The notes under the pieces are model-generated. The model saw only the letters and a list, made by a program, of their open reading frames with translations. It was not told the origin of the DNA and made no database searches. A program made the position numbers and the translations under genes. Source: Polyangia bacterium (GTDB taxonomy: Bacteria > Myxococcota_A > Polyangia > Fen-1088). Taken from it: a DNA stretch of 64,000 nucleotides. Where the stretch lies: assembly GCA_036268875.1 (NCBI GenBank), contig DATATI010000020.1, forward strand, positions 124,001-188,000. Direction: 5' to 3'. Of this stretch, positions 1 to 64,000 are shown piece after piece (within the stretch, counting starts at the first letter, position 1; each line of letters opens with the position of its first letter).

Positions 1-1939
1 ATGACCGACGTCAAGTTACCGTCGGCGTCGTAGCCGTAACTGATCTTTGCCTGAAGGCTCCCGGGCCCGTAGTCATTGTGGCTGGAGCAAGTCTGCGCCG
101 GACCGTCGTCGCTCCCGTTGTCCATGAGGGTCGTGATGGAGCTGATCTTTCCAACAGGGTTCTTGGTCTCCACCCGAACCTGGATGCGGCCCTTGACCAC
201 GCGCTCGGTGCAGATCGAGAAGCCTTGAAAGAATGTGGTGACGACGCTGGCGCCGTCGGGATTGTCGGGGCCGATCGCACCGAGATCCTTCGCCACGTTG
301 TAGAGCCGATTGAGCGAATCGTACAGATATGTCGTGGTGGAGGCCGGGCCCCCGTCGGTGTCGAGGTACGGCGCGGTCTCGGTCACTGCGCGCCCAATCG
401 AGTCATACATAACCACCCCGCTGTGCACGAAGCCGCCAGCGAAGCCGCGCACGAGCGTCTCGCGGGACCGCCCCAGGACGTCTGAGTATGTCCACTTCGC
501 GTCGCCTGTGGTCGACTTGCTTACAGTCATGAATGGACGGGTGGCGATGAGCGCCGGCGGCGAGTGATACGTCCTTGTCCGCGTGACAACGGACTTCTGC
601 GTGCCACAGCGAGCAGAGACGGCGATTGGATTCGAGAATTCATCGTATTTGCGGCAGGTGAAAATGCCGTTCGGGTCCGTCTCCTGGATGAGCGTGCCCG
701 TCGAAGGATTGAAAGCGGAGTACGAGGCGTGGCCCTCGGGGTCGATCGTCCGCACCGGGAAGCGTCCGCGATCATAGCTGAGGCCGGTGGTGATGGTGAA
801 CTCTTCGTCGCCGCCGTCCGAGGGCGGCGTGACCGAGAAGTCCTGCGGGTCATAGCTGACGCGGGTGATTCGGAAGCGCGGGGTGTTGGCGTCGAGGGCG
901 TCGGTCGGACCCTCGGCGCCCGGCCTGCTGCAGTCGTTGTAATCAGAGGCGCATTCGGTGGTTTTGACCACATGGCCGAATCGATCGTAGACGAAAGCCG
1001 TGTGGGTCTCGAGGACGTCGGGCCGATCCGGATCCGATGCGGGGTCGCTGCCCGCCCCGGGCTCGACGATGGTCTCCTTGAGCCCGAGCGTGTCCTGCAT
1101 GGGCTCGCCGTCCCGCGGTCGAAACGCGCCGACGGCGCCGTAGACAAAATCGGTCGTGTGCGTGATCGACGGGGCATTGTCGGCGCTCGAGGTGGTGACT
1201 GTGTGAGTAATCTTGCCTCGTTGTTGCTCGAAGCTGCTGGGCAGGCCGGGTTCTTGGCCAAAGGCGTCAGATCCGGGCCCAACGTCGGTCGCGCGGGCGG
1301 CACGCTGCCAGGCGCCGCCCAGACCTGCAGCTCGGCCACCGAGATGAACTGGCTGCTGCCGCCGGGTGGTCCTTCGATGCGAATGGCGTCGCCGGCGATG
1401 GGCGCGAAATCCAGCTGATAGGTATCAAAGCCAACTCCGTCGTTCGGTCGATACGGCGGCGTCGAGACCAAACTCGTTACATTTGCCCAACCATCGTCAA
1501 GGTGAACTTGAACGTTCAGGTTCGTGAACCAGCCGCCATCGCCAGGATTGATGCCCTCTTGGAACAGAACCCGGCTGAAGGTGACCTTGCCGGTAAATTC
1601 GTAGCCAATCCAGTCGTCGCTCTTGTCTGAGTTGCCGGCGTTGTTGAAGGTGTCGTACTGCAAAGCCGCGTCCGTCGAGCCGACGGGAGGTTTCACGCCG
1701 TCCCGGATCGTCTCCAGATCGCACGAGCCACCGCCCGTCGGGTGGCCAACCTTGGCGATGATATCTCCGAGTTGGGTTAACTCGGCACCGAGGCCCGCGG
1801 TGACGGCGGCCTGCGTGACGCCATAGTTGTTCGCAGCCGGTGGCTTGCTCCCGCCGCCGCAACTCGCGACCACAAGGGCGACCACAGGAAGAAACAATTG
1901 CGCAACAATGAACGGACGCGCGATGGACCGGTTTGTCAT
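1..1939 (-). CDS. RHS/YD-repeat lipoprotein with discoidin-like domain, frameshifted and cut by window edge
   Basis: The start (ATG at 1939, GGAG about 10 nt upstream) opens a lipoprotein signal peptide with lipobox VVASC (Cys27). Residues about 85-215 resemble an F5/8 type C (discoidin) domain, ending near ISVAELQVWAAP. From about 1260 down to position 1 a different minus frame carries convincing RHS/YD-repeat sequence (for example YGYDADGNLTSV at the edge, TDFVYGAVGAF, LSYDRGRFPV). The first frame instead degenerates into Arg/Ser/Pro-rich sequence and stops at 527. The two parts therefore make one protein only if a single frameshift lies around 1215-1310, where both frames are open. It is either a pseudogene, a base error, or less likely programmed frameshifting. 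RHS proteins are large cell-surface or toxin-carrying proteins; the C-terminus, where any toxin would be, is outside the window. No function beyond surface exposure can be assigned. Confidence 0.75.
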
Positions 1940-2226
1940 TTAAGAAAACTCCGACAGTGGTTCTCGCCGCTACGACGAATCGGTTGCGCGCGAGCAGAAC
2001 GCGGACCAGCTTTCCGCCTGGTAGCACAGTCGGTTACTCGCAAAAAAGTAAATTCGTCGCAAATTCGACCGGCGCAGAGCGTGAATGGCGGCGGCGCAAA
2101 ATTGCCGCGATGAAAATGTGTTCATTGCTACGGCAACAACAGCCTGAACTTTCCTGGCGTGCTGGCCGTCACGTTTAGACCGGCGAATTTGAGCCGCGCC
2201 CGAGAATCGGCAAAGCTGCGGCGTCT
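1940..2226. promoter_or_regulatory. divergent intergenic region
   Basis: This gap of about 290 bp lies between two divergent secreted-protein genes. It is richer in A+T than its surroundings, especially 2038-2070, so it probably holds both promoters. I could not identify convincing -35/-10 pairs, operators or a hairpin. No ORF in it looks coding. Confidence 0.4.
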
Positions 2227-3498
2227 ATGGTCACGATAAATGGGTCGCCGAAGCGGTCGCTGATGGTCGCGATCGCGGTGGCGGTGTCTCTGCCGGCGGT
2301 CGCGCGGGCAGCCAGCGAAGGCGAGCGCGCCGACGCTGCGCTGTCCGCGGCGGCCACAAATCGGATCCTCGGCAAGGTGTTGCCGGTGGCGTACGACCTG
2401 GCGGCCGCCGCGACCAGCAACCCGGCGCCGACCACGCCGTCCCCGGACGCAGGCCCGGCGGCTCCGGCGTCGGTGACGGTCTGGCTGGTCGACGCGCGCT
2501 ATTGCGGCGTCGCGGAGGGCGGGCGCGGGCGGATGGTCGGGGTGGTCCGGTCGACCGAGGCGCGGCTGGCGTCTTCGGCGCTCGATGGCGCGGCGACGTG
2601 CGCGGCGAAGCTGGACGATCTTTTGAAACGCGACGCGATCGCGGCGGCCGGCGACGCGGCGGTGGTCAGTCTACTGCTGGCGCCGTCCGAGCAGGGCGGC
2701 TTGCGGATATCCATCGGGGCGCTTGCCGCCGGACCGGGCGTGGCGCCCGTGGTGGCAGCGGCGCTGGCGCACGCGCGCACGACCAACGAAACCATTCGCG
2801 TCATCGACACCACGGCGCGCGTGCTGACCTTCCCGGGGCTGCCACCGCAGGCCTACGACGTGGCGATTCGCTTTCTCAAAGGTGACGAAGGGGTGGCGTT
2901 GCGGCTGATGCCGTCGGCGACGCCGCCTGGGCACGCGCCGCCAACCGCCGCCCCGCCGGAAGCGCTGGCCATTCCCGAGGGCAGCGACGGGGCGCTGCGC
3001 GCGAGCTTCGCGCTGGGCAATCGCTTGCTGGCACAGGCCACGCGCGATGGCCCGCTCACCGTGGATGTTCAAGGACAGGCGATCGACGTGACGGCGCTGC
3101 GTGCCGACGGCGCCGACCATCGTCTGGCGGTCCGCGGGCGCGCCACGCCGCGCGGCCTGGGCGAATCGGCGCACATCGCCGTTGAGGCCACCGGCGCGGA
3201 TCTACGCGTGGCAGAGGTGCGCGCGGAGGCCGACAATGAAGACTGCGCGGCTTATTCAATGATGGCGGCCCTGGGCTGCCGGGCGCGCAACACGGCCCGG
3301 CAAGCGGCGGCGGCGACGCTGGCGGGTGAATTGACCCGACAGTTTGGCGGTCAGGTGCTGCGCACGCTGGCGCCGATTCCTCCCGCGGCGCTGACGCTGG
3401 GCCCCCGTCGTTTACAGGCTAGGCTGCGCGCCACGCGGCTGTCCGCCTCCGGCAGTGGGTTGACCGCGGCGGGGACGATCGAGTTCGACCCGCTCTGA
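2227..3498 (+). CDS. secreted protein of unknown function
   Basis: A 423-residue product whose N-terminus has a positive patch (SPKR), a hydrophobic stretch and an Ala-rich cleavage region (LPAVARAA), so it is predicted to be exported. A second in-frame ATG at 2263 gives a more typical signal peptide and may be the true start. The mature part is Ala-rich with a few conserved-looking cysteines (DARYCG, CAAK, EDCAAY, LGCRA) that could form disulfides outside the cytoplasm. I recognise no domain. Codon use matches neighbouring genes, so it is very likely real. It is followed 35 bp later by an esterase lipoprotein on the same strand, so the two may be cotranscribed. Confidence 0.75.
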   Translation: MVTINGSPKRSLMVAIAVAVSLPAVARAASEGERADAALSAAATNRILGKVLPVAYDLAAAATSNPAPTTPSPDAGPAAPASVTVWLVDARYCGVAEGGRGRMVGVVRSTEARLASSALDGAATCAAKLDDLLKRDAIAAAGDAAVVSLLLAPSEQGGLRISIGALAAGPGVAPVVAAALAHARTTNETIRVIDTTARVLTFPGLPPQAYDVAIRFLKGDEGVALRLMPSATPPGHAPPTAAPPEALAIPEGSDGALRASFALGNRLLAQATRDGPLTVDVQGQAIDVTALRADGADHRLAVRGRATPRGLGESAHIAVEATGADLRVAEVRAEADNEDCAAYSMMAALGCRARNTARQAAAATLAGELTRQFGGQVLRTLAPIPPAALTLGPRRLQARLRATRLSASGSGLTAAGTIEFDPL

Positions 3499-3533
3499 GA
3501 CTCACGCGCGGTCGACTACAATCGACAGCAGCC

Positions 3534-4814
3534 ATGCGCAAACGCCACGGTTGCAGACCAGTCAACGTGTGCATCGGACTGGCGTTGCTCGCGATGGCCC
3601 TCACCGCTGGCGGCTGCGGCGGTGCGAATGAAATGCCTTCGGACGCCGGCAACGGTGGCGCTGCGATCGGTACCGGCGGCACGGGAACCGGCGGCGCCGC
3701 GACCGGTGGCGCTGCCGATCGCGATGCTGGCCCGATCGACGAAAGGATCGACATGAAAAGCGGCCCCACAGACGCCGGCCCGGGCGGCGACGATCAGCGC
3801 GGCGACGGCGCTAACGACGACGCCACCAACGGCGCTCCGGCCGTGCGCTTCGTCGGGCGTTTCGATCGCAGCGATCCCGCCGGTCCCCGCTTCGCCTGGT
3901 CGGGCTCGGGGATGATCGCCCGCTTCTCCGGGACGTCCGTCGGGATCAAATTGAATGGCGCGCAGCAATACACGGTTCTCATCGACGGCGTTCTCAAACC
4001 CAAATTGTTGCCCGCCGCCGGCGGCGCGCTGTCACCGATCGCCAGCGGATTGTCCGCCGGTGAACACGTCGTGGAGATTTACCGCCGCACCGAAGCCAAC
4101 CAGGGTGAAGCGCAGTTCCTGGGTTTCGACTTTGGCGGCGGCACACTGCTGGCGCCGCCGCCCACGCCCACCCGCCGCATCGAAATGATCGGCGATTCGA
4201 TCACCTGCGCCTACGGCATCGAAGGCGCGAATATGAACTGCACGTACACCGAAGACACGCAGGACCAATACCTGGCCTACGGATCAATCGCCGCCCGCAA
4301 CGCGGGCGCCGACGTCGTCACGGTGGCGTGGTCAGGCAAGGGCGTGGTCTGCAATTACGGCGACGATCCCACGTCGTGCGTTGATCCGCTGCCCATTTAT
4401 TACGACCGCACTTTGCCCGAGCGCGCTGACAGTCACTGGGATTTTTCACAGTGGCAGCCGCAAGTGGTGGTGATCAACCTCGGGACCAACGACTTCAGCA
4501 CGGCGGTTGATCCCACGCCGGCGCAATTCAGCACGGCCTATCAGACCTTCTTGCAGCACATTCGCAGCAAGTACCCGACGGCGCTGATTCTCTGCACGGT
4601 GGCGCCATTGCTCGGCGGCAGCGATCTGACCACCGCGCGGGCGGCCATCGACGCGGCGGTGGCCGCTACCGGTGATGCCAACATCAAATCGTTCACCATG
4701 GACCCGACTGATCCCGCCGACGGTTATGGCTGCGATTATCACCCCAGCGTCAAGACGCACCAGAAAATGGCGGCGGTGCTGACGGCCAAGCTGAAGACCG
4801 AGCTCGGTTGGTAG
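3534..4814 (+). CDS. SGNH/GDSL esterase lipoprotein, carbohydrate esterase family 2-like
   Basis: A 426-residue protein with a lipobox (LTAGGC, Cys near 28), a Gly/Thr/Ala-rich low-complexity linker to about residue 95, then a beta-rich N-terminal module (about 100-205) and an SGNH hydrolase domain. Catalytic blocks are visible: GDSIT with nucleophile Ser222, GTND at 317-320, and the DYHPS block with Asp401/His403. The jelly roll plus SGNH order is that of CE2 acetyl esterases, which deacetylate plant polysaccharides such as xylan or mannan. The substrate here is inferred only from family resemblance. The protein probably sits on the cell surface or outer membrane. A strong hairpin follows the stop codon. 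Confidence 0.88.
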   Translation: MRKRHGCRPVNVCIGLALLAMALTAGGCGGANEMPSDAGNGGAAIGTGGTGTGGAATGGAADRDAGPIDERIDMKSGPTDAGPGGDDQRGDGANDDATNGAPAVRFVGRFDRSDPAGPRFAWSGSGMIARFSGTSVGIKLNGAQQYTVLIDGVLKPKLLPAAGGALSPIASGLSAGEHVVEIYRRTEANQGEAQFLGFDFGGGTLLAPPPTPTRRIEMIGDSITCAYGIEGANMNCTYTEDTQDQYLAYGSIAARNAGADVVTVAWSGKGVVCNYGDDPTSCVDPLPIYYDRTLPERADSHWDFSQWQPQVVVINLGTNDFSTAVDPTPAQFSTAYQTFLQHIRSKYPTALILCTVAPLLGGSDLTTARAAIDAAVAATGDANIKSFTMDPTDPADGYGCDYHPSVKTHQKMAAVLTAKLKTELGW

Positions 4815-4819
4815 CCGCG

Positions 4820-4868
4820 ACCAGCAAAAGGCCGGCGCGAATCCTGTTCGCGCCGGCCTTTTGCTGGT
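4820..4868. terminator. bidirectional terminator with perfect 22-bp stem
   Basis: The arms at 4820-4841 and 4847-4868 are perfect reverse complements around the 5-nt loop TCCTG. The stem contains CAAAAGG/CCTTTTG, giving short T runs on either strand. It lies 5 bp after the esterase stop and 10 bp beyond the stop of the convergent TPR gene, so it can serve both. Confidence 0.88.
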
Positions 4869-4878
4869 GCCTCCTGTT

Positions 4879-5655
4879 TCAGTTCTTGCGCTCGCCGCTG
4901 TCTGACTTGTTGTTGTGGTCGCCGTCGTCGGCCTTGGCGGTGCGCACCACCGACTGCACGCCTTTCAGCCGGGCCAGGCTGTCCTGGGCGTGGTCACTCT
5001 GCATTTCGGCCGCCTTGCCGTAGGCGTTGCGGGCATCGTCCAGGCGATCAAGCTGCTCGTACGCCATCCCCAGGTTGTTCCACATATAGCTCTCCACCGG
5101 CTCCAGCTCGACCGCCTGCTCCAGCTCGTCGATCGCTTCGGCCGGGCGCTGGTCGTAGATCAGCGCCAGACCAAGGTTGTTGTGCGCGTACGAATTGTTC
5201 GGGTTCAGGTCGACGGCTTTCTCGAACGCCTCCAGGGCCGCCTTGCGATGGCCGACCTGCAGCTCGGCGCGGCCCAGCGTGTTCCAGGCGCCCGACTTTT
5301 GCGGCTGCTTGCTCACGGCGAGCTTCGCCTGCTTCAACGCTTCTTCGAAATCGCCGGTGGCCAGAAGCTTTCGCGCGAGTTCCAGCGGATCGCTGGGCAG
5401 CGGTTCTTGGGTTTCTTTCTTCGGCGGCGTGACGTCCGTCTTGGCCACCTCCGTCGGCGGTGGCAGCTTCGGCGTCGGCGGCGGTGTCGCTACCAGCGCC
5501 TCCGGCGGCTGCGGCGTCGGCGCCTCGGTCTTGACCGTCGGCTTGGCCTTGGTCACCGGCGGCGACAGATCGTCGCAGCCCCCCGCGCTGACGCCCAGGG
5601 CGCCCAACAACAACAGCGAAACCAAACCCCCTCGGACCTTCGATGAGTTGCACAT
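4879..5655 (-). CDS. TPR-repeat lipoprotein
   Basis: A 258-residue protein starting at ATG 5655 with AAAGGAG (5667-5673) upstream. It has a lipobox (SAGGC, Cys27), a Pro/Thr/Lys-rich linker to about residue 90, then about four tetratricopeptide repeats (for example WNTLGRAELQVGHRKAALEA and AHNNLGLALIYDQRPAEAID) and a short charged tail. TPRs bind protein partners; in outer-membrane lipoproteins they often scaffold assembly complexes such as PilF/PilW or BamD-like proteins. No specific partner gene is adjacent, so the role is open. It is convergent with the esterase gene and separated from it by the terminator. Confidence 0.85.
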   Translation of the reverse strand: MCNSSKVRGGLVSLLLLGALGVSAGGCDDLSPPVTKAKPTVKTEAPTPQPPEALVATPPPTPKLPPPTEVAKTDVTPPKKETQEPLPSDPLELARKLLATGDFEEALKQAKLAVSKQPQKSGAWNTLGRAELQVGHRKAALEAFEKAVDLNPNNSYAHNNLGLALIYDQRPAEAIDELEQAVELEPVESYMWNNLGMAYEQLDRLDDARNAYGKAAEMQSDHAQDSLARLKGVQSVVRTAKADDGDHNNKSDSGERKN

Positions 5656-5757
5656 GTTCGTATCGGCTCCTTTCGCCGAGACGAAATTGCAGCCGCCGTG
5701 CCACCGGCCGGGAGCCGATGGCGCGGCGGATCGAACGCGCCAAGCGGGTCAGCGATT

Positions 5758-5786
5758 CAAAACGTAGAATTCGCCTCTACGTTTTG
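5758..5786 (-). terminator. hairpin downstream of serC
   Basis: CAAAACGTAGA (5758-5768) and TCTACGTTTTG (5776-5786) are perfect complements around a 7-nt loop. On the minus strand this lies 20 bp after the serC stop, and the right arm ends in TTTTG. It could terminate serC before the TPR lipoprotein gene. Confidence 0.55.
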
Positions 5787-5806
5787 TGGCTCGCCGTTCA
5801 GAACGC

Positions 5807-6886
5807 CTATCCGTTCGCCTTGGCGAAGTCCTTCATCGTCTCGGCCAGCAGCTGGCAGCCTTGCGCCGGCATGGCGTTGTAGATCGAAGCGCGGATGCCG
5901 CCCACGGTGCGATAGCCTTTCAATGCCACCAGGCCCTTGCCGGTTGCTTGCTTCAAGAACGTCTCGGTGAGCTCCTCGCTGGGCAGGCGGAAGGTGACGT
6001 TCATGTGGCTGCGCACCGCCTTGTCGGCGACGGTGCCGGTGTAAAAGCCGCCCGAGCCGTCGATGGCGTCATAGATGACCTTCGCCTTGGCGTCGTTCGT
6101 CTTCTCCAGCGCGCCCAGGCCGCCCTGGCGATCCATCCAGCGGAACGTCTCCAGCAGCATGTACACGCCGAAGGTGGGCGGCGTGTTCAGGCAGCTCTTC
6201 GCTTCGGCGTGGGCCTTGAAGTTGAAGATCTTGGGCACGCTCTTGGGGATGCGGTCGTAGAGATCCTTGCGGACGATCACCAGCACGGTTCCCGACGCGC
6301 CCAGGTTCTTCTGCGCGCCGGCGTAGACCAGCGCGGTGCGGGCGATGGGGTGCGGGCGCGACATCATCTCGCTGCTGGAATCCACCACCAGCGTCGGGTG
6401 CGTCGGCCACTCCGGCAGGCGATGGCCGTGCACGGTCTCGTTCGAGCAGACGTGCAGGTACGCGGCGCCCGGATCGGCCGTCCAGCCGGTGGGCGGGCGA
6501 TCGAACGATGTCGCTTCGCTGCTGGCGATCACCCGCAGCTTGTCGCCGGCGATCGGCCTGGCCATGTCGACGGCTTTCTTCGCCCATTCGCCGCCCACGA
6601 CGTAGTCGGCCGGCCCGTTCAAGAAATTCATCGGAATGGTGGCGAACAACTGGGTCGCCCCGCCCTGAAGAAACAGGATGTCGTGCGTGTCGGGAACCGC
6701 CAGCAGCTTTTTCACCAAGCCCAGCGCCTCGTCGAGAACGCCGTCGAATTCCTTGCCGCGGTGGCTGCACTCGGCGATGCCGAAACCTTTGCCTTGATAA
6801 TCGACCAGAGCGCGCGCCGAGGCTTCCAGCACCTCAAGCGGCAACATGGCGGGACCGGCGGAGAAGTTGAACACGCGTTTTGTCAT
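5807..6886 (-). CDS. serC: phosphoserine aminotransferase
   Basis: A 359-residue PLP-dependent fold-type I aminotransferase, the usual SerC length. It converts 3-phosphohydroxypyruvate plus glutamate to phosphoserine plus 2-oxoglutarate in serine biosynthesis; the same enzyme can serve pyridoxal phosphate synthesis. The N-terminus MTKRVFNFSAGPAMLP is the family signature, so ATG 6886 is chosen although the frame stays open to 7135. The Schiff-base lysine lies in YAGAQKNLGASG, and FLQGGATQLFATIPMNF and SHRGKEFD are also typical of SerC. A frame on the other strand starting at 6846 overlaps it, but the real FKBP gene starts at 6957, so the two genes are divergent with a 70-bp gap. Confidence 0.96.
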   Translation of the reverse strand: MTKRVFNFSAGPAMLPLEVLEASARALVDYQGKGFGIAECSHRGKEFDGVLDEALGLVKKLLAVPDTHDILFLQGGATQLFATIPMNFLNGPADYVVGGEWAKKAVDMARPIAGDKLRVIASSEATSFDRPPTGWTADPGAAYLHVCSNETVHGHRLPEWPTHPTLVVDSSSEMMSRPHPIARTALVYAGAQKNLGASGTVLVIVRKDLYDRIPKSVPKIFNFKAHAEAKSCLNTPPTFGVYMLLETFRWMDRQGGLGALEKTNDAKAKVIYDAIDGSGGFYTGTVADKAVRSHMNVTFRLPSEELTETFLKQATGKGLVALKGYRTVGGIRASIYNAMPAQGCQLLAETMKDFAKANG

Positions 6887-6956
6887 GATGGTGGAAGGAT
6901 ATTCGATCAGCGCCGGCCGCAAGCCAACTGGTAATTGGTGGCGGTATAAGGAGGAG

Positions 6957-7805
6957 ATGTCGCTGTTCGCTCCATTGCCGTTTTCGTTCAGGCTTCGCCC
7001 TCTGGTCGTGGCGGCGCTGGCCGCGTCGACTATTTCGGTCGGGCCTGCGCAGGCCGCGCCGGTTCCGCCGCCCGACGTGGCCGCCCCGCCCGCGACCGCC
7101 ATCCGAACGCCGTCGGGCCTGGCGATGACCATCATCGACGCCGGCAGCGGAAAAAAACACCCGCACCCGAACGACTGCGTGAAGGTTCGCTATGTCGCCT
7201 GGACCCGCCAGGGCCAGGTGGCCGGCAGCGGCAGCGACGACGGCTCCCCCGCCTTGCAGTGCATGCACCAGATGTCGCCGGGGATCGCCGAGGCGATCGC
7301 GGCCATGGTGGTGGGCCAGCATCGCCGGGTGTGGATCCCGGAGGCGCTGGCTTTTCCCCCCAACCCGAAGGACGATCCGCCGGCGCGCAAGGCGGACCTC
7401 ACGTACGACCTCACGCTGGACGAGATCATCGCTGCTCCGCCCACGCCGCGCGCATTGAAGGCGCCGCCCGCGCGGGCGCGAAGACTTCCTTCCGGCGTGG
7501 CGATCGAAATCTTCAAGAAAGGGACGGGCCAGGTTCATCCGGCGCGTCCGGCCCACGCGCTGGTGCAGCTGGCCGGGTGGACCGCCGACGGGGTGTTGTT
7601 CGAATCGACGGCCATGACCGGCCATGCCGCCAGCTATGGCCTGGACGAGCTGATCCCCGGGCTGGCCCAGGCGCTGCCGTTGCTGGTGGTCGGCGATCGA
7701 GCGCGGCTGTGGATCCCGGCGGCATTGGCCTACGGCGACAAGTCGCGCCACGGCCAACCCGCCGGCAACCTGATCTACGAGATCGAGCTGCTGCGTCTGG
7801 AGTAG
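6957..7805 (+). CDS. exported tandem FKBP-type peptidyl-prolyl isomerase
   Basis: A 282-residue protein. The start ATG 6957 directly follows AAGGAGGAG (6948-6956) and opens a signal peptide ending near GPAQAA. Two FKBP-like domains follow: about residues 45-155 (TPSGLAMTIIDAGSGKKHPH to YDLTLDEI) and about 170-282 (LPSGVAIEIFKKGTG to YEIELLRLE). The second keeps more of the FKBP pattern (DGVLFEST, ELIPGLAQALPLLVVGD, WIPAALAYG); the first lacks the aromatic FKBP core and may be non-catalytic. It is probably a periplasmic folding helper. It is convergent with the large CBM6 lipoprotein gene. The spacing from Shine-Dalgarno to ATG is unusually short. Confidence 0.85.
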   Translation: MSLFAPLPFSFRLRPLVVAALAASTISVGPAQAAPVPPPDVAAPPATAIRTPSGLAMTIIDAGSGKKHPHPNDCVKVRYVAWTRQGQVAGSGSDDGSPALQCMHQMSPGIAEAIAAMVVGQHRRVWIPEALAFPPNPKDDPPARKADLTYDLTLDEIIAAPPTPRALKAPPARARRLPSGVAIEIFKKGTGQVHPARPAHALVQLAGWTADGVLFESTAMTGHAASYGLDELIPGLAQALPLLVVGDRARLWIPAALAYGDKSRHGQPAGNLIYEIELLRLE

Positions 7806-7833
7806 ACGACGCGGACGCCGCCGACGTGCCCGA

Positions 7834-10491
7834 TCATTGCCACCTGAAGCTGTTCAGGTTCAGCCCGCCGGTGTCGAAGAAGACCCGCAGCCGATGGCTG
7901 CCGGCGGTCAGGTTGACGTTGGGCAGAGTGGCATTGATCCAGGTCTGCCAGCCGCCGGTGTTGGCAATGCTGACCGATCCGCCCACGCGCGCGCCGTCAA
8001 CCTCCAGGTGCAGATTGCCACCACCCACCATCGACGCCACCCGGAACGAAGCGGTGTGGGTCGCCGCCGTGGTGACGTTCACCGAGTACATCAACCATTC
8101 GCCGGTATCGATCCAGCCGACATTGGAGCCGCCGCCGGTATCAGTGGTGTTCTCCAGATCGACGCCCGGGCTGCCGGCGACGCGGTTGGTGACCGGACCC
8201 ATGTCGACGTTGTCGGTGTCGTGATAGGCGACGCCCTCTCCGCCCTCGTCGAAATTTTCCGCCTGTACCGTGCCAGGCAGCGAGGCGGGCGTGCCGGCGA
8301 AGGGTGTGCTGCCACTGGTGCCACCGGTTCCGCCGCCGCTGCCGCCGGTTCCACCGCCGCCATTGGTCGACTGGAACGTGAAGCTGTTCAGGTTGAAGGC
8401 GACGTTGTTAGAGGCGAGGCTGATGATGAACACGCGCAGCACGTGCTGACCGCCGGGCAACGAGATTCCGTTCCTGGTCACCGTGGTCCAGGTCGTCCAG
8501 GAGCCCGTGTTGGAAACCGTGATCGGCCCGGTGACGTCCGTGCCGTCGACCTCGACCCGGAAGGTGCCGCCACCGCCCGACGACGCCACGCGCGCCGACA
8601 AGTTGAACATGCCGCCGCCAGCGGGCGCGATGTTCGCGGTGTACTTCAACCACTCGCCGGCGTTGATCCAGCCGACGTCGAAGGCACCTTCGTTCGGCGA
8701 CGCCTGCACGTCGACACCTTCGTTCGGGCGGAAGGCGCCACCCTGGTTGGTTGGGTCGGCGTCATGGTAGGCCACGCCCTCGCCGCCGTTGTCGAAGTCC
8801 TCGGCTTCGATGGTGCCCGGAATGTTCAAGGTGGTGAACGGCGTCGACGGTGCCTGCGGCGGCAACAAACCGTACACCGACACCATGTTCGAGAACGACG
8901 GGACATAGACCTTCCCGTTGGCCACCACCGGCGGGTTGAATTTGGCGAAGGTCTGGGTGTTGTTGGCGGACGTGTTGCTGTCCCACAGCAGCGACAGGTT
9001 TTCGGCGTTGTAGGCGCGCAGGATGCCCGGAACAGTGGCGTGGTTGGCGTCGCCGGACAGCGGCGTGGTGGCCCAGAGGATCGCGCTGCCGCCGTTCGAA
9101 TTGTTCGCCGAGATGGTCATCATGCCACCCGGCATGCCCACCGGCGGCAAGTTGGCGCCGCTGGCAAAGGGCGAGGTTCCGAATTTGCCGGTGGACGGAT
9201 TGAAGCGAAAACCGCGCAGAAAGTCGTTCTCGCCCCACACATATAAATTGAGACCAGCCGGGCTTTGCCAGGCCACCGGACTGTTGTGAATGTGGTGAGT
9301 GGAATTCACGATGGACGTGTTGACCGCCTGGAACCACTGTGGGATCTGCGAATCGGAATTGTTCTCGCCGCCCAGATTGCCGGTCGGCATCAGGTAGATC
9401 TTCCCTTCCTTGCTGCCGGTGACGACCGAAGACGTTCCGGGCAACATGATCGGCCCGCACGATCCCAGATCGACGTCGCCGGCGTTCAAGTTCGCCCAGT
9501 TGCCCGCGGTGAAGAACGACGATCGCGCCAGCGTGCGGGGAGCCAGCTTCAGCAGCGATTCGCCGAAGTTGTTGCTGCCGTCCCAGGTGCCGTTGCCGGT
9601 GGCGACGAACAGGTTGCCGGCCGAATCGAATGCCGGCCCGGCGCCGCCCATCCAGATGCCGGCCTGCGATCCGCTGGGCGTCGCGTTCATCGATCCGACC
9701 AGAGACAAACTGGCGGCGTCGAAGCCAGCCACCAGGCCGTGATAGGAACCGTCGTCGCAGAACGAAGACCAGGCCACGTAGACCACGCCGCTGGACAGCG
9801 CCAGCGCCGGACGCTGGTTGTTGGTGGTCGAGTTGAAACCCGCAAAGCTGATCGTCTGCGGGCTGTGCCGTTCGGCCCCGGTGGTGATGTCCACCGCGTG
9901 CAGCTGCTGGGTGGTGCCTCCGTTGACCGCCCGGGTGACGAAATAGATCGTGTTCGTCGAACTGTCGATCACCGGCGTGCTGACGATGCCGATGTTGCCG
10001 ATGAAGTCGACGTAGTTGCCGCCGCAAGCGCCTTGCCCGACGTCGTGGTTGTTGGTCGGGCGGCCGCCGTTATTGAAGTTGGTCTTCCACAATGGGTTGC
10101 CGGCCTTGTCCGCGTCGAAGGCGTAAACGGTGTTGTTCGCCGTGGCCACCCAGACGACGTTGTGGGTTCCGCCAGCGATGGAGACGTTCGACCCGTAAAG
10201 CACGCCGGCCAGCACCTGGTCGTCAACCGACAGCGCGAACAGCTTGCCGAACTGACCGCTGGTCACATTCGACGGGGTCAGCGTGGTCTCAGAGAGGTTG
10301 GCGCCGGTCCGCTGATTGTTGTAGTTCCGGGTCAGGACGTTGAACGATCCCAGCGCCGAGGATTGGCCCTGGGAATTGTCGTCAACGACGTCTTCCGATG
10401 CACAAGACAGCAGCGGGAGGACGGCACAGACCCCGACAAGCGCCAAGATCGGCCCCGCGGACAGGACAACGGACTTCCTTTGTCGTGTCAT
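7834..10491 (-). CDS. beta-propeller lipoprotein with two CBM6 domains
   Basis: An 885-residue protein with a signal peptide and lipobox (LPLLSCASED) and AGAAGGAAG upstream of ATG 10491. Residues about 50-540 form a PQQ-like/quinoprotein-type beta-propeller (NNTVYAFDADKAGNPLW, TGNGTWDGSNNFGESLLKL, GKIYLMPTGNLGG). Two CBM6-like carbohydrate-binding modules follow, at about 555-700 (starting IPGTIEAEDFDNGGEGVAYHD) and about 737-885 (LPGTVQAENFDEGGEGVAYHD), separated by a Gly/Thr/Ser linker. The modules probably bind polysaccharide ligands outside the cell. Whether the propeller is an enzyme or a structural part is unknown; I did not find a clear PQQ dehydrogenase active site. Confidence 0.85.
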   Translation of the reverse strand: MTRQRKSVVLSAGPILALVGVCAVLPLLSCASEDVVDDNSQGQSSALGSFNVLTRNYNNQRTGANLSETTLTPSNVTSGQFGKLFALSVDDQVLAGVLYGSNVSIAGGTHNVVWVATANNTVYAFDADKAGNPLWKTNFNNGGRPTNNHDVGQGACGGNYVDFIGNIGIVSTPVIDSSTNTIYFVTRAVNGGTTQQLHAVDITTGAERHSPQTISFAGFNSTTNNQRPALALSSGVVYVAWSSFCDDGSYHGLVAGFDAASLSLVGSMNATPSGSQAGIWMGGAGPAFDSAGNLFVATGNGTWDGSNNFGESLLKLAPRTLARSSFFTAGNWANLNAGDVDLGSCGPIMLPGTSSVVTGSKEGKIYLMPTGNLGGENNSDSQIPQWFQAVNTSIVNSTHHIHNSPVAWQSPAGLNLYVWGENDFLRGFRFNPSTGKFGTSPFASGANLPPVGMPGGMMTISANNSNGGSAILWATTPLSGDANHATVPGILRAYNAENLSLLWDSNTSANNTQTFAKFNPPVVANGKVYVPSFSNMVSVYGLLPPQAPSTPFTTLNIPGTIEAEDFDNGGEGVAYHDADPTNQGGAFRPNEGVDVQASPNEGAFDVGWINAGEWLKYTANIAPAGGGMFNLSARVASSGGGGTFRVEVDGTDVTGPITVSNTGSWTTWTTVTRNGISLPGGQHVLRVFIISLASNNVAFNLNSFTFQSTNGGGGTGGSGGGTGGTSGSTPFAGTPASLPGTVQAENFDEGGEGVAYHDTDNVDMGPVTNRVAGSPGVDLENTTDTGGGSNVGWIDTGEWLMYSVNVTTAATHTASFRVASMVGGGNLHLEVDGARVGGSVSIANTGGWQTWINATLPNVNLTAGSHRLRVFFDTGGLNLNSFRWQ

Positions 10492-11088
10492 ATCTCATGG
10501 CTTCCTTCTTGTCGCCGGGGGCACGGCAACGGAAGCAACCGTAGCATGGGTCGTTTCGGATGGATCGTACAAATCGCCGGATTTCCCGGAACGTCACAGC
10601 GTTTCAGACCGGAGACGCTCGTTGCCAATCGGTGACGGTCTTGACCAGGTGCGAAAAACGCGGCGCGGAAAATCAGGGATTCGCCGGCCCGAAAACTGGT
10701 GCGGTCTTTGCGAGAGACAACTCGACATGAATGCCGACCATCAGGGCAAAAGCCCGACCTCGGGAAGCCCAATGCCGGGCCTGCAGGTGGGTGTGCGTGC
10801 TTTGGTGTTCGAAGGGTATCTGGACCATGACCGCTTCGCCGAAAGCGGGGCGGTTTCGCGAGGGATCGTGGGACTGCGGGGGGGATTCGGGACGTCAGGT
10901 TTGCGTTTGGTTTTGCGCGCTGGGGTTGGTGGTTTGGTGGAGGAAGGTGGCGCGTTGAGCGAACGTTTGCCGGGCGTCCCGGATCGCAGGGGTTTCGTGG
11001 CCCTCGCCGGGGTTTCTTTGGAAGGCAGCGACAAAGTGCCCGGCACCGATCTGTTGGCGTCGCTGGGCGACGGTGGTAAGCACGGGCG
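10492..11088. other. gene-free region upstream of crcB with a GT-rich tract
   Basis: About 600 bp with no believable gene. Open frames cross it on both strands, but their translations are low-quality and they run antisense into flanking genes. The plus strand is strikingly G/T-rich from about 10870 to 10950, with closely spaced G runs at 10922-10950. The first 100 bp must hold the promoter of the CBM6 lipoprotein, and the last part any crcB promoter. I looked for a fluoride riboswitch before crcB and did not find its consensus. Confidence 0.5.
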
Positions 11089-11457
11089 ATGGCTCGCTTC
11101 CTTCTGGTCTGCCTGGGCGGCGCGGCGGGAACCGGCGCGCGCTTTCTGATCGGGTCGTGGGCGGTGAAGACCTTCGGGACCGGGTTCCCGTGGGGAACGT
11201 TGTTCATCAACGTGCTGGGCTCGTTTCTGATCGTCATCGTCCTCGGCGCCAGCTTGGAGCGAGCGGGGATCTCGCCGAACATGCGGCTGGTGCTGGCCAC
11301 CGGCGTGATGGGCGGCTTCACCACCTATTCGTCGTTCAACTTTGAAAGCCTGCGCCTGTTTCAGCACGGCTCGCTGGCCCTGGGCCTGACGTACATGGGC
11401 GCGACGGTGTTCGGGTGTTTGCTGGCGGGCAGCCTGGGTCTGCTGCTGGCCCGTTGA
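11089..11457 (+). CDS. crcB: fluoride exporter CrcB/Fluc
   Basis: A 122-residue inner-membrane protein with four predicted transmembrane helices. Family signatures are visible: GGAAGTGARFLIG near the N-terminus, GTLFINVLGSFLIG-like (WGTLFINVLGSFLIV) and GFTTYSSFNFE, which includes the conserved Thr/Ser/Phe pore residues. Fluc proteins work as dual-topology dimers that let fluoride leave the cytoplasm. A single-gene version, as here, normally forms homodimers. No fluoride riboswitch was recognised upstream. The Lhr helicase gene starts 14 bp after its stop, so the two may share a transcript. Confidence 0.95.
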   Translation: MARFLLVCLGGAAGTGARFLIGSWAVKTFGTGFPWGTLFINVLGSFLIVIVLGASLERAGISPNMRLVLATGVMGGFTTYSSFNFESLRLFQHGSLALGLTYMGATVFGCLLAGSLGLLLAR

Positions 11458-11471
11458 CGCGCGGGTGAAAG

Positions 11472-14400
11472 GTGAGCGCAGGCGACGCTTCCGACGGGGC
11501 CGATCCGCTGGCGACATTCCAGCCGGCCACCCGTCGCTGGTTCGCCCAGACCTTCGGGGCACCCACCGCCGTGCAACGCGCCGGCTGGCCGCCCATCACC
11601 GCCGGCGCGCACGCGCTGCTGCTGGCGCCCACCGGCAGCGGCAAGACGCTGGCGGCGTTTCTCGCTTGCCTGGATCGCCTGGGCGCCGCGCCGGCAGGAC
11701 GGCCGGCGGGCGTGCGCGTGGTCTACGTGTCGCCGCTGAAGGCGCTGGCCTACGACGTTGAACGCAACCTGAACACGCCGCTGCAAGGGATCGCCCGCGT
11801 CGCGCACGAGCTGGGCCTGCCGTTCAATCAGCCGCGCGTCGCCGTGCGCACCGGCGACACGCCGCCGGCCGCCCGGCGCGAGATGTTGCGCCGGCCAGCG
11901 GAGATTCTGATCACCACGCCCGAGTCGCTGTACCTGATGCTGGGCTCGGCGGCGCGCGAGACGTTGCGTCTGTGCGACACCGTCATCGTCGACGAGATTC
12001 ATGCCCTGGCGCCCACCAAGCGCGGCGCGCACCTGTCGCTGTCGCTGGAACGCCTCAGCGCCCTGTGCGCCCGCGATCCGCAGCGCATCGGTCTGTCCGC
12101 GACCCAGCGCCCGCTGGACGAAGTCGGGCGATTCCTGGGCGGCGATCGCCCGGTCGCGCTGGTCGACAGCGCCGAACCGCCGCGCCTCGATCTGGCCATC
12201 GAAGTTCCCGTCGACGACATGGAGGCGGTGCGGGCGGCGACGGCGCGCGCGCACAACGACACTGACCGTGACGGCGCAGCGCAAGGGATCTGGGCGGCCA
12301 TCCACCCGCGCCTTCTGGAACTGGTGCGCGCCCACCGCAGCACCATCATCTTCACCAACAGCCGCCGCCTGTGCGAACGCCTGGCCCAGAGCCTGAACGA
12401 TCTTGACGCCGCCACCAACGCCGACAGCGGCCCACTGGTGCTGGCCCATCACGGCAGCGTGGCCCGCGCCCAACGCGAGGAGATCGAGCTTCTGCTCAAG
12501 ACCGGCGCCTTGCGCGGGCTCGTCGCTACCAGCTCGCTGGAACTGGGCATCGACATGTCCGCCGTTGATCTGGTGATCCAGATCGAATCGCCTGGCACGG
12601 CGGCGCGCGGGCTGCAAAGGATCGGGCGCGCTGGCCATCAGGTGGGCGCGCGCAGCACCGGCCGCATTTTTCCCAAGCACCGCGGCGATCTGCTGGAGGC
12701 GACGGTGGTGGCCCAGCGAATGGCCGCCGGCGCCGTCGAGCCGATCCGCGTCCCGCGCAACACACTGGACGTGCTGGCCCAGCAGATCGTGGCCATGGTC
12801 AGCATGGACGCCTGGCCGCTGGCGGCGCTGGAATCGCTGGTCCGGCGCGCCCACGGATTCTCCGCGCTGTCGCGCGATGGTTTGACGGCGGTGCTGGACA
12901 TGCTGGCCGGCCGCTATCCATCGGACGCCTTCGCCGATCTGCGCCCGCGCATCGTCTGGGATCGCCAGACCGACATCTTGATCGGGCGGCGCGACGCCCA
13001 GATCGTTTCGCTGGTCAACGGCGGCACCATCCCCGATCGCGGCCTTTATGGCGTGCACCTCGGCGAAGGTGGCCCGCGCATCGGCGAGCTGGACGAAGAG
13101 ATGGTGCACGAATCGCGCGTCGGCGAGATCTTCTTGCTGGGCGCCAGCAGCTGGCGCATCGACGAGATCACCCGCGACCGGGTGATTGTCCAGCCGGCGC
13201 CGGGACAGCCGGGGAAGATGCCCTTCTGGCGCGGCGAGGGTCCCGGCCGGCCGCTGGAGATCGGGCGGGCGCTGGGCGAGATGACCCGACGGTTGGGCGA
13301 GATGGACCAGGCGGCGGCGACGGCGTGGCTGACCACCGAGCATCCGCTGGAGGCGCGGGCCGCCGGCAATCTGTGGCGCTACGTGCGCGCGCAGCAGGAA
13401 GCCACCGGTACTCTGCCCACCGATCGGGCCATCACGGTCGAACGGTTTCGCGACGAGCTGGGCGATTGGCGCGTCTGTTTGCTGTCCCCGTTCGGGGCGC
13501 GCGTGCACGCGCCGTGGGCGCTGGCCCTGCAGGCGCGTCTGGCCGCCAGCGCCGGGTTCGAGGTGCAGACGCTGTGGAGCGACGACGGGATCGCCCTGCG
13601 TTTCGCCAACGCCGACGACCCGCCGCCGGCCGCCGCCTTCGTCCCCGAGCCGGAAGAAGTCCAGGATCTGCTGCTGGCCGAGCTCAGCCGGTCGACCTTG
13701 TTCGCCACTCATTTTCGCGAGAACGCCGCCCGCGCGCTGCTTTTGCCGCGGCGGCGGCCGAACCAGCGCACGCCGCTGTGGACTCAGCGATTGAAGGCGC
13801 AAAATCTGATGGCCGCGGCGCTGCGCCACGCCGATTTTCCCATCGTGCTCGAAACCTATCGCGAGTGTCTCAACGATGTGTTCGACGTGCCGGCGCTGGT
13901 GGCCCTGCTTTCCGCCGTGCGCCGCCGCGAGGTTCAGGTGGTCGAGTCGGAGACCACCTCGGCCTCGCCGTTCGCGCGTTCGCTGGCCTTCGCCTACGTC
14001 GCCGCGTACATGTACGAAGGCGACGCGCCGCTGGCCGAGCGCAAGGCGCAGGCCCTGACCCTGGATCGCAACCTGCTGCGCGATCTGCTGGGCCAGGAAG
14101 AACTGGCCGAGTTGCTGGAGCCGGCAGTCATCGACGCGCTTGGCGCCGAGCTGCAAGCGCTGGCCCCCGAGCGCCGCGCCCACCACGCCGAGGCCGCGCA
14201 CGATCTTCTGCGCCGCCTCGGCGATCTCAGCGCGGCCGAGCTGGCGGCGCGCGCCACTGAGGATCCGCAGCCCTGGCTGGCGGTTCTGGAAAGCAGCGGC
14301 CGCGCGCTGCGGGTGACGGTGGCGGGCGAGGCGCGCTTCATCGCCGCCGAAGACGCCGGCCGCTATCGCGAGGGATTGGGCGTGGCGTTGCCGGCGGATA

Positions 14401-15926
14401 CACCGGCGGCGTTTGCCGCCACCGTCCCGGATGCCTTGCCGGGCCTGGTGGCGCGGTTCGCCCGCACGCACGGGCCCTTCGCCACCGACGACGTGGCGGT
14501 CCGCTTCGGCATCAGCGCCGCCAGCGCGGCGAGCATCGTGCGCGCCCAGGCGGCCAGTGGGCAATTGGCCCAAGGTCCGTTCCGCGTTGATCGGCCGGCC
14601 GCCTGCTGGTGCGACGCCGAGGTGCTGCGCGCGCTGCGCCGGCGCACGCTGACTCATCTGCGCAGTCAAGTGGCGCCCGTCGGCGGCGAAGGGCTGGCGC
14701 GGTTTCTTCCGCGCTGGCACCAGCTGTCATCGTCACCGCCTTCGGGCCCGGCGCGCCTGCGCCAGGCGGTGCAACAACTGGAAGGATTGTTCCTGCCCTT
14801 CGCCGATCTCGAAAACGCGATCCTCCCCGCGAGGATCGACGGTTTCACCGGCGCCGCGCTGGACGAGCTGGGCGCGCTCGGCGAAGTGGTGTGGATCGGG
14901 CGCGGCGGTTCCAGCAGCAGCGACACGCGCGTGGCCTTGTTTCGCCGCGAGCGGGTCCGCGCTCTTCACAACGCGCCGGCCTTGCCCGACGACGCCCCGG
15001 CGCTGGAGCAGGCCATCTGGACCCAGCTCAACGCGCAGGGCGCTTCGTTCTTCGCGCAGCTCCAGCAGGCCTGCGCGGGCGTCACCTCCGACGAGATCCT
15101 GGCGGCGCTGTGGCAGCTGGTGTGGGCCGGCCTGGTCACCAACGACACCTTTCAACCGTTGCGCGCCATCGCCGCCGCGCGCCGCTCGAAAAGCGCCCGG
15201 CCGGCGGCGCGCCTGACCGTCGCGCAAGCGGCCGGGCGCTGGTCGACGGTGGCGGCGCTGATGCAACCACCGCTGCCCGACACGCAACGCGCGCACGCCC
15301 GGGCGCTGGCCCTGCTGGAACGATACGGCGTGGTCAGCCGCGAGGCCGCCATCGCCGAAGCCACGCCCGGCGGCTTCGCGCCGCTGGCCCAGGTGATGCG
15401 GGCGATGGAAGAAGCGGGAAAGATCCGCCGCGGTTTCTTCGTCGAAGGCCTCACCGGCGCGCAGTTCGCCCTGCCCGGCGCCGTCGAGCGCCTGCGCGAC
15501 GCGCGTGACAGCGACGCCGACGACCACGCCACGCTGACCCTGGCCGCCGTCGACCCGGCCAATCCCTACGGCGCGCTTCTGCCCTGGCCGACGATTGTCG
15601 GGGCTGGCGTCGGCGGTGGCGCCGACGACGGTGAAGACGCCGCCCCACCGCGCCGCGCGCCCGGCGCCCGCGTGGTGCTGGTGGGCGGCGCTCTGGTCTT
15701 CTTCATCGATCGCAGCGGCCGCCACCTGCGCGTGCTCTCCGACGACGACGCCGCCGTCGCGGCGGGTGTGTCGGGCCTGCGCCAGGCGGCCGACCGCCGC
15801 CGCCCGCGCCAGCTGCGTGTCGACACCATCAACAGCACCCCGGCCCTGCGCAGCCCGTTCGTGCCGACCTTGCGCGCCGCCGGCTTTCGCCTGGAACCCG
15901 GCGCGATCGTGCTCGACCCGCCTTAA
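11472..15926 (+). CDS. lhr: Lhr-type large ATP-dependent helicase
   Basis: A 1484-residue superfamily-2 helicase, full length for the long Lhr family. The start is GTG 11472. Walker A APTGSGKT is at residues 52-59 and the DEIH box at 174-177. Motif VI appears in TAARGLQRIGRAGHQ, followed by the Lhr-specific GRIFPKHRGDLLE stretch. The winged-helix and beta-barrel Lhr core follows, then a long C-terminal Lhr extension with tandem winged-helix-like segments. Lhr proteins translocate 3'-5' on single-stranded DNA and unwind RNA:DNA hybrids, and are linked to DNA repair. The stop codon shares TTAA with the stop of the convergent peptidase gene. Confidence 0.93.
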   Translation: MSAGDASDGADPLATFQPATRRWFAQTFGAPTAVQRAGWPPITAGAHALLLAPTGSGKTLAAFLACLDRLGAAPAGRPAGVRVVYVSPLKALAYDVERNLNTPLQGIARVAHELGLPFNQPRVAVRTGDTPPAARREMLRRPAEILITTPESLYLMLGSAARETLRLCDTVIVDEIHALAPTKRGAHLSLSLERLSALCARDPQRIGLSATQRPLDEVGRFLGGDRPVALVDSAEPPRLDLAIEVPVDDMEAVRAATARAHNDTDRDGAAQGIWAAIHPRLLELVRAHRSTIIFTNSRRLCERLAQSLNDLDAATNADSGPLVLAHHGSVARAQREEIELLLKTGALRGLVATSSLELGIDMSAVDLVIQIESPGTAARGLQRIGRAGHQVGARSTGRIFPKHRGDLLEATVVAQRMAAGAVEPIRVPRNTLDVLAQQIVAMVSMDAWPLAALESLVRRAHGFSALSRDGLTAVLDMLAGRYPSDAFADLRPRIVWDRQTDILIGRRDAQIVSLVNGGTIPDRGLYGVHLGEGGPRIGELDEEMVHESRVGEIFLLGASSWRIDEITRDRVIVQPAPGQPGKMPFWRGEGPGRPLEIGRALGEMTRRLGEMDQAAATAWLTTEHPLEARAAGNLWRYVRAQQEATGTLPTDRAITVERFRDELGDWRVCLLSPFGARVHAPWALALQARLAASAGFEVQTLWSDDGIALRFANADDPPPAAAFVPEPEEVQDLLLAELSRSTLFATHFRENAARALLLPRRRPNQRTPLWTQRLKAQNLMAAALRHADFPIVLETYRECLNDVFDVPALVALLSAVRRREVQVVESETTSASPFARSLAFAYVAAYMYEGDAPLAERKAQALTLDRNLLRDLLGQEELAELLEPAVIDALGAELQALAPERRAHHAEAAHDLLRRLGDLSAAELAARATEDPQPWLAVLESSGRALRVTVAGEARFIAAEDAGRYREGLGVALPADTPAAFAATVPDALPGLVARFARTHGPFATDDVAVRFGISAASAASIVRAQAASGQLAQGPFRVDRPAACWCDAEVLRALRRRTLTHLRSQVAPVGGEGLARFLPRWHQLSSSPPSGPARLRQAVQQLEGLFLPFADLENAILPARIDGFTGAALDELGALGEVVWIGRGGSSSSDTRVALFRRERVRALHNAPALPDDAPALEQAIWTQLNAQGASFFAQLQQACAGVTSDEILAALWQLVWAGLVTNDTFQPLRAIAAARRSKSARPAARLTVAQAAGRWSTVAALMQPPLPDTQRAHARALALLERYGVVSREAAIAEATPGGFAPLAQVMRAMEEAGKIRRGFFVEGLTGAQFALPGAVERLRDARDSDADDHATLTLAAVDPANPYGALLPWPTIVGAGVGGGADDGEDAAPPRRAPGARVVLVGGALVFFIDRSGRHLRVLSDDDAAVAAGVSGLRQAADRRRPRQLRVDTINSTPALRSPFVPTLRAAGFRLEPGAIVLDPP

Positions 15927-17431
15927 CGTTCGAACATCTGTTCGACCGGCACCACGCGCACGGCGCCCTTGGCCAGCGGCAGCGGAAATTTTTCGATCAG
16001 GCGATCGGTGGCCAGCACGTCGGGCGGCGTCCCGCTGGTGTCATAGGTGATCGGTGTCGGCTGCTTCGACAGCAGCTTGGCCTGCAGGCCGGCGCCGTCC
16101 TGCGCGACGATGGCGACGGCCAGATTCGAAACCGACAGGTGCTTGCGGATGGCCCGATCCACGTCGGCCTTTTTCATCTTCGGCAGACGCGCCTGCAGCT
16201 CGGCGATCAGATCCTTGCCGTAGATGGCGGCGTCGATGGCATAGCCCAGGCGCCGCGACACGTCCTGCGTCCACAGGTTGGCATAGTTGGTCAGGAAGAC
16301 CTTGGTGGCCTGGAACGCCGCCTCTGGAATGCCGTCGTGGATCAGTCGGTCGGTCTCGAACAGCGCCGCCCGCAGGGCGAACAGCGCGTTCTGCGGCGGC
16401 ACCGGCCGCAACCACAATTCGAAGTGCTGTTGCCGGCGCGGAATATTCGGCAGGGGAAACGTCGACCAGCCGTCCTGGATGAAATTTTCCACATAGGCAT
16501 AGTCGCCATAGTTGAGACCGCGGTTGCCGCGCAGCTCGTTCATCAGGACGCCGCTGAAGGTCCGGTGCTCACCCAGGTAAGAACGGGCCACGAAAAGCGG
16601 GTAGAAATCCGCGTCGTGGCGGGTGATGGAGATGGCGTGTCCGATGGAGATGGCGTCGGCGCGGGCGTCTTTCTCGACGATCAAGACCTGCGTCCCGCGC
16701 AACACGGGCGGCTTGGGCAGCGCCGGCAAGGGCGGGCTCTTGCTGGGCAGCGCGGCGAAGCGGCCAGCGAACGCCTCGGCGAATCCGTCTGGATAGCCGC
16801 CGGCCACGCCGACGATCATCCGGTCCTGGGCAAAGTGACGGGCGAAAAATTGCCGAACATCGTCAAGGCTGATGGCCCGCAGCCCGGCCACCGTTCCCTC
16901 CGACGGATAGCCATACGGATGGCCCTGGTAAAGCACCGACGCCATCGCCTGCTTGCCCAGCTCTTCGTCGGCGTTGCCGCGCAGACTTTTGGTGATGGCA
17001 TCGACGGCGTCCTGTCGGTTGCGGGTGAAATCGTCGGCGGCGAAACGCGGCGTGAGGATCTGCTGGGCCAGCAACTCGGCGAAGGCGGCCAGGTTGTCGC
17101 GGTGAACCATCCCTTCGAAGACCACCGATTCTTTATCGGCATAGACGCCGATCTGCGCCGCCATCGGGTAAAGGGCGTCCAGCACTTCGGCGTAGGTTCG
17201 CGCGCGGGTGCCGCCGTGGCCGACCATCTCGGCGGTCAGGGCGGCCAGACCTTCCTTGCCCTTCGGATCGTCGACGGCGCCGACGCGAAAGACGATCCGG
17301 ATGGCCACCAGCGGGTTGTCCGGCGAACGCACGAACACCGTCTTCGGCGCGCTGGCCGCCCGGACGCGGCCGGCGGCCGCCGCCAGCAACAAGAACGAAA
17401 GCACCATCAGCGCCCTCCCCCGGCGATTCAT
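15923..17431 (-). CDS. M16 peptidase-like protein, non-catalytic partner
   Basis: A 502-residue exported M16 (insulinase/pitrilysin) family protein with an N-terminal signal sequence. Where active members carry HxxEH, this one has LTAEMVGHGG, so the zinc site is missing. The rest of the fold is recognisable, including HPYGYPSEGTVAGLRAISLDDVRQFF and the C-terminal half. Such inactive subunits pair with a zinc-bearing partner in bacterial M16B heterodimers. That partner is directly upstream and overlaps by ATGA (17428-17431), implying coupled translation at about equal amounts. Its stop codon shares TTAA (15923-15926) with lhr on the other strand. Confidence 0.9.
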   Translation of the reverse strand: MNRRGRALMVLSFLLLAAAAGRVRAASAPKTVFVRSPDNPLVAIRIVFRVGAVDDPKGKEGLAALTAEMVGHGGTRARTYAEVLDALYPMAAQIGVYADKESVVFEGMVHRDNLAAFAELLAQQILTPRFAADDFTRNRQDAVDAITKSLRGNADEELGKQAMASVLYQGHPYGYPSEGTVAGLRAISLDDVRQFFARHFAQDRMIVGVAGGYPDGFAEAFAGRFAALPSKSPPLPALPKPPVLRGTQVLIVEKDARADAISIGHAISITRHDADFYPLFVARSYLGEHRTFSGVLMNELRGNRGLNYGDYAYVENFIQDGWSTFPLPNIPRRQQHFELWLRPVPPQNALFALRAALFETDRLIHDGIPEAAFQATKVFLTNYANLWTQDVSRRLGYAIDAAIYGKDLIAELQARLPKMKKADVDRAIRKHLSVSNLAVAIVAQDGAGLQAKLLSKQPTPITYDTSGTPPDVLATDRLIEKFPLPLAKGAVRVVPVEQMFER

Positions 17432-18801
17432 TTGACCGCCGTCAACGTCACCACCGTGCGGTTGGTGGCGGTGAAATAGGTCTGGGCCACGCGCTTGACG
17501 TCGGCGCTGGTCACCCGGTCGTAAAGCGCGAAGTAGTCGTTGATGGAGGCGATCGATCCGGTGAGGGCGATGAACGACGCCGCCACGTCGGCCGCGCGAT
17601 CCGCCGTCGACAGCCGCGCGGCGAAGGCGTACTTCACGTGCGAGAGGACCTCGGCCAGCGTCTTGTCGTCGACGCCCTGGCGGCCGATGCGGGCCACTTC
17701 GTCATGGATGGCCGTCTCGACGCGGGCGATGTCCTCCGGTTTCTTGATCCGCGCCACCACGGTGAACAGATTCGGATCGACGTGCGGATCAGCCGCGCCC
17801 GACAGTGTCTCGACCATCTGGTCGGTGATCACCAGGCGCTTGTAAAGAGGCGCCCGCTCGGCGAACAGCAACTCGGACAGCACGTCCAGCGCCGGCAGAT
17901 CGACGTTCTTGGTGGAAAAAGCCGGCGTGTGAAAGCCTTCCATCAGCACCGACAGCGTCGGGCCGGTCCACGGCTGCGCGGCCCGCCGTTCTTTGGTCTG
18001 CAGCGGTTCGACCGGCACGGCCGGCCGAGGCGGCCCGGATTTCCAGTCGCCGTACTCCTTTTCGATCAGCGGAAAAACCGCCGCCGCGTCGACATCGCCG
18101 ACCACCAGCACCGTCACGTTGTCCGGCCGGTAATAGCGATCGAAGAACTGCAACGAGTACGCGAACTGATTGGGCATATTCTCGATGTCTTTCAGAAAGC
18201 CCATCGTGGTGTGCTTGTACGTGTGCGCGGTGAACGCGTGGTCGTACAGCGTCTCGGTCATCTTCTCCAGCGGGTTGGAGGCGTTCTTGTTGTATTCGCC
18301 CAGCACCGCGCGCGCCTCTTTTTCAAAGTCGGGCTGCGAATACTTCAGGTTGCGAAAGCGATCCGCTTCGATCTCGGCGATGGTCGGCAGCGCCGCCTTG
18401 CCGGCCAGCGTGTGATAGACGGTCAAATCGTCGGAGGTGTAGGCGTTCGAGTCGGCGCCGATCGAGGTGATGACCTTGTTGTACGCGTCCTGGGAGTACC
18501 GTTCGGTCCCGCGGAACATCATGTGTTCGAAGAAGTGGGCAAAACCCGACTTGCCCGGTTCGACCTCGTTGCGGCTGCCGGTGCGCACGATGGTGTAATA
18601 CGCCACCAGGCCCGGCGAATCGTAGTTCACCACCTCGATGTGCAAGCCGTTCGGCAAGATCTTTTCGTGCACGGCGAAGGGAAACGCCGGTCCGGGCTTG
18701 GCCATCGCTGGGGGCGACCATAACGCAGGGCCCGCCAGCGCCACCAGCGCGGCCAGCAGCGAACCGGCGCGATTGAACAGCGTCGTCGAAATCGTCGGCA
18801 T
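17428..18801 (-). CDS. M16 zinc metallopeptidase, catalytic subunit
   Basis: A 457-residue exported protein with a signal peptide ending near PPAMAKPG. The inverted zinc motif is intact: H89-F-F-E92-H93 in SGFAHFFEHMMFRGTE. The third zinc ligand is expected in the Glu-rich EKEARAVLGEYN segment about 75 residues on. It probably degrades peptides or small proteins in the periplasm or outside the cell, as an M16B heterodimer with the inactive subunit encoded immediately downstream. The gene starts only 20 bp from the divergent nagA start. Confidence 0.94.
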   Translation of the reverse strand: MPTISTTLFNRAGSLLAALVALAGPALWSPPAMAKPGPAFPFAVHEKILPNGLHIEVVNYDSPGLVAYYTIVRTGSRNEVEPGKSGFAHFFEHMMFRGTERYSQDAYNKVITSIGADSNAYTSDDLTVYHTLAGKAALPTIAEIEADRFRNLKYSQPDFEKEARAVLGEYNKNASNPLEKMTETLYDHAFTAHTYKHTTMGFLKDIENMPNQFAYSLQFFDRYYRPDNVTVLVVGDVDAAAVFPLIEKEYGDWKSGPPRPAVPVEPLQTKERRAAQPWTGPTLSVLMEGFHTPAFSTKNVDLPALDVLSELLFAERAPLYKRLVITDQMVETLSGAADPHVDPNLFTVVARIKKPEDIARVETAIHDEVARIGRQGVDDKTLAEVLSHVKYAFAARLSTADRAADVAASFIALTGSIASINDYFALYDRVTSADVKRVAQTYFTATNRTVVTLTAVK

Positions 18802-18821
18802 GCGGTACCATATTCCGGGCG

Positions 18822-19988
18822 ATGGCCAACCACCAGGCGGCGGAGGCGAGCGCGCGATTCAGCATCACCGGCCGCCTGCTGCTGGACGGCCAGCTGCATC
18901 GCGGGGCGCTGATCATTGAAGGTCCCACCATCGCGGCGGTGATTCGTGATCCCGAGCTGAACGCCAGCGCGCTGCCGGAACCGGTGTTCGCCGCCAACAT
19001 CGTCTCGCCGGGCCTGATCGATCTGCAGGTGAACGGCGGCTTCGGTTTTGAAGTGGGCGACGACAGCGAAGCCCTGCGCAGCTTGTCGGCGGCGCTGCCC
19101 GCCACCGGCGTCACCGCCTATCTGCCGACGCTGGTGACGCGCGACCAGGCAGCCTATCGCCGCGCCCGCATTGCCTTCGCCGACGCGCGCTGGGCGCCGG
19201 GGGCGCGCGCCCTGGGCCTGCACCTCGAGGGCCCCTTCATCTCGACCTCGCGCGCCGGCGCCCACCGTCGCGAGTTTATCGCCGACGCCCACGCGCCCTT
19301 CGCCGACGAGCTCACCGACGGCGACGACGTTCGTCTGGTCACCATCGCCCCGGAGCGGCCGGGCGCGCTGGAGTTGATCACCCGGCTGCGCGATCGCGGG
19401 ATGGTGATCAGCCTGGGCCACACCGAGGCGACGTTCGATCAGTTCGTCGCTGGCATCGACGCCGGCGCCACCATGACCACCCACCTTTACAACGCCATGT
19501 CGCTGTTTCATCACCGCGCGCCGGGCGCGGTGGGCGCTGCACTGGCCGACGAGCGCGTGGTCGCCACCCTGATCGCCGACGGCGTGCACGCCCACTTCGC
19601 GGCGCTGAACCTGGCCCTGCGCGCCAAGGGTCCCGATCGCCTGGCCCTGGTCACCGACGCGGTGGCCGCCGCCGGCTGCGGGCCCGGCACGTTCTCGCTG
19701 GCCGGCGAGACGGTGGTCTCCGACGGCGCGGCGGTGCGCCTGACCGACGGCACGTTGGCCGGTTCGACGCTGACCATGGATCGGGCGGTGCGCACCATGC
19801 TGACCTTCACCGGCGCGCAACTGGAAGACGCGCTGACCATGGCCACTGAAACGCCGGCGCGCGCGCTGGGTCTACCAACGCAGGGTCGGCTGCGGGTGGG
19901 CGCCGACGCGGATCTGGTCTTGTGGGACAACGCCCTCGAAGTGGCGACCACCTTCGTCGGCGGCGTGGCGGTGTTTCAGCGCGGGTGA
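18822..19988 (+). CDS. nagA: N-acetylglucosamine-6-phosphate deacetylase
   Basis: A 388-residue cytoplasmic amidohydrolase that removes acetate from GlcNAc-6-phosphate, a step in recycling amino sugars from peptidoglycan or chitin. Signatures in order are PGLIDLQVNGGFG, LGLHLEGPFIS (metal-binding Glu), GHTEATFDQF and TTHLYNAMS (metal-binding His), and LVTDAVAAAG (catalytic Asp). Length is normal for the family. No nagB, PTS or nag regulator is adjacent, so it is a lone gene here. Its start lies 20 bp from the divergent M16 operon, so the two promoters must overlap or lie inside the neighbouring coding sequence. Confidence 0.95.
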   Translation: MANHQAAEASARFSITGRLLLDGQLHRGALIIEGPTIAAVIRDPELNASALPEPVFAANIVSPGLIDLQVNGGFGFEVGDDSEALRSLSAALPATGVTAYLPTLVTRDQAAYRRARIAFADARWAPGARALGLHLEGPFISTSRAGAHRREFIADAHAPFADELTDGDDVRLVTIAPERPGALELITRLRDRGMVISLGHTEATFDQFVAGIDAGATMTTHLYNAMSLFHHRAPGAVGAALADERVVATLIADGVHAHFAALNLALRAKGPDRLALVTDAVAAAGCGPGTFSLAGETVVSDGAAVRLTDGTLAGSTLTMDRAVRTMLTFTGAQLEDALTMATETPARALGLPTQGRLRVGADADLVLWDNALEVATTFVGGVAVFQRG

Positions 19989-20015
19989 GCGAAAGCCAGG
20001 CGGCCTCCGCGCCGC

Positions 20016-20615
20016 TCAATGAATGCGCGGGCCGTGCGGCAGGGCCGCCAGGATCTCCGCTTCGCGCGCGGCGAAGTGCGACAGGCGATCGTCGAAGCTG
20101 GCCAGGGAAACCAGCGGCGCCGCCAGCTCGAGAAAGATCTCGGCGTGACGTTCTTCGGCGCCGGCCAGGGCGCGATAGAAATCGGCCAGTTGATCTTCCC
20201 CGACGCGTTCGAAGCCCGCCGCCAGGAACCCCAGCCGTTCGTGCGAGCGCGCCTCGATGAACGCCGCCGCCAGCAGCGAATCCAGCAAGCGCGCGGGCTC
20301 GGCGCCGCGGATCTCCGCCATCAGGCCGCGAGCGTACTGATTCGGTGTATCGGCGCGCGGCACCCAGCCGCGGGCCCCGATCAGCGCCGCCACCTGCACC
20401 ACGTGGCTGGTCTCTTCGTGCGCCAGCCGCCCCAGCAACGTCACCGACGGACCGCGGTGCGGATAGCGCCGCACCAGCGACAGGGCGTTTTCGGCCGCTT
20501 TGCGCTCGCAGTGCAGATGATCGGACAGAAGCATCAGCAGATCGCCGCTGCTGCGCGCGAACCACGCCGGGTGCGTGCACGACCGCAAGATCGACCGCGG
20601 ACTTTCGCTGACCAT
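20016..20615 (-). CDS. miaE: MiaE-like tRNA hydroxylase (diiron protein)
   Basis: A 199-residue four-helix-bundle diiron protein. MiaE hydroxylates the isopentenyl side chain of ms2i6A37 in tRNA. The carboxylate and histidine ligands fit the family: HCERKAAENAL, LAHEETSHVVQV, AFIEARSHERL and AEERHAEIF. ATG 20615 is preferred because it gives the typical N-terminus; the frame also opens at TTG 20651, which overlaps the ligase stop as TTGA, so coupled translation from there is possible. No miaA or miaB is in the window, and the iron ligands alone cannot exclude a different ferritin-like hydroxylase. Confidence 0.85.
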   Translation of the reverse strand: MVSESPRSILRSCTHPAWFARSSGDLLMLLSDHLHCERKAAENALSLVRRYPHRGPSVTLLGRLAHEETSHVVQVAALIGARGWVPRADTPNQYARGLMAEIRGAEPARLLDSLLAAAFIEARSHERLGFLAAGFERVGEDQLADFYRALAGAEERHAEIFLELAAPLVSLASFDDRLSHFAAREAEILAALPHGPRIH

Positions 20616-20647
20616 CGGCGGGACTGTGGATCGGCGGAGCCGGCAAA

Positions 20648-22210
20648 TCAACCGGACGGCAGCAGCGCGCGCACCTCGGCGATGGTGTTGGCGTCGGCGG
20701 CGGTCTTGTCGTCGCGGTAGCGTTTCAAGCGGGCGAAGCGCAGGGCCACGCCGCCCGGGTACTGAGGGCTCACCTGCACGTCGTTGAAGGCGATCTCCAC
20801 CACCAACTCGGGGCGCACGTAGACGGCCATCCCGTCACGGCCGATCTCGCGCGACAGAAACGCCTCGGTCTGCCAGCGCAGAATCTGATCGGTCATGCCC
20901 TTGAACGTCTTGCCCAGCATCAGAAAGCCGCCGTTTTCGGGATCGCGCGCGCCCAGGTGCAGGTTGCTCAGCCAGCCTTGGCGCCGTCCGCTGCCCCACT
21001 CGGCGGCCAGCACCACCAGGTCCAGCGTATGAGCCGACTTGATCTTCAACCATTCCTGCCCGCGGCGGCCCGCGCTGTACAGCGACTGCAGGCCCTTGGC
21101 CATCACCCCCTCGTGGCCGTCGGCGATGGCGCGGGCGAAGAAAGCGTCGGCAGCGTCGCCGTCGCCGGTGACCAGGCGCGGAACCAGCAGCGCCCCGTCG
21201 GGATCAGCGGCGGCCAGCGCTTGCCAGCGATCGGACAGCGGGCGATCGATCAGCGTGTCGTCGTCGATGCGCAGGACGTCGAAGAACGAAACCGCCAGCG
21301 GCAGCTCGGCGCGCAGGCGCGGCACGTCCAGGCGGCGGCCGAACCGGCGCATGGTGGTTTGAAACGGCAGCGGTCGTCCGTTCGACGACAGCGCGATGGC
21401 CTCGCCGTCCAGAACCAGCCGGCGCGCCGGCAGGGCGGCGACGCGCTCGACGATCTCCGGCACCGCGACGGTGACGCGGTTCTGCTGGCGGCTGAAGACC
21501 TCGACGGTGCCGCCGTCCTTGTGCACCTGCACGCGGGCGCCGTCCAGCTTGTACTCGAAGGCGGCCTGGCCCAGGCGTTCCAGCGCCGCGTCGGCGTCCA
21601 GCGCGGTGTCGGCCAGCATCGGTTGCACCGACTGAAACAGCTGCAGCTGAAATTGTCCCAGCGCACCCGCGCCGTTTCCCGGGCCGGCGTGTGCCAGCGC
21701 CACCGCCACCGCAGGCAACGTTCCCGCCAGCATCATCGCCCGACGAACCGCCGCCGCCTCGACCGAGAACGCGCGCGCCACGGCGTCGGCGACCACGCCT
21801 TCCAGCGCGCCATGGCGGACCTCGCCGATGATGAGACGGAGCACCAAGTCTTGCTCGGCCGCAGTGGCTCGCGACAGCAGCGCGCGCAGCAAACCGGCGC
21901 GGCGTTCGACCGAGCCGGCGCCGCTTGTGTCCTTGATGGCGGCGAACGTGCGGTCGACATCGGCGAGCTGCAGCGGTTCGGTGGCGGCGTCGACGTTGGG
22001 CGCCGTCGGTGTGGCGCGCAGCTCGTGCAGGACCGCGTAGCCAATCCCCAGTCGTCCCTGCGGCAGCTCGCCGGTCAGGTACGCGACGCCGACGCCCACC
22101 AGCCGCGGCGGCAACAGGCGGATCAGGTCGGCCAAAAGCGCGACTTTCTCCAGCCGCGAGCGCGTGGCCGCCACCCGGCGCGACGTCTCGACCAGTTGCG
22201 AAAGTTGCAC
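20648..22210 (-). CDS. ATP-dependent DNA ligase, archaeal/eukaryotic DNA ligase I type
   Basis: A 520-residue ligase with an N-terminal DNA-binding domain, an adenylation domain and an OB domain. The adenylated lysine is Lys221 in YKLDGARVQVHK (motif I). Motif III appears around AVSFFDVL, motif IV as EGVMAKGL, and motif V in WLKIKSAHTLDLVVL. Proteins of this build accompany the essential NAD-dependent LigA in many Actinobacteria (LigB) and some Myxococcota, and are thought to act in repair. No Ku or LigD partner is nearby. The MiaE-like gene follows with overlap or a very short gap. Confidence 0.94.
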   Translation of the reverse strand: MQLSQLVETSRRVAATRSRLEKVALLADLIRLLPPRLVGVGVAYLTGELPQGRLGIGYAVLHELRATPTAPNVDAATEPLQLADVDRTFAAIKDTSGAGSVERRAGLLRALLSRATAAEQDLVLRLIIGEVRHGALEGVVADAVARAFSVEAAAVRRAMMLAGTLPAVAVALAHAGPGNGAGALGQFQLQLFQSVQPMLADTALDADAALERLGQAAFEYKLDGARVQVHKDGGTVEVFSRQQNRVTVAVPEIVERVAALPARRLVLDGEAIALSSNGRPLPFQTTMRRFGRRLDVPRLRAELPLAVSFFDVLRIDDDTLIDRPLSDRWQALAAADPDGALLVPRLVTGDGDAADAFFARAIADGHEGVMAKGLQSLYSAGRRGQEWLKIKSAHTLDLVVLAAEWGSGRRQGWLSNLHLGARDPENGGFLMLGKTFKGMTDQILRWQTEAFLSREIGRDGMAVYVRPELVVEIAFNDVQVSPQYPGGVALRFARLKRYRDDKTAADANTIAEVRALLPSG

Positions 22211-22296
22211 GCCAAGAGTCTGTCAGGCGGCGGACGGCGGCGCGACTTGGACGACGCGCAATTGATCTTCCCGCGCCGCCCGCTCAAGTTACCACC

Positions 22297-23079
22297 ATGG
22301 CGAACGACGCGACCGCCCTGCCGCAGACCTGGGATCCGCAGCGCTACGCGGAAAACGCGCGCTTTGTGGCCGAACTGGGGATGCCGGTGGTGGCGCTGCT
22401 GGATCCGCAGCCGGGCGAACGCATTCTGGATCTCGGCTGCGGCGACGGCTTTCTGACCGCCAAGCTGAAGGAGATGGGCGCCCGGGTGATCGGCGTCGAC
22501 GCCAGCGCGGCGCAGATCGCGGCGGCGGTGGCGATGGACCTGGACGCGCGCGTGATCGACGGGCAGGCCCTGCCCTTCGCCGGCGAATTCGACGCCGTCT
22601 TCAGCAACGCCGCCTTGCACTGGATGAAGGACGCCGACGCGGTCATCGGCGGGGTGTGGCGCGCGCTGGTCCCGGGCGGTCGCTTTGTCGCCGAGTGCGG
22701 CGGCGCCGGCTGCGTGGCAACTATCCGCGCGGCCTTGGGGAGGGCGCTGGGCCGGCGCGGAATCGACGCCGATCGGCACAACCCGTGGCGCTTCGCCTCG
22801 GCGGAAGACTATCAAGCCCGGCTGCTCCAAGGCGGCTTCGTCGTCGAGAGCATCGCCCTGTTCGCCCGCCCGACGCCGCTGCCGGGCGAGATGACCGCCT
22901 GGCTGCAAACCTTCGCCGAAAGTTTTCTGGACCCGCTGCCGCCGACAGAGCGGCCGGTGTTGCTGGCCGAGGTGCAAGATGATCTGCGGCCCGCGCTGTG
23001 CGACCCTGCCGGCCACTGGACCGCCGATTACACGCGGGTTCGTTTTCGCGCCATCAAGTCGGCGACCGCGACGACCTAG
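22297..23079 (+). CDS. class I SAM-dependent methyltransferase
   Basis: A 260-residue methyltransferase. The start ATG 22297 begins MANDATALPQTWDPQRYAEN; the frame is open further upstream, but that part lies antisense to the ligase gene. SAM motif I is ILDLGCGDGFLTAKL, with the acidic ribose-binding residue in VIGVDAS and motif post-II in FDAVFSNAALHWM. The pattern resembles trans-aconitate 2-methyltransferase and related small-molecule methyltransferases. Aconitase is encoded two genes away, which fits a trans-aconitate role, but the substrate is only inferred. Confidence 0.85.
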   Translation: MANDATALPQTWDPQRYAENARFVAELGMPVVALLDPQPGERILDLGCGDGFLTAKLKEMGARVIGVDASAAQIAAAVAMDLDARVIDGQALPFAGEFDAVFSNAALHWMKDADAVIGGVWRALVPGGRFVAECGGAGCVATIRAALGRALGRRGIDADRHNPWRFASAEDYQARLLQGGFVVESIALFARPTPLPGEMTAWLQTFAESFLDPLPPTERPVLLAEVQDDLRPALCDPAGHWTADYTRVRFRAIKSATATT

Positions 23080-23110
23080 GTCAGCGATCTCGATCTCGAA
23101 CCGAATCACC

Positions 23111-23116
23111 AAGGAG
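23111..23116 (+). promoter_or_regulatory. Shine-Dalgarno fixing the GST start
   Basis: AAGGAG lies 7 nt before GTG 23124. It decides the start of the glutathione S-transferase gene, whose frame is open further upstream. Confidence 0.8.
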
Positions 23117-23123
23117 AGTGCCC

Positions 23124-23774
23124 GTGCCGGAGTACACGCTGTATGGATTTGCCCAATCGGGACACTGTTACAAGGTGGCGCTGTGTCTGGAGCTGGCGGG
23201 CGCCGACTGGAAGCCGCGCTTCGTCGATTACTTCAACGGCGAGACGCACACGCCGGCCTATCGGGCCATCAACGTGATGGGCGAAGCGCCGGTGCTCGAC
23301 CACGGCGACCTGCGCCTGACCCAGTCGGGCGTCATGCTGGATTATCTGGCCGAGCGCTATCCGCAGCTCGCCGTCGAGAAAATCGCGGGCGGCGATCCGG
23401 CGCAGCAGCGCGAGGTCCTGCGCTGGCTGCTGTGGGACAACCACAAGTTGACCAGCTACACGGCCACCTTCCGCTATTTTCGCGTCCTGGCCGCCAAGAG
23501 CGAGCCCGCCGTGCTGGCGGAGTTCGGCAAACGGGCGCGCGCGGCGTGGACGGTGCTGGACACGCACCTCGGCGGCCGATCGTTCGTGGTCGGTAACCGG
23601 CTATCGATCGTCGACCTGTCGATCTGCGGCTATCTCTTCTTCGAAGACGAGCTGGGCGTCGACTGGAACGACTTCCCGAACCTGCGCGACTGGCTGGGGC
23701 GGATCCGGGCGCAGCCGCGCTGGAAGCACCCGTACGATCTGCTGCCCGGGCATCCGCTGCAGGGAAAGAAATAA
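23124..23774 (+). CDS. glutathione S-transferase family protein
   Basis: A 216-residue protein with GTG start at 23124. It has a thioredoxin-like N-terminal domain (YTLYGFAQSGHCYKVALCLE, with the active-site Ser/Cys region) and the cis-Pro stretch GEAPVLDHGDLRLTQSGVML. The C-terminal all-helical GST domain contains LSIVDLSICGYLFF. The fold conjugates glutathione to electrophiles or reduces disulfides. The lipid or xenobiotic substrate cannot be told from sequence. It is convergent with the aconitase gene, with about 20 bp between the stops. Confidence 0.88.
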   Translation: MPEYTLYGFAQSGHCYKVALCLELAGADWKPRFVDYFNGETHTPAYRAINVMGEAPVLDHGDLRLTQSGVMLDYLAERYPQLAVEKIAGGDPAQQREVLRWLLWDNHKLTSYTATFRYFRVLAAKSEPAVLAEFGKRARAAWTVLDTHLGGRSFVVGNRLSIVDLSICGYLFFEDELGVDWNDFPNLRDWLGRIRAQPRWKHPYDLLPGHPLQGKK

Positions 23775-23793
23775 GAACCTGACCGGCCGGCGC

Positions 23794-26499
<2,706 letters not shown>

Positions 26500-26547
26500 G
26501 AACAAGGATTCTTAGGGTTAGCAGCCGACGTTGTCGAGCGGATCCGT

Positions 26548-28128
26548 TCAGCGGCGCGGCCAGCGGAGAAAAACCCGCGCCCGCGTGTGACGCGGGTTCA
26601 TTTCGCCGACCGGCGGGCTGTCATCTTCGACGATGCTGGCTTCGAAACTGACGATGCGATCCTCGGCCCGTCCGGTGCGTTGCGGATAGGCCAGGATCCA
26701 GTCCTGGAAGGCCCCCCAGTACTGCGACGAGAACGGAATGCGCGCCGAGTAGTTGAAGAAAAATGAATCGTTGTCCAGGCGGGCGGGGATGGCGGCGGTG
26801 CCGGGGTGGCCATACCGGCCGGCCACTTCACTGTACGGATCGACGTGGCGGCCGTCGGCGGTGACCGCTTCGACCACCACGCTCTCGTCGACCACGGGCG
26901 CGTCGGGCGCGAACATGGTCCAGGCCTGGATGAGGCGTGGGTACGCCACCAGCATCCTGACGAAGGTCGGCTGCCAGAAGCGCACGCGCGCCGACAACAG
27001 CGGGTTGCCGATGAAAAGCTCGGTCATCAGCACCACCAGCATCAGACCGGCGGCGCCCTCGCGGGCGGCCGTGCGCAGACGACGAAGAAAATCGACCGCC
27101 GGTACATTGGACGGCCGCGGCAGCGATGGCTGCGGTGCCGAGCCGCACAGTCCGGCGACCACCGCGGCGATCCGCTGCGCGCCTGCCGACAACCGCCGCC
27201 CGAGCACCAAAAGCCGTGGCCGCGCCGCCAGCGCCTGCCAGTCCGCCGCGGTCAATAGAAACGGCGCGTACGCCATCATCACCAGCGAGAACACGCCGAC
27301 GTTGATGAACAGCTGCAACCCAAGGTGCAGCGACACCATGAACACGATGGCGAGGCGCCGGGTGACGGACTGGCGCAGCGGACTCAAGATCAAAAACGGC
27401 AGCGCCGTCTCCATCGCCAGGCTGCTGTAGGTCAGCACCCGCGACAACCCCAGCGTCATGTGCGGCCGCATCCACACGCCGAACGCCGTCACCATCCGAT
27501 CCTGGTGCAGCACCACGTGAACCGCGGTGCCCTGCCGCCAGGTCGCCCCGCCTTTGTGAAGGGCGTTGAACAGGTACGACACCGCCAGTTGCACCAGCAG
27601 CGCCAGCACCGCCACCGACAACACCGGCGTCTCGTCCGCGGGCGCGTCGGGCGCAGCGCGCGCGGCCCGCAGCGCATCGACGGAGAACCGCCGCCCGAGA
27701 GGCAGGAACATCGTCCACAGCGCCAGCTCGCTGAGCATCCAGTCGCCACCGTTCTCCACCAGCGTGACCCGCCCGTGCAGGCTCCACACCGCGATCGCCG
27801 ACAGGAACTGGAAAAGACGCGTGCGCCAGCCGACCAGCAAGGCCGCGTACACGATGCCGCACAGGATGAACCCCAGCGCGGCTTCGTCCTCCCACGAGGC
27901 CAGAAAAAACAGGGAGAACATCCACTGCGTGGGCGGCCGCCACAGAAGAACGTGATTGGTCAGCAGGCCGTGGTTGGAATACCAAAGCGTCAGGTCCGGG
28001 ATCCGGCGCAGCAGATCGACCAGCAGCACCAGCGCCAGCGCGATCCGCCCCGCGGCCAGGCTGCGCGGATCGGCGGTCAGGTAACGGCGGGCCAAGGCCT
28101 GGCCGAACGCCGCAGCGCTCACGGTCAT
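26548..28128 (-). CDS. HTTM-domain membrane protein
   Basis: A 526-residue polytopic membrane protein of the HTTM family (membrane domain related to vitamin K-dependent gamma-carboxylase). Family features include DPRSLAAGRIALALVLLVDL, LWYSNHGLLTNHVLLWRPP and FLPLGRRFSVDALRA. About eight hydrophobic helices are followed by a soluble C-terminal domain (about 410-526) beginning VVEAVTADGRHVDPYSEV. It overlaps its upstream neighbour by ATGA (28125-28128) and is clearly its paralogue, sharing both the membrane part and the C-terminal domain but lacking the inserted thiol-redox domain. Biochemical function is unknown. Confidence 0.88.
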   Translation of the reverse strand: MTVSAAAFGQALARRYLTADPRSLAAGRIALALVLLVDLLRRIPDLTLWYSNHGLLTNHVLLWRPPTQWMFSLFFLASWEDEAALGFILCGIVYAALLVGWRTRLFQFLSAIAVWSLHGRVTLVENGGDWMLSELALWTMFLPLGRRFSVDALRAARAAPDAPADETPVLSVAVLALLVQLAVSYLFNALHKGGATWRQGTAVHVVLHQDRMVTAFGVWMRPHMTLGLSRVLTYSSLAMETALPFLILSPLRQSVTRRLAIVFMVSLHLGLQLFINVGVFSLVMMAYAPFLLTAADWQALAARPRLLVLGRRLSAGAQRIAAVVAGLCGSAPQPSLPRPSNVPAVDFLRRLRTAAREGAAGLMLVVLMTELFIGNPLLSARVRFWQPTFVRMLVAYPRLIQAWTMFAPDAPVVDESVVVEAVTADGRHVDPYSEVAGRYGHPGTAAIPARLDNDSFFFNYSARIPFSSQYWGAFQDWILAYPQRTGRAEDRIVSFEASIVEDDSPPVGEMNPRHTRARVFLRWPRR

Positions 28129-30110
28129 GGCGGCGGCGCTCCGTGGTGAAGAAAAATACGCCGGCGAACATTGCCGGCCACGGTCTCGCCGGGGGGTGGA
28201 CTGTCGTCATCGATCACCCAGGCGTCGAACGAGGCGATTCGATCGCCGGCGCGTCCGGTGCGCTCTGGGTGGCGCAGCACCCATTCGACAAACGCCTGGT
28301 GATAGACGACGTGATCCGGAATGCGACGCGCGTATTCGGCGAACAGCGCGCTTTCATCCAGGCGCGCCGGGATAGTGGTCAGCGGCAGCGACGGTTCATC
28401 GATGCGGCTGCCGGCGGCGTTGAACGGATCGACGTGGCGCCCGTCGCTGGTCAGGGCATCGACGAACACCATCCGGTCACCGGTCGGCGGCTCCGACGCC
28501 CACGCCGTCCAGCGCTGGGACAGGCCGCCGTACCCGATCAGCGTCGCCACCAGCGGCGGGCGCAGGTCGCGCAGCGCCGCGGGCACGGCAGGGTTTTCGG
28601 CCAGCGCATCGACGGCCAGGGCCAACAACGTCAGCGCCGCCAGCAGCTCGCGCATCTGCGCTGGCCGCGCGCGCAGCCAGCGCCAGCAGCGACAAAGAAA
28701 GAAAGCGCCGCCGCCCGACGACGCCTCCGCTGTTCCGTCAACCGCCGCCGTCGCCACGGAGGACGGCGGCCGGGCCGGCACCCCGCACGCCGCCAGTCCC
28801 AGCCAGGTGGAAAGGCGCGTCCGGTTGATCGCCACCCGATCGTAGACCCAGACCGCCACGGTGCGGACCAGCGGCAGCCGCAGGAACAGCGCCAGCGGCC
28901 AAAAGCCGGGCAAGGTGCGAAAGATCTCGGCGAAGGCATCTGCCCGCAGCCAGCGCCGGCCCGTCACGGGATCCACCACCAGCACCGTCTTTTCCAGCAG
29001 TCCCGGCTCGACCGACAGTCCAGCCGGAAACGCCGCCAGGTCGTCGTTCGACAGGAAACGCAGCCGCCCCAGCGTGTCCAGGCGTCGCAAGAGGCGCACC
29101 GAAAAAAAACAGATCCCACAATCACCGTCGAAGATGACGAGACGCGTGCGCTGGCGCCGGCGCGCCCAGGCAGCGGCTTGCTCCCAATCTTGCGCCGACA
29201 AAAAGAACGGCAGAAACGCCAGCACCGCGACCGCCCAGTTGCCTTGGTTTAACAGCGCGGCGATCGTCGCCACCCAGGTCACCGTTAGCGCGATGCCCAG
29301 CCGGCGCGCCCAGACGCGTCCCACTGGCAGCAGCAGCAACACGGCAATCAACAGCGGCGCCAGCCACACGAAACGACTGAGCGCCGACAACAGCGACGGC
29401 GACAGCGCCGCGCGCGCCCACGCACCGACGGCGGTGACCACCCGCGCTTGGTGAAGCAGCCAGTGCAGGGCCGACCCGTCACGCCAGGCTGGCCCCGACC
29501 GGTTGGCGAACCAGAAGATCAACATGGCCGCGAACTGCAGCAGAAGGCCCGCCACAGCCAGAGACTGCACGGGCGCGGTGTCCGCCGCCGGCGCGCGCGC
29601 CGGATCCAGATCCGCTGCCGAGTGATGGGCGCGCCCGCGCAGGCCGGCCACCACCGCGTCGACGGAGAATCGCCGCGACAGCGGCAAGAACAACGTCCAC
29701 AAGCACAGCGCGCCCAGCGCCACGCTGCCCTCGCCCTCGATCCAGATGATCCGGTTGTGCAGGCTGACCGTGGCCAGCAGGCTCAAGACCTGGAAAAGCC
29801 GGGTGCGAAATCCGACCGCCAGGGTGACGAAACAAAATCCGCAGACGAAAAAAAGCAGCGCCGCCTCGTGCGGCAGCGACGCCATGAAGAAGATCGAAAA
29901 CAGCCGGGGAACAATCGGCTGCCAGAGCACGGTGTGATTCGGCAGCAGCCCCTCGTTGGAATAGAAAAGGGTCAGCTGCGGCCCGCGCGACCACAAATCC
30001 ACCAGCAACGCCAAGCCCAGCGCGATGCGACCCAAACCCAAGCTGCGCGGATCGATGCAAAGCCAGCCGCGCCATCCGGGACGATCGGCGGTCGGGGGGC
30101 GCGGCGGCAT
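28125..30110 (-). CDS. HTTM membrane protein with embedded DCC (DUF393) thiol-redox domain
   Basis: A 661-residue fusion. Residues 1-320 are an HTTM membrane domain (DPRSLGLGRIALGLALLVDL, LFYSNEGLLPNHTVLW, FLPLSRRFSVDAVVA). A DCC-family thioredoxin-like domain follows at about 322-440, opening with FDGDCGICFFSVRLLRRLD; Cys331 and Cys334 form the CxxC. Then come further hydrophobic segments and the same soluble C-terminal domain found in the downstream paralogue (ALTSDGRHVDPFNAAG). Gamma-carboxylase-like enzymes depend on quinone/thiol redox partners, so a redox domain on the same chain is suggestive, but no substrate or carboxylase activity can be inferred safely. Confidence 0.88.
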   Translation of the reverse strand: MPPRPPTADRPGWRGWLCIDPRSLGLGRIALGLALLVDLWSRGPQLTLFYSNEGLLPNHTVLWQPIVPRLFSIFFMASLPHEAALLFFVCGFCFVTLAVGFRTRLFQVLSLLATVSLHNRIIWIEGEGSVALGALCLWTLFLPLSRRFSVDAVVAGLRGRAHHSAADLDPARAPAADTAPVQSLAVAGLLLQFAAMLIFWFANRSGPAWRDGSALHWLLHQARVVTAVGAWARAALSPSLLSALSRFVWLAPLLIAVLLLLPVGRVWARRLGIALTVTWVATIAALLNQGNWAVAVLAFLPFFLSAQDWEQAAAWARRRQRTRLVIFDGDCGICFFSVRLLRRLDTLGRLRFLSNDDLAAFPAGLSVEPGLLEKTVLVVDPVTGRRWLRADAFAEIFRTLPGFWPLALFLRLPLVRTVAVWVYDRVAINRTRLSTWLGLAACGVPARPPSSVATAAVDGTAEASSGGGAFFLCRCWRWLRARPAQMRELLAALTLLALAVDALAENPAVPAALRDLRPPLVATLIGYGGLSQRWTAWASEPPTGDRMVFVDALTSDGRHVDPFNAAGSRIDEPSLPLTTIPARLDESALFAEYARRIPDHVVYHQAFVEWVLRHPERTGRAGDRIASFDAWVIDDDSPPPGETVAGNVRRRIFLHHGAPPP

Positions 30111-30290
30111 CGCGACACTTTACCTGGCAGGCGACCCCACGGGTGGCTCAGCGCGCCAGAAAACCCGGAGAAATCGCGGGTCGACGCTGGGTGTCGATGT
30201 CGCCCATTGTATTTAGGCATACGACATAGAGCCGATTGTACTCGCCTGTAGGACGGCGGTTGCTACCATTGAAACGGTCGCACGGACGCC

Positions 30291-30297
30291 AAGGAGG
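30291..30297 (+). promoter_or_regulatory. strong Shine-Dalgarno for the coiled-coil gene
   Basis: AAGGAGG lies 7 nt before ATG 30305 and decides this start over the upstream in-frame ATG at 30236. Confidence 0.8.
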
Positions 30298-30304
30298 TCT
30301 CACG

Positions 30305-30901
30305 ATGTCGCAGTCAGGTTTCGACGGGTCGAACAGCCACAACGTTGCCGAAGCGGGCGCGCCTGAAAACGCCGTCCATGAAGCATCGAAGCTGATCGAA
30401 CAGGCGCACGCCGAGATCTTGAAGGCGCGCGATCAGGTCCGCGAGACCATCGGCCTCATCGCCGAGCTGACCCGCATCAGCGCGGTGTTCGAATCCGTCG
30501 CCGAAGGGTTGGTCGACGCCACGTTCAAAGCGTCGAACGAAACCACCCGCGGCACGGCCCCGCAGAAAGTGCTGCTGGCGTTCGTCGAGGACCTCGGCGA
30601 TCTGGCCCGGCGCGCGGTGCTGGGCGCAGGCGACGCCCGCCGCGAAGTGAGCCGCCTCAAGACCAGCGTCGGCCCCGCCGCCGGACCGTTGCAATCCGCC
30701 GACAGCGCCATTCGCCAGCTGGGCGAGGCCATCAAGCAGCTGGCCGATCGGCCGGGCGGCGCCGTCCCCCAGCGCATCGAGGTCGAGTACGCCACGCCCT
30801 CGCGCCCAAGCGGCAAACCGCGACCGCCGACGCCGCTGGAAGAAGCGTTGACCGCCGGCCTGTTCGTTCCGCGCGGCGCGCGCTCCGGCTTCAAGAACTG
30901 A
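30305..30901 (+). CDS. small helical coiled-coil protein of unknown function
   Basis: A 198-residue soluble protein with a consensus Shine-Dalgarno. It is mostly helical: residues 20-150 are rich in Ala, Glu, Lys, Leu and Arg with heptad-like spacing (HEASKLIEQAHAEILKARDQ, IGLIAELTRISAVFESVAEG). A Pro-rich stretch and a short conserved-looking C-terminus (LEEALTAGLFVPRGARSG) follow. No signal peptide or membrane helix is present. The arrangement is reminiscent of signalling-helix or chemoreceptor-associated proteins, but I recognise no domain. The convergent lipoprotein frame runs antisense through most of it. Confidence 0.8.
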   Translation: MSQSGFDGSNSHNVAEAGAPENAVHEASKLIEQAHAEILKARDQVRETIGLIAELTRISAVFESVAEGLVDATFKASNETTRGTAPQKVLLAFVEDLGDLARRAVLGAGDARREVSRLKTSVGPAAGPLQSADSAIRQLGEAIKQLADRPGGAVPQRIEVEYATPSRPSGKPRPPTPLEEALTAGLFVPRGARSGFKN

Positions 30902-31455
30902 CCGTCAACGCAAGCGCCGGCCGCAGTCTCCAGCGCCAGCGACCCGATCGTCGTCACCAGATAGGTCCCGTCGGCGGCCACCGCCAGCGCCTGCGCCGGG
31001 CGAGCGGCGCACGGCGTGTCGACCAAGCGGCCGTCGACCAGGCGCTGCGGGTGGCCTCGCGCCAGCACATGCACGTCGCCCGACGACGAGACCGCAAAGC
31101 GGGTGATGCCGCCGCCGCCGTTGGTCAGCGTCTCGCCGGCGGCGCGCACGTCATTGCGGCGCACAAGGTTGCCGTCAGCGGTCAGCGTCCAGATGACGGT
31201 CTGGTTGGCGGCCAGCTGGATGGCGTCCGCCGCCAGGTGATCGAACCACGGGCGATCCCATTCGCCGGGGTATCGTCGAATTTTGCCGCCGGGAACGATG
31301 GCCAGCACACCGAACGGCGTGGCGGCGATCCAGCGAACGCTGGCGTGCCCGAGCGCCTCCAGCCACTCCGGACGGTGCGAATCGGCGATGGAGCACCCCG
31401 TGCCCAGGCACGTCGCCACGACCATCATCCACAGGCGCCCGCGCGGCATCTCCAC
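30433..31455 (-). CDS. lipoprotein, probably truncated; 3' part antisense to the coiled-coil gene
   Basis: The first about 185 residues look like a real protein: a signal peptide with lipobox LGTGCS, then repeats typical of a beta-propeller (SVRWIAATPFGVLAIVPGG, NQTVIWTLTADGNLV, ITRFAVSSSGDVHVLARG). After about 30900 the frame continues for 155 residues antisense to the neighbouring gene as Ser/Arg/Pro-rich sequence unlike protein. The propeller therefore seems cut short, and the tail may be read-through of a gene that lost its 3' end. The start is GTG 31455 or ATG 31449; neither has a clear ribosome-binding site. Confidence 0.6.
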   Translation of the reverse strand: MEMPRGRLWMMVVATCLGTGCSIADSHRPEWLEALGHASVRWIAATPFGVLAIVPGGKIRRYPGEWDRPWFDHLAADAIQLAANQTVIWTLTADGNLVRRNDVRAAGETLTNGGGGITRFAVSSSGDVHVLARGHPQRLVDGRLVDTPCAARPAQALAVAADGTYLVTTIGSLALETAAGACVDGQFLKPERAPRGTNRPAVNASSSGVGGRGLPLGREGVAYSTSMRWGTAPPGRSASCLMASPSWRMALSADCNGPAAGPTLVLRRLTSRRASPAPSTARRARSPRSSTNASSTFCGAVPRVVSFDALNVASTNPSATDSNTALMRVSSAMRPMVSRT

Positions 31456-31559
31456 GCCCTATGTACCGCAAACGGCGCGCCCGTTGCCATCCCAGTGCGC
31501 GGAGGCCCTTGCTTGGCTTCGGCGAGGCCGGTTGATAAGCTCCCCTTCCCCCGGGCCGG

Positions 31560-33701
31560 ATGTCGTTTGACCATCGAATAATGGGCGACCCCGTTGCCGA
31601 CAATCCGATGCCCGAGCTGCCGCCGTCGACCGAATCACCAATGTCGTCGCCGCCGGCAGAGGAACCGGCTGCGACCGCAACGACGCCAGCCCCAAAGGCC
31701 CCGGCCCACGACGGCGTTCCGGCGCTGACCGGCCTGACCCGCAGCCTGGGACTCCTCGGCCTCGAGGGTTGGTCGGTCGGCTTGTTGGCCTGGGGGGCGC
31801 GCGCCGCCTGGCGCCTGTCGGCTTACGCGGTGGCCAACGAGATCACCGCCAAGGGGCGCATCGTGCTGCTGGCCGATATGTTCGGCACCGCGTTCGCCGT
31901 CTGCTTGCTGGCCGTGGTTTACATGCTGGTGCGGCGGCGGCGCGCCGATGTCCTCGACGTCGTCGACGGCGTGGCGCGACGGCTGGCGCCGCTGGTCGTG
32001 GTCGGGCTGCTGCCGTTCCTGCTGAACTGGTCGATCTGGAGCGGGCGCGAGCTGTCGTTTCTGGTGCTGGCCGCGGTCTTTACCTTGGGCGTGCGGCCGC
32101 TTTTGACCATGTCGCTGTCGGCGCCGCCGTTGCTGGGCCAGTCGCTGACGTTGATCGGCCTCGGCGTCGCGCTGCATGCGTTTCGCCACCGGCACGCCCG
32201 TTTCTTTGCCCGGCTGCCGCTTTTCATCGTCCTCGGCGGCGCGGTGTATTACGCGGCGTTTTTCGCCTATCACACCATCGTTCATCACCGGAACATCCTC
32301 AGCACCAGCCTGGATCTGGGCCTGGAAGACAACCTGGTGTGGAACGCGCTGCACGGCGGACCGCTGTTCAAGTCGTCGCCGTACAGCGGGCCCACCGGTT
32401 CGCACGGCGGCAACCACGTCACGTTCTTCGCTTACGTGATCGCGCTGTTTTATTTTTTCGCCCAGCGCGCCGAGACCCTGCTGGTGCTGCAGGCAGTGGT
32501 GCTGGGTGCGGCGGCGATTCCGCTGTTTCTCTTCGCCCGCCGACACATCGGCCCGTGGAAGGCGTGCGTGGTGGCGCTTTGCTACCTGCTTTATCCGCCG
32601 CTGCACGGGTCGAACCTGTACGACTTTCACTATCTGCCGCTCGGCACGTTTTTCCTGTGGCTGACGCTGTACGCGCTCGAGTCGCGGCGCACCGTCTTGA
32701 GCGTGTTCGCCGTGATCTTGACGTTGTCGGTGCGCGAGGATGTGGCCGCCGGCCTGGGTATCATCGGCGGCCTGCTGCTGCTGACCGGCGAGCGCCCCAA
32801 GGCCGGCATCATCGTGGCGATCGTCGGCGTCGGCTACGCCGGGCTCTTGAAGCTGGTGATCATGCCGCACGTGGCGGGTGCGTGGTCGTTCCTGTCGATG
32901 TACCAGGGCCTGGTCCCGAGCGGCGAAAACAGTTATGGCGCGATGTTGAAGACCGTGGTGGGCAACCCGGCCTTCACCGTGAACAGCTTGGTCGAACGCG
33001 ACAAGCTGCTTTACCTGCTGCAGATCTTGGTGCCGCTGGCGTTCATTCCACTTTCGCGGCCACTGACCATCCTGTGCTGCGTGCCGGGCTTCATCTTCAC
33101 GCTGCTGTCGACCGGCTATGCGCCGCTGTACCAGATTTCGTTTCAGTACACCGCGCACTGGACCACCTATCTGTTCATCGCCGTGGTGCTGGCCGTCGAG
33201 GGGATCGATCGACGCGCGCCCAACGACCAGCGCGCAGTCGATCCGCAGGCATCGGTGCGGCAGCGGGCCGCGATGGTCACGCTGGCGCTGGCGTCGCTGG
33301 TGGCGTCGCACCAGTACGGAGCGCTGATACAACAGAACACCGTCCGCGGCGGCTTCGGCGTCTATCAATTCGGCACCAGCGCCGCCGATCGCGCCCGCCG
33401 CGAAGCACTCTACGCGCTGATAGCCCGGCTCCCGCCGCGCGCCAAGGTCGCCGGCACCGAGACCGTGGTCCCGCAGATCTCGCACCGCCCCGACGCGTAC
33501 ACCGCCCGCATCGGCATCTTCGACGCCGATTACTTGCTGTTCATGATGCCAGCCGGTGGCGAAGAGGGACGCAACATCGCCGCCGGCCTCGCCAGCAGCG
33601 GCTACGGCGTCGTCGAAGTGAAAGAGCCGTTCGCGCTGGCCAAGAAGGGCTATTCCACCGCGGCCAACGCCAGCGTGCTGACGCGGGTACGCGGCTACTG
33701 A
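31560..33701 (+). CDS. DUF2079 polytopic membrane protein
   Basis: A 713-residue membrane protein with an N-terminal Pro/Ala/Thr-rich cytosolic stretch (residues 1-55) and about a dozen hydrophobic helices. The DUF2079 signature region is visible as NILSTSLDLGLEDNLVWNAL followed by a His/Gly-rich loop (SGPTGSHGGNHVTFF) and YPPLHGSNLYDFHYLPLGTFF. The family resembles GT-C glycosyltransferases or lipid-linked sugar transferases in topology, so a role in envelope glycan assembly is plausible. A GT2 gene converges on it, but its functional link is uncertain. The exact start is unclear; ATGs at 31560, 31581 and 31608 are all possible. Confidence 0.85.
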   Translation: MSFDHRIMGDPVADNPMPELPPSTESPMSSPPAEEPAATATTPAPKAPAHDGVPALTGLTRSLGLLGLEGWSVGLLAWGARAAWRLSAYAVANEITAKGRIVLLADMFGTAFAVCLLAVVYMLVRRRRADVLDVVDGVARRLAPLVVVGLLPFLLNWSIWSGRELSFLVLAAVFTLGVRPLLTMSLSAPPLLGQSLTLIGLGVALHAFRHRHARFFARLPLFIVLGGAVYYAAFFAYHTIVHHRNILSTSLDLGLEDNLVWNALHGGPLFKSSPYSGPTGSHGGNHVTFFAYVIALFYFFAQRAETLLVLQAVVLGAAAIPLFLFARRHIGPWKACVVALCYLLYPPLHGSNLYDFHYLPLGTFFLWLTLYALESRRTVLSVFAVILTLSVREDVAAGLGIIGGLLLLTGERPKAGIIVAIVGVGYAGLLKLVIMPHVAGAWSFLSMYQGLVPSGENSYGAMLKTVVGNPAFTVNSLVERDKLLYLLQILVPLAFIPLSRPLTILCCVPGFIFTLLSTGYAPLYQISFQYTAHWTTYLFIAVVLAVEGIDRRAPNDQRAVDPQASVRQRAAMVTLALASLVASHQYGALIQQNTVRGGFGVYQFGTSAADRARREALYALIARLPPRAKVAGTETVVPQISHRPDAYTARIGIFDADYLLFMMPAGGEEGRNIAAGLASSGYGVVEVKEPFALAKKGYSTAANASVLTRVRGY

Positions 33702-33740
33702 CGCGGTTTGATGGTAGTGGTGAGGCGCGCGCCGGCTTCG

Positions 33741-34736
33741 CTAACTGCGGCTGTCAGCGGGCGGACGCTCGGAAGGCGAAGCAGGCGGCAGGTTGATCTC
33801 CTTCGCCACCACGTACAGCGGCCGACGCTTCACCTCTTCGTAGATGCGGCCGACGTATTCGCCCAGCACGCCGGTCATCAGCAACTGCGCCGAGGCCGCG
33901 AACGCCACCAACATCATGATGGTCGTCCAGCCGGCCACCGCTTCGTTCGTGAACAGCTTCACGTAGACCGCCCAGGCCGCCACCGCGATGGCCACCAGCC
34001 CCGACAACACGCCCAGCCAGGTGGCGAAACGTAGCGGCACGATCGAGAACGACGTGATGCCGTCGATGGCGAAACGCACCATCTTGCGCAGCGGATACTT
34101 GGTCTCGCCGGCAAACCGCGCCGGCCGGCTGTACACCACCGCCGTCTGCCGGAAGCCGAGCCAGGCCACCAACCCGCGCACGAACCGGTGCTGTTCGCGC
34201 AAGGCGCGCAGGGTCAGCACCACCGGCCGGCTCATCAACCGAAAGTCGCCCACGTCGACGGGGATGGAGACCCCCAGCATCCGGTTCAGCACGCGGTAGT
34301 AGATCGCGGCGCTGGTGCGTTTGAACAAGGTCTCGCCGGCCCGTTTTTCGCGCATGGCGTACACGACGTCATAGCCGCCGCGAAATTTCTCCAGCATCTG
34401 GGCGACGATCTCGGGCGGGTCCTGCAGATCGGCGTCCATCACCACCACCGCGTCGCCGTCGGCGCGGTCGATGCCGGCGGTGATGGCCAGCTGATGGCCA
34501 AAATTGCGGGAAAACGCCACGATCTTGAAGCGGCGGTCGCGGGTGGCCATCGCCTCCAGCAGCTCGCGCGAACGATCCTTCGAACCGTCGTCGATGAAGA
34601 TGACCTCCCAGGCGTCGCCCACGCCCTGCAGCCCGGCGAAGAACGCGATCAAACGGCGCTCGAGCTCGGGGATGACCTCTTCTTCGTTGAACACCGGAAG
34701 AACGAGGGACAGCTTCGGGCGACTGGTCATTGCCAT
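33741..34736 (-). CDS. family 2 glycosyltransferase, dolichyl-phosphate mannose synthase / GtrB type
   Basis: A 331-residue protein with ATG at 34736 (or 34730). It has a GT-A catalytic domain (KLSLVLPVFNEEEVIPELER, VIFIDDGSKDRSRELL, VVMDADLQDPPE for the DXD site) and two C-terminal transmembrane helices near SFSIVPLRFATWLGVLSGLV and WTTIMMLVAFAASAQLLMTG. Such enzymes transfer a sugar from a nucleotide donor to a polyprenyl phosphate on the cytoplasmic face; a GT-C enzyme then uses the lipid-linked sugar. The neighbouring DUF2079 protein and the polytopic protein at 39.3 kb are candidate GT-C partners, inferred only from topology. Confidence 0.92.
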   Translation of the reverse strand: MAMTSRPKLSLVLPVFNEEEVIPELERRLIAFFAGLQGVGDAWEVIFIDDGSKDRSRELLEAMATRDRRFKIVAFSRNFGHQLAITAGIDRADGDAVVVMDADLQDPPEIVAQMLEKFRGGYDVVYAMREKRAGETLFKRTSAAIYYRVLNRMLGVSIPVDVGDFRLMSRPVVLTLRALREQHRFVRGLVAWLGFRQTAVVYSRPARFAGETKYPLRKMVRFAIDGITSFSIVPLRFATWLGVLSGLVAIAVAAWAVYVKLFTNEAVAGWTTIMMLVAFAASAQLLMTGVLGEYVGRIYEEVKRRPLYVVAKEINLPPASPSERPPADSRS

Positions 34737-34830
34737 GGCCACACCTGAGGTCGGGCCAGGATGCCCCAAGACCGCGCGCCCTGCCATGGTCTTCCGTCGC
34801 CGCGCCCGACAGCCAGCACGACGGCCGCCA

Positions 34831-35532
34831 TTACGGCAGGCGCGGGTGCGGGATCTCGGGCGGGCGCAGTTCGGGGCGGGGCATGAACAGCCGCGGCAGA
34901 TGCTGGGTGCCGGCGGGCAAGTGCAGCACGTGATAGCGCCAGGCCGCGTACGTCGCGCCGCCCATCACGCCCAGCAGCGCGGCGGCCGTCCCCAGCGCCC
35001 ACGGCAGCAGCGTCGGCCCCAGGCTGCGCGATTCCAGGCGCACGATGGCGTCCAGCAACTCGGGCTCGCCGGCGATGGCGCGAAAAGGGCCTTCGGCGTC
35101 GGGCGGCGCCTCCAAGAAACCTTCCGCTTCCAGCGATTCGCCCTCGCGGATCAACACTTCCTCGACGGAGACCAGGCCGGCCAGGCCCAGGTGGCGGGCC
35201 GCGGCCAGCGCGCCCGGCGTCCCCGGGCGGTGCAAGACCGGCGCGGCCTGGATGCGCGAGGCCCGGGGGTCAACGCGCACGCGCACCGCCGGCCGGCCGG
35301 GATCAGCTTCGCCCGCGCGGGCCCAGGACACCTCGAACATCTCCGGCGACGCCAGCTCGTGCACCAGCTGCAGGTTGGCGGTCATGTTCTCGACCACGCG
35401 CAGCCGCCAGTGCACGCACGGCAGCCCCGACACCGGCGAACGCAGGCCCTCGGCGGTGGTGGCGCGGGCGGTCCCGGTGAAGGTCACCGCCGTGGGTGTC
35501 GACAAGGCCAGCTGATTGGTTGGGCGGGTCAT
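34831..35532 (-). CDS. membrane protein resembling the GIDE/MULAN domain
   Basis: A 233-residue protein. The N-terminal 170 residues follow the GIDE-like pattern: an opening beta segment (TFTGTARAT), LRSPVSGLPCVHWRLRVVE, a mid-region with EEVLIREGESLEAEGFLEAP, then one transmembrane helix (LPWALGTAAALLGVMGGATY) and a Pro/His-rich tail. In eukaryotes GIDE sits between the two helices of the MUL1 ubiquitin ligase; bacterial homologues lack the RING and have unknown function. There is no signal peptide. It starts 12 bp after the regulator gene, so it is probably its cotranscribed partner. The family call rests on pattern resemblance only. Confidence 0.6.
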   Translation of the reverse strand: MTRPTNQLALSTPTAVTFTGTARATTAEGLRSPVSGLPCVHWRLRVVENMTANLQLVHELASPEMFEVSWARAGEADPGRPAVRVRVDPRASRIQAAPVLHRPGTPGALAAARHLGLAGLVSVEEVLIREGESLEAEGFLEAPPDAEGPFRAIAGEPELLDAIVRLESRSLGPTLLPWALGTAAALLGVMGGATYAAWRYHVLHLPAGTQHLPRLFMPRPELRPPEIPHPRLP

Positions 35533-35544
35533 TCTTTGAAAACG

Positions 35545-37020
35545 TCAGGGTGGATCGTCGCGCGGCGGCAGCGTGGGCGATGGTCCGGTGGGGGTGGGTT
35601 CCTCTTCGGCGGCGTACTCCTCAAGCTTGCGATACAGCGTCTTGCGGTCAAGGCCCAACCGCTGGGCGGCGCGCGTCTTGTTGCCGCCCTCGGACGAAAG
35701 GACGCGTTGAATGTAATCACGTTCCAGCTCGTCCAGGGTCAAGCCGCGAGCCAGGGCCAGCGCCACCGGGTCGTGGTCCGCCGCCTTGCGGACGCGCAGC
35801 ACCGCCGGCAGATCGTCCAGCGTCAGGACCGCCGTCTCGGCCAAGGCCACCGCGCGTTCGATGACGTTCTCGAGCTCGCGCACGTTGCCCGGCCAGCCGT
35901 GGGCCAGGAGCGCCTTGCGCACGGTCTCGTGCAGGCTGCGGATCTCCTTGCCGGCGCGCTGGGCGCTGGTGCTGAGAAAATGATCGGCCAGCGGCAGAAT
36001 GTCGTCGGGGCGGTGGCGCAGGGCAGGAAGCTGCAGCTGGATGACGTTCAGCCGGTAATACAGATCCTGGCGAAACGATCCGTCCTGCAGCCGCAGGCTG
36101 AGATCGCGGTTGGTGGCGGCAATGACCCGCACGTCGACGCGCTCTGAGCGCGCCGCGCCCAGCGGCCGGATCTCCCGTTCCTGCAGTACGCGCAAAAGTT
36201 TCGCCTGCAGGGCCGGCGACAGCTCCGCGATCTCGTCGAGGAAGATGGTCCCGCCCGCCGCCTCGACGAAGATCCCGGGACGATCGGCGTGGGCATCGGT
36301 GAAGGCGCCCCGCTTGTGACCGAAAAGCTCGCTCTCCAGCAGCGCGTCGGGGATGGCCGCGCAGTTGACGGCCACGAAGGGGCGATCCTTGCGCGGGCTG
36401 TTCCAGTGAATCGACTTGGCCACCAGCTCTTTGCCGGTGCCGGATTCGCCGGTGATCAGCACCGACGCCGCCGACCCGGCCAGCCGGCGGATCAGCGTGA
36501 AGACCTCCTGCATGGCCGACGACTTGCCGATGATGTTGTCGAACCGATAGCTGCGCTGGACCTCGTCGCGGAGCCGAGCGACCTCGGAGCGCAGCTGGCG
36601 CTCGGCCAGCGCCTTTTCGACCGACAGCAGCAGCTGCTCGACCTGAAACGGCTTGGTGATGTAGTCGAAGGCGCCCAGCTTCACGGCGCGGATGGCGGTG
36701 TCGATGGAGCCGAAAGCGGTGATGGTGATGACGTGCGGCGACGGCGTCACCGCTTTCACCTCGCGCAAAAGATCCAGACCGTCCAGGTCTGGCATCTTCA
36801 CGTCCGACACCACCAGATCGATCCCGCCCTTGCGCACCCGATCGATGCCCTGACGTCCATCGGCGGCGGTCTCGACCGCATAGCGATCGTCCTCCAGGGC
36901 CTCGCGCAGCATCTCGCGCATGGCCGCATCGTCCTCGACGATCAGGATGCTGCCGCGGGCACCTTCCCGCCGAACGGCGGCGTCCGTTGATTCGGGGCTG
37001 GCAAGCTCTGGCATCGGCAT
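35545..37020 (-). CDS. NtrC-family sigma-54-dependent response regulator
   Basis: A 491-residue regulator with ATG at 37020 (MPMPELAS). It has a receiver domain (phospho-acceptor Asp in [13 protein letters not shown]; Lys in YITKPF), a sigma-54 interaction AAA+ domain (Walker A GESGTGKE; Walker [13 protein letters not shown]) and a Fis-type helix-turn-helix ([20 protein letters not shown]). The sigma-54-contacting loop reads GAFTDA, not the consensus GAFTGA. It is encoded 28 bp after the sensor kinase gene and is surely its partner. Target genes cannot be read from this window. Confidence 0.96.
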
Positions 37021-37048
37021 GGCGGTTCCCGCGCGGCGAGACGTTCTT

Positions 37049-38656
37049 TCAATCCTTGCTGATTCGATCGCCTTGAGCAAGCGGCTCGGCGGTTGTTGGG
37101 GCTGCCGGCGCGCTGGCCGCCGCGGCGCTGGGCAAGGCCAGCGGAACCAGGGCGACGACGGGGGCCGCGCAGGGCAAGAACACCCGAAACACCGCGCCGC
37201 CACCGGGGGGGCTGTCGAGCTCGATCCAGCCGTCGTGCTCCTTGACGATGCCGTGGCTGACCGCCAGGCCCAAACCCGTGCCCTGGCCGTCGTCCTTGGT
37301 GGTGAAGAAGGGTTCGAAGATGCGCTCGCGCGCGGCGGCCGGCACGCCGGGGCCGCTGTCGGCGATCTCCAGGATCGCGTAGTGCGACGGCGGTGCCAGA
37401 TCCAGGCCCTCCTTGCGGCGGACCACGTTGCTGGTGCGGATGCGCAGCGTGCCGCCGGCGGGCATGGCGTGCAGGGCGTTCATCAACAAGTTCAGACACA
37501 CCTGCTGGATCTGATCCGGATCGCCGGGCACCTCGGGCGGCGCCGGCATGGTTTGCACGTCGGCCTCCACGCCCTGACGCTGGATGATCTCGCGCAGGAA
37601 CTCCAGCGCTTCGGCCACCACCGCGCCCAGGTGCACGCGGGTCAGGGTGGGCCCGCGCTTGCGCGAGAAATCCAGCACCTGCCCGATGATCTTGGTGATG
37701 CGCTCGACCTCACCGCCGATGATGCCGGCGTTCTTGATCACCTCGTCGGTGTCGGCGGCCTTGCGCGACAGCGCCCGGGCCCGCCCGCCGATCACGTTCA
37801 GCGGCGTGCCCAGCTCGTGGGCGATCTCCGCCGCCAGCTGACCGATGGTGGCCAGTTTCTCCGACTGGCGGAGACGCGTTTCCAGCGCCAGGCGCGCCTC
37901 GGTGCCGCGCTGGGCGTCCTCGCGCGCTTCGCGCAGTGACCCGGTCATGGCGTTGAATCGGCCGGCCACGGTGCCGATCTCGTCGTCGCGCTCGGTGAGG
38001 ATGACGCGCGACAGATCGCCTTTCCCGACGGCGTCGATCCCTTCCAGCAAGCGCCGCAACGGCAAGGTCACGATGGTGCGCATGGCCAGGAACACGCCCA
38101 CCGCCACGAAGATGACCACGCCCAGAAACAGCGGGAACGTGCGGCGCGCGGTGGCCGCCAGCTCTTGATCGATGGTGCCAGCGTCGCGCCTCATGCCCAC
38201 CATGGCGGCCGGACGGCGGCCAGGATGGTTGCGCGGCAGCGCCATCCCGTCGGCGTCGTAAAGCGGCACCGCCACCGCATAGTAGGGCGCGCCGCTGGGC
38301 GAATCGAACAGGCGGGCCACCGGCACGCCTTCGATCTCCGCCGCCTGCGACAGCAGCAGCCAGTTCTGATCGGTGGTCTCGTGCGACTGACCGACGCGCA
38401 GGATCTCCAGCTGAAAGACGTCGTCGCGTTCGCGGGCCGCCCAGGCTCTGTCGGCCAGCGTCTTCGCCGCGCCGTCTTTGGCCAGCGGTTCCAACCCCGC
38501 GCGCAGCGATTCGGCGGCCTCGCGCGCTTGGCGGGCCAGGTCGGCCTCCAGATCGGCACGCCGCACCTTCAACGCCGCCAAGCCGGACAGCCCCAGCACC
38601 GGTGCCACCAGGGCGGTGGTCAGGACGGTGACGCGCGTGCCGAGACGCAACCGCAT
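37049..38656 (-). CDS. membrane sensor histidine kinase
   Basis: A 535-residue kinase. ATG 38656 is chosen (MRLRLGTRV); the frame is open to 38689. Two transmembrane helices (about 10-30 and 180-200) flank a periplasmic sensing domain. A HAMP linker follows, then HisKA with the phospho-acceptor His in [14 protein letters not shown], and a HATPase domain (N box [12 protein letters not shown] boxes DSGPGVP and GQGTGLGLA). It phosphorylates the NtrC-type regulator encoded next. The signal is unknown. A TATACT hexamer lies about 10 nt upstream of the start, too close for an ordinary leader, so transcription may start nearby or further up. Confidence 0.95.
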
Positions 38657-38735
38657 GCGTCTTTCAGTATACCCGCACGGCGCACGCACACCGGCCTCCC
38701 GGTTCGGACCCGCCGTGCTATAGGATCAACCCCGC

Positions 38736-38990
38736 ATGGCCATCACCCTCGATGAGATCCGCGCCCACATTCGCGCGGCGCTTCCAGACGCCGACGTTCG
38801 CGTTCAGGACACCACCGGCGGCGGCGACCACTTCGCCGCCACGGTGATCAGCGCGTCCTTCCACGGACAGCCGCCGGTGGAACGCCACCGCGCCGTCTAC
38901 GCGGCGCTGGGCGCTGCCATGCACGGGCCCATTCACGCCTTGGCCTTGACCACCTTGACCCCCGACGAGCAGGAGAAGAAACCATCATGA
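38736..38990 (+). CDS. bolA: BolA-family protein
   Basis: An 84-residue BolA/IbaG-type protein (DEIRAHIRAALPDADVRVQD, GGGDHFAATVISASFHGQPP, RHRAVYAALGAAM, HALALTTLTPDE). BolA proteins bind [2Fe-2S] clusters together with monothiol glutaredoxins and act in iron handling. The conserved His in RHRAVY and the C-terminal His of HALAL fit the cluster-ligand positions. The grx gene overlaps by ATGA, the classic BolA-Grx4 pairing. Confidence 0.95.
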   Translation: MAITLDEIRAHIRAALPDADVRVQDTTGGGDHFAATVISASFHGQPPVERHRAVYAALGAAMHGPIHALALTTLTPDEQEKKPS

Positions 38991-39310
38991 CCGACGACCT
39001 TCGCAAGCGCATCGCCGCCACCATCAGCAAGGACCGCATCACGCTGTTCATGAAGGGCAGCCCGTCGATGCCCCAGTGCGGTTTCTCCGCCGCGGTGGTG
39101 GGCGTGCTGAAACAAGAGGGCGTGCCGTTCGGCTCGTTCAACATCCTGGCCGACAATGAGCTGCGCGAGGGCTTGAAGGAATACTCGAGCTGGCCGACGT
39201 TTCCGCAGCTTTACGTCGACGGCAAGCTGGTGGGCGGCGCGGACATCGTGCGCGACCTGCACGCCCGCGGCGAGCTGGCGGCCCTGCTGCAGCCGCCGGC
39301 CGCTTCGTAG
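38987..39310 (+). CDS. grxD: monothiol glutaredoxin, Grx4 type
   Basis: A 107-residue monothiol glutaredoxin. The active site is CGFS in SMPQCGFSAAVV, with the upstream Lys in MKGSP and the family stretches WPTFPQLYVDGKLVGGADI. These proteins bridge a [2Fe-2S] cluster with glutathione, as homodimers or as heterodimers with BolA, and deliver or store clusters. The ATGA overlap with bolA implies coupled synthesis. The gene is convergent with the large membrane protein gene. Confidence 0.97.
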   Translation: MTDDLRKRIAATISKDRITLFMKGSPSMPQCGFSAAVVGVLKQEGVPFGSFNILADNELREGLKEYSSWPTFPQLYVDGKLVGGADIVRDLHARGELAALLQPPAAS

Positions 39311-39334
39311 CCACGGCGTTTTTCGTCAGCCGTT

Positions 39335-41749
39335 CTACGCCGCTGCCTGGGCGGGCGCCGGCTCTTCGCCGTCGATGCTGGTCTGGGCGCCGCGCCCGCG
39401 CCAGGTGTCCCAGCAAAGGCCGCCCAGGATCGCCGCAAAGCCGACCAGCAGGATCACGCTTTGCCAGGTGTAGACCACGTCCGACCAGCCGGTGAACAAG
39501 GTCGGGTACTGCATCACCGTCATCGCCAGCAGCACCGCCGAGACATAGGTGAACAGCCAGTCGCGGCTGGCCAGCTGCTGGTCCACCGTCTGCTGGTCGC
39601 GCGTGCCCAGGAGCGGCAGCAGAAAGACGTAGTGGCAGTAATAGTTCGCCGGGTAGAAAAAGATCGGGATCAAGATCAGGCCCGCCAGCGCGGCCTGATC
39701 CAGCCGCCGCCGGCGGCAGGCGGCGAACGCCAGCCCCGTGTACAGCAGCACGCCGAGATAAAAGATCGGCTTGCGCGCCTCGAACCGCTCCAGCTGCTCG
39801 CGCTGCCAGGTGGCCCACGATTCAACCACGCTGTTGTCGATCACGCGCTGCCCGACGCGATCGCCGTCGTAGGCCAGCACGTTGCGCAGGCCGACGTGGT
39901 TGGTGTTGGGCTGCTCGGCGTGGATGCGGATCTTCTCGAACCAGGCGCCCCAAGATCCTGAAAGACCGAACAGCGCCGACGACAGTGCCACCAGCACCGC
40001 CAGCGTTCCCAGGCCACCGGCGATCGCCCGCAGCGTCGGTCGCAGCCCTTCGCGCAGCGCGGACAGCGACGGAAATTTCTTTCCGGCCCGCACGGTTTCG
40101 ATCAGCCACCAGATCCCCGGCGCGCACATCATGAACGCCGCCAGCGCGGGGAAAGCGCGGATCAAACCAGCGTACGCCACCAGGCCGCCGCCCAGCGCGT
40201 ACCGCCGCCGCTTGAAGGCACACGCGGCCAGGCCCATGCCGCACATCCAGTCGAGACGCAAGGTCGATCCCATCAGGTTGGTGCCAAAGCGCGAATAGTC
40301 CGTCGCTCCGAACATGATCATCACAAGCAACACCGCCCGTAGCCCGAAGGTGCGCCCGATGACGATGAAGGTGATGATCAGCAGCAACGGATCAATCAGC
40401 GCTGACAACGTCATGGTGGTCTCGCTGGCCGGCGCGTGCCGGAACAGCGCGTACGCCTGCATGATCCAGACCGGCGTGGCGTTGCCGCCGTGGTCTTGCA
40501 GGCTGCCGAGGTAATCGTTGGCGCCCATCACGTCCTGGAAATAGCGCATGTCTTTTTTGAACTCTTCCCAGCGCTCGGGGGAAAAGCGAGAGCGCACGCC
40601 CTGGATCTCCGGGACGATCTCCGAGACGGTGCGCATGTGATTGTCGCGCAGATCGCGCAGCCGCACGTGGGCGATGCGCTCGGGCGTGACGCTGTTGTTG
40701 TCCAGGTACGCCGCCACGCTGGCCAGGTACAGGCCGTCGAAGCGCAGCTCGCGGAAATACTTGGCCACCGGGAAGTACACCCGCATGTCCCACGGGTGCA
40801 CCAGCGTCCGTCGGTGCTTCGAGTTGTCGCGGAACTGCGGCGGACCCAGGTGGTAAAAACACATCACCGAGATCAGCGACAGCACCGATAAGATCGCGGT
40901 GATCCAGCGCCGGTCGACGGCGGACGCCCCGCGCCCGAACGCCTCGCGCAAAAGCGCCACCAGCGCGATGGCCGCCACCACCGTGCGCAGGACGAACTGC
41001 TCGGGCTCGTCGACCGGCCACACGTCGGCCAGCGAGAACGCCGCCGACAAACCGAGACCGATCGGAACGACGATCAGCAGGCGCACCAGATCGCGCGACT
41101 GGCGGTTGTGAATCAGCAGGAAGATCACCATCGCCAGCCCGAACAGCCACAGTCGAAACTGCGCGGTCTCTTGCAACGACGTCCCGTTCGCCTCGCTGAA
41201 GGTCGGCGGCCACTCCGTCGGGCAGTCTCGATACACCGCCAGTTCGCCGACGCTATACGCGCCGTCGCCGCCGTCGGCGGTGACGCGTACGTAACGGCCC
41301 TGGCCGGTCAGATCCTTACCATAGCGAAAACGCATCCCGGCGCCCGGCACCGGCCCGCCGGTCCAAAGCGGCATGAACGCCTGGCCGTCCTCCGACACCG
41401 AAAATCGGTAGTGGTCGTTGTTGTCGCCTTCGACCAGCGCGCAATGAATGGGCGTCGACTGTCCCAGATCGTAAATGACCCGGCCGCCGGGCGGGATCAC
41501 CGACGTCAGCTCGGTCCGCCAGAAGTTTCCCGCCAGCGGAGCCACCCCGTCGGTCAGGCGTTCGGTGTGCGTGACACCCACCGCGGACGACGGCAATTTT
41601 CCGCGCAGCAACCCTTGGCCCGGCCCCGGCGGAATGGCCGACCCGCCGCCCGACCCGGTGCACGATCCCGTCGCCGCGCCCAGGGCGATCGCCGCCGCGG
41701 CCAAAAACCAGGAAGAAAAACCAGCTCTTCGCGCCAGACGCTGCGCCAT
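39335..41749 (-). CDS. discoidin-like domain fused to a polytopic membrane protein
   Basis: An 804-residue protein with ATG 41749 preferred (MAQRLARRAGFSSWFLAAAA). A signal-like helix is followed by a weak lipobox-like Cys (GAATGSC) and a Gly/Pro linker. A discoidin/F5/8C-like beta-sandwich covers about 45-185 (NFWRTELTSVIPPGGRVIYD, GRYVRVTADGGDGAYSVGEL). About twelve transmembrane helices follow, with large loops rich in charged and aromatic residues (HPWDMRVYFPVAKYFRELRF). The membrane part looks like a GT-C/DUF2029-type glycosyltransferase fold, but I cannot see an assured catalytic DXD or DE site. The architecture suggests glycan binding outside the cell combined with membrane sugar transfer; this is inference. 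Confidence 0.75.
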   Translation of the reverse strand: MAQRLARRAGFSSWFLAAAAIALGAATGSCTGSGGGSAIPPGPGQGLLRGKLPSSAVGVTHTERLTDGVAPLAGNFWRTELTSVIPPGGRVIYDLGQSTPIHCALVEGDNNDHYRFSVSEDGQAFMPLWTGGPVPGAGMRFRYGKDLTGQGRYVRVTADGGDGAYSVGELAVYRDCPTEWPPTFSEANGTSLQETAQFRLWLFGLAMVIFLLIHNRQSRDLVRLLIVVPIGLGLSAAFSLADVWPVDEPEQFVLRTVVAAIALVALLREAFGRGASAVDRRWITAILSVLSLISVMCFYHLGPPQFRDNSKHRRTLVHPWDMRVYFPVAKYFRELRFDGLYLASVAAYLDNNSVTPERIAHVRLRDLRDNHMRTVSEIVPEIQGVRSRFSPERWEEFKKDMRYFQDVMGANDYLGSLQDHGGNATPVWIMQAYALFRHAPASETTMTLSALIDPLLLIITFIVIGRTFGLRAVLLVMIMFGATDYSRFGTNLMGSTLRLDWMCGMGLAACAFKRRRYALGGGLVAYAGLIRAFPALAAFMMCAPGIWWLIETVRAGKKFPSLSALREGLRPTLRAIAGGLGTLAVLVALSSALFGLSGSWGAWFEKIRIHAEQPNTNHVGLRNVLAYDGDRVGQRVIDNSVVESWATWQREQLERFEARKPIFYLGVLLYTGLAFAACRRRRLDQAALAGLILIPIFFYPANYYCHYVFLLPLLGTRDQQTVDQQLASRDWLFTYVSAVLLAMTVMQYPTLFTGWSDVVYTWQSVILLVGFAAILGGLCWDTWRGRGAQTSIDGEEPAPAQAAA

Positions 41750-41887
41750 GGGCCGCACTGTCGCATCGATGCCGAGGGCGATGCAATTCGGCCGACCACG
41801 ATGCCGCCGGCTTCCGCGCAAGCGACCGAGAACAAAGCCTTTGTCTCAAGTCCGCCCGCGTGACCGCCGACGATGGTTGCAATCACC

Positions 41888-44296
41888 ATGCGCGTCCTTC
41901 GCTCGCTCGCCTCATCGATCTTCCTAGTGGTCGCTGCCGCCACCGCGGTCGGCTGCGGCATCTCCAAGCCCGCCGTCGACGGGACCGGTGGAACCGGCGG
42001 CGACGGCAGCGGCGTGGCCTCGCGCCTGCCGCCTGCCCAGCGCGGCGAGCACCTGGCGGTGTCGATCATCGGCCCTTCGCCCGACGACGACATCACCACC
42101 ACCTCGTCGGCCATCACGCTCGACGGGTTGGCCTTCGGCGCACCCAGCGAGGTGCACTGGCAAGGCCCGGCCGGCAATGGCACCGCCGACGGCACGCAGA
42201 ACTGGGCCGCCACGGACATCCCACTCGTCGCTGGCGAAAACTTCATCACCATCGACGCCGTCGCCTCCAACGGTTCGCACGCCAGCAAGAGCGTCGTGGT
42301 CCGCCGCAACACCTTCCTCGGTTTTCTCGGGCACCCGCAGCTGACCCCGTCGTTCGCCTTCGTCGGCGACGACACCGAGGTGATCGTCAGCGTCGGCATC
42401 GACACCAGCATGGCCGGCCTCAATTCGGCCAGCTTGAAGCTGGCCCAGGTTGATCCCTCGGGCGGCATCGCCGGAATGATCTCCAGCATGGCGGACGACG
42501 GCGACTTCGGGAACAGCGGCGACGAGATCCCCGGCGACGGCGTCTACTCGGCGCGCTTCCGCATCACCAAATCCACCGAGAGCGCGCTGACCCTGGCGGT
42601 CACCGCCACCGACAGCACCGGCGCCGCCAGCGAGGTGGCGGCGATGGGTTCGGTGCCCTTCGTCTCGCACGCCACGGACGATCAGCTGACCGGCGCCGCC
42701 GCCACCGTCTCCAACATGGAAGAAAGCTTTCAGGCCGCCAAGACCACCGGCGATCTGACCATGGCCTATGGCGCGGCCACCGCTGCCGCCGCGGCTGATC
42801 CGAACGTGTCGAACAGCGGCGTGTCGGCGGGTGGCAGCGGCACCTGGGCCGTCTCTACCGCCGGGATCATCGCCGGCATGCTGGACAGCGGCAACAACGA
42901 CGAACGCGGCAGCGTCGAGATCGGCAACCACGCCAGCTTCTGCGGGGCCGCCAACGACGCTGACTTCTCGCCCACCGACGAGAGCGCCGACGCTGGCACC
43001 ACCCTGGGCGGCCGCAGCTGCCCGGCCTACGACGTCAGCGACGTGTTCCGCGACGAGGACGTCACCATCGATCGTCTGCGCACGCTGACCCGCCACGGCC
43101 TGGTCTTCCTGACCATGCACGGCACGTCGTACGATGATCTGCCCAACACGCCGGCGGCGCAGCAGCTGCCCGCGCACGAATTCCTGCTGACCAGCGAGGA
43201 GGTCACGCCCGCCTCGCTGCGCAAGTACGAGCTCGAGCTCAAGACCGGGCAGATGGCCGTCGGCCCGACGGTGGCAGGCGCGCAACGCTTCTTCATCACC
43301 CCCAAGTTCATCGACAACCTCCCCGGTCGCTTTCAAAACAGCCTGATCTACGTGGGGGCCTGCCGCAGCTTCTGGAACGGTGAGTTCGCGGCCGCTTTCC
43401 TGCGCAAGGGCGCCGCCGCCTTCTTCGGCTACTCGGACATGGTGAAGAGCGCCTTCGCCTACCAGACCGGCATGGCGTTCTTGCAATGCTTGCTCAACGA
43501 CCACAACGACGACGGCTCCGGTAAAAGCAGCGCCGACTGTTTCACCGCCGGCCTCCACGACGACGGTTCGGGCGACGAAAAGCGTGGCGCCCAGTGGCCG
43601 TCGACCGCCGCCTACGGCATCAAGCTGCCCAAGCCGGTCGCCGTCACCCACTTGCCGGCGTACTTCAAGATGATGGCCCGCCAGGACGTCACCATCGCGT
43701 CGGTGTCCGGGCTGCGCAACGGCGGCTTCGAGGAGATCGATCGCAGCAACGCCGCCAGCCCGCAGTCGGTGGCCTGGCAAAGCCAGGGCGACGCCCGGGT
43801 GATGTTCAACCTGGGCGGTTACCTGCCGACCGAGAGCACCAAGATGGGCCTCATCTCGACCGGCCTTGGCTTCACGCAGACGAACGGCGAGCTGTACCAG
43901 ACCTTCTGCGTCCCGGCCGGCGTCACCCAGCTCAGCTATGACTGGAACTTCATCTCGGCCGAGTTCTTGTCCTACTGCAACGATCCGCGCTACCAGGACA
44001 ACCTGGCCGTCACCATCGAAGAGACCGGTCCCGGCGGCGCGACGACGGTCCTGCAGGCGCTGAAGATCGATGACCTCTGCGCCAGCGTCGGCGATTCAAA
44101 GTTCAAGGTCCCCGACTACGGCTACGTCGACAACGACGGCAAGACCTACGCCACCGACTGGCAGCACTTCGGCCCGTTCGACATGACGCCGTGGGCGGGT
44201 TCGCCGAAGAACATCACCTTGCGCTTTGCCGTCAACGACCGCGGCGACAGCATTTACGACACCGTGGTTTTGATCGACGGCATCACGCTGCAGTAG
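41888..44296 (+). CDS. surface lipoprotein with predicted caspase-fold (clan CD) peptidase domain
   Basis: An 802-residue protein with ATG 41888 preferred (ATG 41873 also possible). Lipobox AVGC is followed by Gly/Thr linker sequence and Ig-like/calcium-binding-like segments (DDGDFGNSGDEIPGDGVYSA). Residues about 310-560 show a clan CD dyad pattern as in gingipain/CHAT proteins: HGLVFLTMHGTSYDD with His411, then NSLIYVGACRSFWNGEFAAA with Cys492 and the following AFLRKGAAAFFGYSDMV. A C-terminal beta-sandwich (about 612-802, ending DSIYDTVVLIDGITLQ) resembles choice-of-anchor-type domains. It probably acts on the cell surface. The peptidase assignment rests on motif spacing, not on known homologues. 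It overlaps the convergent hemD end by 14 bp. Confidence 0.75.
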   Translation: MRVLRSLASSIFLVVAAATAVGCGISKPAVDGTGGTGGDGSGVASRLPPAQRGEHLAVSIIGPSPDDDITTTSSAITLDGLAFGAPSEVHWQGPAGNGTADGTQNWAATDIPLVAGENFITIDAVASNGSHASKSVVVRRNTFLGFLGHPQLTPSFAFVGDDTEVIVSVGIDTSMAGLNSASLKLAQVDPSGGIAGMISSMADDGDFGNSGDEIPGDGVYSARFRITKSTESALTLAVTATDSTGAASEVAAMGSVPFVSHATDDQLTGAAATVSNMEESFQAAKTTGDLTMAYGAATAAAAADPNVSNSGVSAGGSGTWAVSTAGIIAGMLDSGNNDERGSVEIGNHASFCGAANDADFSPTDESADAGTTLGGRSCPAYDVSDVFRDEDVTIDRLRTLTRHGLVFLTMHGTSYDDLPNTPAAQQLPAHEFLLTSEEVTPASLRKYELELKTGQMAVGPTVAGAQRFFITPKFIDNLPGRFQNSLIYVGACRSFWNGEFAAAFLRKGAAAFFGYSDMVKSAFAYQTGMAFLQCLLNDHNDDGSGKSSADCFTAGLHDDGSGDEKRGAQWPSTAAYGIKLPKPVAVTHLPAYFKMMARQDVTIASVSGLRNGGFEEIDRSNAASPQSVAWQSQGDARVMFNLGGYLPTESTKMGLISTGLGFTQTNGELYQTFCVPAGVTQLSYDWNFISAEFLSYCNDPRYQDNLAVTIEETGPGGATTVLQALKIDDLCASVGDSKFKVPDYGYVDNDGKTYATDWQHFGPFDMTPWAGSPKNITLRFAVNDRGDSIYDTVVLIDGITLQ

Positions 44297-45143
44297 TAGC
44301 GGGCGGCGACGGCGCGCCCAGCACCTCGACGATCCGCTGCACCAGGCGCTTCATCACGAAGCTCTTCTCCGGCACGATGTCGACGCGCGCGCCGCGCAGT
44401 TGCAGCGCCTCGACGGCGATGGGACCGATGGCCGCCACCTTCACCCGCGAAAGACCGGCGCCGAGCGCGGCTTCCAGCGCGTGTTCCTTGGCCACCTGCC
44501 ACAGCCGATCGATCTGCGACGCGCTGGTGAAAGCGATGGCGTCGACGCGCCCGTCGTTCATGCCGGCGATGAGCTCGCGCACCCGGGCGTCGTCGGCGGC
44601 CGGCGCGTAGACGTAGGGCGCCACCGGATCGACGACGGCGCCTGCCTCGGCAAGAAAGCGAATCAGATCGTGATTGGGCTCTTGCCCGTAAAGCTGAACG
44701 CCGATGCGGCGGCCGCGAAGATCCAGCGTCGACAGCGCGGCCATCACTCCTTGCGACGTGGGCACCGCCGCCGGCAGATCCGACGACAGGCCAAGCTCGT
44801 GCAGGGCGCGCGCCGGCTTGGGCCCGCGGGTGATGCGGCGAACACGGCCCAGCGCTGTCACGACGGCCGCGTGCCGCCCGGTGCGCTCGGCCAGGGCGAG
44901 CAAGCGCCGCAGGCCTTCGCCGGTCAGCAAGATGAGATCGTCGAAGCCGCCGGCCGCCAGGCGATCCAGCCACGCTTCCACCGGCGCCGAATCGGGCGCG
45001 TCCAGAATCGCCACCATCGGGCAGCGCAGCGCCGTGGCGCCCGCCTCTTCCAGCAACTGAGCCAGGCGATCCAGCTCGCGCGTCTCGGGCAGGGCGATGG
45101 TGCGACCGTGCAGCGACCGCCCAGCGCTGCCGCTGCCGGTCAC
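44283..45143 (-). CDS. hemD: uroporphyrinogen-III synthase
   Basis: A 286-residue HemD, which closes and inverts ring D of hydroxymethylbilane in tetrapyrrole (heme) synthesis. The sequence is as variable as usual for this family, but it has the two-domain pattern with FDDLILLTGEGLRRLL in the first domain and VDAIAFTSASQIDRLWQVA plus VKVAAIGPIAVEALQLRGA in the second. The start is GTG 45143, overlapping the upstream stop as GTGA, so it is coupled to the M28 peptidase gene. No other heme genes are in the window. Confidence 0.88.
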   Translation of the reverse strand: MTGSGSAGRSLHGRTIALPETRELDRLAQLLEEAGATALRCPMVAILDAPDSAPVEAWLDRLAAGGFDDLILLTGEGLRRLLALAERTGRHAAVVTALGRVRRITRGPKPARALHELGLSSDLPAAVPTSQGVMAALSTLDLRGRRIGVQLYGQEPNHDLIRFLAEAGAVVDPVAPYVYAPAADDARVRELIAGMNDGRVDAIAFTSASQIDRLWQVAKEHALEAALGAGLSRVKVAAIGPIAVEALQLRGARVDIVPEKSFVMKRLVQRIVEVLGAPSPPATTAA

Positions 45144-47017
45144 GGTTTGTCCTCGACGGAGCTGGGTGGCGGCGCGGCGAACGTCACCTTCACGGCGCGC
45201 GCGGCGCCGGCGCGCCGCACGCTGACCGTCGTCTGATCGCCCGGCTTGAAGGTGGACAGGATCTCCATGTACGCCTCGATGTCGCCGACGGTGCGGCCAC
45301 CCATCGATTCGATCACGTCGCCCGCCAGAAGCCCGGCCGCCGACGCCGCCCCGCCCGGCAGCACCGCACTGATGCGCAGCCCTGTTTCGTTCTGATAGTC
45401 GGGCATCACGCCAAGGCGCACGCCGGTCCCGTGCGCGGCGCCCATGGTCCCGCCACGCGTCCAGTTGGGCGCGACGAAGGCCAGCGCCGCCGGACGATCG
45501 GCCACCCCACGCGCCACCCGGTAGGCCAGACGCGCCACCTTGGCCAAACCGTCGGCGTTCACTTTGTCCCAGGTGTCGCTGACCCGGTGATAGTCGCCGT
45601 GCATGCCGGTGAACAGAAACAGCGCCGGCACGTCCTTCTTCAAAAACGAGGCGTGATCGCTGTTCGGAACCACGCGCTTGGGAAACGTCAGCTTCAATTT
45701 GTCGACGTTGGCCGCGTTCACTGCCGGTTCCCAATCGGGCGAGGTCGGCGCGCCGCCAATCTCCAGCGCGTCGTCGGTCATGCGGCCGACCATGTCCAGG
45801 TTGATCATGGCGACCACCTTGCGCGCGCCCGGGTGCGTGGCCAGCACCGCCGAGCCGAGCAAGCCGCGCTCCTCGCCGGTGAAGGCAGCGAACAGCAGCG
45901 AACGTTTGGGGCGCGGGGTGGTGCCCGCGAAGGCTTCGGCGATCTCCAGCACCGCCGCCGTGCCGGACGCGTTGTCGTCGGCGCCCGGGTGAACCTGACC
46001 GGGGCCGTCGAGCGCGCTGCCTTCGTCGCCGAGTCCCAGGTGATCGTAGTGCGCGCCCACCAGCACCACCTGCTGGCGCAGCGTAGGGTCGCTGCCTTCC
46101 AGCAGCGCCACCACGTTGTGGCTTTGCACCGTCGACTTCTTCCACTGCACGTTGAACGAGACCTGCCCCGGCAGCGCGAAAGAGTCGGGGCGATTGTTTT
46201 CGTCGATGCGCTTTTCGATCGCCGCCAGCGACTGTTCGCTTGGCCGACTGAGCTGGGACAGCCAGACTCGCTCGACCGCCGCCGGGTGCAGGACAAACGT
46301 GGCGGTGGTCTTGCCGACCGCGCCGGCGTGATAGGCCAGCGAGCGTATCGGACCCGGCTTTTCACCCTCGGCCAGCGGATCGACGATGGCCACGCCGATG
46401 GCCCCGCGCTGGGCGGCGGCGCGCACCTTTTGGCTCAGGCTGGCCGCATCTTCTAACGTCCCGTCGCCGAGCTTCCCGGTGCCGCGATCATAGTGCGGGC
46501 CATGGCGCAGGCACACCGCCAGCTTGCCGCGCAGGTCGACGCCGGCGAAGTCGTCGTACTTCCCCGGCACGGCGATGCAGTAGCCGACGAACACCGCGCC
46601 ACCCACCGCCCGCGTCGACGACGAGGCCTTGTTGGGAACGAAGTCATCGCCCAGCACCAGCGCCGCACCGTCGACGGCAAACGACACGCCCGAGCCCAGT
46701 TGATTGCCCACCGGCACGGGGACGGCTTGAAAATACGTGCCGTCCTCGCCGCCCGGCGCCAGCCCGGCAGCGCGAAACCGACCAGCGATGTAATCGCCCG
46801 CCCTGCCGAGGCCGCGGGTCAGCGCACCCCGGCCCTGCTGCTCGGGCGCCGCCAAGAAACGCACGTCGCCCAGCGCGTCTCGCGCATCGATGATCGGGGT
46901 GGTGCCCAGTGCCGACAGCGCCGCCAAGGTGATCGGCTTTTCCGTCGGGACCCGCGACGCCGCCCCCGTCCCGCAGGCGGCCAAAAAAATCATCGCCAGG
47001 CCAAGAGTGCGCGTCAT
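45140..47017 (-). CDS. M28 zinc aminopeptidase lipoprotein with PA and PDZ domains
   Basis: A 625-residue protein with ATG 47017 and AGGAAGG upstream, and lipobox FLAACG. A protease-associated (PA) insert (about 110-250) precedes the M28 catalytic part. Zinc ligands fit the family: His in VGAHYDHLG, Asp in GADDNASGTAA, Glu-Glu in FTGEERGLLGS, Asp in INLDMVGRM and the late His in GMHGDYHRVSDTWDK. A C-terminal PDZ domain (AASAAGLLAGDVIESMGGRT) follows. It cleaves peptides or N-terminal residues in the periplasm or outside the cell. Confidence 0.94.
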   Translation of the reverse strand: MTRTLGLAMIFLAACGTGAASRVPTEKPITLAALSALGTTPIIDARDALGDVRFLAAPEQQGRGALTRGLGRAGDYIAGRFRAAGLAPGGEDGTYFQAVPVPVGNQLGSGVSFAVDGAALVLGDDFVPNKASSSTRAVGGAVFVGYCIAVPGKYDDFAGVDLRGKLAVCLRHGPHYDRGTGKLGDGTLEDAASLSQKVRAAAQRGAIGVAIVDPLAEGEKPGPIRSLAYHAGAVGKTTATFVLHPAAVERVWLSQLSRPSEQSLAAIEKRIDENNRPDSFALPGQVSFNVQWKKSTVQSHNVVALLEGSDPTLRQQVVLVGAHYDHLGLGDEGSALDGPGQVHPGADDNASGTAAVLEIAEAFAGTTPRPKRSLLFAAFTGEERGLLGSAVLATHPGARKVVAMINLDMVGRMTDDALEIGGAPTSPDWEPAVNAANVDKLKLTFPKRVVPNSDHASFLKKDVPALFLFTGMHGDYHRVSDTWDKVNADGLAKVARLAYRVARGVADRPAALAFVAPNWTRGGTMGAAHGTGVRLGVMPDYQNETGLRISAVLPGGAASAAGLLAGDVIESMGGRTVGDIEAYMEILSTFKPGDQTTVSVRRAGAARAVKVTFAAPPPSSVEDKP

Positions 47018-47081
47018 TGAGATCCTTCCTGATCTCGAACGAATTTTTACGGTATGGTCCGTCCTCCAGCAAGGACAAGCA

Positions 47082-48089
47082 ATGGCCAAAGACTCGCAGA
47101 AGAAGCGCGCCGCCAAGGAATCCGCCGCCGAAGACAACTCAACAGAACAAGGTGCGGAGACCGCGGCCGCCGAGGCCCGGCCCCGCCTTGGCGCTGCCGG
47201 ACGCAACGATCCCTGTCCTTGCGGTTCGGGTAAGAAGTACAAGAAGTGCCACCTGCAGGCCGACGAGGCGGCGACCACCCCCGCCCCGGCGGCGCCCGAT
47301 CCGCAGGAGATTCTGGCCGGCGCCTGGCGTCTGTTCGAACAGCGCCGCCCGGGCGCGGCGGAAAAAGAATTTCGCGCTGCCCTGGCCTTGAACGCCGAGC
47401 TGACTGACGCGCGCGTGGGCATCGGCATGGCGCGCTTGTCGGCGGGCAACGCCGACGGCGCGAAGGAAGAATTATCGGCGGTGTTGGCCGGCGGCGAGAA
47501 GAAACTGGCCGAGCTGCGCGACGAAAAAGTGAAGGACGCCTTCAACCGACCGGAGGCGCAGCCGCTGATTCGGGCCTGCCACGCGCTCGGCTGCCTGGCC
47601 TACGATCAGAATCGATTCGAGGACGCGTTGAAGGATCTCGAACGCGTGTACCAGATCGACGAAGGCCCCGTCGGCACCGAGGCGCGCTTGATCGCCGCCA
47701 AGGCGCTGATGAAGCTGGAGAAGCCTGCCGACGCGGCCGCCGTGCTAGAGCCGGCGGCCAGCGGGGACGAGGCCAGCAGCCGCGTGAACCTGGGCCTGGC
47801 CCTGGCCGAGTTCAAAGCCGGCGCGCGCGACAAAGCGCAAGTCGCGCTGGAAAAAGCCCTGGAAGCGAACCCGCACTATGGAAAGACGGTGCTGGGTCGG
47901 GTGCGCCGGCGGGTGGAGAACCTGGCCGGCACCCAGCCGGGGTCTTTGGAAGAGGCGCTGGTTTACAGCCAGACCTACGGCGACGTGTGGACGGACGACG
48001 CCAAGAAATTCTTGGAGGAGACCCTGGAGGCCCGCGCCGCCAAGAAGCCGCGCGCTGCCACCCCCGAGGAAGAAGCGACCGCCGGCTGA
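47082..48089 (+). CDS. SEC-C zinc motif plus TPR protein
   Basis: A 335-residue cytosolic protein; ATG 47082 has AAGGA 6-7 nt upstream and starts MAKDSQKKRAAK. A basic/acidic N-terminus leads to a SEC-C motif (NDPCPCGSGKKYKKCH; C45, C47, C56, H57), a zinc-binding module known from the SecA tail, where it contacts SecB and ribosomes. TPR-like helical repeats fill the rest (EILAGAWRLFEQRRPGAAEK, KDLERVYQIDEGPVGTEARL). A role near the ribosome or in protein targeting is possible. It is followed 47 bp later by a ribosome-rescue-type factor. Confidence 0.88.
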   Translation: MAKDSQKKRAAKESAAEDNSTEQGAETAAAEARPRLGAAGRNDPCPCGSGKKYKKCHLQADEAATTPAPAAPDPQEILAGAWRLFEQRRPGAAEKEFRAALALNAELTDARVGIGMARLSAGNADGAKEELSAVLAGGEKKLAELRDEKVKDAFNRPEAQPLIRACHALGCLAYDQNRFEDALKDLERVYQIDEGPVGTEARLIAAKALMKLEKPADAAAVLEPAASGDEASSRVNLGLALAEFKAGARDKAQVALEKALEANPHYGKTVLGRVRRRVENLAGTQPGSLEEALVYSQTYGDVWTDDAKKFLEETLEARAAKKPRAATPEEEATAG

Positions 48090-48136
48090 ACCGGCGGCGC
48101 CGGCTGCCGGCATTCGCGCGCGATGTAAAGACCGCC

Positions 48137-48544
48137 ATGCCGCTGTCAGGTGAACGCGCGCGCGCCGTCGCTCAACGGTTGGCGGCGCTGGGCGTGCGCG
48201 AGGAAGATCTCGACGAGCACTTCGTCCACGCCGGCGGCAAGGGCGGCCAGAACGTCAACAAGGTGGCCACCTGCGTGGTGCTGGTTCACCGCCCGTCGGG
48301 AACCGCGGTCAAGTGCCAGCGCGAGCGCACGCAGGGCGCGAACCGGCTGATCGCGCGCGCGCTTCTGGCCGAAAAAATCGAGACCCAACGTCTCGGCCGG
48401 GCCAGCCTCCGCCAGCAAGCGATCGAAAAAACGCGGCGACAAAAACGCCGCCGGTCACGTCGAGCCAAACAGAAGATGCTGGCCAACAAGCACGCCCAGT
48501 CAGCGAAGAAGTCGTTCCGCACGCCGGTTCGCCACGAAGAATGA
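48137..48544 (+). CDS. small GGQ-motif ribosome-rescue/release factor-like protein
   Basis: A 135-residue protein starting at ATG 48137. It is essentially the catalytic domain 3 of class I release factors: EHFVHAGGKGGQNVNKVATC carries the peptidyl-tRNA-hydrolysing GGQ, and a Lys/Arg-rich tail (TRRQKRRRSRRAKQKMLANK) resembles the ribosome-binding tails of ArfB or mtRF-R (C12orf65). There is no codon-recognition domain, so it should release nascent chains from stalled ribosomes or peeled 50S subunits. It differs from ArfB in some conserved residues, so the exact subfamily is uncertain. Confidence 0.9.
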   Translation: MPLSGERARAVAQRLAALGVREEDLDEHFVHAGGKGGQNVNKVATCVVLVHRPSGTAVKCQRERTQGANRLIARALLAEKIETQRLGRASLRQQAIEKTRRQKRRRSRRAKQKMLANKHAQSAKKSFRTPVRHEE

Positions 48545-48630
48545 GAACAAGCACAGAACCTGGATGGTTTTCCCAGATTTAGACCATCTTGCGAAGTAAA
48601 TCGTCGTGAGCATTGCGTCATCAGCGGCGC

Positions 48631-48658
48631 TTGTCTCATGTATGCTTATGCCTACATT
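48631..48658 (+). promoter_or_regulatory. possible ilvBH promoter
   Basis: In the A+T-richer gap before ilvB, TTGTCT (48631-48636) and TACATT (48653-48658) are spaced by 16 bp, close to a housekeeping promoter. No attenuator or leader peptide was recognised. This is a weak match. Confidence 0.3.
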
Positions 48659-48730
48659 CTGATCATCTAGACTTTTGATCGAAAGCGACCTAGATTGTCC
48701 GTCCTTCGTCAACAAACCTGGAGTCTGGCC

Positions 48731-50518
48731 GTGTCTACCACTTCGATTCCGACCATCGCCAAAGCCCCCCTGCCCGCCCACACCAAGACGCCCGCCGCGG
48801 GCCAGCTGCACAAGGCGCAGACCGGCGCCGAAGCGCTGATTCGGGCGCTGGAGCGGGAAGGCGTCGAGTACGTCTTTGGTCTGTCGGGCGGCGCCGCCAT
48901 GCCGATCTTCGATGCGCTGGTCGATTCAAAGATCAAATTGATCTTGGTTCGTCACGAGCAGGGCGCCACGCACATGGCCGATGGCTACGCGCGCTCGACC
49001 GGCAAGCCGGGCGTGGTGCTGGTGACGTCGGGACCGGGCGCCACCAACACCGTCACCGGCCTTCTGACCGCGCTGATGGATTCGGTGCCGATGATCGTGC
49101 TGACCGGGCAGACCATCACGCCGATGCTGGGCAAGGACGCCTTTCAAGAAGCGGACGTCACCGGCATCACCTACCCGGTGGTGAAGCATTCGTACCTGGT
49201 GAAGAACCAGAACGACATCCCGCGCATCACGCGCGAAGCGTTTTATCTGGCCAACACCGGCCGGCCCGGACCGGTGCTCATCGATCTGCCGAAGGACGTG
49301 ACATCGGCGCCGTGCACTGCGCCCGCCGTGGACACCGTCGAGCTGCCCGGATACCACGTGCCCGGCCACCCCGATGGCGACGCGCTGAAGAAAGCGGCCG
49401 CGCTGATCAGTAAAAGCCGCAAGCCGGTCCTGTACGTCGGCCACGGCTCGGTGATCGCCGGCGCCGGCGAGGCCATCCTGGCGTTGGCGGAGAAACTTCA
49501 AGCGCCCATCGTCAACACGCTGCTGGGCAAGGGCGCCTGCCGCGAAGATCACCCGCTGCACCTGGGCATGCTGGGCATGCACGGCACCGCGTACGCCAAC
49601 AAGGCGGTGATGAACACCGATTGCATCGTGGCCATCGGCGCGCGCTGGGACGATCGGATCACCGGCAAGCTGAGCGAGTTCTGCGTCGGCGCCACCAAGA
49701 TCCACATCGACATCGACGTGGCCGAGTTCAACAAGATCGTGAGACCCGACGTCAGCCTGGCCGGCGACGCCAAGCTGACCGTGCAGGATCTGCTGCCGCT
49801 GGTGTCCAAGCTGGACACCGCCGACTGGCTGAAGCAGGTCGCCGAATGGCGGCGGCAGTTCCCCCTGAAGTACGCCAAGAAAGGCGGCCTGCGCGCTCAG
49901 CACGTGCTGGATCGCCTGGATGCTCTCGGTGGGCGCGACTGCATCCTGACCACCGACGTGGGCCAGCATCAGATGTGGGCGGCGCAGTTTTGCCTGACCA
50001 CCAGGAACCGCCACTGGCTGTCGTCGGGAGGCGCCGGCACGATGGGCTACGGTTTCCCGGCGGCCATCGGCGCGCAGTTCGCCCACCCGAACAAGAAGGT
50101 GTGGGCCATCGTCGGTGACGGCGGCTTTCAGATGACGCTGGCCGAGCTGGCCACCGCGGCCATTCACAAGCTGCCGGTGAAGATCCTGATCATCAACAAC
50201 AGCTACCTGGGCATGGTTCGCCAGTGGCAAGAGCTGTTCTTCGACAATCGATTGTCGGGCGTCGATCTGGAAGGCAACCCGGACTTCGTCAAGCTGGCCG
50301 GCGCCTACGGGATCAAAGGCTGGCGCATCAAGCGACCGGCCGAGGTCGATCGCATCTTGAAGGCCGCGATGGCCTACAACGACGGTCCGTGTCTGGTGGA
50401 AGCGGAAGTCATCAAAGAGGACAACGTCTTCCCGATGATCCCCGCCGGCGCCGCGCTGAAAGACATGATCATCGAACGCCCCAAACAGAAGATGGCCAAG
50501 CCCGAAGGGAGCACCTAA
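48731..50518 (+). CDS. ilvB: acetolactate synthase large subunit
   Basis: A 595-residue ThDP- and FAD-dependent enzyme that condenses two pyruvates, or pyruvate plus 2-oxobutyrate, in the first step of branched-chain amino acid synthesis. GTG 48731, preceded by GGAG (48719-48722), is preferred over the TTG at 48695. Family motifs are [32 protein letters not shown] (catalytic Glu in RHEQG), the ThDP motif [15 protein letters not shown] and [10 protein letters not shown]. The regulatory subunit gene follows with a TAATG overlap. Confidence 0.97.
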
Positions 50519-51045
50519 TGTCCGCTGCGGCTGCTTTCAGTCTGGCGCCTGCGGCGCCGTTGCACACGCTGTCGATCCTGGTGCGCAACAAGCCGGGCGT
50601 TCTGGTGCGCGTGGCGCTGATCTTCTCGCGGCGCGGGTACAACATCGAAAGTCTGGTGGTCAGCCCCGAGGCCTCGAACGGTGAGCTGTCGCGCATGACC
50701 ATCACCTGCAGCGGCGATCCCGAGACGCTGGAGCAGATCATCAAGCAGGTCACCAAGCTGATCGACGTGGTCCACGCCTTCGACCATACCGGGCAAGCGG
50801 TGATCGAAACCGAGATCGCGCTGGTCAAGCTGCAGTGCAAGATCGATCAGCGCACCGAGATCTTGCAGATCGCCGAGCAGTACAGCGCCAAGGTCGTCGA
50901 CTACGGTCCGGAGTCGCTGATCCTGCGCGTGTACGGTCTCAGCGACAAGCTGGACGCGTTCCTGACCTTGCTGCAGCCGTACAGCGTCGTCGAGCTGATC
51001 CGTTCGGGCAAGATCTTGATGGCCCGCGGCTTGACCAAGACGTAG
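50518..51045 (+). CDS. ilvH: acetolactate synthase small (regulatory) subunit
   Basis: A 175-residue ACT-domain protein that activates IlvB and gives it feedback sensitivity to valine. The ACT domain reads LHTLSILVRNKPGVLVRVAL and RRGYNIESLVVSPEA; the C-terminal domain contains IVQK-like helices and YGPESLILRVYG. TAATG overlaps the ilvB stop, and GGGAG lies just upstream, so the pair is translated together. Confidence 0.97.
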   Translation: MSAAAAFSLAPAAPLHTLSILVRNKPGVLVRVALIFSRRGYNIESLVVSPEASNGELSRMTITCSGDPETLEQIIKQVTKLIDVVHAFDHTGQAVIETEIALVKLQCKIDQRTEILQIAEQYSAKVVDYGPESLILRVYGLSDKLDAFLTLLQPYSVVELIRSGKILMARGLTKT

Positions 51046-51121
51046 CGGCCCAACGTTCGTGCGCACGTCGGGGCGCCGGTGCGCCCGTGTTATGCTGGCG
51101 CTTCGGACTTTTGGAGGCGCT

Positions 51122-52177
51122 ATGAGCAGGACCGCCCTCTTTCCGGCGCTGGTGGTGGTGATCGCCAGCCTTGGTTGCAGCAGTGGAATGGTCGGCACCA
51201 CGCCGGCCGGCAGTGGCGGCAGCTCCGTCGTCACTGGCAGCGGGGGCGGGTCGGTCACCACTGGCAGCGGCGGCGAGTCAGGCACCGGCACGGGCGGCGT
51301 CGCTGCCAGCGGTGGCGCGCCGGCGACCGGCGGCAATGGTGCCGACGCGGGCGACGCGGCGGCGCCCGGCGACGGCGGCCCGGTGCTGGTCGATGCAGAC
51401 GGCGTTTGGGATCCAACCTCCTTGGGCGGCGCCAGCAAATGTGCGGGCTCGCCGTTCCAGATCTGCGACGACTTCGAAAGCGGCACCCTGGACAAGACCA
51501 CCTGGACGGTGCAAGGAACGGCGCCGGTGATCGACGGCATGCAGTTCGCGCGCGGCTCGAAGGCGCTGCACATCACCAGCACCAACGGCAGCTCGACCCG
51601 CCTGACCGAGAAGAAGACGTTCCCCGAGGCCGACGACACGTATTACGGGCGCGTCTTTTATTACTTCAAGTCGCTGCCCACGCCGACAGGCGGCCTCGGC
51701 TATTCGCACTGGACGCTGCTGGCCGGCACCGGCGACGGTCAGGGCGCCGGTGGCGAGATCCGCTTTGGCGCGCAGATGCTGAACAGCGTGAACAAGTGGG
51801 GCACCGGCACCGACAACCAAAGCGCGGGCGGCACCGGCGACTGGACCAACGTCGATCAAGATCCGGCGCCCGACGGCAAGGCAGCCCACGTTCCCACCGG
51901 CGTGTGGCTGTGCATCGAGTGGATGCACGCCGGGCCGCCGGCCAATCAGACCAAGATCTGGGTCGACGGCGTCCTGCACCCGTCCATCGCCACCACCGAG
52001 ACCATGCACGGCACGATGCTCACGCGCGGCGCGCCCAGCGCCGGCATGGGCAACTTCATCCTGCCGAATTTCACCGCGCTGTGGATCGGCTGGCAGGCGT
52101 ACTCGGGCACCCAGCTCTACGAATTTTGGATGGACGAAGTGGCCATCAACAACACGCGCATCGGCTGCGCCAACTGA
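51122..52177 (+). CDS. surface lipoprotein with lectin-like beta-sandwich domain
   Basis: A 351-residue protein; ATG 51122 has GGAGG 5-6 nt upstream. Lipobox IASLGC is followed by a long Gly/Ser/Thr-rich linker (about 22-85) and a beta-rich domain starting near ICDDFESGTLDKTTWTV. It ends LYEFWMDEVAINNTRIGC, the usual ending of concanavalin/LamG-like sandwiches that bind polysaccharides. Some relatives of this type are polysaccharide lyases or Cip1-like proteins, but I see no assured catalytic site. It probably binds or processes polysaccharide outside the cell. Confidence 0.75.
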   Translation: MSRTALFPALVVVIASLGCSSGMVGTTPAGSGGSSVVTGSGGGSVTTGSGGESGTGTGGVAASGGAPATGGNGADAGDAAAPGDGGPVLVDADGVWDPTSLGGASKCAGSPFQICDDFESGTLDKTTWTVQGTAPVIDGMQFARGSKALHITSTNGSSTRLTEKKTFPEADDTYYGRVFYYFKSLPTPTGGLGYSHWTLLAGTGDGQGAGGEIRFGAQMLNSVNKWGTGTDNQSAGGTGDWTNVDQDPAPDGKAAHVPTGVWLCIEWMHAGPPANQTKIWVDGVLHPSIATTETMHGTMLTRGAPSAGMGNFILPNFTALWIGWQAYSGTQLYEFWMDEVAINNTRIGCAN

Positions 52178-52191
52178 ACCACGTCGCAAGC

Positions 52192-52548
52192 CTACTCGTC
52201 GATGCGCACGGCCGAGTAATCGGGGTGGCCGGGGCAGCTGGGCGGGTGCAGCTTGCGCAGCTCCAGGCGCACCCGCCGCGCGCCCGGCACGCGCTGGCGG
52301 ATCGCCACCACCATGCGGCGGGCCAGCGATTCCAGCAGCCGGTGCGGCTCGCCGATGCCGATGCCGACGATGGCGTCGGCGATGACGGTGTAATCGACGG
52401 TGTCAGCCAGACGATCGCTGGTCTCGCCGGCGGTGCTTTCAAAGTCGGCTTCCACGTCGACCTCGAACTTACGCGTACTCCGGCGTTCCATGGCCGTGGC
52501 GCCGTGGCGGCCTTCGAACCCGACGCGGCAGAGTTTGATGGTGAGCAC
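52192..52548 (-). CDS. folB: dihydroneopterin aldolase
   Basis: A 118-residue FolB that converts dihydroneopterin to 6-hydroxymethyl-dihydropterin plus glycolaldehyde in folate synthesis. Family stretches are CRVGFEGRHGATAMER (HG near the start), DTVDYTVIADAI and PHRLLESLARRM, with the Glu of LLESLA in the active site. It lies directly downstream of def. Other folate genes are not in the window. Confidence 0.93.
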   Translation of the reverse strand: MLTIKLCRVGFEGRHGATAMERRSTRKFEVDVEADFESTAGETSDRLADTVDYTVIADAIVGIGIGEPHRLLESLARRMVVAIRQRVPGARRVRLELRKLHPPSCPGHPDYSAVRIDE

Positions 52549-52572
52549 GAATGAACCGCCGCTGGGTCCCGG

Positions 52573-53130
52573 CTAGCTGGCGCTGGCCGCGTCGTCGGCC
52601 TCGGCGGCCTCCGACGCCTCGGCTTGGGCGTCCTTGCGCAGCTTGCGTTTGATGATCTCGCGCTTGACCGGACCGACCTGATCGATCAGCAAGCGGCCGT
52701 TCAGGTGATCGGTCTCGTGTTGCAGGGCGCGCGCAAGCAACTCGGCGCCTTGGCATTCGAACGGCTGGCCGTCGACGTCCAGCGCCCGCACCCGCGCGCG
52801 CACCCCGCGCTTGACCGCCACGTAGATGCCGGGGAACGACAGGCACCCTTCGTCGCCGGTCTGCGATTCGTTGGACAGCTCGACGATTTCAGGGTTGATG
52901 AAGACCTTCGGGGGTGAACCCTCGTCGCCACCAGCAACCTCGCCGTCGACGATGAACAGGCGCAGCGGCGCGCCGACCTGAATCGCCGCCAGGCCGGCGC
53001 CATTCGCTGCGACCATGGTCTCGTTCATGTCGGCGACCAGCTGGCGCAGGTCCTGATCGAACGTCTTCACCGCGGCGGAGGTCTGCCGGAGACGGTTGTC
53101 CGGGAAGCGGAGGATCTGCCGAAGCGCCAT
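52573..53130 (-). CDS. def: peptide deformylase
   Basis: A 185-residue iron/zinc enzyme that removes the formyl group from new proteins. All three family motifs are intact: GAGLAAIQVG, EGCLSFPG and QHETDHLNG (metal ligands Cys and two His, catalytic Glu). ATG 53130 (MALRQILRFPD) is preferred; ATG 53148 is also in frame. The C-terminal acidic Ala/Glu tail (AEASEAAEADDAASAS) is not part of the fold. No fmt gene is beside it. Confidence 0.97.
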   Translation of the reverse strand: MALRQILRFPDNRLRQTSAAVKTFDQDLRQLVADMNETMVAANGAGLAAIQVGAPLRLFIVDGEVAGGDEGSPPKVFINPEIVELSNESQTGDEGCLSFPGIYVAVKRGVRARVRALDVDGQPFECQGAELLARALQHETDHLNGRLLIDQVGPVKREIIKRKLRKDAQAEASEAAEADDAASAS

Positions 53131-53309
53131 GACCGGTAAAGATGACATCGCCCGGATAGCGAAGCAAGGACGCGCACCTGACCAGTTTTTAGCTGTTTTT
53201 CAATGCATTTGCCGCGCTGCCGGCCTTTGTCTTGCATTTGAAGCCCGGGTTTGACAAACGACAGACCCGTCCGTAACTTGCCCGCACCAGGCCCATCCAA
53301 GTGCTACGC

Positions 53310-53954
53310 ATGAGCAAGCTGACCCGCTACGCCGAGGCCGACATACCCACCGAACACGGCCCGTTCCGCGTCTACGTTTATCGCGCCGGGGATGCCACCG
53401 GTCCTGCGGCCGAAGAACACGTCGCGCTGGTGCGCGGCAACGTGGCCGGCGGCAGCAACGTCCTGTGCCGGGTGCACTCCGAGTGCTGGACCTCCGAAGT
53501 GGTCGGCTCGCTGAAGTGCGACTGCCGCGAACAACTAGACGCCGCGCTGGAACGGGTGGCCGCCGAGGGCACGGGCGTGGTTGTTTACCTGCGCCAGGAA
53601 GGTCGCGGCATTGGTCTTGGCAACAAGGTGCGGGCGTACGCCCTGCAGAACGCCGGCGCCGACACCGTCGAAGCGAACCTGGCGCTTGGCTTTGAAGCCG
53701 ACGCGCGCACGTACGATCTGGCGGCGGCGATTCTGGACGATCTCGGCGTCAAATCGATCCGCCTGCTGACCAACAACCCTCTCAAGATGGCGGGCCTGAA
53801 AGCGGCTGGCGTGAAGGTCGCCGATCGCATCGCGCACTGGGTCGGCGAAAATCAGTACAACGCTGGTTATCTGGCGGTGAAGCGCCGCAAGATGGGCCAT
53901 CACCCGGACAGCCAGGTAAAGCTGCACGCCCTGCCGTCGGCGCGAAAACGCTAG
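53310..53954 (+). CDS. ribA: GTP cyclohydrolase II
   Basis: A 214-residue RibA that opens GTP to 2,5-diamino-6-ribosylamino-pyrimidinone phosphate, the first step of riboflavin synthesis. Zinc cysteines are in CRVHSECWTSEVVGSLKCDC, and VYLRQEGRGIGLGNKVRAYA and SIRLLTNNPLKMAGL are typical. It is the stand-alone form, without the RibB domain. ATG 53310 is preferred over GTG 53301. The mrp gene follows after about 80 bp. Confidence 0.96.
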   Translation: MSKLTRYAEADIPTEHGPFRVYVYRAGDATGPAAEEHVALVRGNVAGGSNVLCRVHSECWTSEVVGSLKCDCREQLDAALERVAAEGTGVVVYLRQEGRGIGLGNKVRAYALQNAGADTVEANLALGFEADARTYDLAAAILDDLGVKSIRLLTNNPLKMAGLKAAGVKVADRIAHWVGENQYNAGYLAVKRRKMGHHPDSQVKLHALPSARKR

Positions 53955-54024
53955 CGGCGCGCGCGGCGGCAGCGCAAGCTCTGCCCGACGGCGAGGGGCC
54001 GTCAATTTTCGTTTCACCCGATTC

Positions 54025-54030
54025 GGAGAG
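54025..54030 (+). promoter_or_regulatory. Shine-Dalgarno in front of the ATT start of mrp
   Basis: GGAGAG lies 5 nt before ATT 54036. Between the ribA stop and this point, the mrp frame contains no ATG, GTG or TTG. Confidence 0.7.
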
Positions 54031-54035
54031 CTGTC

Positions 54036-55130
54036 ATTCCCAACGTCGACGAAGTCCGCGCGGTCCTGGCCGGGGTCAATGATCCGGCGCTGCAGATTGA
54101 TCTGGTGTCGGCGGGCATGGTCAAGGACGTCGCCGTCGACGGCGGCAAGGTTCGTGTCGCGGTTCAGCTGACCACGCCCGCCTGCCCGTCGAAGGACGCC
54201 ATCCGACAATCAGTGGAGAGCGCCGTCGGACGGCTGGCCGGCGTCAGTGCGGTCGAGGTGGTGCTGTCGGCAGCGGTGGTGGGCCGACCCAACCATCCGT
54301 CAAACCCGCGCCTGCCCGGCGTGAAGAACATCATCGCCGTCGCCGCTGGCAAGGGCGGCGTCGGCAAGTCGACGGTCAGCACCAACCTGGCCGCCGCTCT
54401 TTCGCGCCTGGGCGCCGAGGTGGGCATCCTGGACGCCGACGTCTACGGTCCGTCGATCCCGCAGATGATGGGCGTGCCCGAGGTGCCGGCCGGCGCCGAG
54501 ACCGACAAGAAGATCATCCCCGCCGTCCACCACGGCCTGCGCGTCATCTCGATCGGTTTCTTCATCGAGCGCGGGGGCGCCGTCATCTGGCGCGGGCCGA
54601 TGGTCGGCAAGCTGCTGCAGCAATTCATCGAGGACGTGGTGTGGGGCGAGCTGGACTATCTGATCATCGACCTGCCGCCCGGCACCGGCGACGCGCAGCT
54701 GTCGCTGTCGCAGCTTTTGCCCATCACCGGCGCCGTCATGGTCACCACCCCGCAGGAGGTTTCGGTGATCGACGTGGAGAAAGCTCTGGCCATGTGGAGG
54801 AAGGTCGAAGTGCCAGTGCTGGGCTTGGTGGAGAACATGAGCGGCTTTGTCTGCCAAAGCTGCGGCCACCACGAAAACATTTTCTTGCAAGGCGGCGGCC
54901 GCAAGCTGGCCGAGCGTGAAGGCATTCCGTTTCTGGGCGAGATCCCGCTGCAAGGAACCATCAGCCGCAGCGGCGACGACGGCAAGCCGGTGGTGCTGGC
55001 CGATCCCGAATCAAAAGTGGCGCGCGTATTCATGGACATCGCCAGCGCGGTGGCCTGCCGGTTGTCGGTGCGCAACGTGCCCGCGCCGGGCAGCGGCAAA
55101 CGCAGCCCGAAACTGACCACCATTCGCTGA
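54036..55130 (+). CDS. mrp: Mrp/ApbC-type Fe-S carrier ATPase with apparent ATT start
   Basis: A 364-residue P-loop NTPase. It has an N-terminal MIP18/DUF59 domain (EVRAVLAGVNDPALQIDLVS, GMVKDVAVDGGKVRVAVQLT) and a MinD-like ATPase domain (AAGKGGVGKSTVSTNLAAAL, GPMVGKLLQQFI, DYLIIDLPPGTGD). The CxxC that binds the transferred cluster is in GFVCQSCGHH. Mrp loads [4Fe-4S] clusters onto target enzymes. The first ATG (54105) would remove half of the DUF59 helix, while ATT 54036 behind GGAGAG gives a complete domain. In-frame ATG, GTG and TTG are absent upstream as far as the ribA stop. Confidence 0.93.
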   Translation: MPNVDEVRAVLAGVNDPALQIDLVSAGMVKDVAVDGGKVRVAVQLTTPACPSKDAIRQSVESAVGRLAGVSAVEVVLSAAVVGRPNHPSNPRLPGVKNIIAVAAGKGGVGKSTVSTNLAAALSRLGAEVGILDADVYGPSIPQMMGVPEVPAGAETDKKIIPAVHHGLRVISIGFFIERGGAVIWRGPMVGKLLQQFIEDVVWGELDYLIIDLPPGTGDAQLSLSQLLPITGAVMVTTPQEVSVIDVEKALAMWRKVEVPVLGLVENMSGFVCQSCGHHENIFLQGGGRKLAEREGIPFLGEIPLQGTISRSGDDGKPVVLADPESKVARVFMDIASAVACRLSVRNVPAPGSGKRSPKLTTIR

Positions 55131-55140
55131 GGACGCGCGC

Positions 55141-55764
55141 GTGTCCGATCAGCGCCGCCATTTCTCGATGATCCGCCAGTTTCACCTGGCCGACGCGTTC
55201 ACGTTGCTGAACGGCTTTGCCGGCACGGGCGCCGTGCTGGCCTTCATGCGGTTTCTGTTGGAACGCGACAAGCGCTGCTTTTGGCTGGGCGCATGGTTGC
55301 TGCCGGCGGCGTTGGTCATGGACGTGCTCGACGGCCGAGTGGCGCGCTGGCGCAAGAAGGCGTCGCCGCTGGGACAAGAGCTGGACTCGCTGGCCGACGT
55401 GGTGTCGTTCGGCGTGGCGCCGGCGGCGATGGCCTTCGCGGCCGGTCTGCGCGGCGGCTGGGACGTGCTGATCCTGATGTACTTCGTCGGCTGCGGCATC
55501 TCGCGCCTGGCCCGTTACAACGTCACCGCCACCTCGCTGTCCGCCGAGAACCGGAAGGTCACGCACTTTGAAGGCTTCCCCATCCCCAGCAGCTTGCTGC
55601 TGGCCGGGATCATCGCCCTGCTGGCCGCCACCGATCACTGGCAGGAGGCGCTGCCCTTCGGCTGGTTCGAGCTGGGCCCGTGGACCTTGCACCCGCTGGC
55701 GCTGTTGTTCGCCGTGCACGGCAGCGCGATGATCAGCAAGACGCTGCGGATCCCGAAGCCGTAA
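55141..55764 (+). CDS. pssA: CDP-diacylglycerol-serine O-phosphatidyltransferase
   Basis: A 207-residue membrane enzyme with GTG start 55141 and GAGGA upstream. The CDP-alcohol phosphotransferase motif is complete: DVLDGRVARWRKKASPLGQE continuing to LDSLAD, which fits DGxxARx8GxxxDxxxD. About six helices follow the type II (Gram-positive/archaeal-like) PssA pattern. It makes phosphatidylserine, the precursor of phosphatidylethanolamine. No psd gene is adjacent. It starts 10 bp after mrp. Confidence 0.95.
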   Translation: MSDQRRHFSMIRQFHLADAFTLLNGFAGTGAVLAFMRFLLERDKRCFWLGAWLLPAALVMDVLDGRVARWRKKASPLGQELDSLADVVSFGVAPAAMAFAAGLRGGWDVLILMYFVGCGISRLARYNVTATSLSAENRKVTHFEGFPIPSSLLLAGIIALLAATDHWQEALPFGWFELGPWTLHPLALLFAVHGSAMISKTLRIPKP

Positions 55765-55767
55765 ACC

Positions 55768-56406
55768 CTATTTGATGTCGGCGACGACCTGCGCCCACGC
55801 CGGCCGGGTGGTCACGCGCTGGAACCAGGCCGCGGTGTGCGGGCGATCGGCCAGCGGATCGCTGGGCAGGCGCAGTTTCAGTGTCACCAGAATGGCGGTG
55901 TTGGAAAGATCGGCGAGCGAGAAGCCGCCGGCCAGGTGTTGTTGCGTCGTCAGCACCGTCTCCATCACCGCGGTGGCGCGAGCGATCTTTTGCAACGCCG
56001 CCTCGGCGATCCAGGGAAGGCGTTTGTCCGCCTCACCAAGTGCATAGGTGTAGAACTCGGCGTAGGCGGGATAAACCGCGGTGGAGGCGAAGTCGCACCA
56101 GCGCAGCACCTGGGCCCGTCCCTGTGCCGCCGCCAGGCTGCCGTCAGCGCGCGGCAACAACTTGGCCTCGGGGTACTTCTCGCCGATGTACCAAAGGATG
56201 GCGTCGGACTCGGGCAGCGTGAAACCGTCGTCGACCAGGACGGGGATCTTCCCGTGCGGGTTGATGGCCACGAACGCGGGGCGCTTGTGCTCGCCCTTTT
56301 GCAAGTCGACGGCGATGAATTCGTGCGGCGCGCCGGTCTCGGCCAGGGCGGCGCGTAGCTTGAGGGTGTTGAACGAACGCAGGTTGGTCGAGCCGTACAG
56401 CTTCAT
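55768..56406 (-). CDS. glutathione S-transferase
   Basis: A 212-residue GST with the N-terminal thioredoxin fold (MKLYGSTNLRSFNTLKLRAA; Ser in the active-site turn), cis-Pro in GKIPVLVDDGFTLPESDAIL and the C-terminal helical domain (GGFSLADLSNTAILVTLKLR). The enzyme probably conjugates glutathione to small electrophiles. Its substrate is unknown. It is convergent with pssA, with 3 bp between the stops, and lies just downstream of the helicase gene on the same strand. Confidence 0.9.
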   Translation of the reverse strand: MKLYGSTNLRSFNTLKLRAALAETGAPHEFIAVDLQKGEHKRPAFVAINPHGKIPVLVDDGFTLPESDAILWYIGEKYPEAKLLPRADGSLAAAQGRAQVLRWCDFASTAVYPAYAEFYTYALGEADKRLPWIAEAALQKIARATAVMETVLTTQQHLAGGFSLADLSNTAILVTLKLRLPSDPLADRPHTAAWFQRVTTRPAWAQVVADIK

Positions 56407-56430
56407 GGTCAGTTTTGTCCTTCGGGAAAA

Positions 56431-58848
56431 TTACTTGGTCAGAAACCGGGCCAGGATGGTCTTCACCCCCACCGACGGAAAACGCATCGTCACTTTCATG
56501 TCGGCACCGGCCGCTTGCCAGCCGCGCACCTCGCCGACGCCGAACTGCGAGTGGCGCAGCTTGGCCCCGATCTGCAGGCCGCTCGGCTCGGCTTCGTGGT
56601 CGTAGTCGACGACGATCTCGCCCGTCGCTGCTTTGCGGGCGGGTGACGCCGCCGCTGTCGGGCGGGCGGCCGGCCCGCGACGCGGCGCCGAAAATCCGCC
56701 GCCGTTGCCGCCCCCGCTCGCGTTCCAGCCGCGCTCGCGTCCACCATCGTCGTCGCGGCTCCAGCGGCCACCCCACGGTCCCTGGCCTTCGCTGTCGCCG
56801 TAGTAACCCGCCGGCCGCTCCATGACGATGGCCTCGATGCACGCGGCGGGCAGCTCTTTCAGGAAGCGACTGGGCACGCCCGGCAGCTCTTGCCCGGACA
56901 GCCGGCGCCGCCGCACCCGCGACAGGGTGAGGAACTTGCGCGCCCGGGTGACCGCCACGTAACACAGGCGGCGTTCCTCCTCGACGGCCGAATCGTCGTC
57001 CACGCTACGAGCGTGCGGAAAAATTCGCTCTTCCAGGCCGGTGATGAACACGGTGGGAAATTCCAGTCCCTTCGCCGTGTGCACGGTCATCAGCGACACC
57101 GCGCCCTTCTCCGGATCGTACCCGTCGACGTCGGAGGCCAGCGCGATGCGCTCGAGAAATCCCGACAGCGACGGCTCCTCCGCTTCCTTCTCGTACTCGC
57201 GCATCTGAGCGATCAGCTCCAAAAGATTCTCGATGCGCCCTTCCGCTTCCAGCGACGACTCGGCCGCCAGCGCGTCGCGATAGCCGCTCTCCTCCAAGAC
57301 TTTCTCGGCCAGCGCGGCCGGCCCCAGACCCGCGCCTTCGCTGCGCAAGCGGGTCATGAACTCGACGAACGCCGCCACCTTCTTGCGCGGCCCGGTGCCC
57401 AGTATCTCCGGATCCTCCGTGGCCGCCGCCAGCGCCGCCCACGCCGAGATCTTCTTTTCATAGATGAGATCGGTGATGCGATCGACGGTGGTGCCGCCGA
57501 TCCCGCGCGTCGGCACGTTGATGATCCGCTGCAAGGCCATCCCGTCGTCCGGATTGGAAAGGGCGCGCAGATAGCAGATCAGATCTTTGATCTCCGCCCG
57601 GTCGAAAAAGCGCGTGCCACCGACGATGACGTACGGCAGATCGCGCGCCCGCAAGGCGTCTTCCAGCACCCGCGACTGGGCGTTGGTCCGATAAAACACG
57701 GCGAAATCGCGCGGGCTGGCGCCTTCCTGCAAAGACGCCTCGATGCGCGCGGCGACGAAGTCCGCCTCGTCGCGCTCGGTCTCCCCTTCGAACATCACGA
57801 TCGGCGACCCGTCGCCCGATTCGGTAAACAGGCGCTTGGGCCGACGCTCCGTATTGCGTTCGATGATCGCGTTGGCCGCGCGCAGGATGTTGCCGGTGGA
57901 ACGATAGTTCTGTTCCAGCTTGACCACCTGGGCGCCGCCGTGGTCGCGCTCGAAGTCCAGGATGTTGCGAATGTCGGCGCCCCGCCATTTGTAGATCGAC
58001 TGATCCTCGTCGCCGACCACGGTGATGCTGCCGGTTCGCCGCGACAGGTACCGCACCAACCGGTACTGCACGCTGTTGGTGTCCTGAAATTCATCGACCA
58101 GCACGTGATCGAAGCGGTTCAAGATCTCCTGCGTGCCGTTGACGTCCGCCGCGCAAAGCTGCAGCGCCGACATCAGCAAGCCACCGAAGTCGGTGGCGTT
58201 GGACGCCGCCAACCGCTCTTCGTAAAGCGCATACGCTTTCGCCACCACGTCGTCGAAGTAATCACCGGGCTGAAAATCTTTGGCCGTGATGCCTTGGTTC
58301 TTCGCTCGGTCGATGGCCGACAGCACCTGGCGCACCGGGAACAGACGCTCGGGCACCTTCAGATCGGTCAGCACGCGGCCCAGCAGCCGTTTTTGATCGT
58401 CGTCGTCGTAGATGACGAAGTCGCGCAGCAAACCGACCGCTTGCCCCCATTGGCGCAAAAGCCGCGCCGAGATCGAATGGAACGTCCCCACCCACAACCC
58501 CGCCGTGCCGAGGCCCATCCGCGGACCCAGCAGCTTGCCCACCCGCTCGCGCAGCTCGCCGGCGGCCTTGTTGGTGAACGTGACGGCCAGGACGCGACGC
58601 GGATCGCCGCCGGCCGCCACCAGCCGGGCCAACCGATAGGTGATGACGCGGGTCTTGCCCGAGCCGGCGCCGGCCACCACCAGCAGCGGCTGGCCAGGAT
58701 GCACCACCGCCGCCAGCTGCGCCGGGTTCAGCTCGCGCGCCAAGGCCTCGCGGGAAAACGGCCCGCTGGTAACTTCGCGCGGGACCAGAGAGACCGTCGG
58801 CGCGTGTGCGGCTGGGGGAGTGGCAAGCGGCTGCGAATCGGGAACCAT
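56431..58848 (-). CDS. pcrA: UvrD/PcrA-type superfamily-1 DNA helicase
   Basis: An 805-residue 3'-5' DNA helicase. Motif I AGAGSGKT (about residues 60-67), Ia FTNKAAGELRERV, II DEFQDTNSVQY, III VVGDEDQSIYKWRGAD, IV EQNYRSTGNIL, V VHTAKGLEFPTVFITG and VI VAVTRARKFLTLSR are all visible. A Gly/Arg-rich linker and a Tudor-like C-terminal domain (GLQIGAKLRHSQFGVGEV) follow, as in PcrA and UvrD, where it contacts RNA polymerase. It works in nucleotide excision and mismatch repair and in replication-fork maintenance. Both ATG 58848 and GTG 58851 are possible starts. Confidence 0.95.
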   Translation of the reverse strand: MVPDSQPLATPPAAHAPTVSLVPREVTSGPFSREALARELNPAQLAAVVHPGQPLLVVAGAGSGKTRVITYRLARLVAAGGDPRRVLAVTFTNKAAGELRERVGKLLGPRMGLGTAGLWVGTFHSISARLLRQWGQAVGLLRDFVIYDDDDQKRLLGRVLTDLKVPERLFPVRQVLSAIDRAKNQGITAKDFQPGDYFDDVVAKAYALYEERLAASNATDFGGLLMSALQLCAADVNGTQEILNRFDHVLVDEFQDTNSVQYRLVRYLSRRTGSITVVGDEDQSIYKWRGADIRNILDFERDHGGAQVVKLEQNYRSTGNILRAANAIIERNTERRPKRLFTESGDGSPIVMFEGETERDEADFVAARIEASLQEGASPRDFAVFYRTNAQSRVLEDALRARDLPYVIVGGTRFFDRAEIKDLICYLRALSNPDDGMALQRIINVPTRGIGGTTVDRITDLIYEKKISAWAALAAATEDPEILGTGPRKKVAAFVEFMTRLRSEGAGLGPAALAEKVLEESGYRDALAAESSLEAEGRIENLLELIAQMREYEKEAEEPSLSGFLERIALASDVDGYDPEKGAVSLMTVHTAKGLEFPTVFITGLEERIFPHARSVDDDSAVEEERRLCYVAVTRARKFLTLSRVRRRRLSGQELPGVPSRFLKELPAACIEAIVMERPAGYYGDSEGQGPWGGRWSRDDDGGRERGWNASGGGNGGGFSAPRRGPAARPTAAASPARKAATGEIVVDYDHEAEPSGLQIGAKLRHSQFGVGEVRGWQAAGADMKVTMRFPSVGVKTILARFLTK

Positions 58849-58923
58849 CACCCGCTACTTTGTCAGACCCGGCGTCGCGATTCGACAGCGAATTCATCGC
58901 CGCCGCCGCCACGACCAACAAAT

Positions 58924-59874
58924 CTACGGCGCGGCGGCGTCGTGAATCGGCGGCGCCAGCTCGCCCGCCTCTATCTTGATGGGCAGGCGGTTCTGCGGCG
59001 GCGGCAGCGGACAGGTGGCGTACGGCGTGAACGCGCACGGCGGCGAGAAGGCCTTGTTGAAATCCACGATCACCTGACCGTCGCGCGGCAGCGGCGTGTA
59101 GAGAAACCGCCCGGCGCCGTAGGTCTCGTGCGCGCTGGTCTGATCGCGAAAGATGAAGAACAGCTCGGTCGCGGTCGGCTCTTCCAAGATGGCGTCCAGC
59201 CGATATTGGCGGCCCTCCAGGGTGAACACCGCCGCGCCCGGGCTTTGCAGCGTCTGGGCGGGACCGACGGCGCTGGGCACGGTGATCGCCACCGGATGTT
59301 CGTGCGCGACAAAACGCGCCGCCACCCGATACGACGGGCGGATGGGAAAAAAGCGCAGGCCGGTAAACGCGCGACGCGCCGGACTGTTGCTGTCCTTGAG
59401 GCGAATACCCAAATGTCCAGCCCGCTTGATCACCTGCAGCGACACCGAACCCAGCATCACCACGTCCGCCGGCCCGGGGTCATCCGGGCGCAACTCACGC
59501 GTGGTGATCGGTTGGCCGTCGACGGTGGCGGTCGTCCCCGGAAAAAGCGCGATGGTCACCCGGCCTTCTTTCACCGTCAGCGTTCCAGCCGTGGCCGGCG
59601 CGCTGCTGGCCGCCAGCACGAGGTCGGCGCGCGGATCGCTGCCGAAACGCTGGACCCCGTCGGCGAGCCAGAAAAGGCCGATCAGCGACAGCCACCCGCG
59701 CTCGCCGCGCAGGCGCGCTTCACGGTCGTGACGGTAGGCCTCGATCTCTTTCGTGTAAGCGTCGTCGACCGCCAGCGACGGCGGTTCGCCGACGATCATC
59801 ACCGCCACCGACGCGGCCAGGGTCGCGGCCACCACCTTCGATCGCCCGCGAAAAAATCCATCGCCGCCGCTCAC
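58924..59874 (-). CDS. exported DUF1684 protein
   Basis: A 316-residue protein with an N-terminal signal or anchor helix (VVAATLAASVAVMIV). The family signature is intact: YTKEIEAYRHDREARLRGER near the start and YGAGRFLYTPLP then FNKAFSPPCAFTPYATCPLP and PPQNRLPIKIEAGE at the end. DUF1684 has no established biochemical role; the conserved Cys/Pro block suggests a structural or binding site. It lies 9 bp downstream of cysN on the same strand. Confidence 0.92.
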   Translation of the reverse strand: MSGGDGFFRGRSKVVAATLAASVAVMIVGEPPSLAVDDAYTKEIEAYRHDREARLRGERGWLSLIGLFWLADGVQRFGSDPRADLVLAASSAPATAGTLTVKEGRVTIALFPGTTATVDGQPITTRELRPDDPGPADVVMLGSVSLQVIKRAGHLGIRLKDSNSPARRAFTGLRFFPIRPSYRVAARFVAHEHPVAITVPSAVGPAQTLQSPGAAVFTLEGRQYRLDAILEEPTATELFFIFRDQTSAHETYGAGRFLYTPLPRDGQVIVDFNKAFSPPCAFTPYATCPLPPPQNRLPIKIEAGELAPPIHDAAAP

Positions 59875-59883
59875 CCGCCAGCC

Positions 59884-61665
59884 TCAGGCGATGGTGATCT
59901 GCCGCGCCGCCAGCACGGTGGCGATACGCGCCACCACGTCGGACTCAGGTTCGTCGCCCCGGATGGCCAGGTCGCACGATCCGTCGCCGCCGTCGGGATC
60001 GACGTCGATCAACACCGTCGGCGTGTCGGTGATCAGCGCCTGCACCGAGCGCGCGTCGGCGAGGCCGATGGCGTTCGTGGTCGACACCACCAGAAGGCCG
60101 GCGTTCAACAAAAGGTGCGCCACCTCGCCGAACCGCCGCACCAGCTCGGACTGCGCGGCGTCCACCCACAAATCGTGGTCGACGCCCAGCAGGACATTCT
60201 TGCCGTCCAGCATGTAAACGTGGCGCTGCTGCTCGAACAGCGCTTTTTCCAGGGCGCGGGCGTAGCGGTGCTTGCCGGCGCCCGCCTTGCCCACGAACAT
60301 GATCAGCGCCGCCCGGTGGCCGTAGTGCTGCGCCCGATCGGTCGCCGTCACGCCGCCCTGGACCCAGTTGAAGTCGCGCGTCCGGGCTTCGGCCCGGAGA
60401 TCCCGCAATTCGTCGGAGACCGCCGCGGTGATGATCCCGCCGCCCGCGACGTCGTACCCATCGACGATGACGAAGCGGCCGGTGGCCTCGCAGTCGGCGA
60501 TCAGATCGAACGCCACCGGCTGCCGCGTCTCCAGCACCACGTCGGCGACGTCGTGCCGGCCGACGTGATCCTTCTCCAGCGTCGCGCCCAGCTCGGAGGC
60601 GTCGATGACCTTGATGATGCGGTGGATGCGCACCGGCGTGGCCATGGTGCCCAGCTTTAATTTGTAGTCCCGATCGGCCACGAAGGGCTTCTTGCCCAGC
60701 CAGATCATGTTGGTGCGCAGGCGGGTGCTGACCGGCGGCGCGCGATCGGCGTGGCTCATCACCTCGCCGCGGGTCACGTAGATCTCCTCCGCCAGGGTGA
60801 AACCCGTCGACCAGCCGGATTCGATCTCGGTCCGCGCCGCCGTGTTGAAACCTTCGATGCTGCGGATGGTGCTGGTCTTGTTCGACGGTGAAAAGGCCAC
60901 CCGATCGCCGACCTTCACCCGACCTGCTTCGATGCGGCCGGCGAAGATGCGGCGGTCGTCGCCTTGCTTGGTGAATTTGTAGACCGCCTGCACCGGCATG
61001 CGCAGCGGGCGATCAACCTTGGGTGGCGCCTTTTGTAACGCGTCCAGCGTCTGCAGCAGGGTCGGGCCTTCGTACCAGGGCGTGCTTGGCCCGCGCGTCG
61101 CCAGGTTCTCGCCGGCGATGGCGCTGACGGGGATGAACTGCTGCGGGCTGACCGCGCCAATGGCTTCCAGAAACGTGCGGTATTCGGCTTCCAGCTTGCG
61201 GAAGTGGTCTTCGTTGTAGGCGACCAGATCCATCTTGTTCACGCAGACGACCACCTGGCGGATGCCCAGCATCGACAGGATGTATCCGTGGCGGCGGCTG
61301 TTCTCGCGCACGCCTTCCTTGGCGTCGATGACCAGCACGGCGGCCTCGGCGCGCGCGGCGCCGGAGATCATGTTCTTCAGGAACTCGATGTGCCCGGGCG
61401 CATCGATGATGATGTAATCGCGGCGCTCGCTCTTGAAAAAGCAGCGGGCGGTGTCGATGGTGATCCCTTGGTCCTGCTCGTCGGTGAGGGCGTCCAGCAG
61501 GAACGCGTACTCGAACGGCTTGCCGGTGCGCTCGCACTCGCGCTTGACCGCGTCCAGCTTGCCTTGCGGCAGCGATCCGGTGTCGGCCAAGAGGCGCCCG
61601 ACCACAGTGCTCTTCCCGTGATCGACGTGCCCGACGATCACCACGTTCATCTGGTCGCGGATCAT
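59884..61665 (-). CDS. cysN: CysN sulfate adenylyltransferase GTPase with degenerate APS-kinase-like C-terminus
   Basis: A 593-residue protein. Residues 1-420 are the EF-Tu-like GTPase subunit of ATP sulfurylase (G1 [11 protein letters not shown]3 DAPGH, G4 NKMD), which drives APS formation with CysD. Residues about 450-593 align in pattern with CysC APS kinase, as in CysNC fusions. However, the P-loop reads GKAGAGKH (Lys465-His466 in place of Lys-Ser/Thr), and the LDGDN block reads LDGKN (Lys489). The kinase step is therefore probably lost and the domain may be structural or regulatory. The ATG follows the cysD stop directly. Confidence 0.93.
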
Positions 61666-62568
61666 CTACATATATCCGTCGCGGCGCAGCTCTTCCAGCC
61701 CGTGCTTGCCGTCTTGCAGGCGGCCGGAGCGCTCGGCGATGTTGCGGAGCTTGCCGCTCTTGAGCTCGACGATGATCTCGTCGACGTTCTTCGCCGTGCT
61801 CTGGATGGGCGCCTGGCAAGGCGCGCACCCGAGGCTCCGGTAGCGCGTGCCGGTGCCCTGGTCGTAGTACAGCGAGACCGTCGGGATGCCTTCGCGTTTG
61901 ATGTACTCCCAGATGTTCAGCTCGGTCCAATCCAGCAGCGGGTGAATGCGCACGTGCGTCCCGGGCGCAAAGTCGGTCTTGAACTGGTTCCAGAACTCGG
62001 GCGGCTGATCGCCGACGTCCCAGGCGTTGTTCTTGTCGCGCGGCGAGAAGTACCGTTCCTTCGAACGGCTGCCTTCTTCGTCGGCGCGCGCCCCGACGAT
62101 GACGCCGGTGTACGGCTCGGTGTCGGCGTCGGGCTCGTATTCGCCGGTGACCAGATTCAGGCGCTTGCGCGGCAACGTGCCGTGCAGCGTTCCCTTCAGC
62201 GCGTCGCGCTTCAAGATCCCGCAGCAGTCGACCCGCGACAGCTTCTTCGGATCGCCGTCGGGCAGGTGTTGCGTGGCCGGGAAGGTCCGCCCTTCCCGGA
62301 TGGCGTCGGCGTCTTGCCCGACGATCATGGTGAGCTTGTATTCCTTGGCCAGCCGATCGCGATAGGCGATCATCTCGGGGATCTTGTAGCTGGTGTCGAT
62401 GTGCACCAGCGGGAACGGGATGTGGCCGAAGAACGCCTTGCGCGCCAGCCACAGCAGGACGGTCGAATCCTTGCCGACCGACCAGAGCATGCACAGCCGC
62501 TCGAAGTGCCTGAACGCTTCCCGAAAAATGTAGACGCTTTGTTGCTCTAGCTCGCTGAGGTGGTCCAT
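61666..62568 (-). CDS. cysD: sulfate adenylyltransferase subunit 2
   Basis: A 300-residue member of the PP-loop ATP pyrophosphatase family. It forms adenosine 5'-phosphosulfate from ATP and sulfate with CysN. Motifs are [20 protein letters not shown] (PP-loop), [28 protein letters not shown] and YRSLGCAPC near the C-terminus. Its stop TAG abuts the cysN ATG with no gap. The product feeds cysteine synthesis or sulfation. Confidence 0.97.
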
Positions 62569-62610
62569 CGAACGGGGGGACTTTACTCTACGATTGCTGG
62601 TTTCGCTGGC

Positions 62611-64000
62611 CTAATTGGGCGCCGCCAAAAGCTCACGCTCGGCGTCGCGCAGCGTCTGCCGCCATTCCTGATCGGCGGGCACCGCGGCCACGGCGCGCCG
62701 GTACAGCTTCACCGCATCGCCGATACGGCCCACCCGGCGCAGGTGGTCACCGTAATCGACCAGCGTCTGGTGGCAACCGTCGTGATCGTGGCGCAACGCC
62801 GCCTCGAACAGCTCGGTGGCGCGGGTGGTGTTGCCGGCGTGGCCGTGTTCGACGGCGGCCTGGTGCAAGGCCCAATGATCGTCCGGCTCGATGACCAGCG
62901 CCTGGTCATACGCCTCGGCGGCGTCGCCGTGACGTTCCATCTCGGCGTAGATGTCGCCCCGAATGGCCGCCAGAAAGAAGGGATCGCCGCCGCGATCGGT
63001 GGCGGTGGTGATGGCCTCCAGCGCTTCCAGCGTGCGTCCTTGTTCCAGCAGCACCTGGGCCAGCTTGGCGAAACCCAGCCCGTACGTCCCGTCGGTGTCC
63101 ACCACCTTGCGAAACGCCGTCTCGGCGCCGCGCAGATCGCTGGCCTCGAGATATGCATCGCCGAGCTCCCGCCAACCCTCGACGAGAAAAGGGTTCAGCA
63201 CGGTCGCCTTGCGGGCAACCTCCAGAGCGTCTTTGTCGCGCGTGGCATTCAGCGCCTCGGCCAGCATCGCCTGGGCGATGCCGAGTTCCGCCACCCGCGG
63301 CTCGTTCAGCGCCGCGCGTGCCTCGCGCACCGCCTGTTCCGCGGTGCCAGCCTCCAGTGACTCGCGCGCCTGGTGCAGGCCCTTGAGCGCCGCTTGCTGG
63401 CTGGGCCCGAAGGTCAGCAAGCGGGCCACGTCGGGATCGTCGGGCACCAGCGCCTTGACGATGCGCAACCCAACCTCGGCCGTCGTCGACGGAGAATCAG
63501 CGCCCATGGCCGCCACCGCTTCCGCGCGCCAGAACGCCGCGGTGGCCGTCGCCGCCGCGCCCAGCACCCGACGGGCCGCCGTCATCCCCGCGGCGTCGCC
63601 CCGCTCGGCCGCCAGCGTGAACACCAGCGCCGCGGCGTCCAGGCGGGCGTCGTCGTCGCGGGTGGCCAGCGGCTCCAGCGACATGGCGTCTTCGAAGGCG
63701 CGTTCGGCGGTGGTCCAGTCGCCGGTGCGCACGGCCCGCATCCCCACGGTCAGCAACAGCGCCGGCGTGGGCGGCACCGCCACCCGCAGCGCCGCCATCA
63801 GTGTCTCGTCAATCTCCGCTTCGCGGCCGGCGCGTTCTTGCAACTCGGCCACGTCCAGCCAGTGGTCGGCCATCCCCGGATCGCGCCGCGCGCGTTCGCG
63901 GGCCAGGGCCAGCGGATCCGATTCGCTGGCCGTGCCGGCGCCGAGCTCGCCGCACAGGACGTGCAGAAAACGCAGGAACGACGTGCCGACGCGATCGACG
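62611..64000 (-). CDS. TPR-repeat protein, N-terminus beyond window
   Basis: The frame is open from the stop at 62611 to the window edge; no start is needed inside, since the codons before ATG 63873 continue as protein-like sequence (GTSFLRFLHVLCGELG). At least 460 residues are visible, with tetratricopeptide repeats (FLVEGWRELGDAYLEASDLR, GLGFAKLAQVLLEQGRTLEA and HWALHQAAVEHGHAGNTTRA). It probably scaffolds proteins. Another, larger region may lie upstream. It is directly upstream of cysD with 42 bp between them. Confidence 0.8.
   Translation of the reverse strand, partial: VDRVGTSFLRFLHVLCGELGAGTASESDPLALARERARRDPGMADHWLDVAELQERAGREAEIDETLMAALRVAVPPTPALLLTVGMRAVRTGDWTTAERAFEDAMSLEPLATRDDDARLDAAALVFTLAAERGDAAGMTAARRVLGAAATATAAFWRAEAVAAMGADSPSTTAEVGLRIVKALVPDDPDVARLLTFGPSQQAALKGLHQARESLEAGTAEQAVREARAALNEPRVAELGIAQAMLAEALNATRDKDALEVARKATVLNPFLVEGWRELGDAYLEASDLRGAETAFRKVVDTDGTYGLGFAKLAQVLLEQGRTLEALEAITTATDRGGDPFFLAAIRGDIYAEMERHGDAAEAYDQALVIEPDDHWALHQAAVEHGHAGNTTRATELFEAALRHDHDGCHQTLVDYGDHLRRVGRIGDAVKLYRRAVAAVPADQEWRQTLRDAERELLAAPN

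Follow-up and report, generated by a model that had tools for sequence, protein, structure and literature searches.

The product of one gene in the window, i.e., the whole stretch of 64,000 nucleotides that was analysed, is on balance best read as an extracytoplasmic glycosyltransferase of the GT-C type, distantly related to GT87/PimE and belonging to a family that seems to be undescribed, in which a head with the discoidin/CBM32 fold would hold the enzyme near its acceptor; we lean towards this reading with modest confidence. Outside the membrane, GT-C enzymes complete the glycans of the cell surface, and the way in which each locates its proper acceptor is poorly understood. GT-C enzymes with binding modules are already known; a family headed by an N-terminal discoidin-like domain seems undescribed, and one that comprises both headed and headless members, with a head common to an unrelated membrane enzyme, lets the purpose of the head be asked directly.

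For this protein, hereafter P0001, we infer a mechanism in which the C-terminal module would transfer a sugar to a periplasmic acceptor, the donor being a polyprenyl-phosphate sugar that a GtrB-like synthase encoded nearby may supply and that may then be flipped outward. In this scheme, the favoured base is D321, where the first outer loop starts, with Y325 as its putative partner and R531 as a candidate ligand of the donor phosphate. The head, cut free from the signal peptide and anchored by the first of three extra helices, would bind a periplasmic or surface ligand and so keep the enzyme near the acceptor. The positions of all these elements are given in Table 1.

Table 1. Positions in the window of P0001, its parts and two neighbouring genes.
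Feature	Position	Strand	Basis
CDS P0001, discoidin-headed GT-C-like membrane protein, 804 aa	39335..41749	-	Open reading frame, relatives
Signal peptide region, residues 1-30	41660..41749	-	Hydropathy peak 9-27; loose A-x-A-type pattern
Discoidin/CBM32-fold head, residues ~44-175	41225..41620	-	Model, fold search, family profile
Three extra membrane helices ahead of the GT-C-like module, residues 192-271	40937..41176	-	Hydropathy, model, starts of structural matches
GT-C-like module, residues ~277-785	39395..40921	-	Profile comparison, structural matches
HPWDMRVY, residues 318-325, first outer loop: favoured catalytic D321 with partner Y325	40775..40798	-	Conservation; PimE D58/Y62 spacing; profile alignment does not confirm
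D400, rival candidate acid	40550..40552	-	Conservation, profile alignment
IRAFP, residues 530-534: R531 aligned with the invariant lysine of GT87 (PimE K195)	40148..40162	-	Alignments, conservation
NYYCHY, residues 702-707, close to where PimE has its W-T-H-H segment	39629..39646	-	Alignment
GtrB/ArnC-like polyprenyl-phosphate sugar synthase, possible donor maker	33744..34787	-	phmmer; also near relative in L033
DUF2079 membrane protein	31560..33701	+	Pfam; also near relatives in L033, L035

Reading frame, distribution and topology

The reading frame, in a 6.15-Mb assembly of 95 contigs, runs uninterrupted from an ATG at 41749 to a stop at 39335. Relatives at E<=0.001 are found in all 18 genomes of its family, its own counted in and part of these matches being a more distant paralogue or fragments, and in 24 of the 59 genomes of the relatives set. 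The family is spread through its phylum, namely Myxococcota by its named relatives: the family profile matched at E<=1e-10 in 136 of 377 genomes sampled across the phylum, and the five named loci with relatives, all MAGs, are assigned to Myxococcales (three), Deltaproteobacteria (one) and Proteobacteria (one). Many of the profile matches listed across the phylum cover the membrane part alone, some of which do carry the head as a separate match (L117, L119, L120); the head is absent in some family members, e.g., L023, L025 and L026 (546-550 aa). A paralogue 29% identical to P0001 lies in its own genome, on contig C41. In two loci (L036:2173-4544 and L035:7863-10549), the frame of the relative is broken in the deposited contig into two overlapping parts, which may reflect sequencing error or decay. 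In one scan of viral contigs, 20 stretches fitted a pattern and none was confirmed.

The family is unnamed in Pfam and NCBIfam as scanned: no model of either collection exceeded its cut-off in P0001, a search of PDB sequences with P0001 alone as query returned nothing at E<=1, and the literature search listed no paper on the family. A match to the Pfam model Holin_SPP1 (E 0.0061) reached 17.1 bits against a cut-off of 27 and was taken as chance.

At the N-terminus, the signal-like helix of the original prediction was recovered as the first of 13 hydropathy peaks of 1.2 or more (residues 9-27), and a loose A-x-A-type pattern lies ahead of the head in 49 of the 54 head-bearing rows. The weak lipobox claimed along with it did not hold, P0001 lacking any match to [LVI][ASTVIG][GAS]C, a pattern seen in only 4 of those 54 rows. 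The other 12 peaks make at least 12 membrane helices after the head. With helix limits set by hand from hydropathy and the structure model, an outside head places loops 214-220 (2 K/R) and 271-282 (3 K/R) inside and loop 240-251 (no K/R, 4 D/E) outside; this alternation of charges after the head agrees with the positive-inside rule, in line with the outside location proposed for it. By the same charges, and given the head outside, the first long loop (302-445, i.e., 144 residues, holding HPWDMRVY) lies outside as well. In the second half of the protein, the same count leaves RRRR (679-682) outside, contrary to the positive-inside rule. An extra helix near 543-556 would mend this placement, so that the true number of helices may be 13 or more; the model contains a helix at 543-554. 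Because most structural matches start at about residue 277 (model residues 82-93, corresponding to P0001 residues ~271-282; AftA matches earlier, at 49), the core of the GT-C fold appears to start at the fourth helix, and the D321-bearing loop would then come after the first helix of that core.

GT-C likeness and candidate active site

Compared with 22 GT87 homologues by hhalign, with the bridging member L053 excluded, the profile of 23 family members gave 95.4 (score 76), and 96.6 when L053 was included in the GT87 set; the membrane part alone gave 95.8, and 0.9 once reversed. In the positive control, PMT_2 against GT87, a known GT-C pair, the value was 94.5. The family itself gave 16.7-22.5 against PMT_2 and 1.6-2.0 against MFS, the unrelated or reversed controls covering 0.1-48 overall; because the reversed family reached 48.0 (score 43.7) against PMT_2, values under about 50 are uninformative and the 75.6 (score 49.0) obtained with a GT87 set of 10 rows is modest. 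The best local match to the GT87 profile spans 78-79 columns, at P0001 residues ~505-610, around R531. By direct search with the Pfam model of GT87 (PF09594), P0001 had no match at E<=10 and one of the 23 members matched at E 0.0068, while L053, a remote member carrying the head, scored 29.4 bits in one scan and 21.8 in another (cut-off 25).

On the structural side, both models are weak in the membrane part, and GT-C entries missing from the fold lists are not counted against the GT-C reading. The best Foldseek match of the membrane-part model has an E of 0.49. Nine of its ten best VIA rows correspond to GPI mannosyltransferase I, PimE (two), PIG-U chains (three), Pmt1, Pmt4 and AglB (Z 8.5-11.8), the remaining one being a chain of GPI transamidase not named in the row, and the first unrelated row, a designed toroid at Z 8.2, comes just under the tenth GT-C-like row. 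The original prediction of a GT-C-like membrane part, to be given up for a fold without such resemblance, thus has in its favour a profile kinship with GT87 and, though from a low-confidence model (pLDDT 53.5), nine of the top ten rows of the structural comparison; it is unproven.

Two other readings of these comparisons were weighed. It is improbable that the membrane part is a polytopic protein of some other kind, unrelated to GT-C, whose profile and fold scores are noise common to membrane proteins: the low pLDDT, a Foldseek E near 1, the reversed PMT_2 control at 48 and unrelated VIA rows at Z 8.2 would agree with this, but GT-C rows take nine of the top ten VIA places and perhaps the tenth too, and the larger GT87 comparison lies above every unrelated or reversed control. 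It is also improbable that the protein has the GT-C fold but no transferase activity, being a subunit or receptor as PIG-U is in GPI transamidase. Four of the six best structural rows are chains of GPI transamidase (three of PIG-U and the further one), one of the 23 members has a weak PIG-U match (E 0.011) and one clade of paralogues is devoid of D321; against these stand the acid at 321 and Y325, kept in all 52 other rows, and the invariance of K330, Y331, E334, R393 and W394. PIG-M (GPI mannosyltransferase I) and PIG-U (GPI transamidase), among the best structural matches of P0001 (Z 11.8 for 9wno_A and 10.0 for 8imx_U), differ from it in being eukaryotic and having other partners, and no discoidin head is known on either.

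For the favoured reading, i.e., a transferase remotely akin to GT87/PimE (PF09594; PDB 9DM5, 9DM7), the likeness of the membrane module lies in the profile comparison, in the match of the weak model to 9dm5 (Z 10.4, rmsd 4.9 over 216 residues), in a D-x3-Y in the first outer loop and in a basic residue at the place of PimE K195. The differences are a score below the Pfam cut-off, an arginine for the lysine, the three additional N-terminal helices and the N-terminal head. Because both the cut-off and the lysine were examined, and P0001 was found to score under the one and to lack the other, it is not filed under GT87.

In PimE (PMC12041525), the base is D58, located at the tip of juxtamembrane helix 1 (JM1) and held by Y62, the variants D58A, D58N and Y62A being inactive and K195 being located at the phosphate. 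In P0001, D321 and Y325 have the same spacing as D58 and Y62, and in the model D321 stands directly after the first core helix, just before a short helix at 322-329. Conservation was read from 71 open reading frames which, less seven duplicate loci, make 64 rows, five of them lacking residue 321 and leaving 59. In all 52 rows outside a variant clade of seven, these rows being mutually related and not independent, residue 321 is D (47) or E (5) and Y325 is kept; the variant rows have A at 321. Five further residues (K330, Y331, E334, R393, W394) do not vary in the 59 rows. Residue 400 is an acid in 59/59 rows (D in 57, E in 2), the seven variant rows included. The motif and its placement thus favour D321 as the candidate base, with D400 as its rival.

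We consider it rather unlikely that D400, or E396, both within the insertion of the first outer loop, acts as the base, D321 and Y325 having another role and the variant clade then being active. Such an assignment would suit the unbroken conservation of D400 and the hhalign alignment, which, where it reaches that far, places the GT87 aspartate at E396, four residues from D400. It would also suit the distance to T425-P426, aligned with the PP of GT87, which is 26 residues from D400 and 105 from D321, the equivalent in L046 being 43; with D321 as base, P0001 would have about 60 residues more up to the T-P/PP site than L046, including R393-W394...D400. Against it, first-loop segments alone gave only 0.3-1.4 with GT87 and so have no signal of their own in that part of the alignment; D400 is inside a predicted long helix (391-408), whereas D321 sits just before a helix, comparably to D58 at the tip of JM1 in PimE; and the PimE spacing belongs to D321-x3-Y325. 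Profiles excised so as to keep either the first loop or the inserted part scored alike (95.3 and 95.7) and did not separate D321 from D400. Of the acidic site originally suggested for the first long outer loop, a conserved D/E321-Y325 was found, but D321 as the catalytic acid is unproven, the GT87 aspartate being aligned elsewhere.

Farther along the chain, R531 is aligned with the GT87 lysine in six of six alignments, and T425 with the first P of the PP in five, the sixth not covering the site. This lysine is invariant in 10 GT87 homologues and corresponds to PimE K195, as counted from D160, Y161 and Q163. A lysine is absent from its place in the family of P0001, where a conservative change to arginine is seen: position 531 is R in 49 of the 52 ordinary rows (two gaps, one Q) and in all seven variant rows.

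The discoidin/CBM32-fold head and its other carriers

In the full-length AlphaFold model, built from eight sequences (mean pLDDT 57.3) and weak outside the head, residues ~44-175 form a beta sandwich with pLDDT means over 10 residues of 71-92, except 61 at residues 41-50 and 52 at 71-80. Among solved structures compared by Foldseek and VIA-align, its best relative is IFT25 (Z 15.1, rmsd 2.0 over 121 residues), followed by CBM32/discoidin domains, the CBM32 modules at Z 12-14; among the 50 matches listed, discoidin beta sandwiches cover 116-134 residues at Z 15.1-11.8. The beta-sandwich binding domain of the original prediction is thereby borne out as a discoidin/CBM32 fold. By profile, the family matched CBM32 4a42 at E 3e-4, and the fold shared with F5/8 type C/discoidin/CBM32 domains (F5_F8_type_C, PF00754) is reflected in weak matches in 14 of 23 members; none of the 23 reached the Pfam cut-off of 28.2 bits (best L015, 26.2 bits, E 9.6e-6), and P0001 itself had no F5_F8_type_C match. 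Carbohydrate binding by the head is a putative function.

Judged by analogy, P0001 most likely works like EmbA/B/C, AftD and the GT136 enzyme ORF12, all of which combine, as P0001 would, a membrane enzyme of the GT-C type with a beta-sandwich module in the periplasm. These are described as GT-C enzymes with periplasmic binding modules, which in EmbC, AftD and ORF12 bind the polysaccharide acceptor; the Ig-like module of ORF12 (residues 503-652) binds the acceptor O-polysaccharide yet is dispensable in assays (PMC11127046). The module of EmbC is C-terminal. In P0001, by contrast, the module is an N-terminal discoidin/CBM32 head followed by extra helices. The domain order, claimed to be unusual, is so as regards the N-terminal position of the head, but binding modules on GT-C enzymes as such are already known from the same systems (PMC11127046).

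The head is found beyond the GT-C-like proteins. Its profile has matches in 18/18 genomes of the family of P0001, and seven of the heads, examined in L150-L156, belong to reading frames 974-1569 aa long in which 12-14 segments are hydrophobic; all four of these proteins that were scanned have a spermidine-synthase domain over its cut-off (PF01564, best E 1.5e-20), with a weak MFS match in two. A head relative in L151 matched PF24607, the Pfam model of the AftD CBM, weakly and below cut-off (E 0.0032). In the tree, the heads of the seven spermidine-synthase-type proteins make up a single clade (96/87); the heads of L002 and L106 join it (99/93), and under midpoint rooting it is nested inside the heads of L002-type GT-C members. 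The simplest reading of this tree would be one transfer of the head from the GT-C to the other membrane protein, its direction depending on the root.

Since the same head is fused to an MFS/spermidine-synthase-type membrane protein, the view of the head as an acceptor lectin is weakened; its presence on both kinds of protein argues for a general addressing function no less than for recognition of the acceptor, and it is unproven that the glycan on which the membrane part acts is what the head recognises. It is quite possible, if less probable than the leading interpretation, that the head is a general periplasmic docking module which brings membrane enzymes of several kinds to a common partner or site, transferase activity still being ascribed to the GT-C part. 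Besides the single clade of heads on the seven other proteins, the nearest structural match would fit such a role, IFT25 being a protein-binding discoidin fold; most other close structural matches listed for the head are, however, carbohydrate-binding modules, and GT-C enzymes whose binding modules touch the acceptor are on record.

Variant paralogues and gene neighbourhood

In seven rows (L009, L010, L011, L027, L029, L030, L031), A321, D325 and D423 replace the D, Y and N otherwise kept, and Y703 is replaced by I, T or N. These rows form one clade with a support of 100, all within genus g6, in a tree of 58 rows from which six fragment rows were omitted. Variant and ordinary forms occur together in five genomes (G005, G010, G014, G016, G017), the ordinary copy of G010 being L006, on the same contig as L034. 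Pairwise dN/dS is 0.07-0.26 within the clade against 0.08-0.36 among seven chosen ordinary relatives, L031 being omitted from the head comparisons. The variant thus has a single origin and, because of the low ratios within its clade, is regarded as maintained under purifying selection. Near it, ExbB-like genes are present in all five loci fetched and ExbD and TonB-like genes in four, i.e., at L131:6291-8656, where alone they were identified by Pfam, and at similar places in L123, L133 and L134, while L132 has the ExbB-like gene only; this proximity may be mere synteny of one genus.

With its replaced pair, the variant clade provides a natural experiment on the acid required by the active site; three accounts fit it, namely a base that was relocated, a pseudoenzyme, or D400 serving as base throughout. 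A broader, speculative idea, to which we assign a rather low probability, is that the family-specific discoidin head serves as the phylum's transferable address tag for outer-face membrane enzymes (GT-C and MFS/spermidine-synthase), and that the variant clade has shifted its catalytic acid by one turn of the loop helix (D321A, Y325D, N423D), giving a GT-C enzyme with its base in a new place or else a conserved pseudoenzyme of the GT-C type that works beside the ordinary paralogue.

As regards the gene neighbourhood of P0001, phmmer matched the GtrB-like synthase to the structure 5ekp of sll0501 (E 1.6e-86), which we take to be GtrB, and to ArnC entries at E 8e-50 or weaker; the NCBIfam models PgfS and ArnC match below their cut-offs, and the next best relative in the same genome is 32% identical. 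The DUF2079 protein, one of two in its genome, presumably belongs to Pfam's GT-C clan; a literature search for DUF2079 together with glycosyltransferase found no paper. Operon comparison at E<=1e-10 covered 33 loci (L033-L036, L121-L149), several on contigs that end within a few kb and two (L141, L149) being stretches of P0001's own genome without its gene. Among them, the DUF2079 gene recurs in L033 and L035 and that of the synthase in L033 only (63% identical over the stretch that the locus covers), while L129, the fourth member of the small clade of P0001, has neither on its 6.3-kb contig. Parts of the two-component pair were found in L133, L137, L138 and L149 and the TPP enzyme in L147, and BolA, Grx, HemD and the gene at 41873 were matched in 0/33 loci. 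No glycan gene cluster was seen around P0001. The linkage to GtrB and DUF2079 genes, limited to the protein's own small clade, fits a lipid-linked donor pathway.

Two other stretches of the window are recorded as separate observations. At 26548-30110 (-), a protein with an HTTM domain adjoins one with a DCC1-like thiol-disulfide oxidoreductase domain. The gene at 41873-44296 (+) encodes a divergent protein of 807 aa with a weak Glucodextran_B-like domain below cut-off, the second half of which (HGTSYDD ... GACRSFW) resembles by eye a clan-CD peptidase of the gingipain/caspase type.

Follow-up and report, generated by a model that had tools for sequence, protein, structure and literature searches.

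Proteases of clan CD underlie the host damage that gingipains cause, as well as chromosome separation, apoptosis and CRISPR-triggered defence, and to our knowledge exported bacterial members of the clan outside the Bacteroidota have been little described. A coherent family spanning about a dozen phyla would fill this gap among exported clan CD proteases. The putative lipoprotein described here is encoded at 41888..44296 (+) of the window, by which we mean the whole 64,000-nucleotide stretch of Polyangia bacterium DNA that was analysed. Several described systems resemble it in part. The CHAT peptidases (PF12770) are among the top structural matches of its catalytic domain; however, that domain has no match to the CHAT profile, and the protein is predicted to be exported and carries Ig and sandwich domains. 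Csx29 and SAVED-CHAT, in contrast, act inside the cell as CRISPR- or nucleotide-activated effectors. DdvA, a myxobacterial envelope protein, gives the best Foldseek match over the core, but it is a membrane-embedded anti-sigma factor with a caspase-fold domain, while the window gene lacks a sigma partner and encodes another domain layout.

The gingipain RgpB (MEROPS C25) is a secreted clan CD enzyme in which a His-Gly and a Cys follow adjacent strands, as in the window protein. Its P1 Arg is held by Asp163 of helix α-1, a role that an α-1 Asp likewise plays in MALT1, and the enzyme cleaves its own prodomain after Arg126 and Arg229 (PMC4357240). The window protein has an acidic α-1 residue as well, and its C-terminal sandwich is like adhesin domain K2 of Kgp. 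It differs from RgpB in its N-terminal lipobox and two N-terminal Ig-like domains, and in having a small pre-module where RgpB has a 229-residue prodomain. The family to which it belongs is not confined to the Bacteroidota, and C25 (PF01364) is absent from the matches listed for its 78 members at E <= 1. Finally, YabG, a proposed clan CD member, is a sporulation peptidase with Arg specificity (PMC12445089) that shares the His-Gly and Ala-Cys pairs with the window protein, but it is a spore-coat enzyme that is not exported and has a different architecture. Its model (TIGR02855) matches 3 of the 78 relatives weakly (best 0.0026) and the window protein not at all.

Gene, domain layout and catalytic core

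The open reading frame, which is backed by collinear homologues, extends from an ATG at 41888 to a stop at 44296 and encodes 802 amino acids, with a G+C content at the third position of 0.91; an alternative in-frame ATG at 41873 is possible. The gene is flanked by hemD and a divergent membrane-protein gene, an arrangement that does not point to an operon. A function tied to adjoining genes was rejected, since the hemD, TPR, TPP-enzyme, two-component and glycosyltransferase genes share no operon with it. By inspection, a signal peptide with the lipobox A-V-G-C23 behind a hydrophobic stretch (41888..41956, +) marks the product as a putative bacterial lipoprotein, and in a crude scan 45 of 84 homologue ORFs had motifs resembling a lipobox.

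A full-length model (52-row alignment; pLDDT 82, pTM 0.83) comprises two Ig-like domains, a helical/β pre-module, an α/β core and a C-terminal sandwich. Ig-like domain 1 (residues 54-142; 42047..42313, +) resembles glucodextranase domain B, with VIA-align Z-scores of 12.4 to that domain (1ug9) and 11.1 to 8cka and a Pfam Glucodextran_B match of 21.3 bits at 64-141, below the cut-off. Ig-like domain 2 (residues 145-261; 42320..42670, +), delimited from the model and fold search, contains a weak, sub-threshold NCBIfam choice_anch_X motif at 208-227. The pre-catalytic module (residues 262-335; 42671..42892, +), a helical hairpin followed by a β-meander in the models, has conserved W320 and G326 and is a candidate prodomain. 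The C-terminal β-sandwich (residues 605-802; 43700..44293, +) is of a CBM/MAM/gingipain-adhesin-like type, with Z 12.4 to a porphyran-binding CBM, Z 10.5 to Kgp K2 and a weak NCBIfam choice_anch_L match at 678-798 (18.5 bits, below the cut-off). Sub-threshold matches to these three models were all that the profile libraries returned for the protein. The first-pass annotation had placed the core between Ig-like parts and a C-terminal anchor-type sandwich. Both flanking elements are present in the model, but the anchor label is doubtful, since the sandwich resembles carbohydrate-binding modules and the N-terminal lipobox is the probable anchor. As modelled, the sandwich is a binding-type domain, which might bind glycans, rather than a demonstrated anchor.

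When the full-length model was used as the query, the fold-search results were swamped by Ig and CBM domains, and the catalytic domain (residues 345-603; 42920..43696, +) was therefore predicted alone (model m36a9a57beab4; 78 homologues, pLDDT 88.2, pTM 0.76). With VIA-align against the PDB, clan CD enzymes led the results at Z 15-10 over about 160-200 residues: SAVED-CHAT (15.0), separase (15.0), RgpB (14.8) and DdvA (14.5), then Craspase/Csx29 (up to 12.7), mature RgpB (12.5), Kgp (12.1), metacaspase (12.1) and caspase-7 (up to 10.9). The same enzymes led a Foldseek search of the PDB with weak E-values, the best being 1.1e-3 (DdvA), so that Foldseek alone gave no PDB match at E <= 0.001. A viral fold library yielded one match at this threshold, an uncharacterised phage protein, and phmmer and hmmsearch against PDB sequences returned chance matches only. 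The predicted fold is thus the caspase/haemoglobinase fold that had been read from the sequence, and no alternative fold appeared.

The proposed catalytic residues fall where this fold places them. TMHGTSYDD begins at residue 409, which makes the His residue 411 (43118..43120, +), and the position of YVGACRSFWNGE fixes the Cys as residue 492 (43361..43363, +); AFLRKGAAAFFGY lies C-terminal to the Cys motif, as had been described. In the full-length model the two residues stand in the order H-C directly behind adjacent core strands, 405-409 followed by T-M-H-G and 486-490 followed by G-A-C-R-S. Across 78 catalytic domains from about a dozen phyla, with a mean column identity of about 26%, Gly404, His411 and Cys492 are the sole invariant columns, and Gly412, beside the catalytic His, is found in 71 of the 78. 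Both dyad residues are also invariant in 52 full-length sequences. In a broader alignment of 84 rows, one of them a truncated frame, the His is kept in 82 and the Cys in 81. The intact exceptions to the conservation expected of a working dyad are two tandem paralogues, L070:10326-13070 (+) and L060:4157-6799 (-), each directly downstream of an intact copy, which have lost both residues and the linker Arg discussed below. They form one clade, so that the loss counts as a single event, and from their sequences they are candidate pseudoproteases. Given the collinear homologues in 59 of 379 genomes of the same phylum, the 148 candidate stretches of a cross-phylum genome collection and the invariant dyad, the motif set reflects more than chance. 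We regard the clan CD fold and dyad of the window protein as close to certain, and its activity as a peptidase as highly probable. Position 413 is Thr in the window protein and usually Asp or Glu in its relatives. Members of the Myxococcota-type clade have a Cys-rich insert (weak Dickkopf/Lustrin-like Pfam matches) between the catalytic His and Cys; it maps between window residues 441 and 451, and the window protein is without it.

Linker arginine, S1 candidate and proposed mechanism

Between the pre-module and the core lies a linker that is variable in sequence and length among relatives and has a pLDDT under 50 at residues 336-346 of the full-length model. Its Arg340-Gly341 (42905..42910, +) is a candidate (auto)activation site. 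Read at a fixed offset from Gly326, the linker residue is Arg in all 53 Myxococcota-type rows, followed by Gly (46), Ser (4) or Ala (3), whereas one of the two dead paralogues has Pro and the other Ala (Arg 0/2). The window's own linker is shorter than those of its relatives, and its Arg stands one residue off the usual offset. In the cross-phylum rows the position, read by eye, is mostly Arg or Lys; the non-basic residues are Glu in L074 and L080, Asp in L108, Gln in L121 and Leu in L139.

The identity of this residue goes together with that of position 365 (42980..42982, +), at the start of helix α-1, which is acidic in 60/60 rows with a linker Arg, in 7/12 with a linker Lys and in 0/7 with a non-basic linker residue. 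Lys is combined with Val365 in Paenibacillus and one planctomycete. On the tree, the basic linker residue was lost four times independently and the acid at 365 was lost each time (sign test p = 0.125, the minimum possible for four events). In a control scan, 4 of 184 class-conserved columns deviated in all four events, namely the linker residue, 365, 684 and the gap-affected 318, and columns 493 and 524 deviated in three. Against the covariation it must be said that it rests on four events and that in pseudoenzymes constraint on all these sites would be relaxed in any case. Asp558, conserved in 76 of 78 domains, was considered as the S1 determinant and rejected in favour of Glu365, since it does not change in the lineages with an acidic linker. 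Gingipain R and MALT1 have their S1 residue on this helix, and Glu365 is a candidate for the same role, with a basic P1 residue. The window protein carries all four residues, R340, E365, H411 and C492.

The fold, the conservation of the dyad and of the linker, and the linker/α-1 covariation are computational observations. The explanation that we consider best for them as a whole, with a probability of roughly two in three, is a lipid-anchored zymogen endopeptidase of clan CD type that cuts itself after Arg340 and prefers a basic P1 residue. Such an enzyme would reside at the cell surface or in the periplasm, where Cys492, activated by His411, would attack the peptide bond that follows the P1 residue. 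Most likely the enzyme would be made as a zymogen, in which the two Ig-like domains act as spacers carrying the roughly 75-residue pre-module ahead of the core. The protein itself or a sister copy would cut the disordered linker after Arg340 (R↓GS), and this step would release or activate the core along with the C-terminal carbohydrate-binding-type sandwich. It may also detach both from the lipidated N-terminus, as has likewise been proposed for the C10 lipoprotein zymogens of B. fragilis (PMC2873492). Glu365 would form an S1 pocket favouring a basic P1 residue, like Asp163 of gingipain R. We infer self-activation at Arg340-Gly341 and the basic P1 preference from the linker/α-1 covariation and the precedents of RgpB and MALT1, and each of the two, taken singly, seems likely. 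Within the family, nature has varied the presumed activation-site residue and the presumed S1 residue in concert, and this covariation opens both the activation mechanism and the P1 specificity to direct testing.

The linker Arg could instead be structural, or be cut by another protease, in an active clan CD peptidase whose P1 residue is not basic. The further deviations of the non-basic-linker lineages at 684, 318, 493 and 524 fit this reading, as do the Paenibacillus Lys-linker rows without an acidic residue at 365. We nevertheless consider it unlikely, since the Arg is fully conserved in an otherwise variable linker and lost exactly in the dead paralogues, and since the S1-equivalent helix position covaries with it. 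A competent His-Cys domain might also serve as a surface transpeptidase or sortase, for which the gingipain-like PorU offers a comparison, or as a signal sensor, like the caspase-fold domain of DdvA, rather than as a degradative protease. The prominence of DdvA in both structural searches and the combination of a putative lipid anchor with binding domains speak for this reading. However, inspection of the neighbourhood found no sigma/anti-sigma or secretion-system cargo genes adjoining the window gene, and the covariation of linker and α-1 fits self-cleavage, which leaves these roles improbable. A non-enzymatic caspase-fold adhesin with a relic dyad would agree with the inactive copies in the family and the binding-type flanking domains, but it is very hard to reconcile with a dyad kept in 78 of 78 domains at such low overall identity, and kept in the window copy. 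The self-processing zymogen thus remains our preferred reading of the window protein.

Relatives and downstream partner genes

The gene is present as a single copy in its own genome, and its matches in the same phylum are mostly full-length and collinear, about 850-1000 amino acids long, and mostly in families other than the window's. Genomes of the same family have no match or one weak match. Among 318 genomes of the window's class, one other genome has a strong match (G477, L157; 39% identity over 756 columns). In a near genome of the window's family (G386), an 848-amino-acid protein at L162:6001-8544, whose C-terminal part weakly matches the end of the catalytic profile (E 5.8e-7), appears from its sequence to be a distant CHAT-like relative.

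A single-sequence search of genome contigs found no relatives, and a 21-member alignment used as the query succeeded where the single sequence had failed. This profile-guided scan of a cross-phylum genome collection gave 148 relatives, which include Myxococcota, Bdellovibrionota, Bacteroidota, Ignavibacteriota, Planctomycetota and Zixiibacteriota as well as WOR-3, Paenibacillus, Nitrosomonas and Photobacterium; a plasmid search found none. On the tree, the window protein is a lone long branch between the Myxococcota-type and cross-phylum clades, its exact place being unsure. The "unnamed type" of the first-pass annotation is borne out, as no Pfam or NCBIfam model matches the window's catalytic domain. 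CHAT matches 17 of the 78 relatives weakly, and L113 alone passes the cut-off (25.2 vs 24 bits). C14 caspase/metacaspase is not among the Pfam families listed for the 78 members, although the fold is shared (Z about 10-12), and a genome search, run without a positive control, found no C25 in the window's own genome. A search of open-licence papers, in which several queries were narrow, returned no account of this protease family. What emerges is a predicted caspase-fold cysteine protease family that occurs in about a dozen phyla and escapes current profile libraries.

At eleven cross-phylum loci, the protease gene is followed on its own strand, with an overlap or at a short distance, by a gene for a small protein of about 144-211 amino acids. 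These proteins form one family in which the lipobox Cys is the sole invariant column and an LxPLxG motif is frequent. They are found at L063:10051-10719, L066:9924-10424, L074:10059-10517, L080:10148-10630, L085:4665-5231, L089:10284-10904, L125:2128-2643, L135:9974-10480, L136:9878-10531, L137:9959-10501 and L140:3212-3706, in WOR-3, Brocadia, Bacteroidota, Zixiibacteriota, Hydrogenedentes and Ignavibacteriota. The L136 protein was recovered by the partner profile although it lay outside the training set, and no Pfam match above cut-off was obtained for any of the eight neighbours tested. The window has no such gene downstream, and none was found in its own genome in a search without a positive control. 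Protease genes adjoin small inhibitor genes in SpeB/Spi, staphopain/staphostatin and B. fragilis Bfp/Bfi (PMC2873492), and by analogy with these pairs it is a reasonable guess, and only that, that the partner lipoprotein is an inhibitor or chaperone. It is in this sense a candidate for a new protease-inhibitor family.

Taken together, the members may represent a hitherto undescribed family, spread across phyla, of exported and self-activated clan CD zymogens with an R↓G/S/A linker and an acidic α-1 S1 residue, from which lineages with E, D, Q or L in the linker have shifted in specificity with a changed S1. In this tentative scheme, which we put at somewhat below even odds, many non-myxobacterial members would have a downstream lipoprotein as inhibitor or chaperone and some myxobacterial ones a dead tandem pseudoprotease. 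Small putative lipoproteins without a partner-profile match also lie directly behind the protease at L113:10216-10701, L142:4328-4744 and L108:6190-6681, and are possibly diverged partners. A second kind of partner is encoded directly downstream on the same strand in one myxobacterial clade and L109 (L071, L084, L086, L092, L094, L105, L109, L128 and L133), as a homologous large exported protein of about 770-1090 amino acids.
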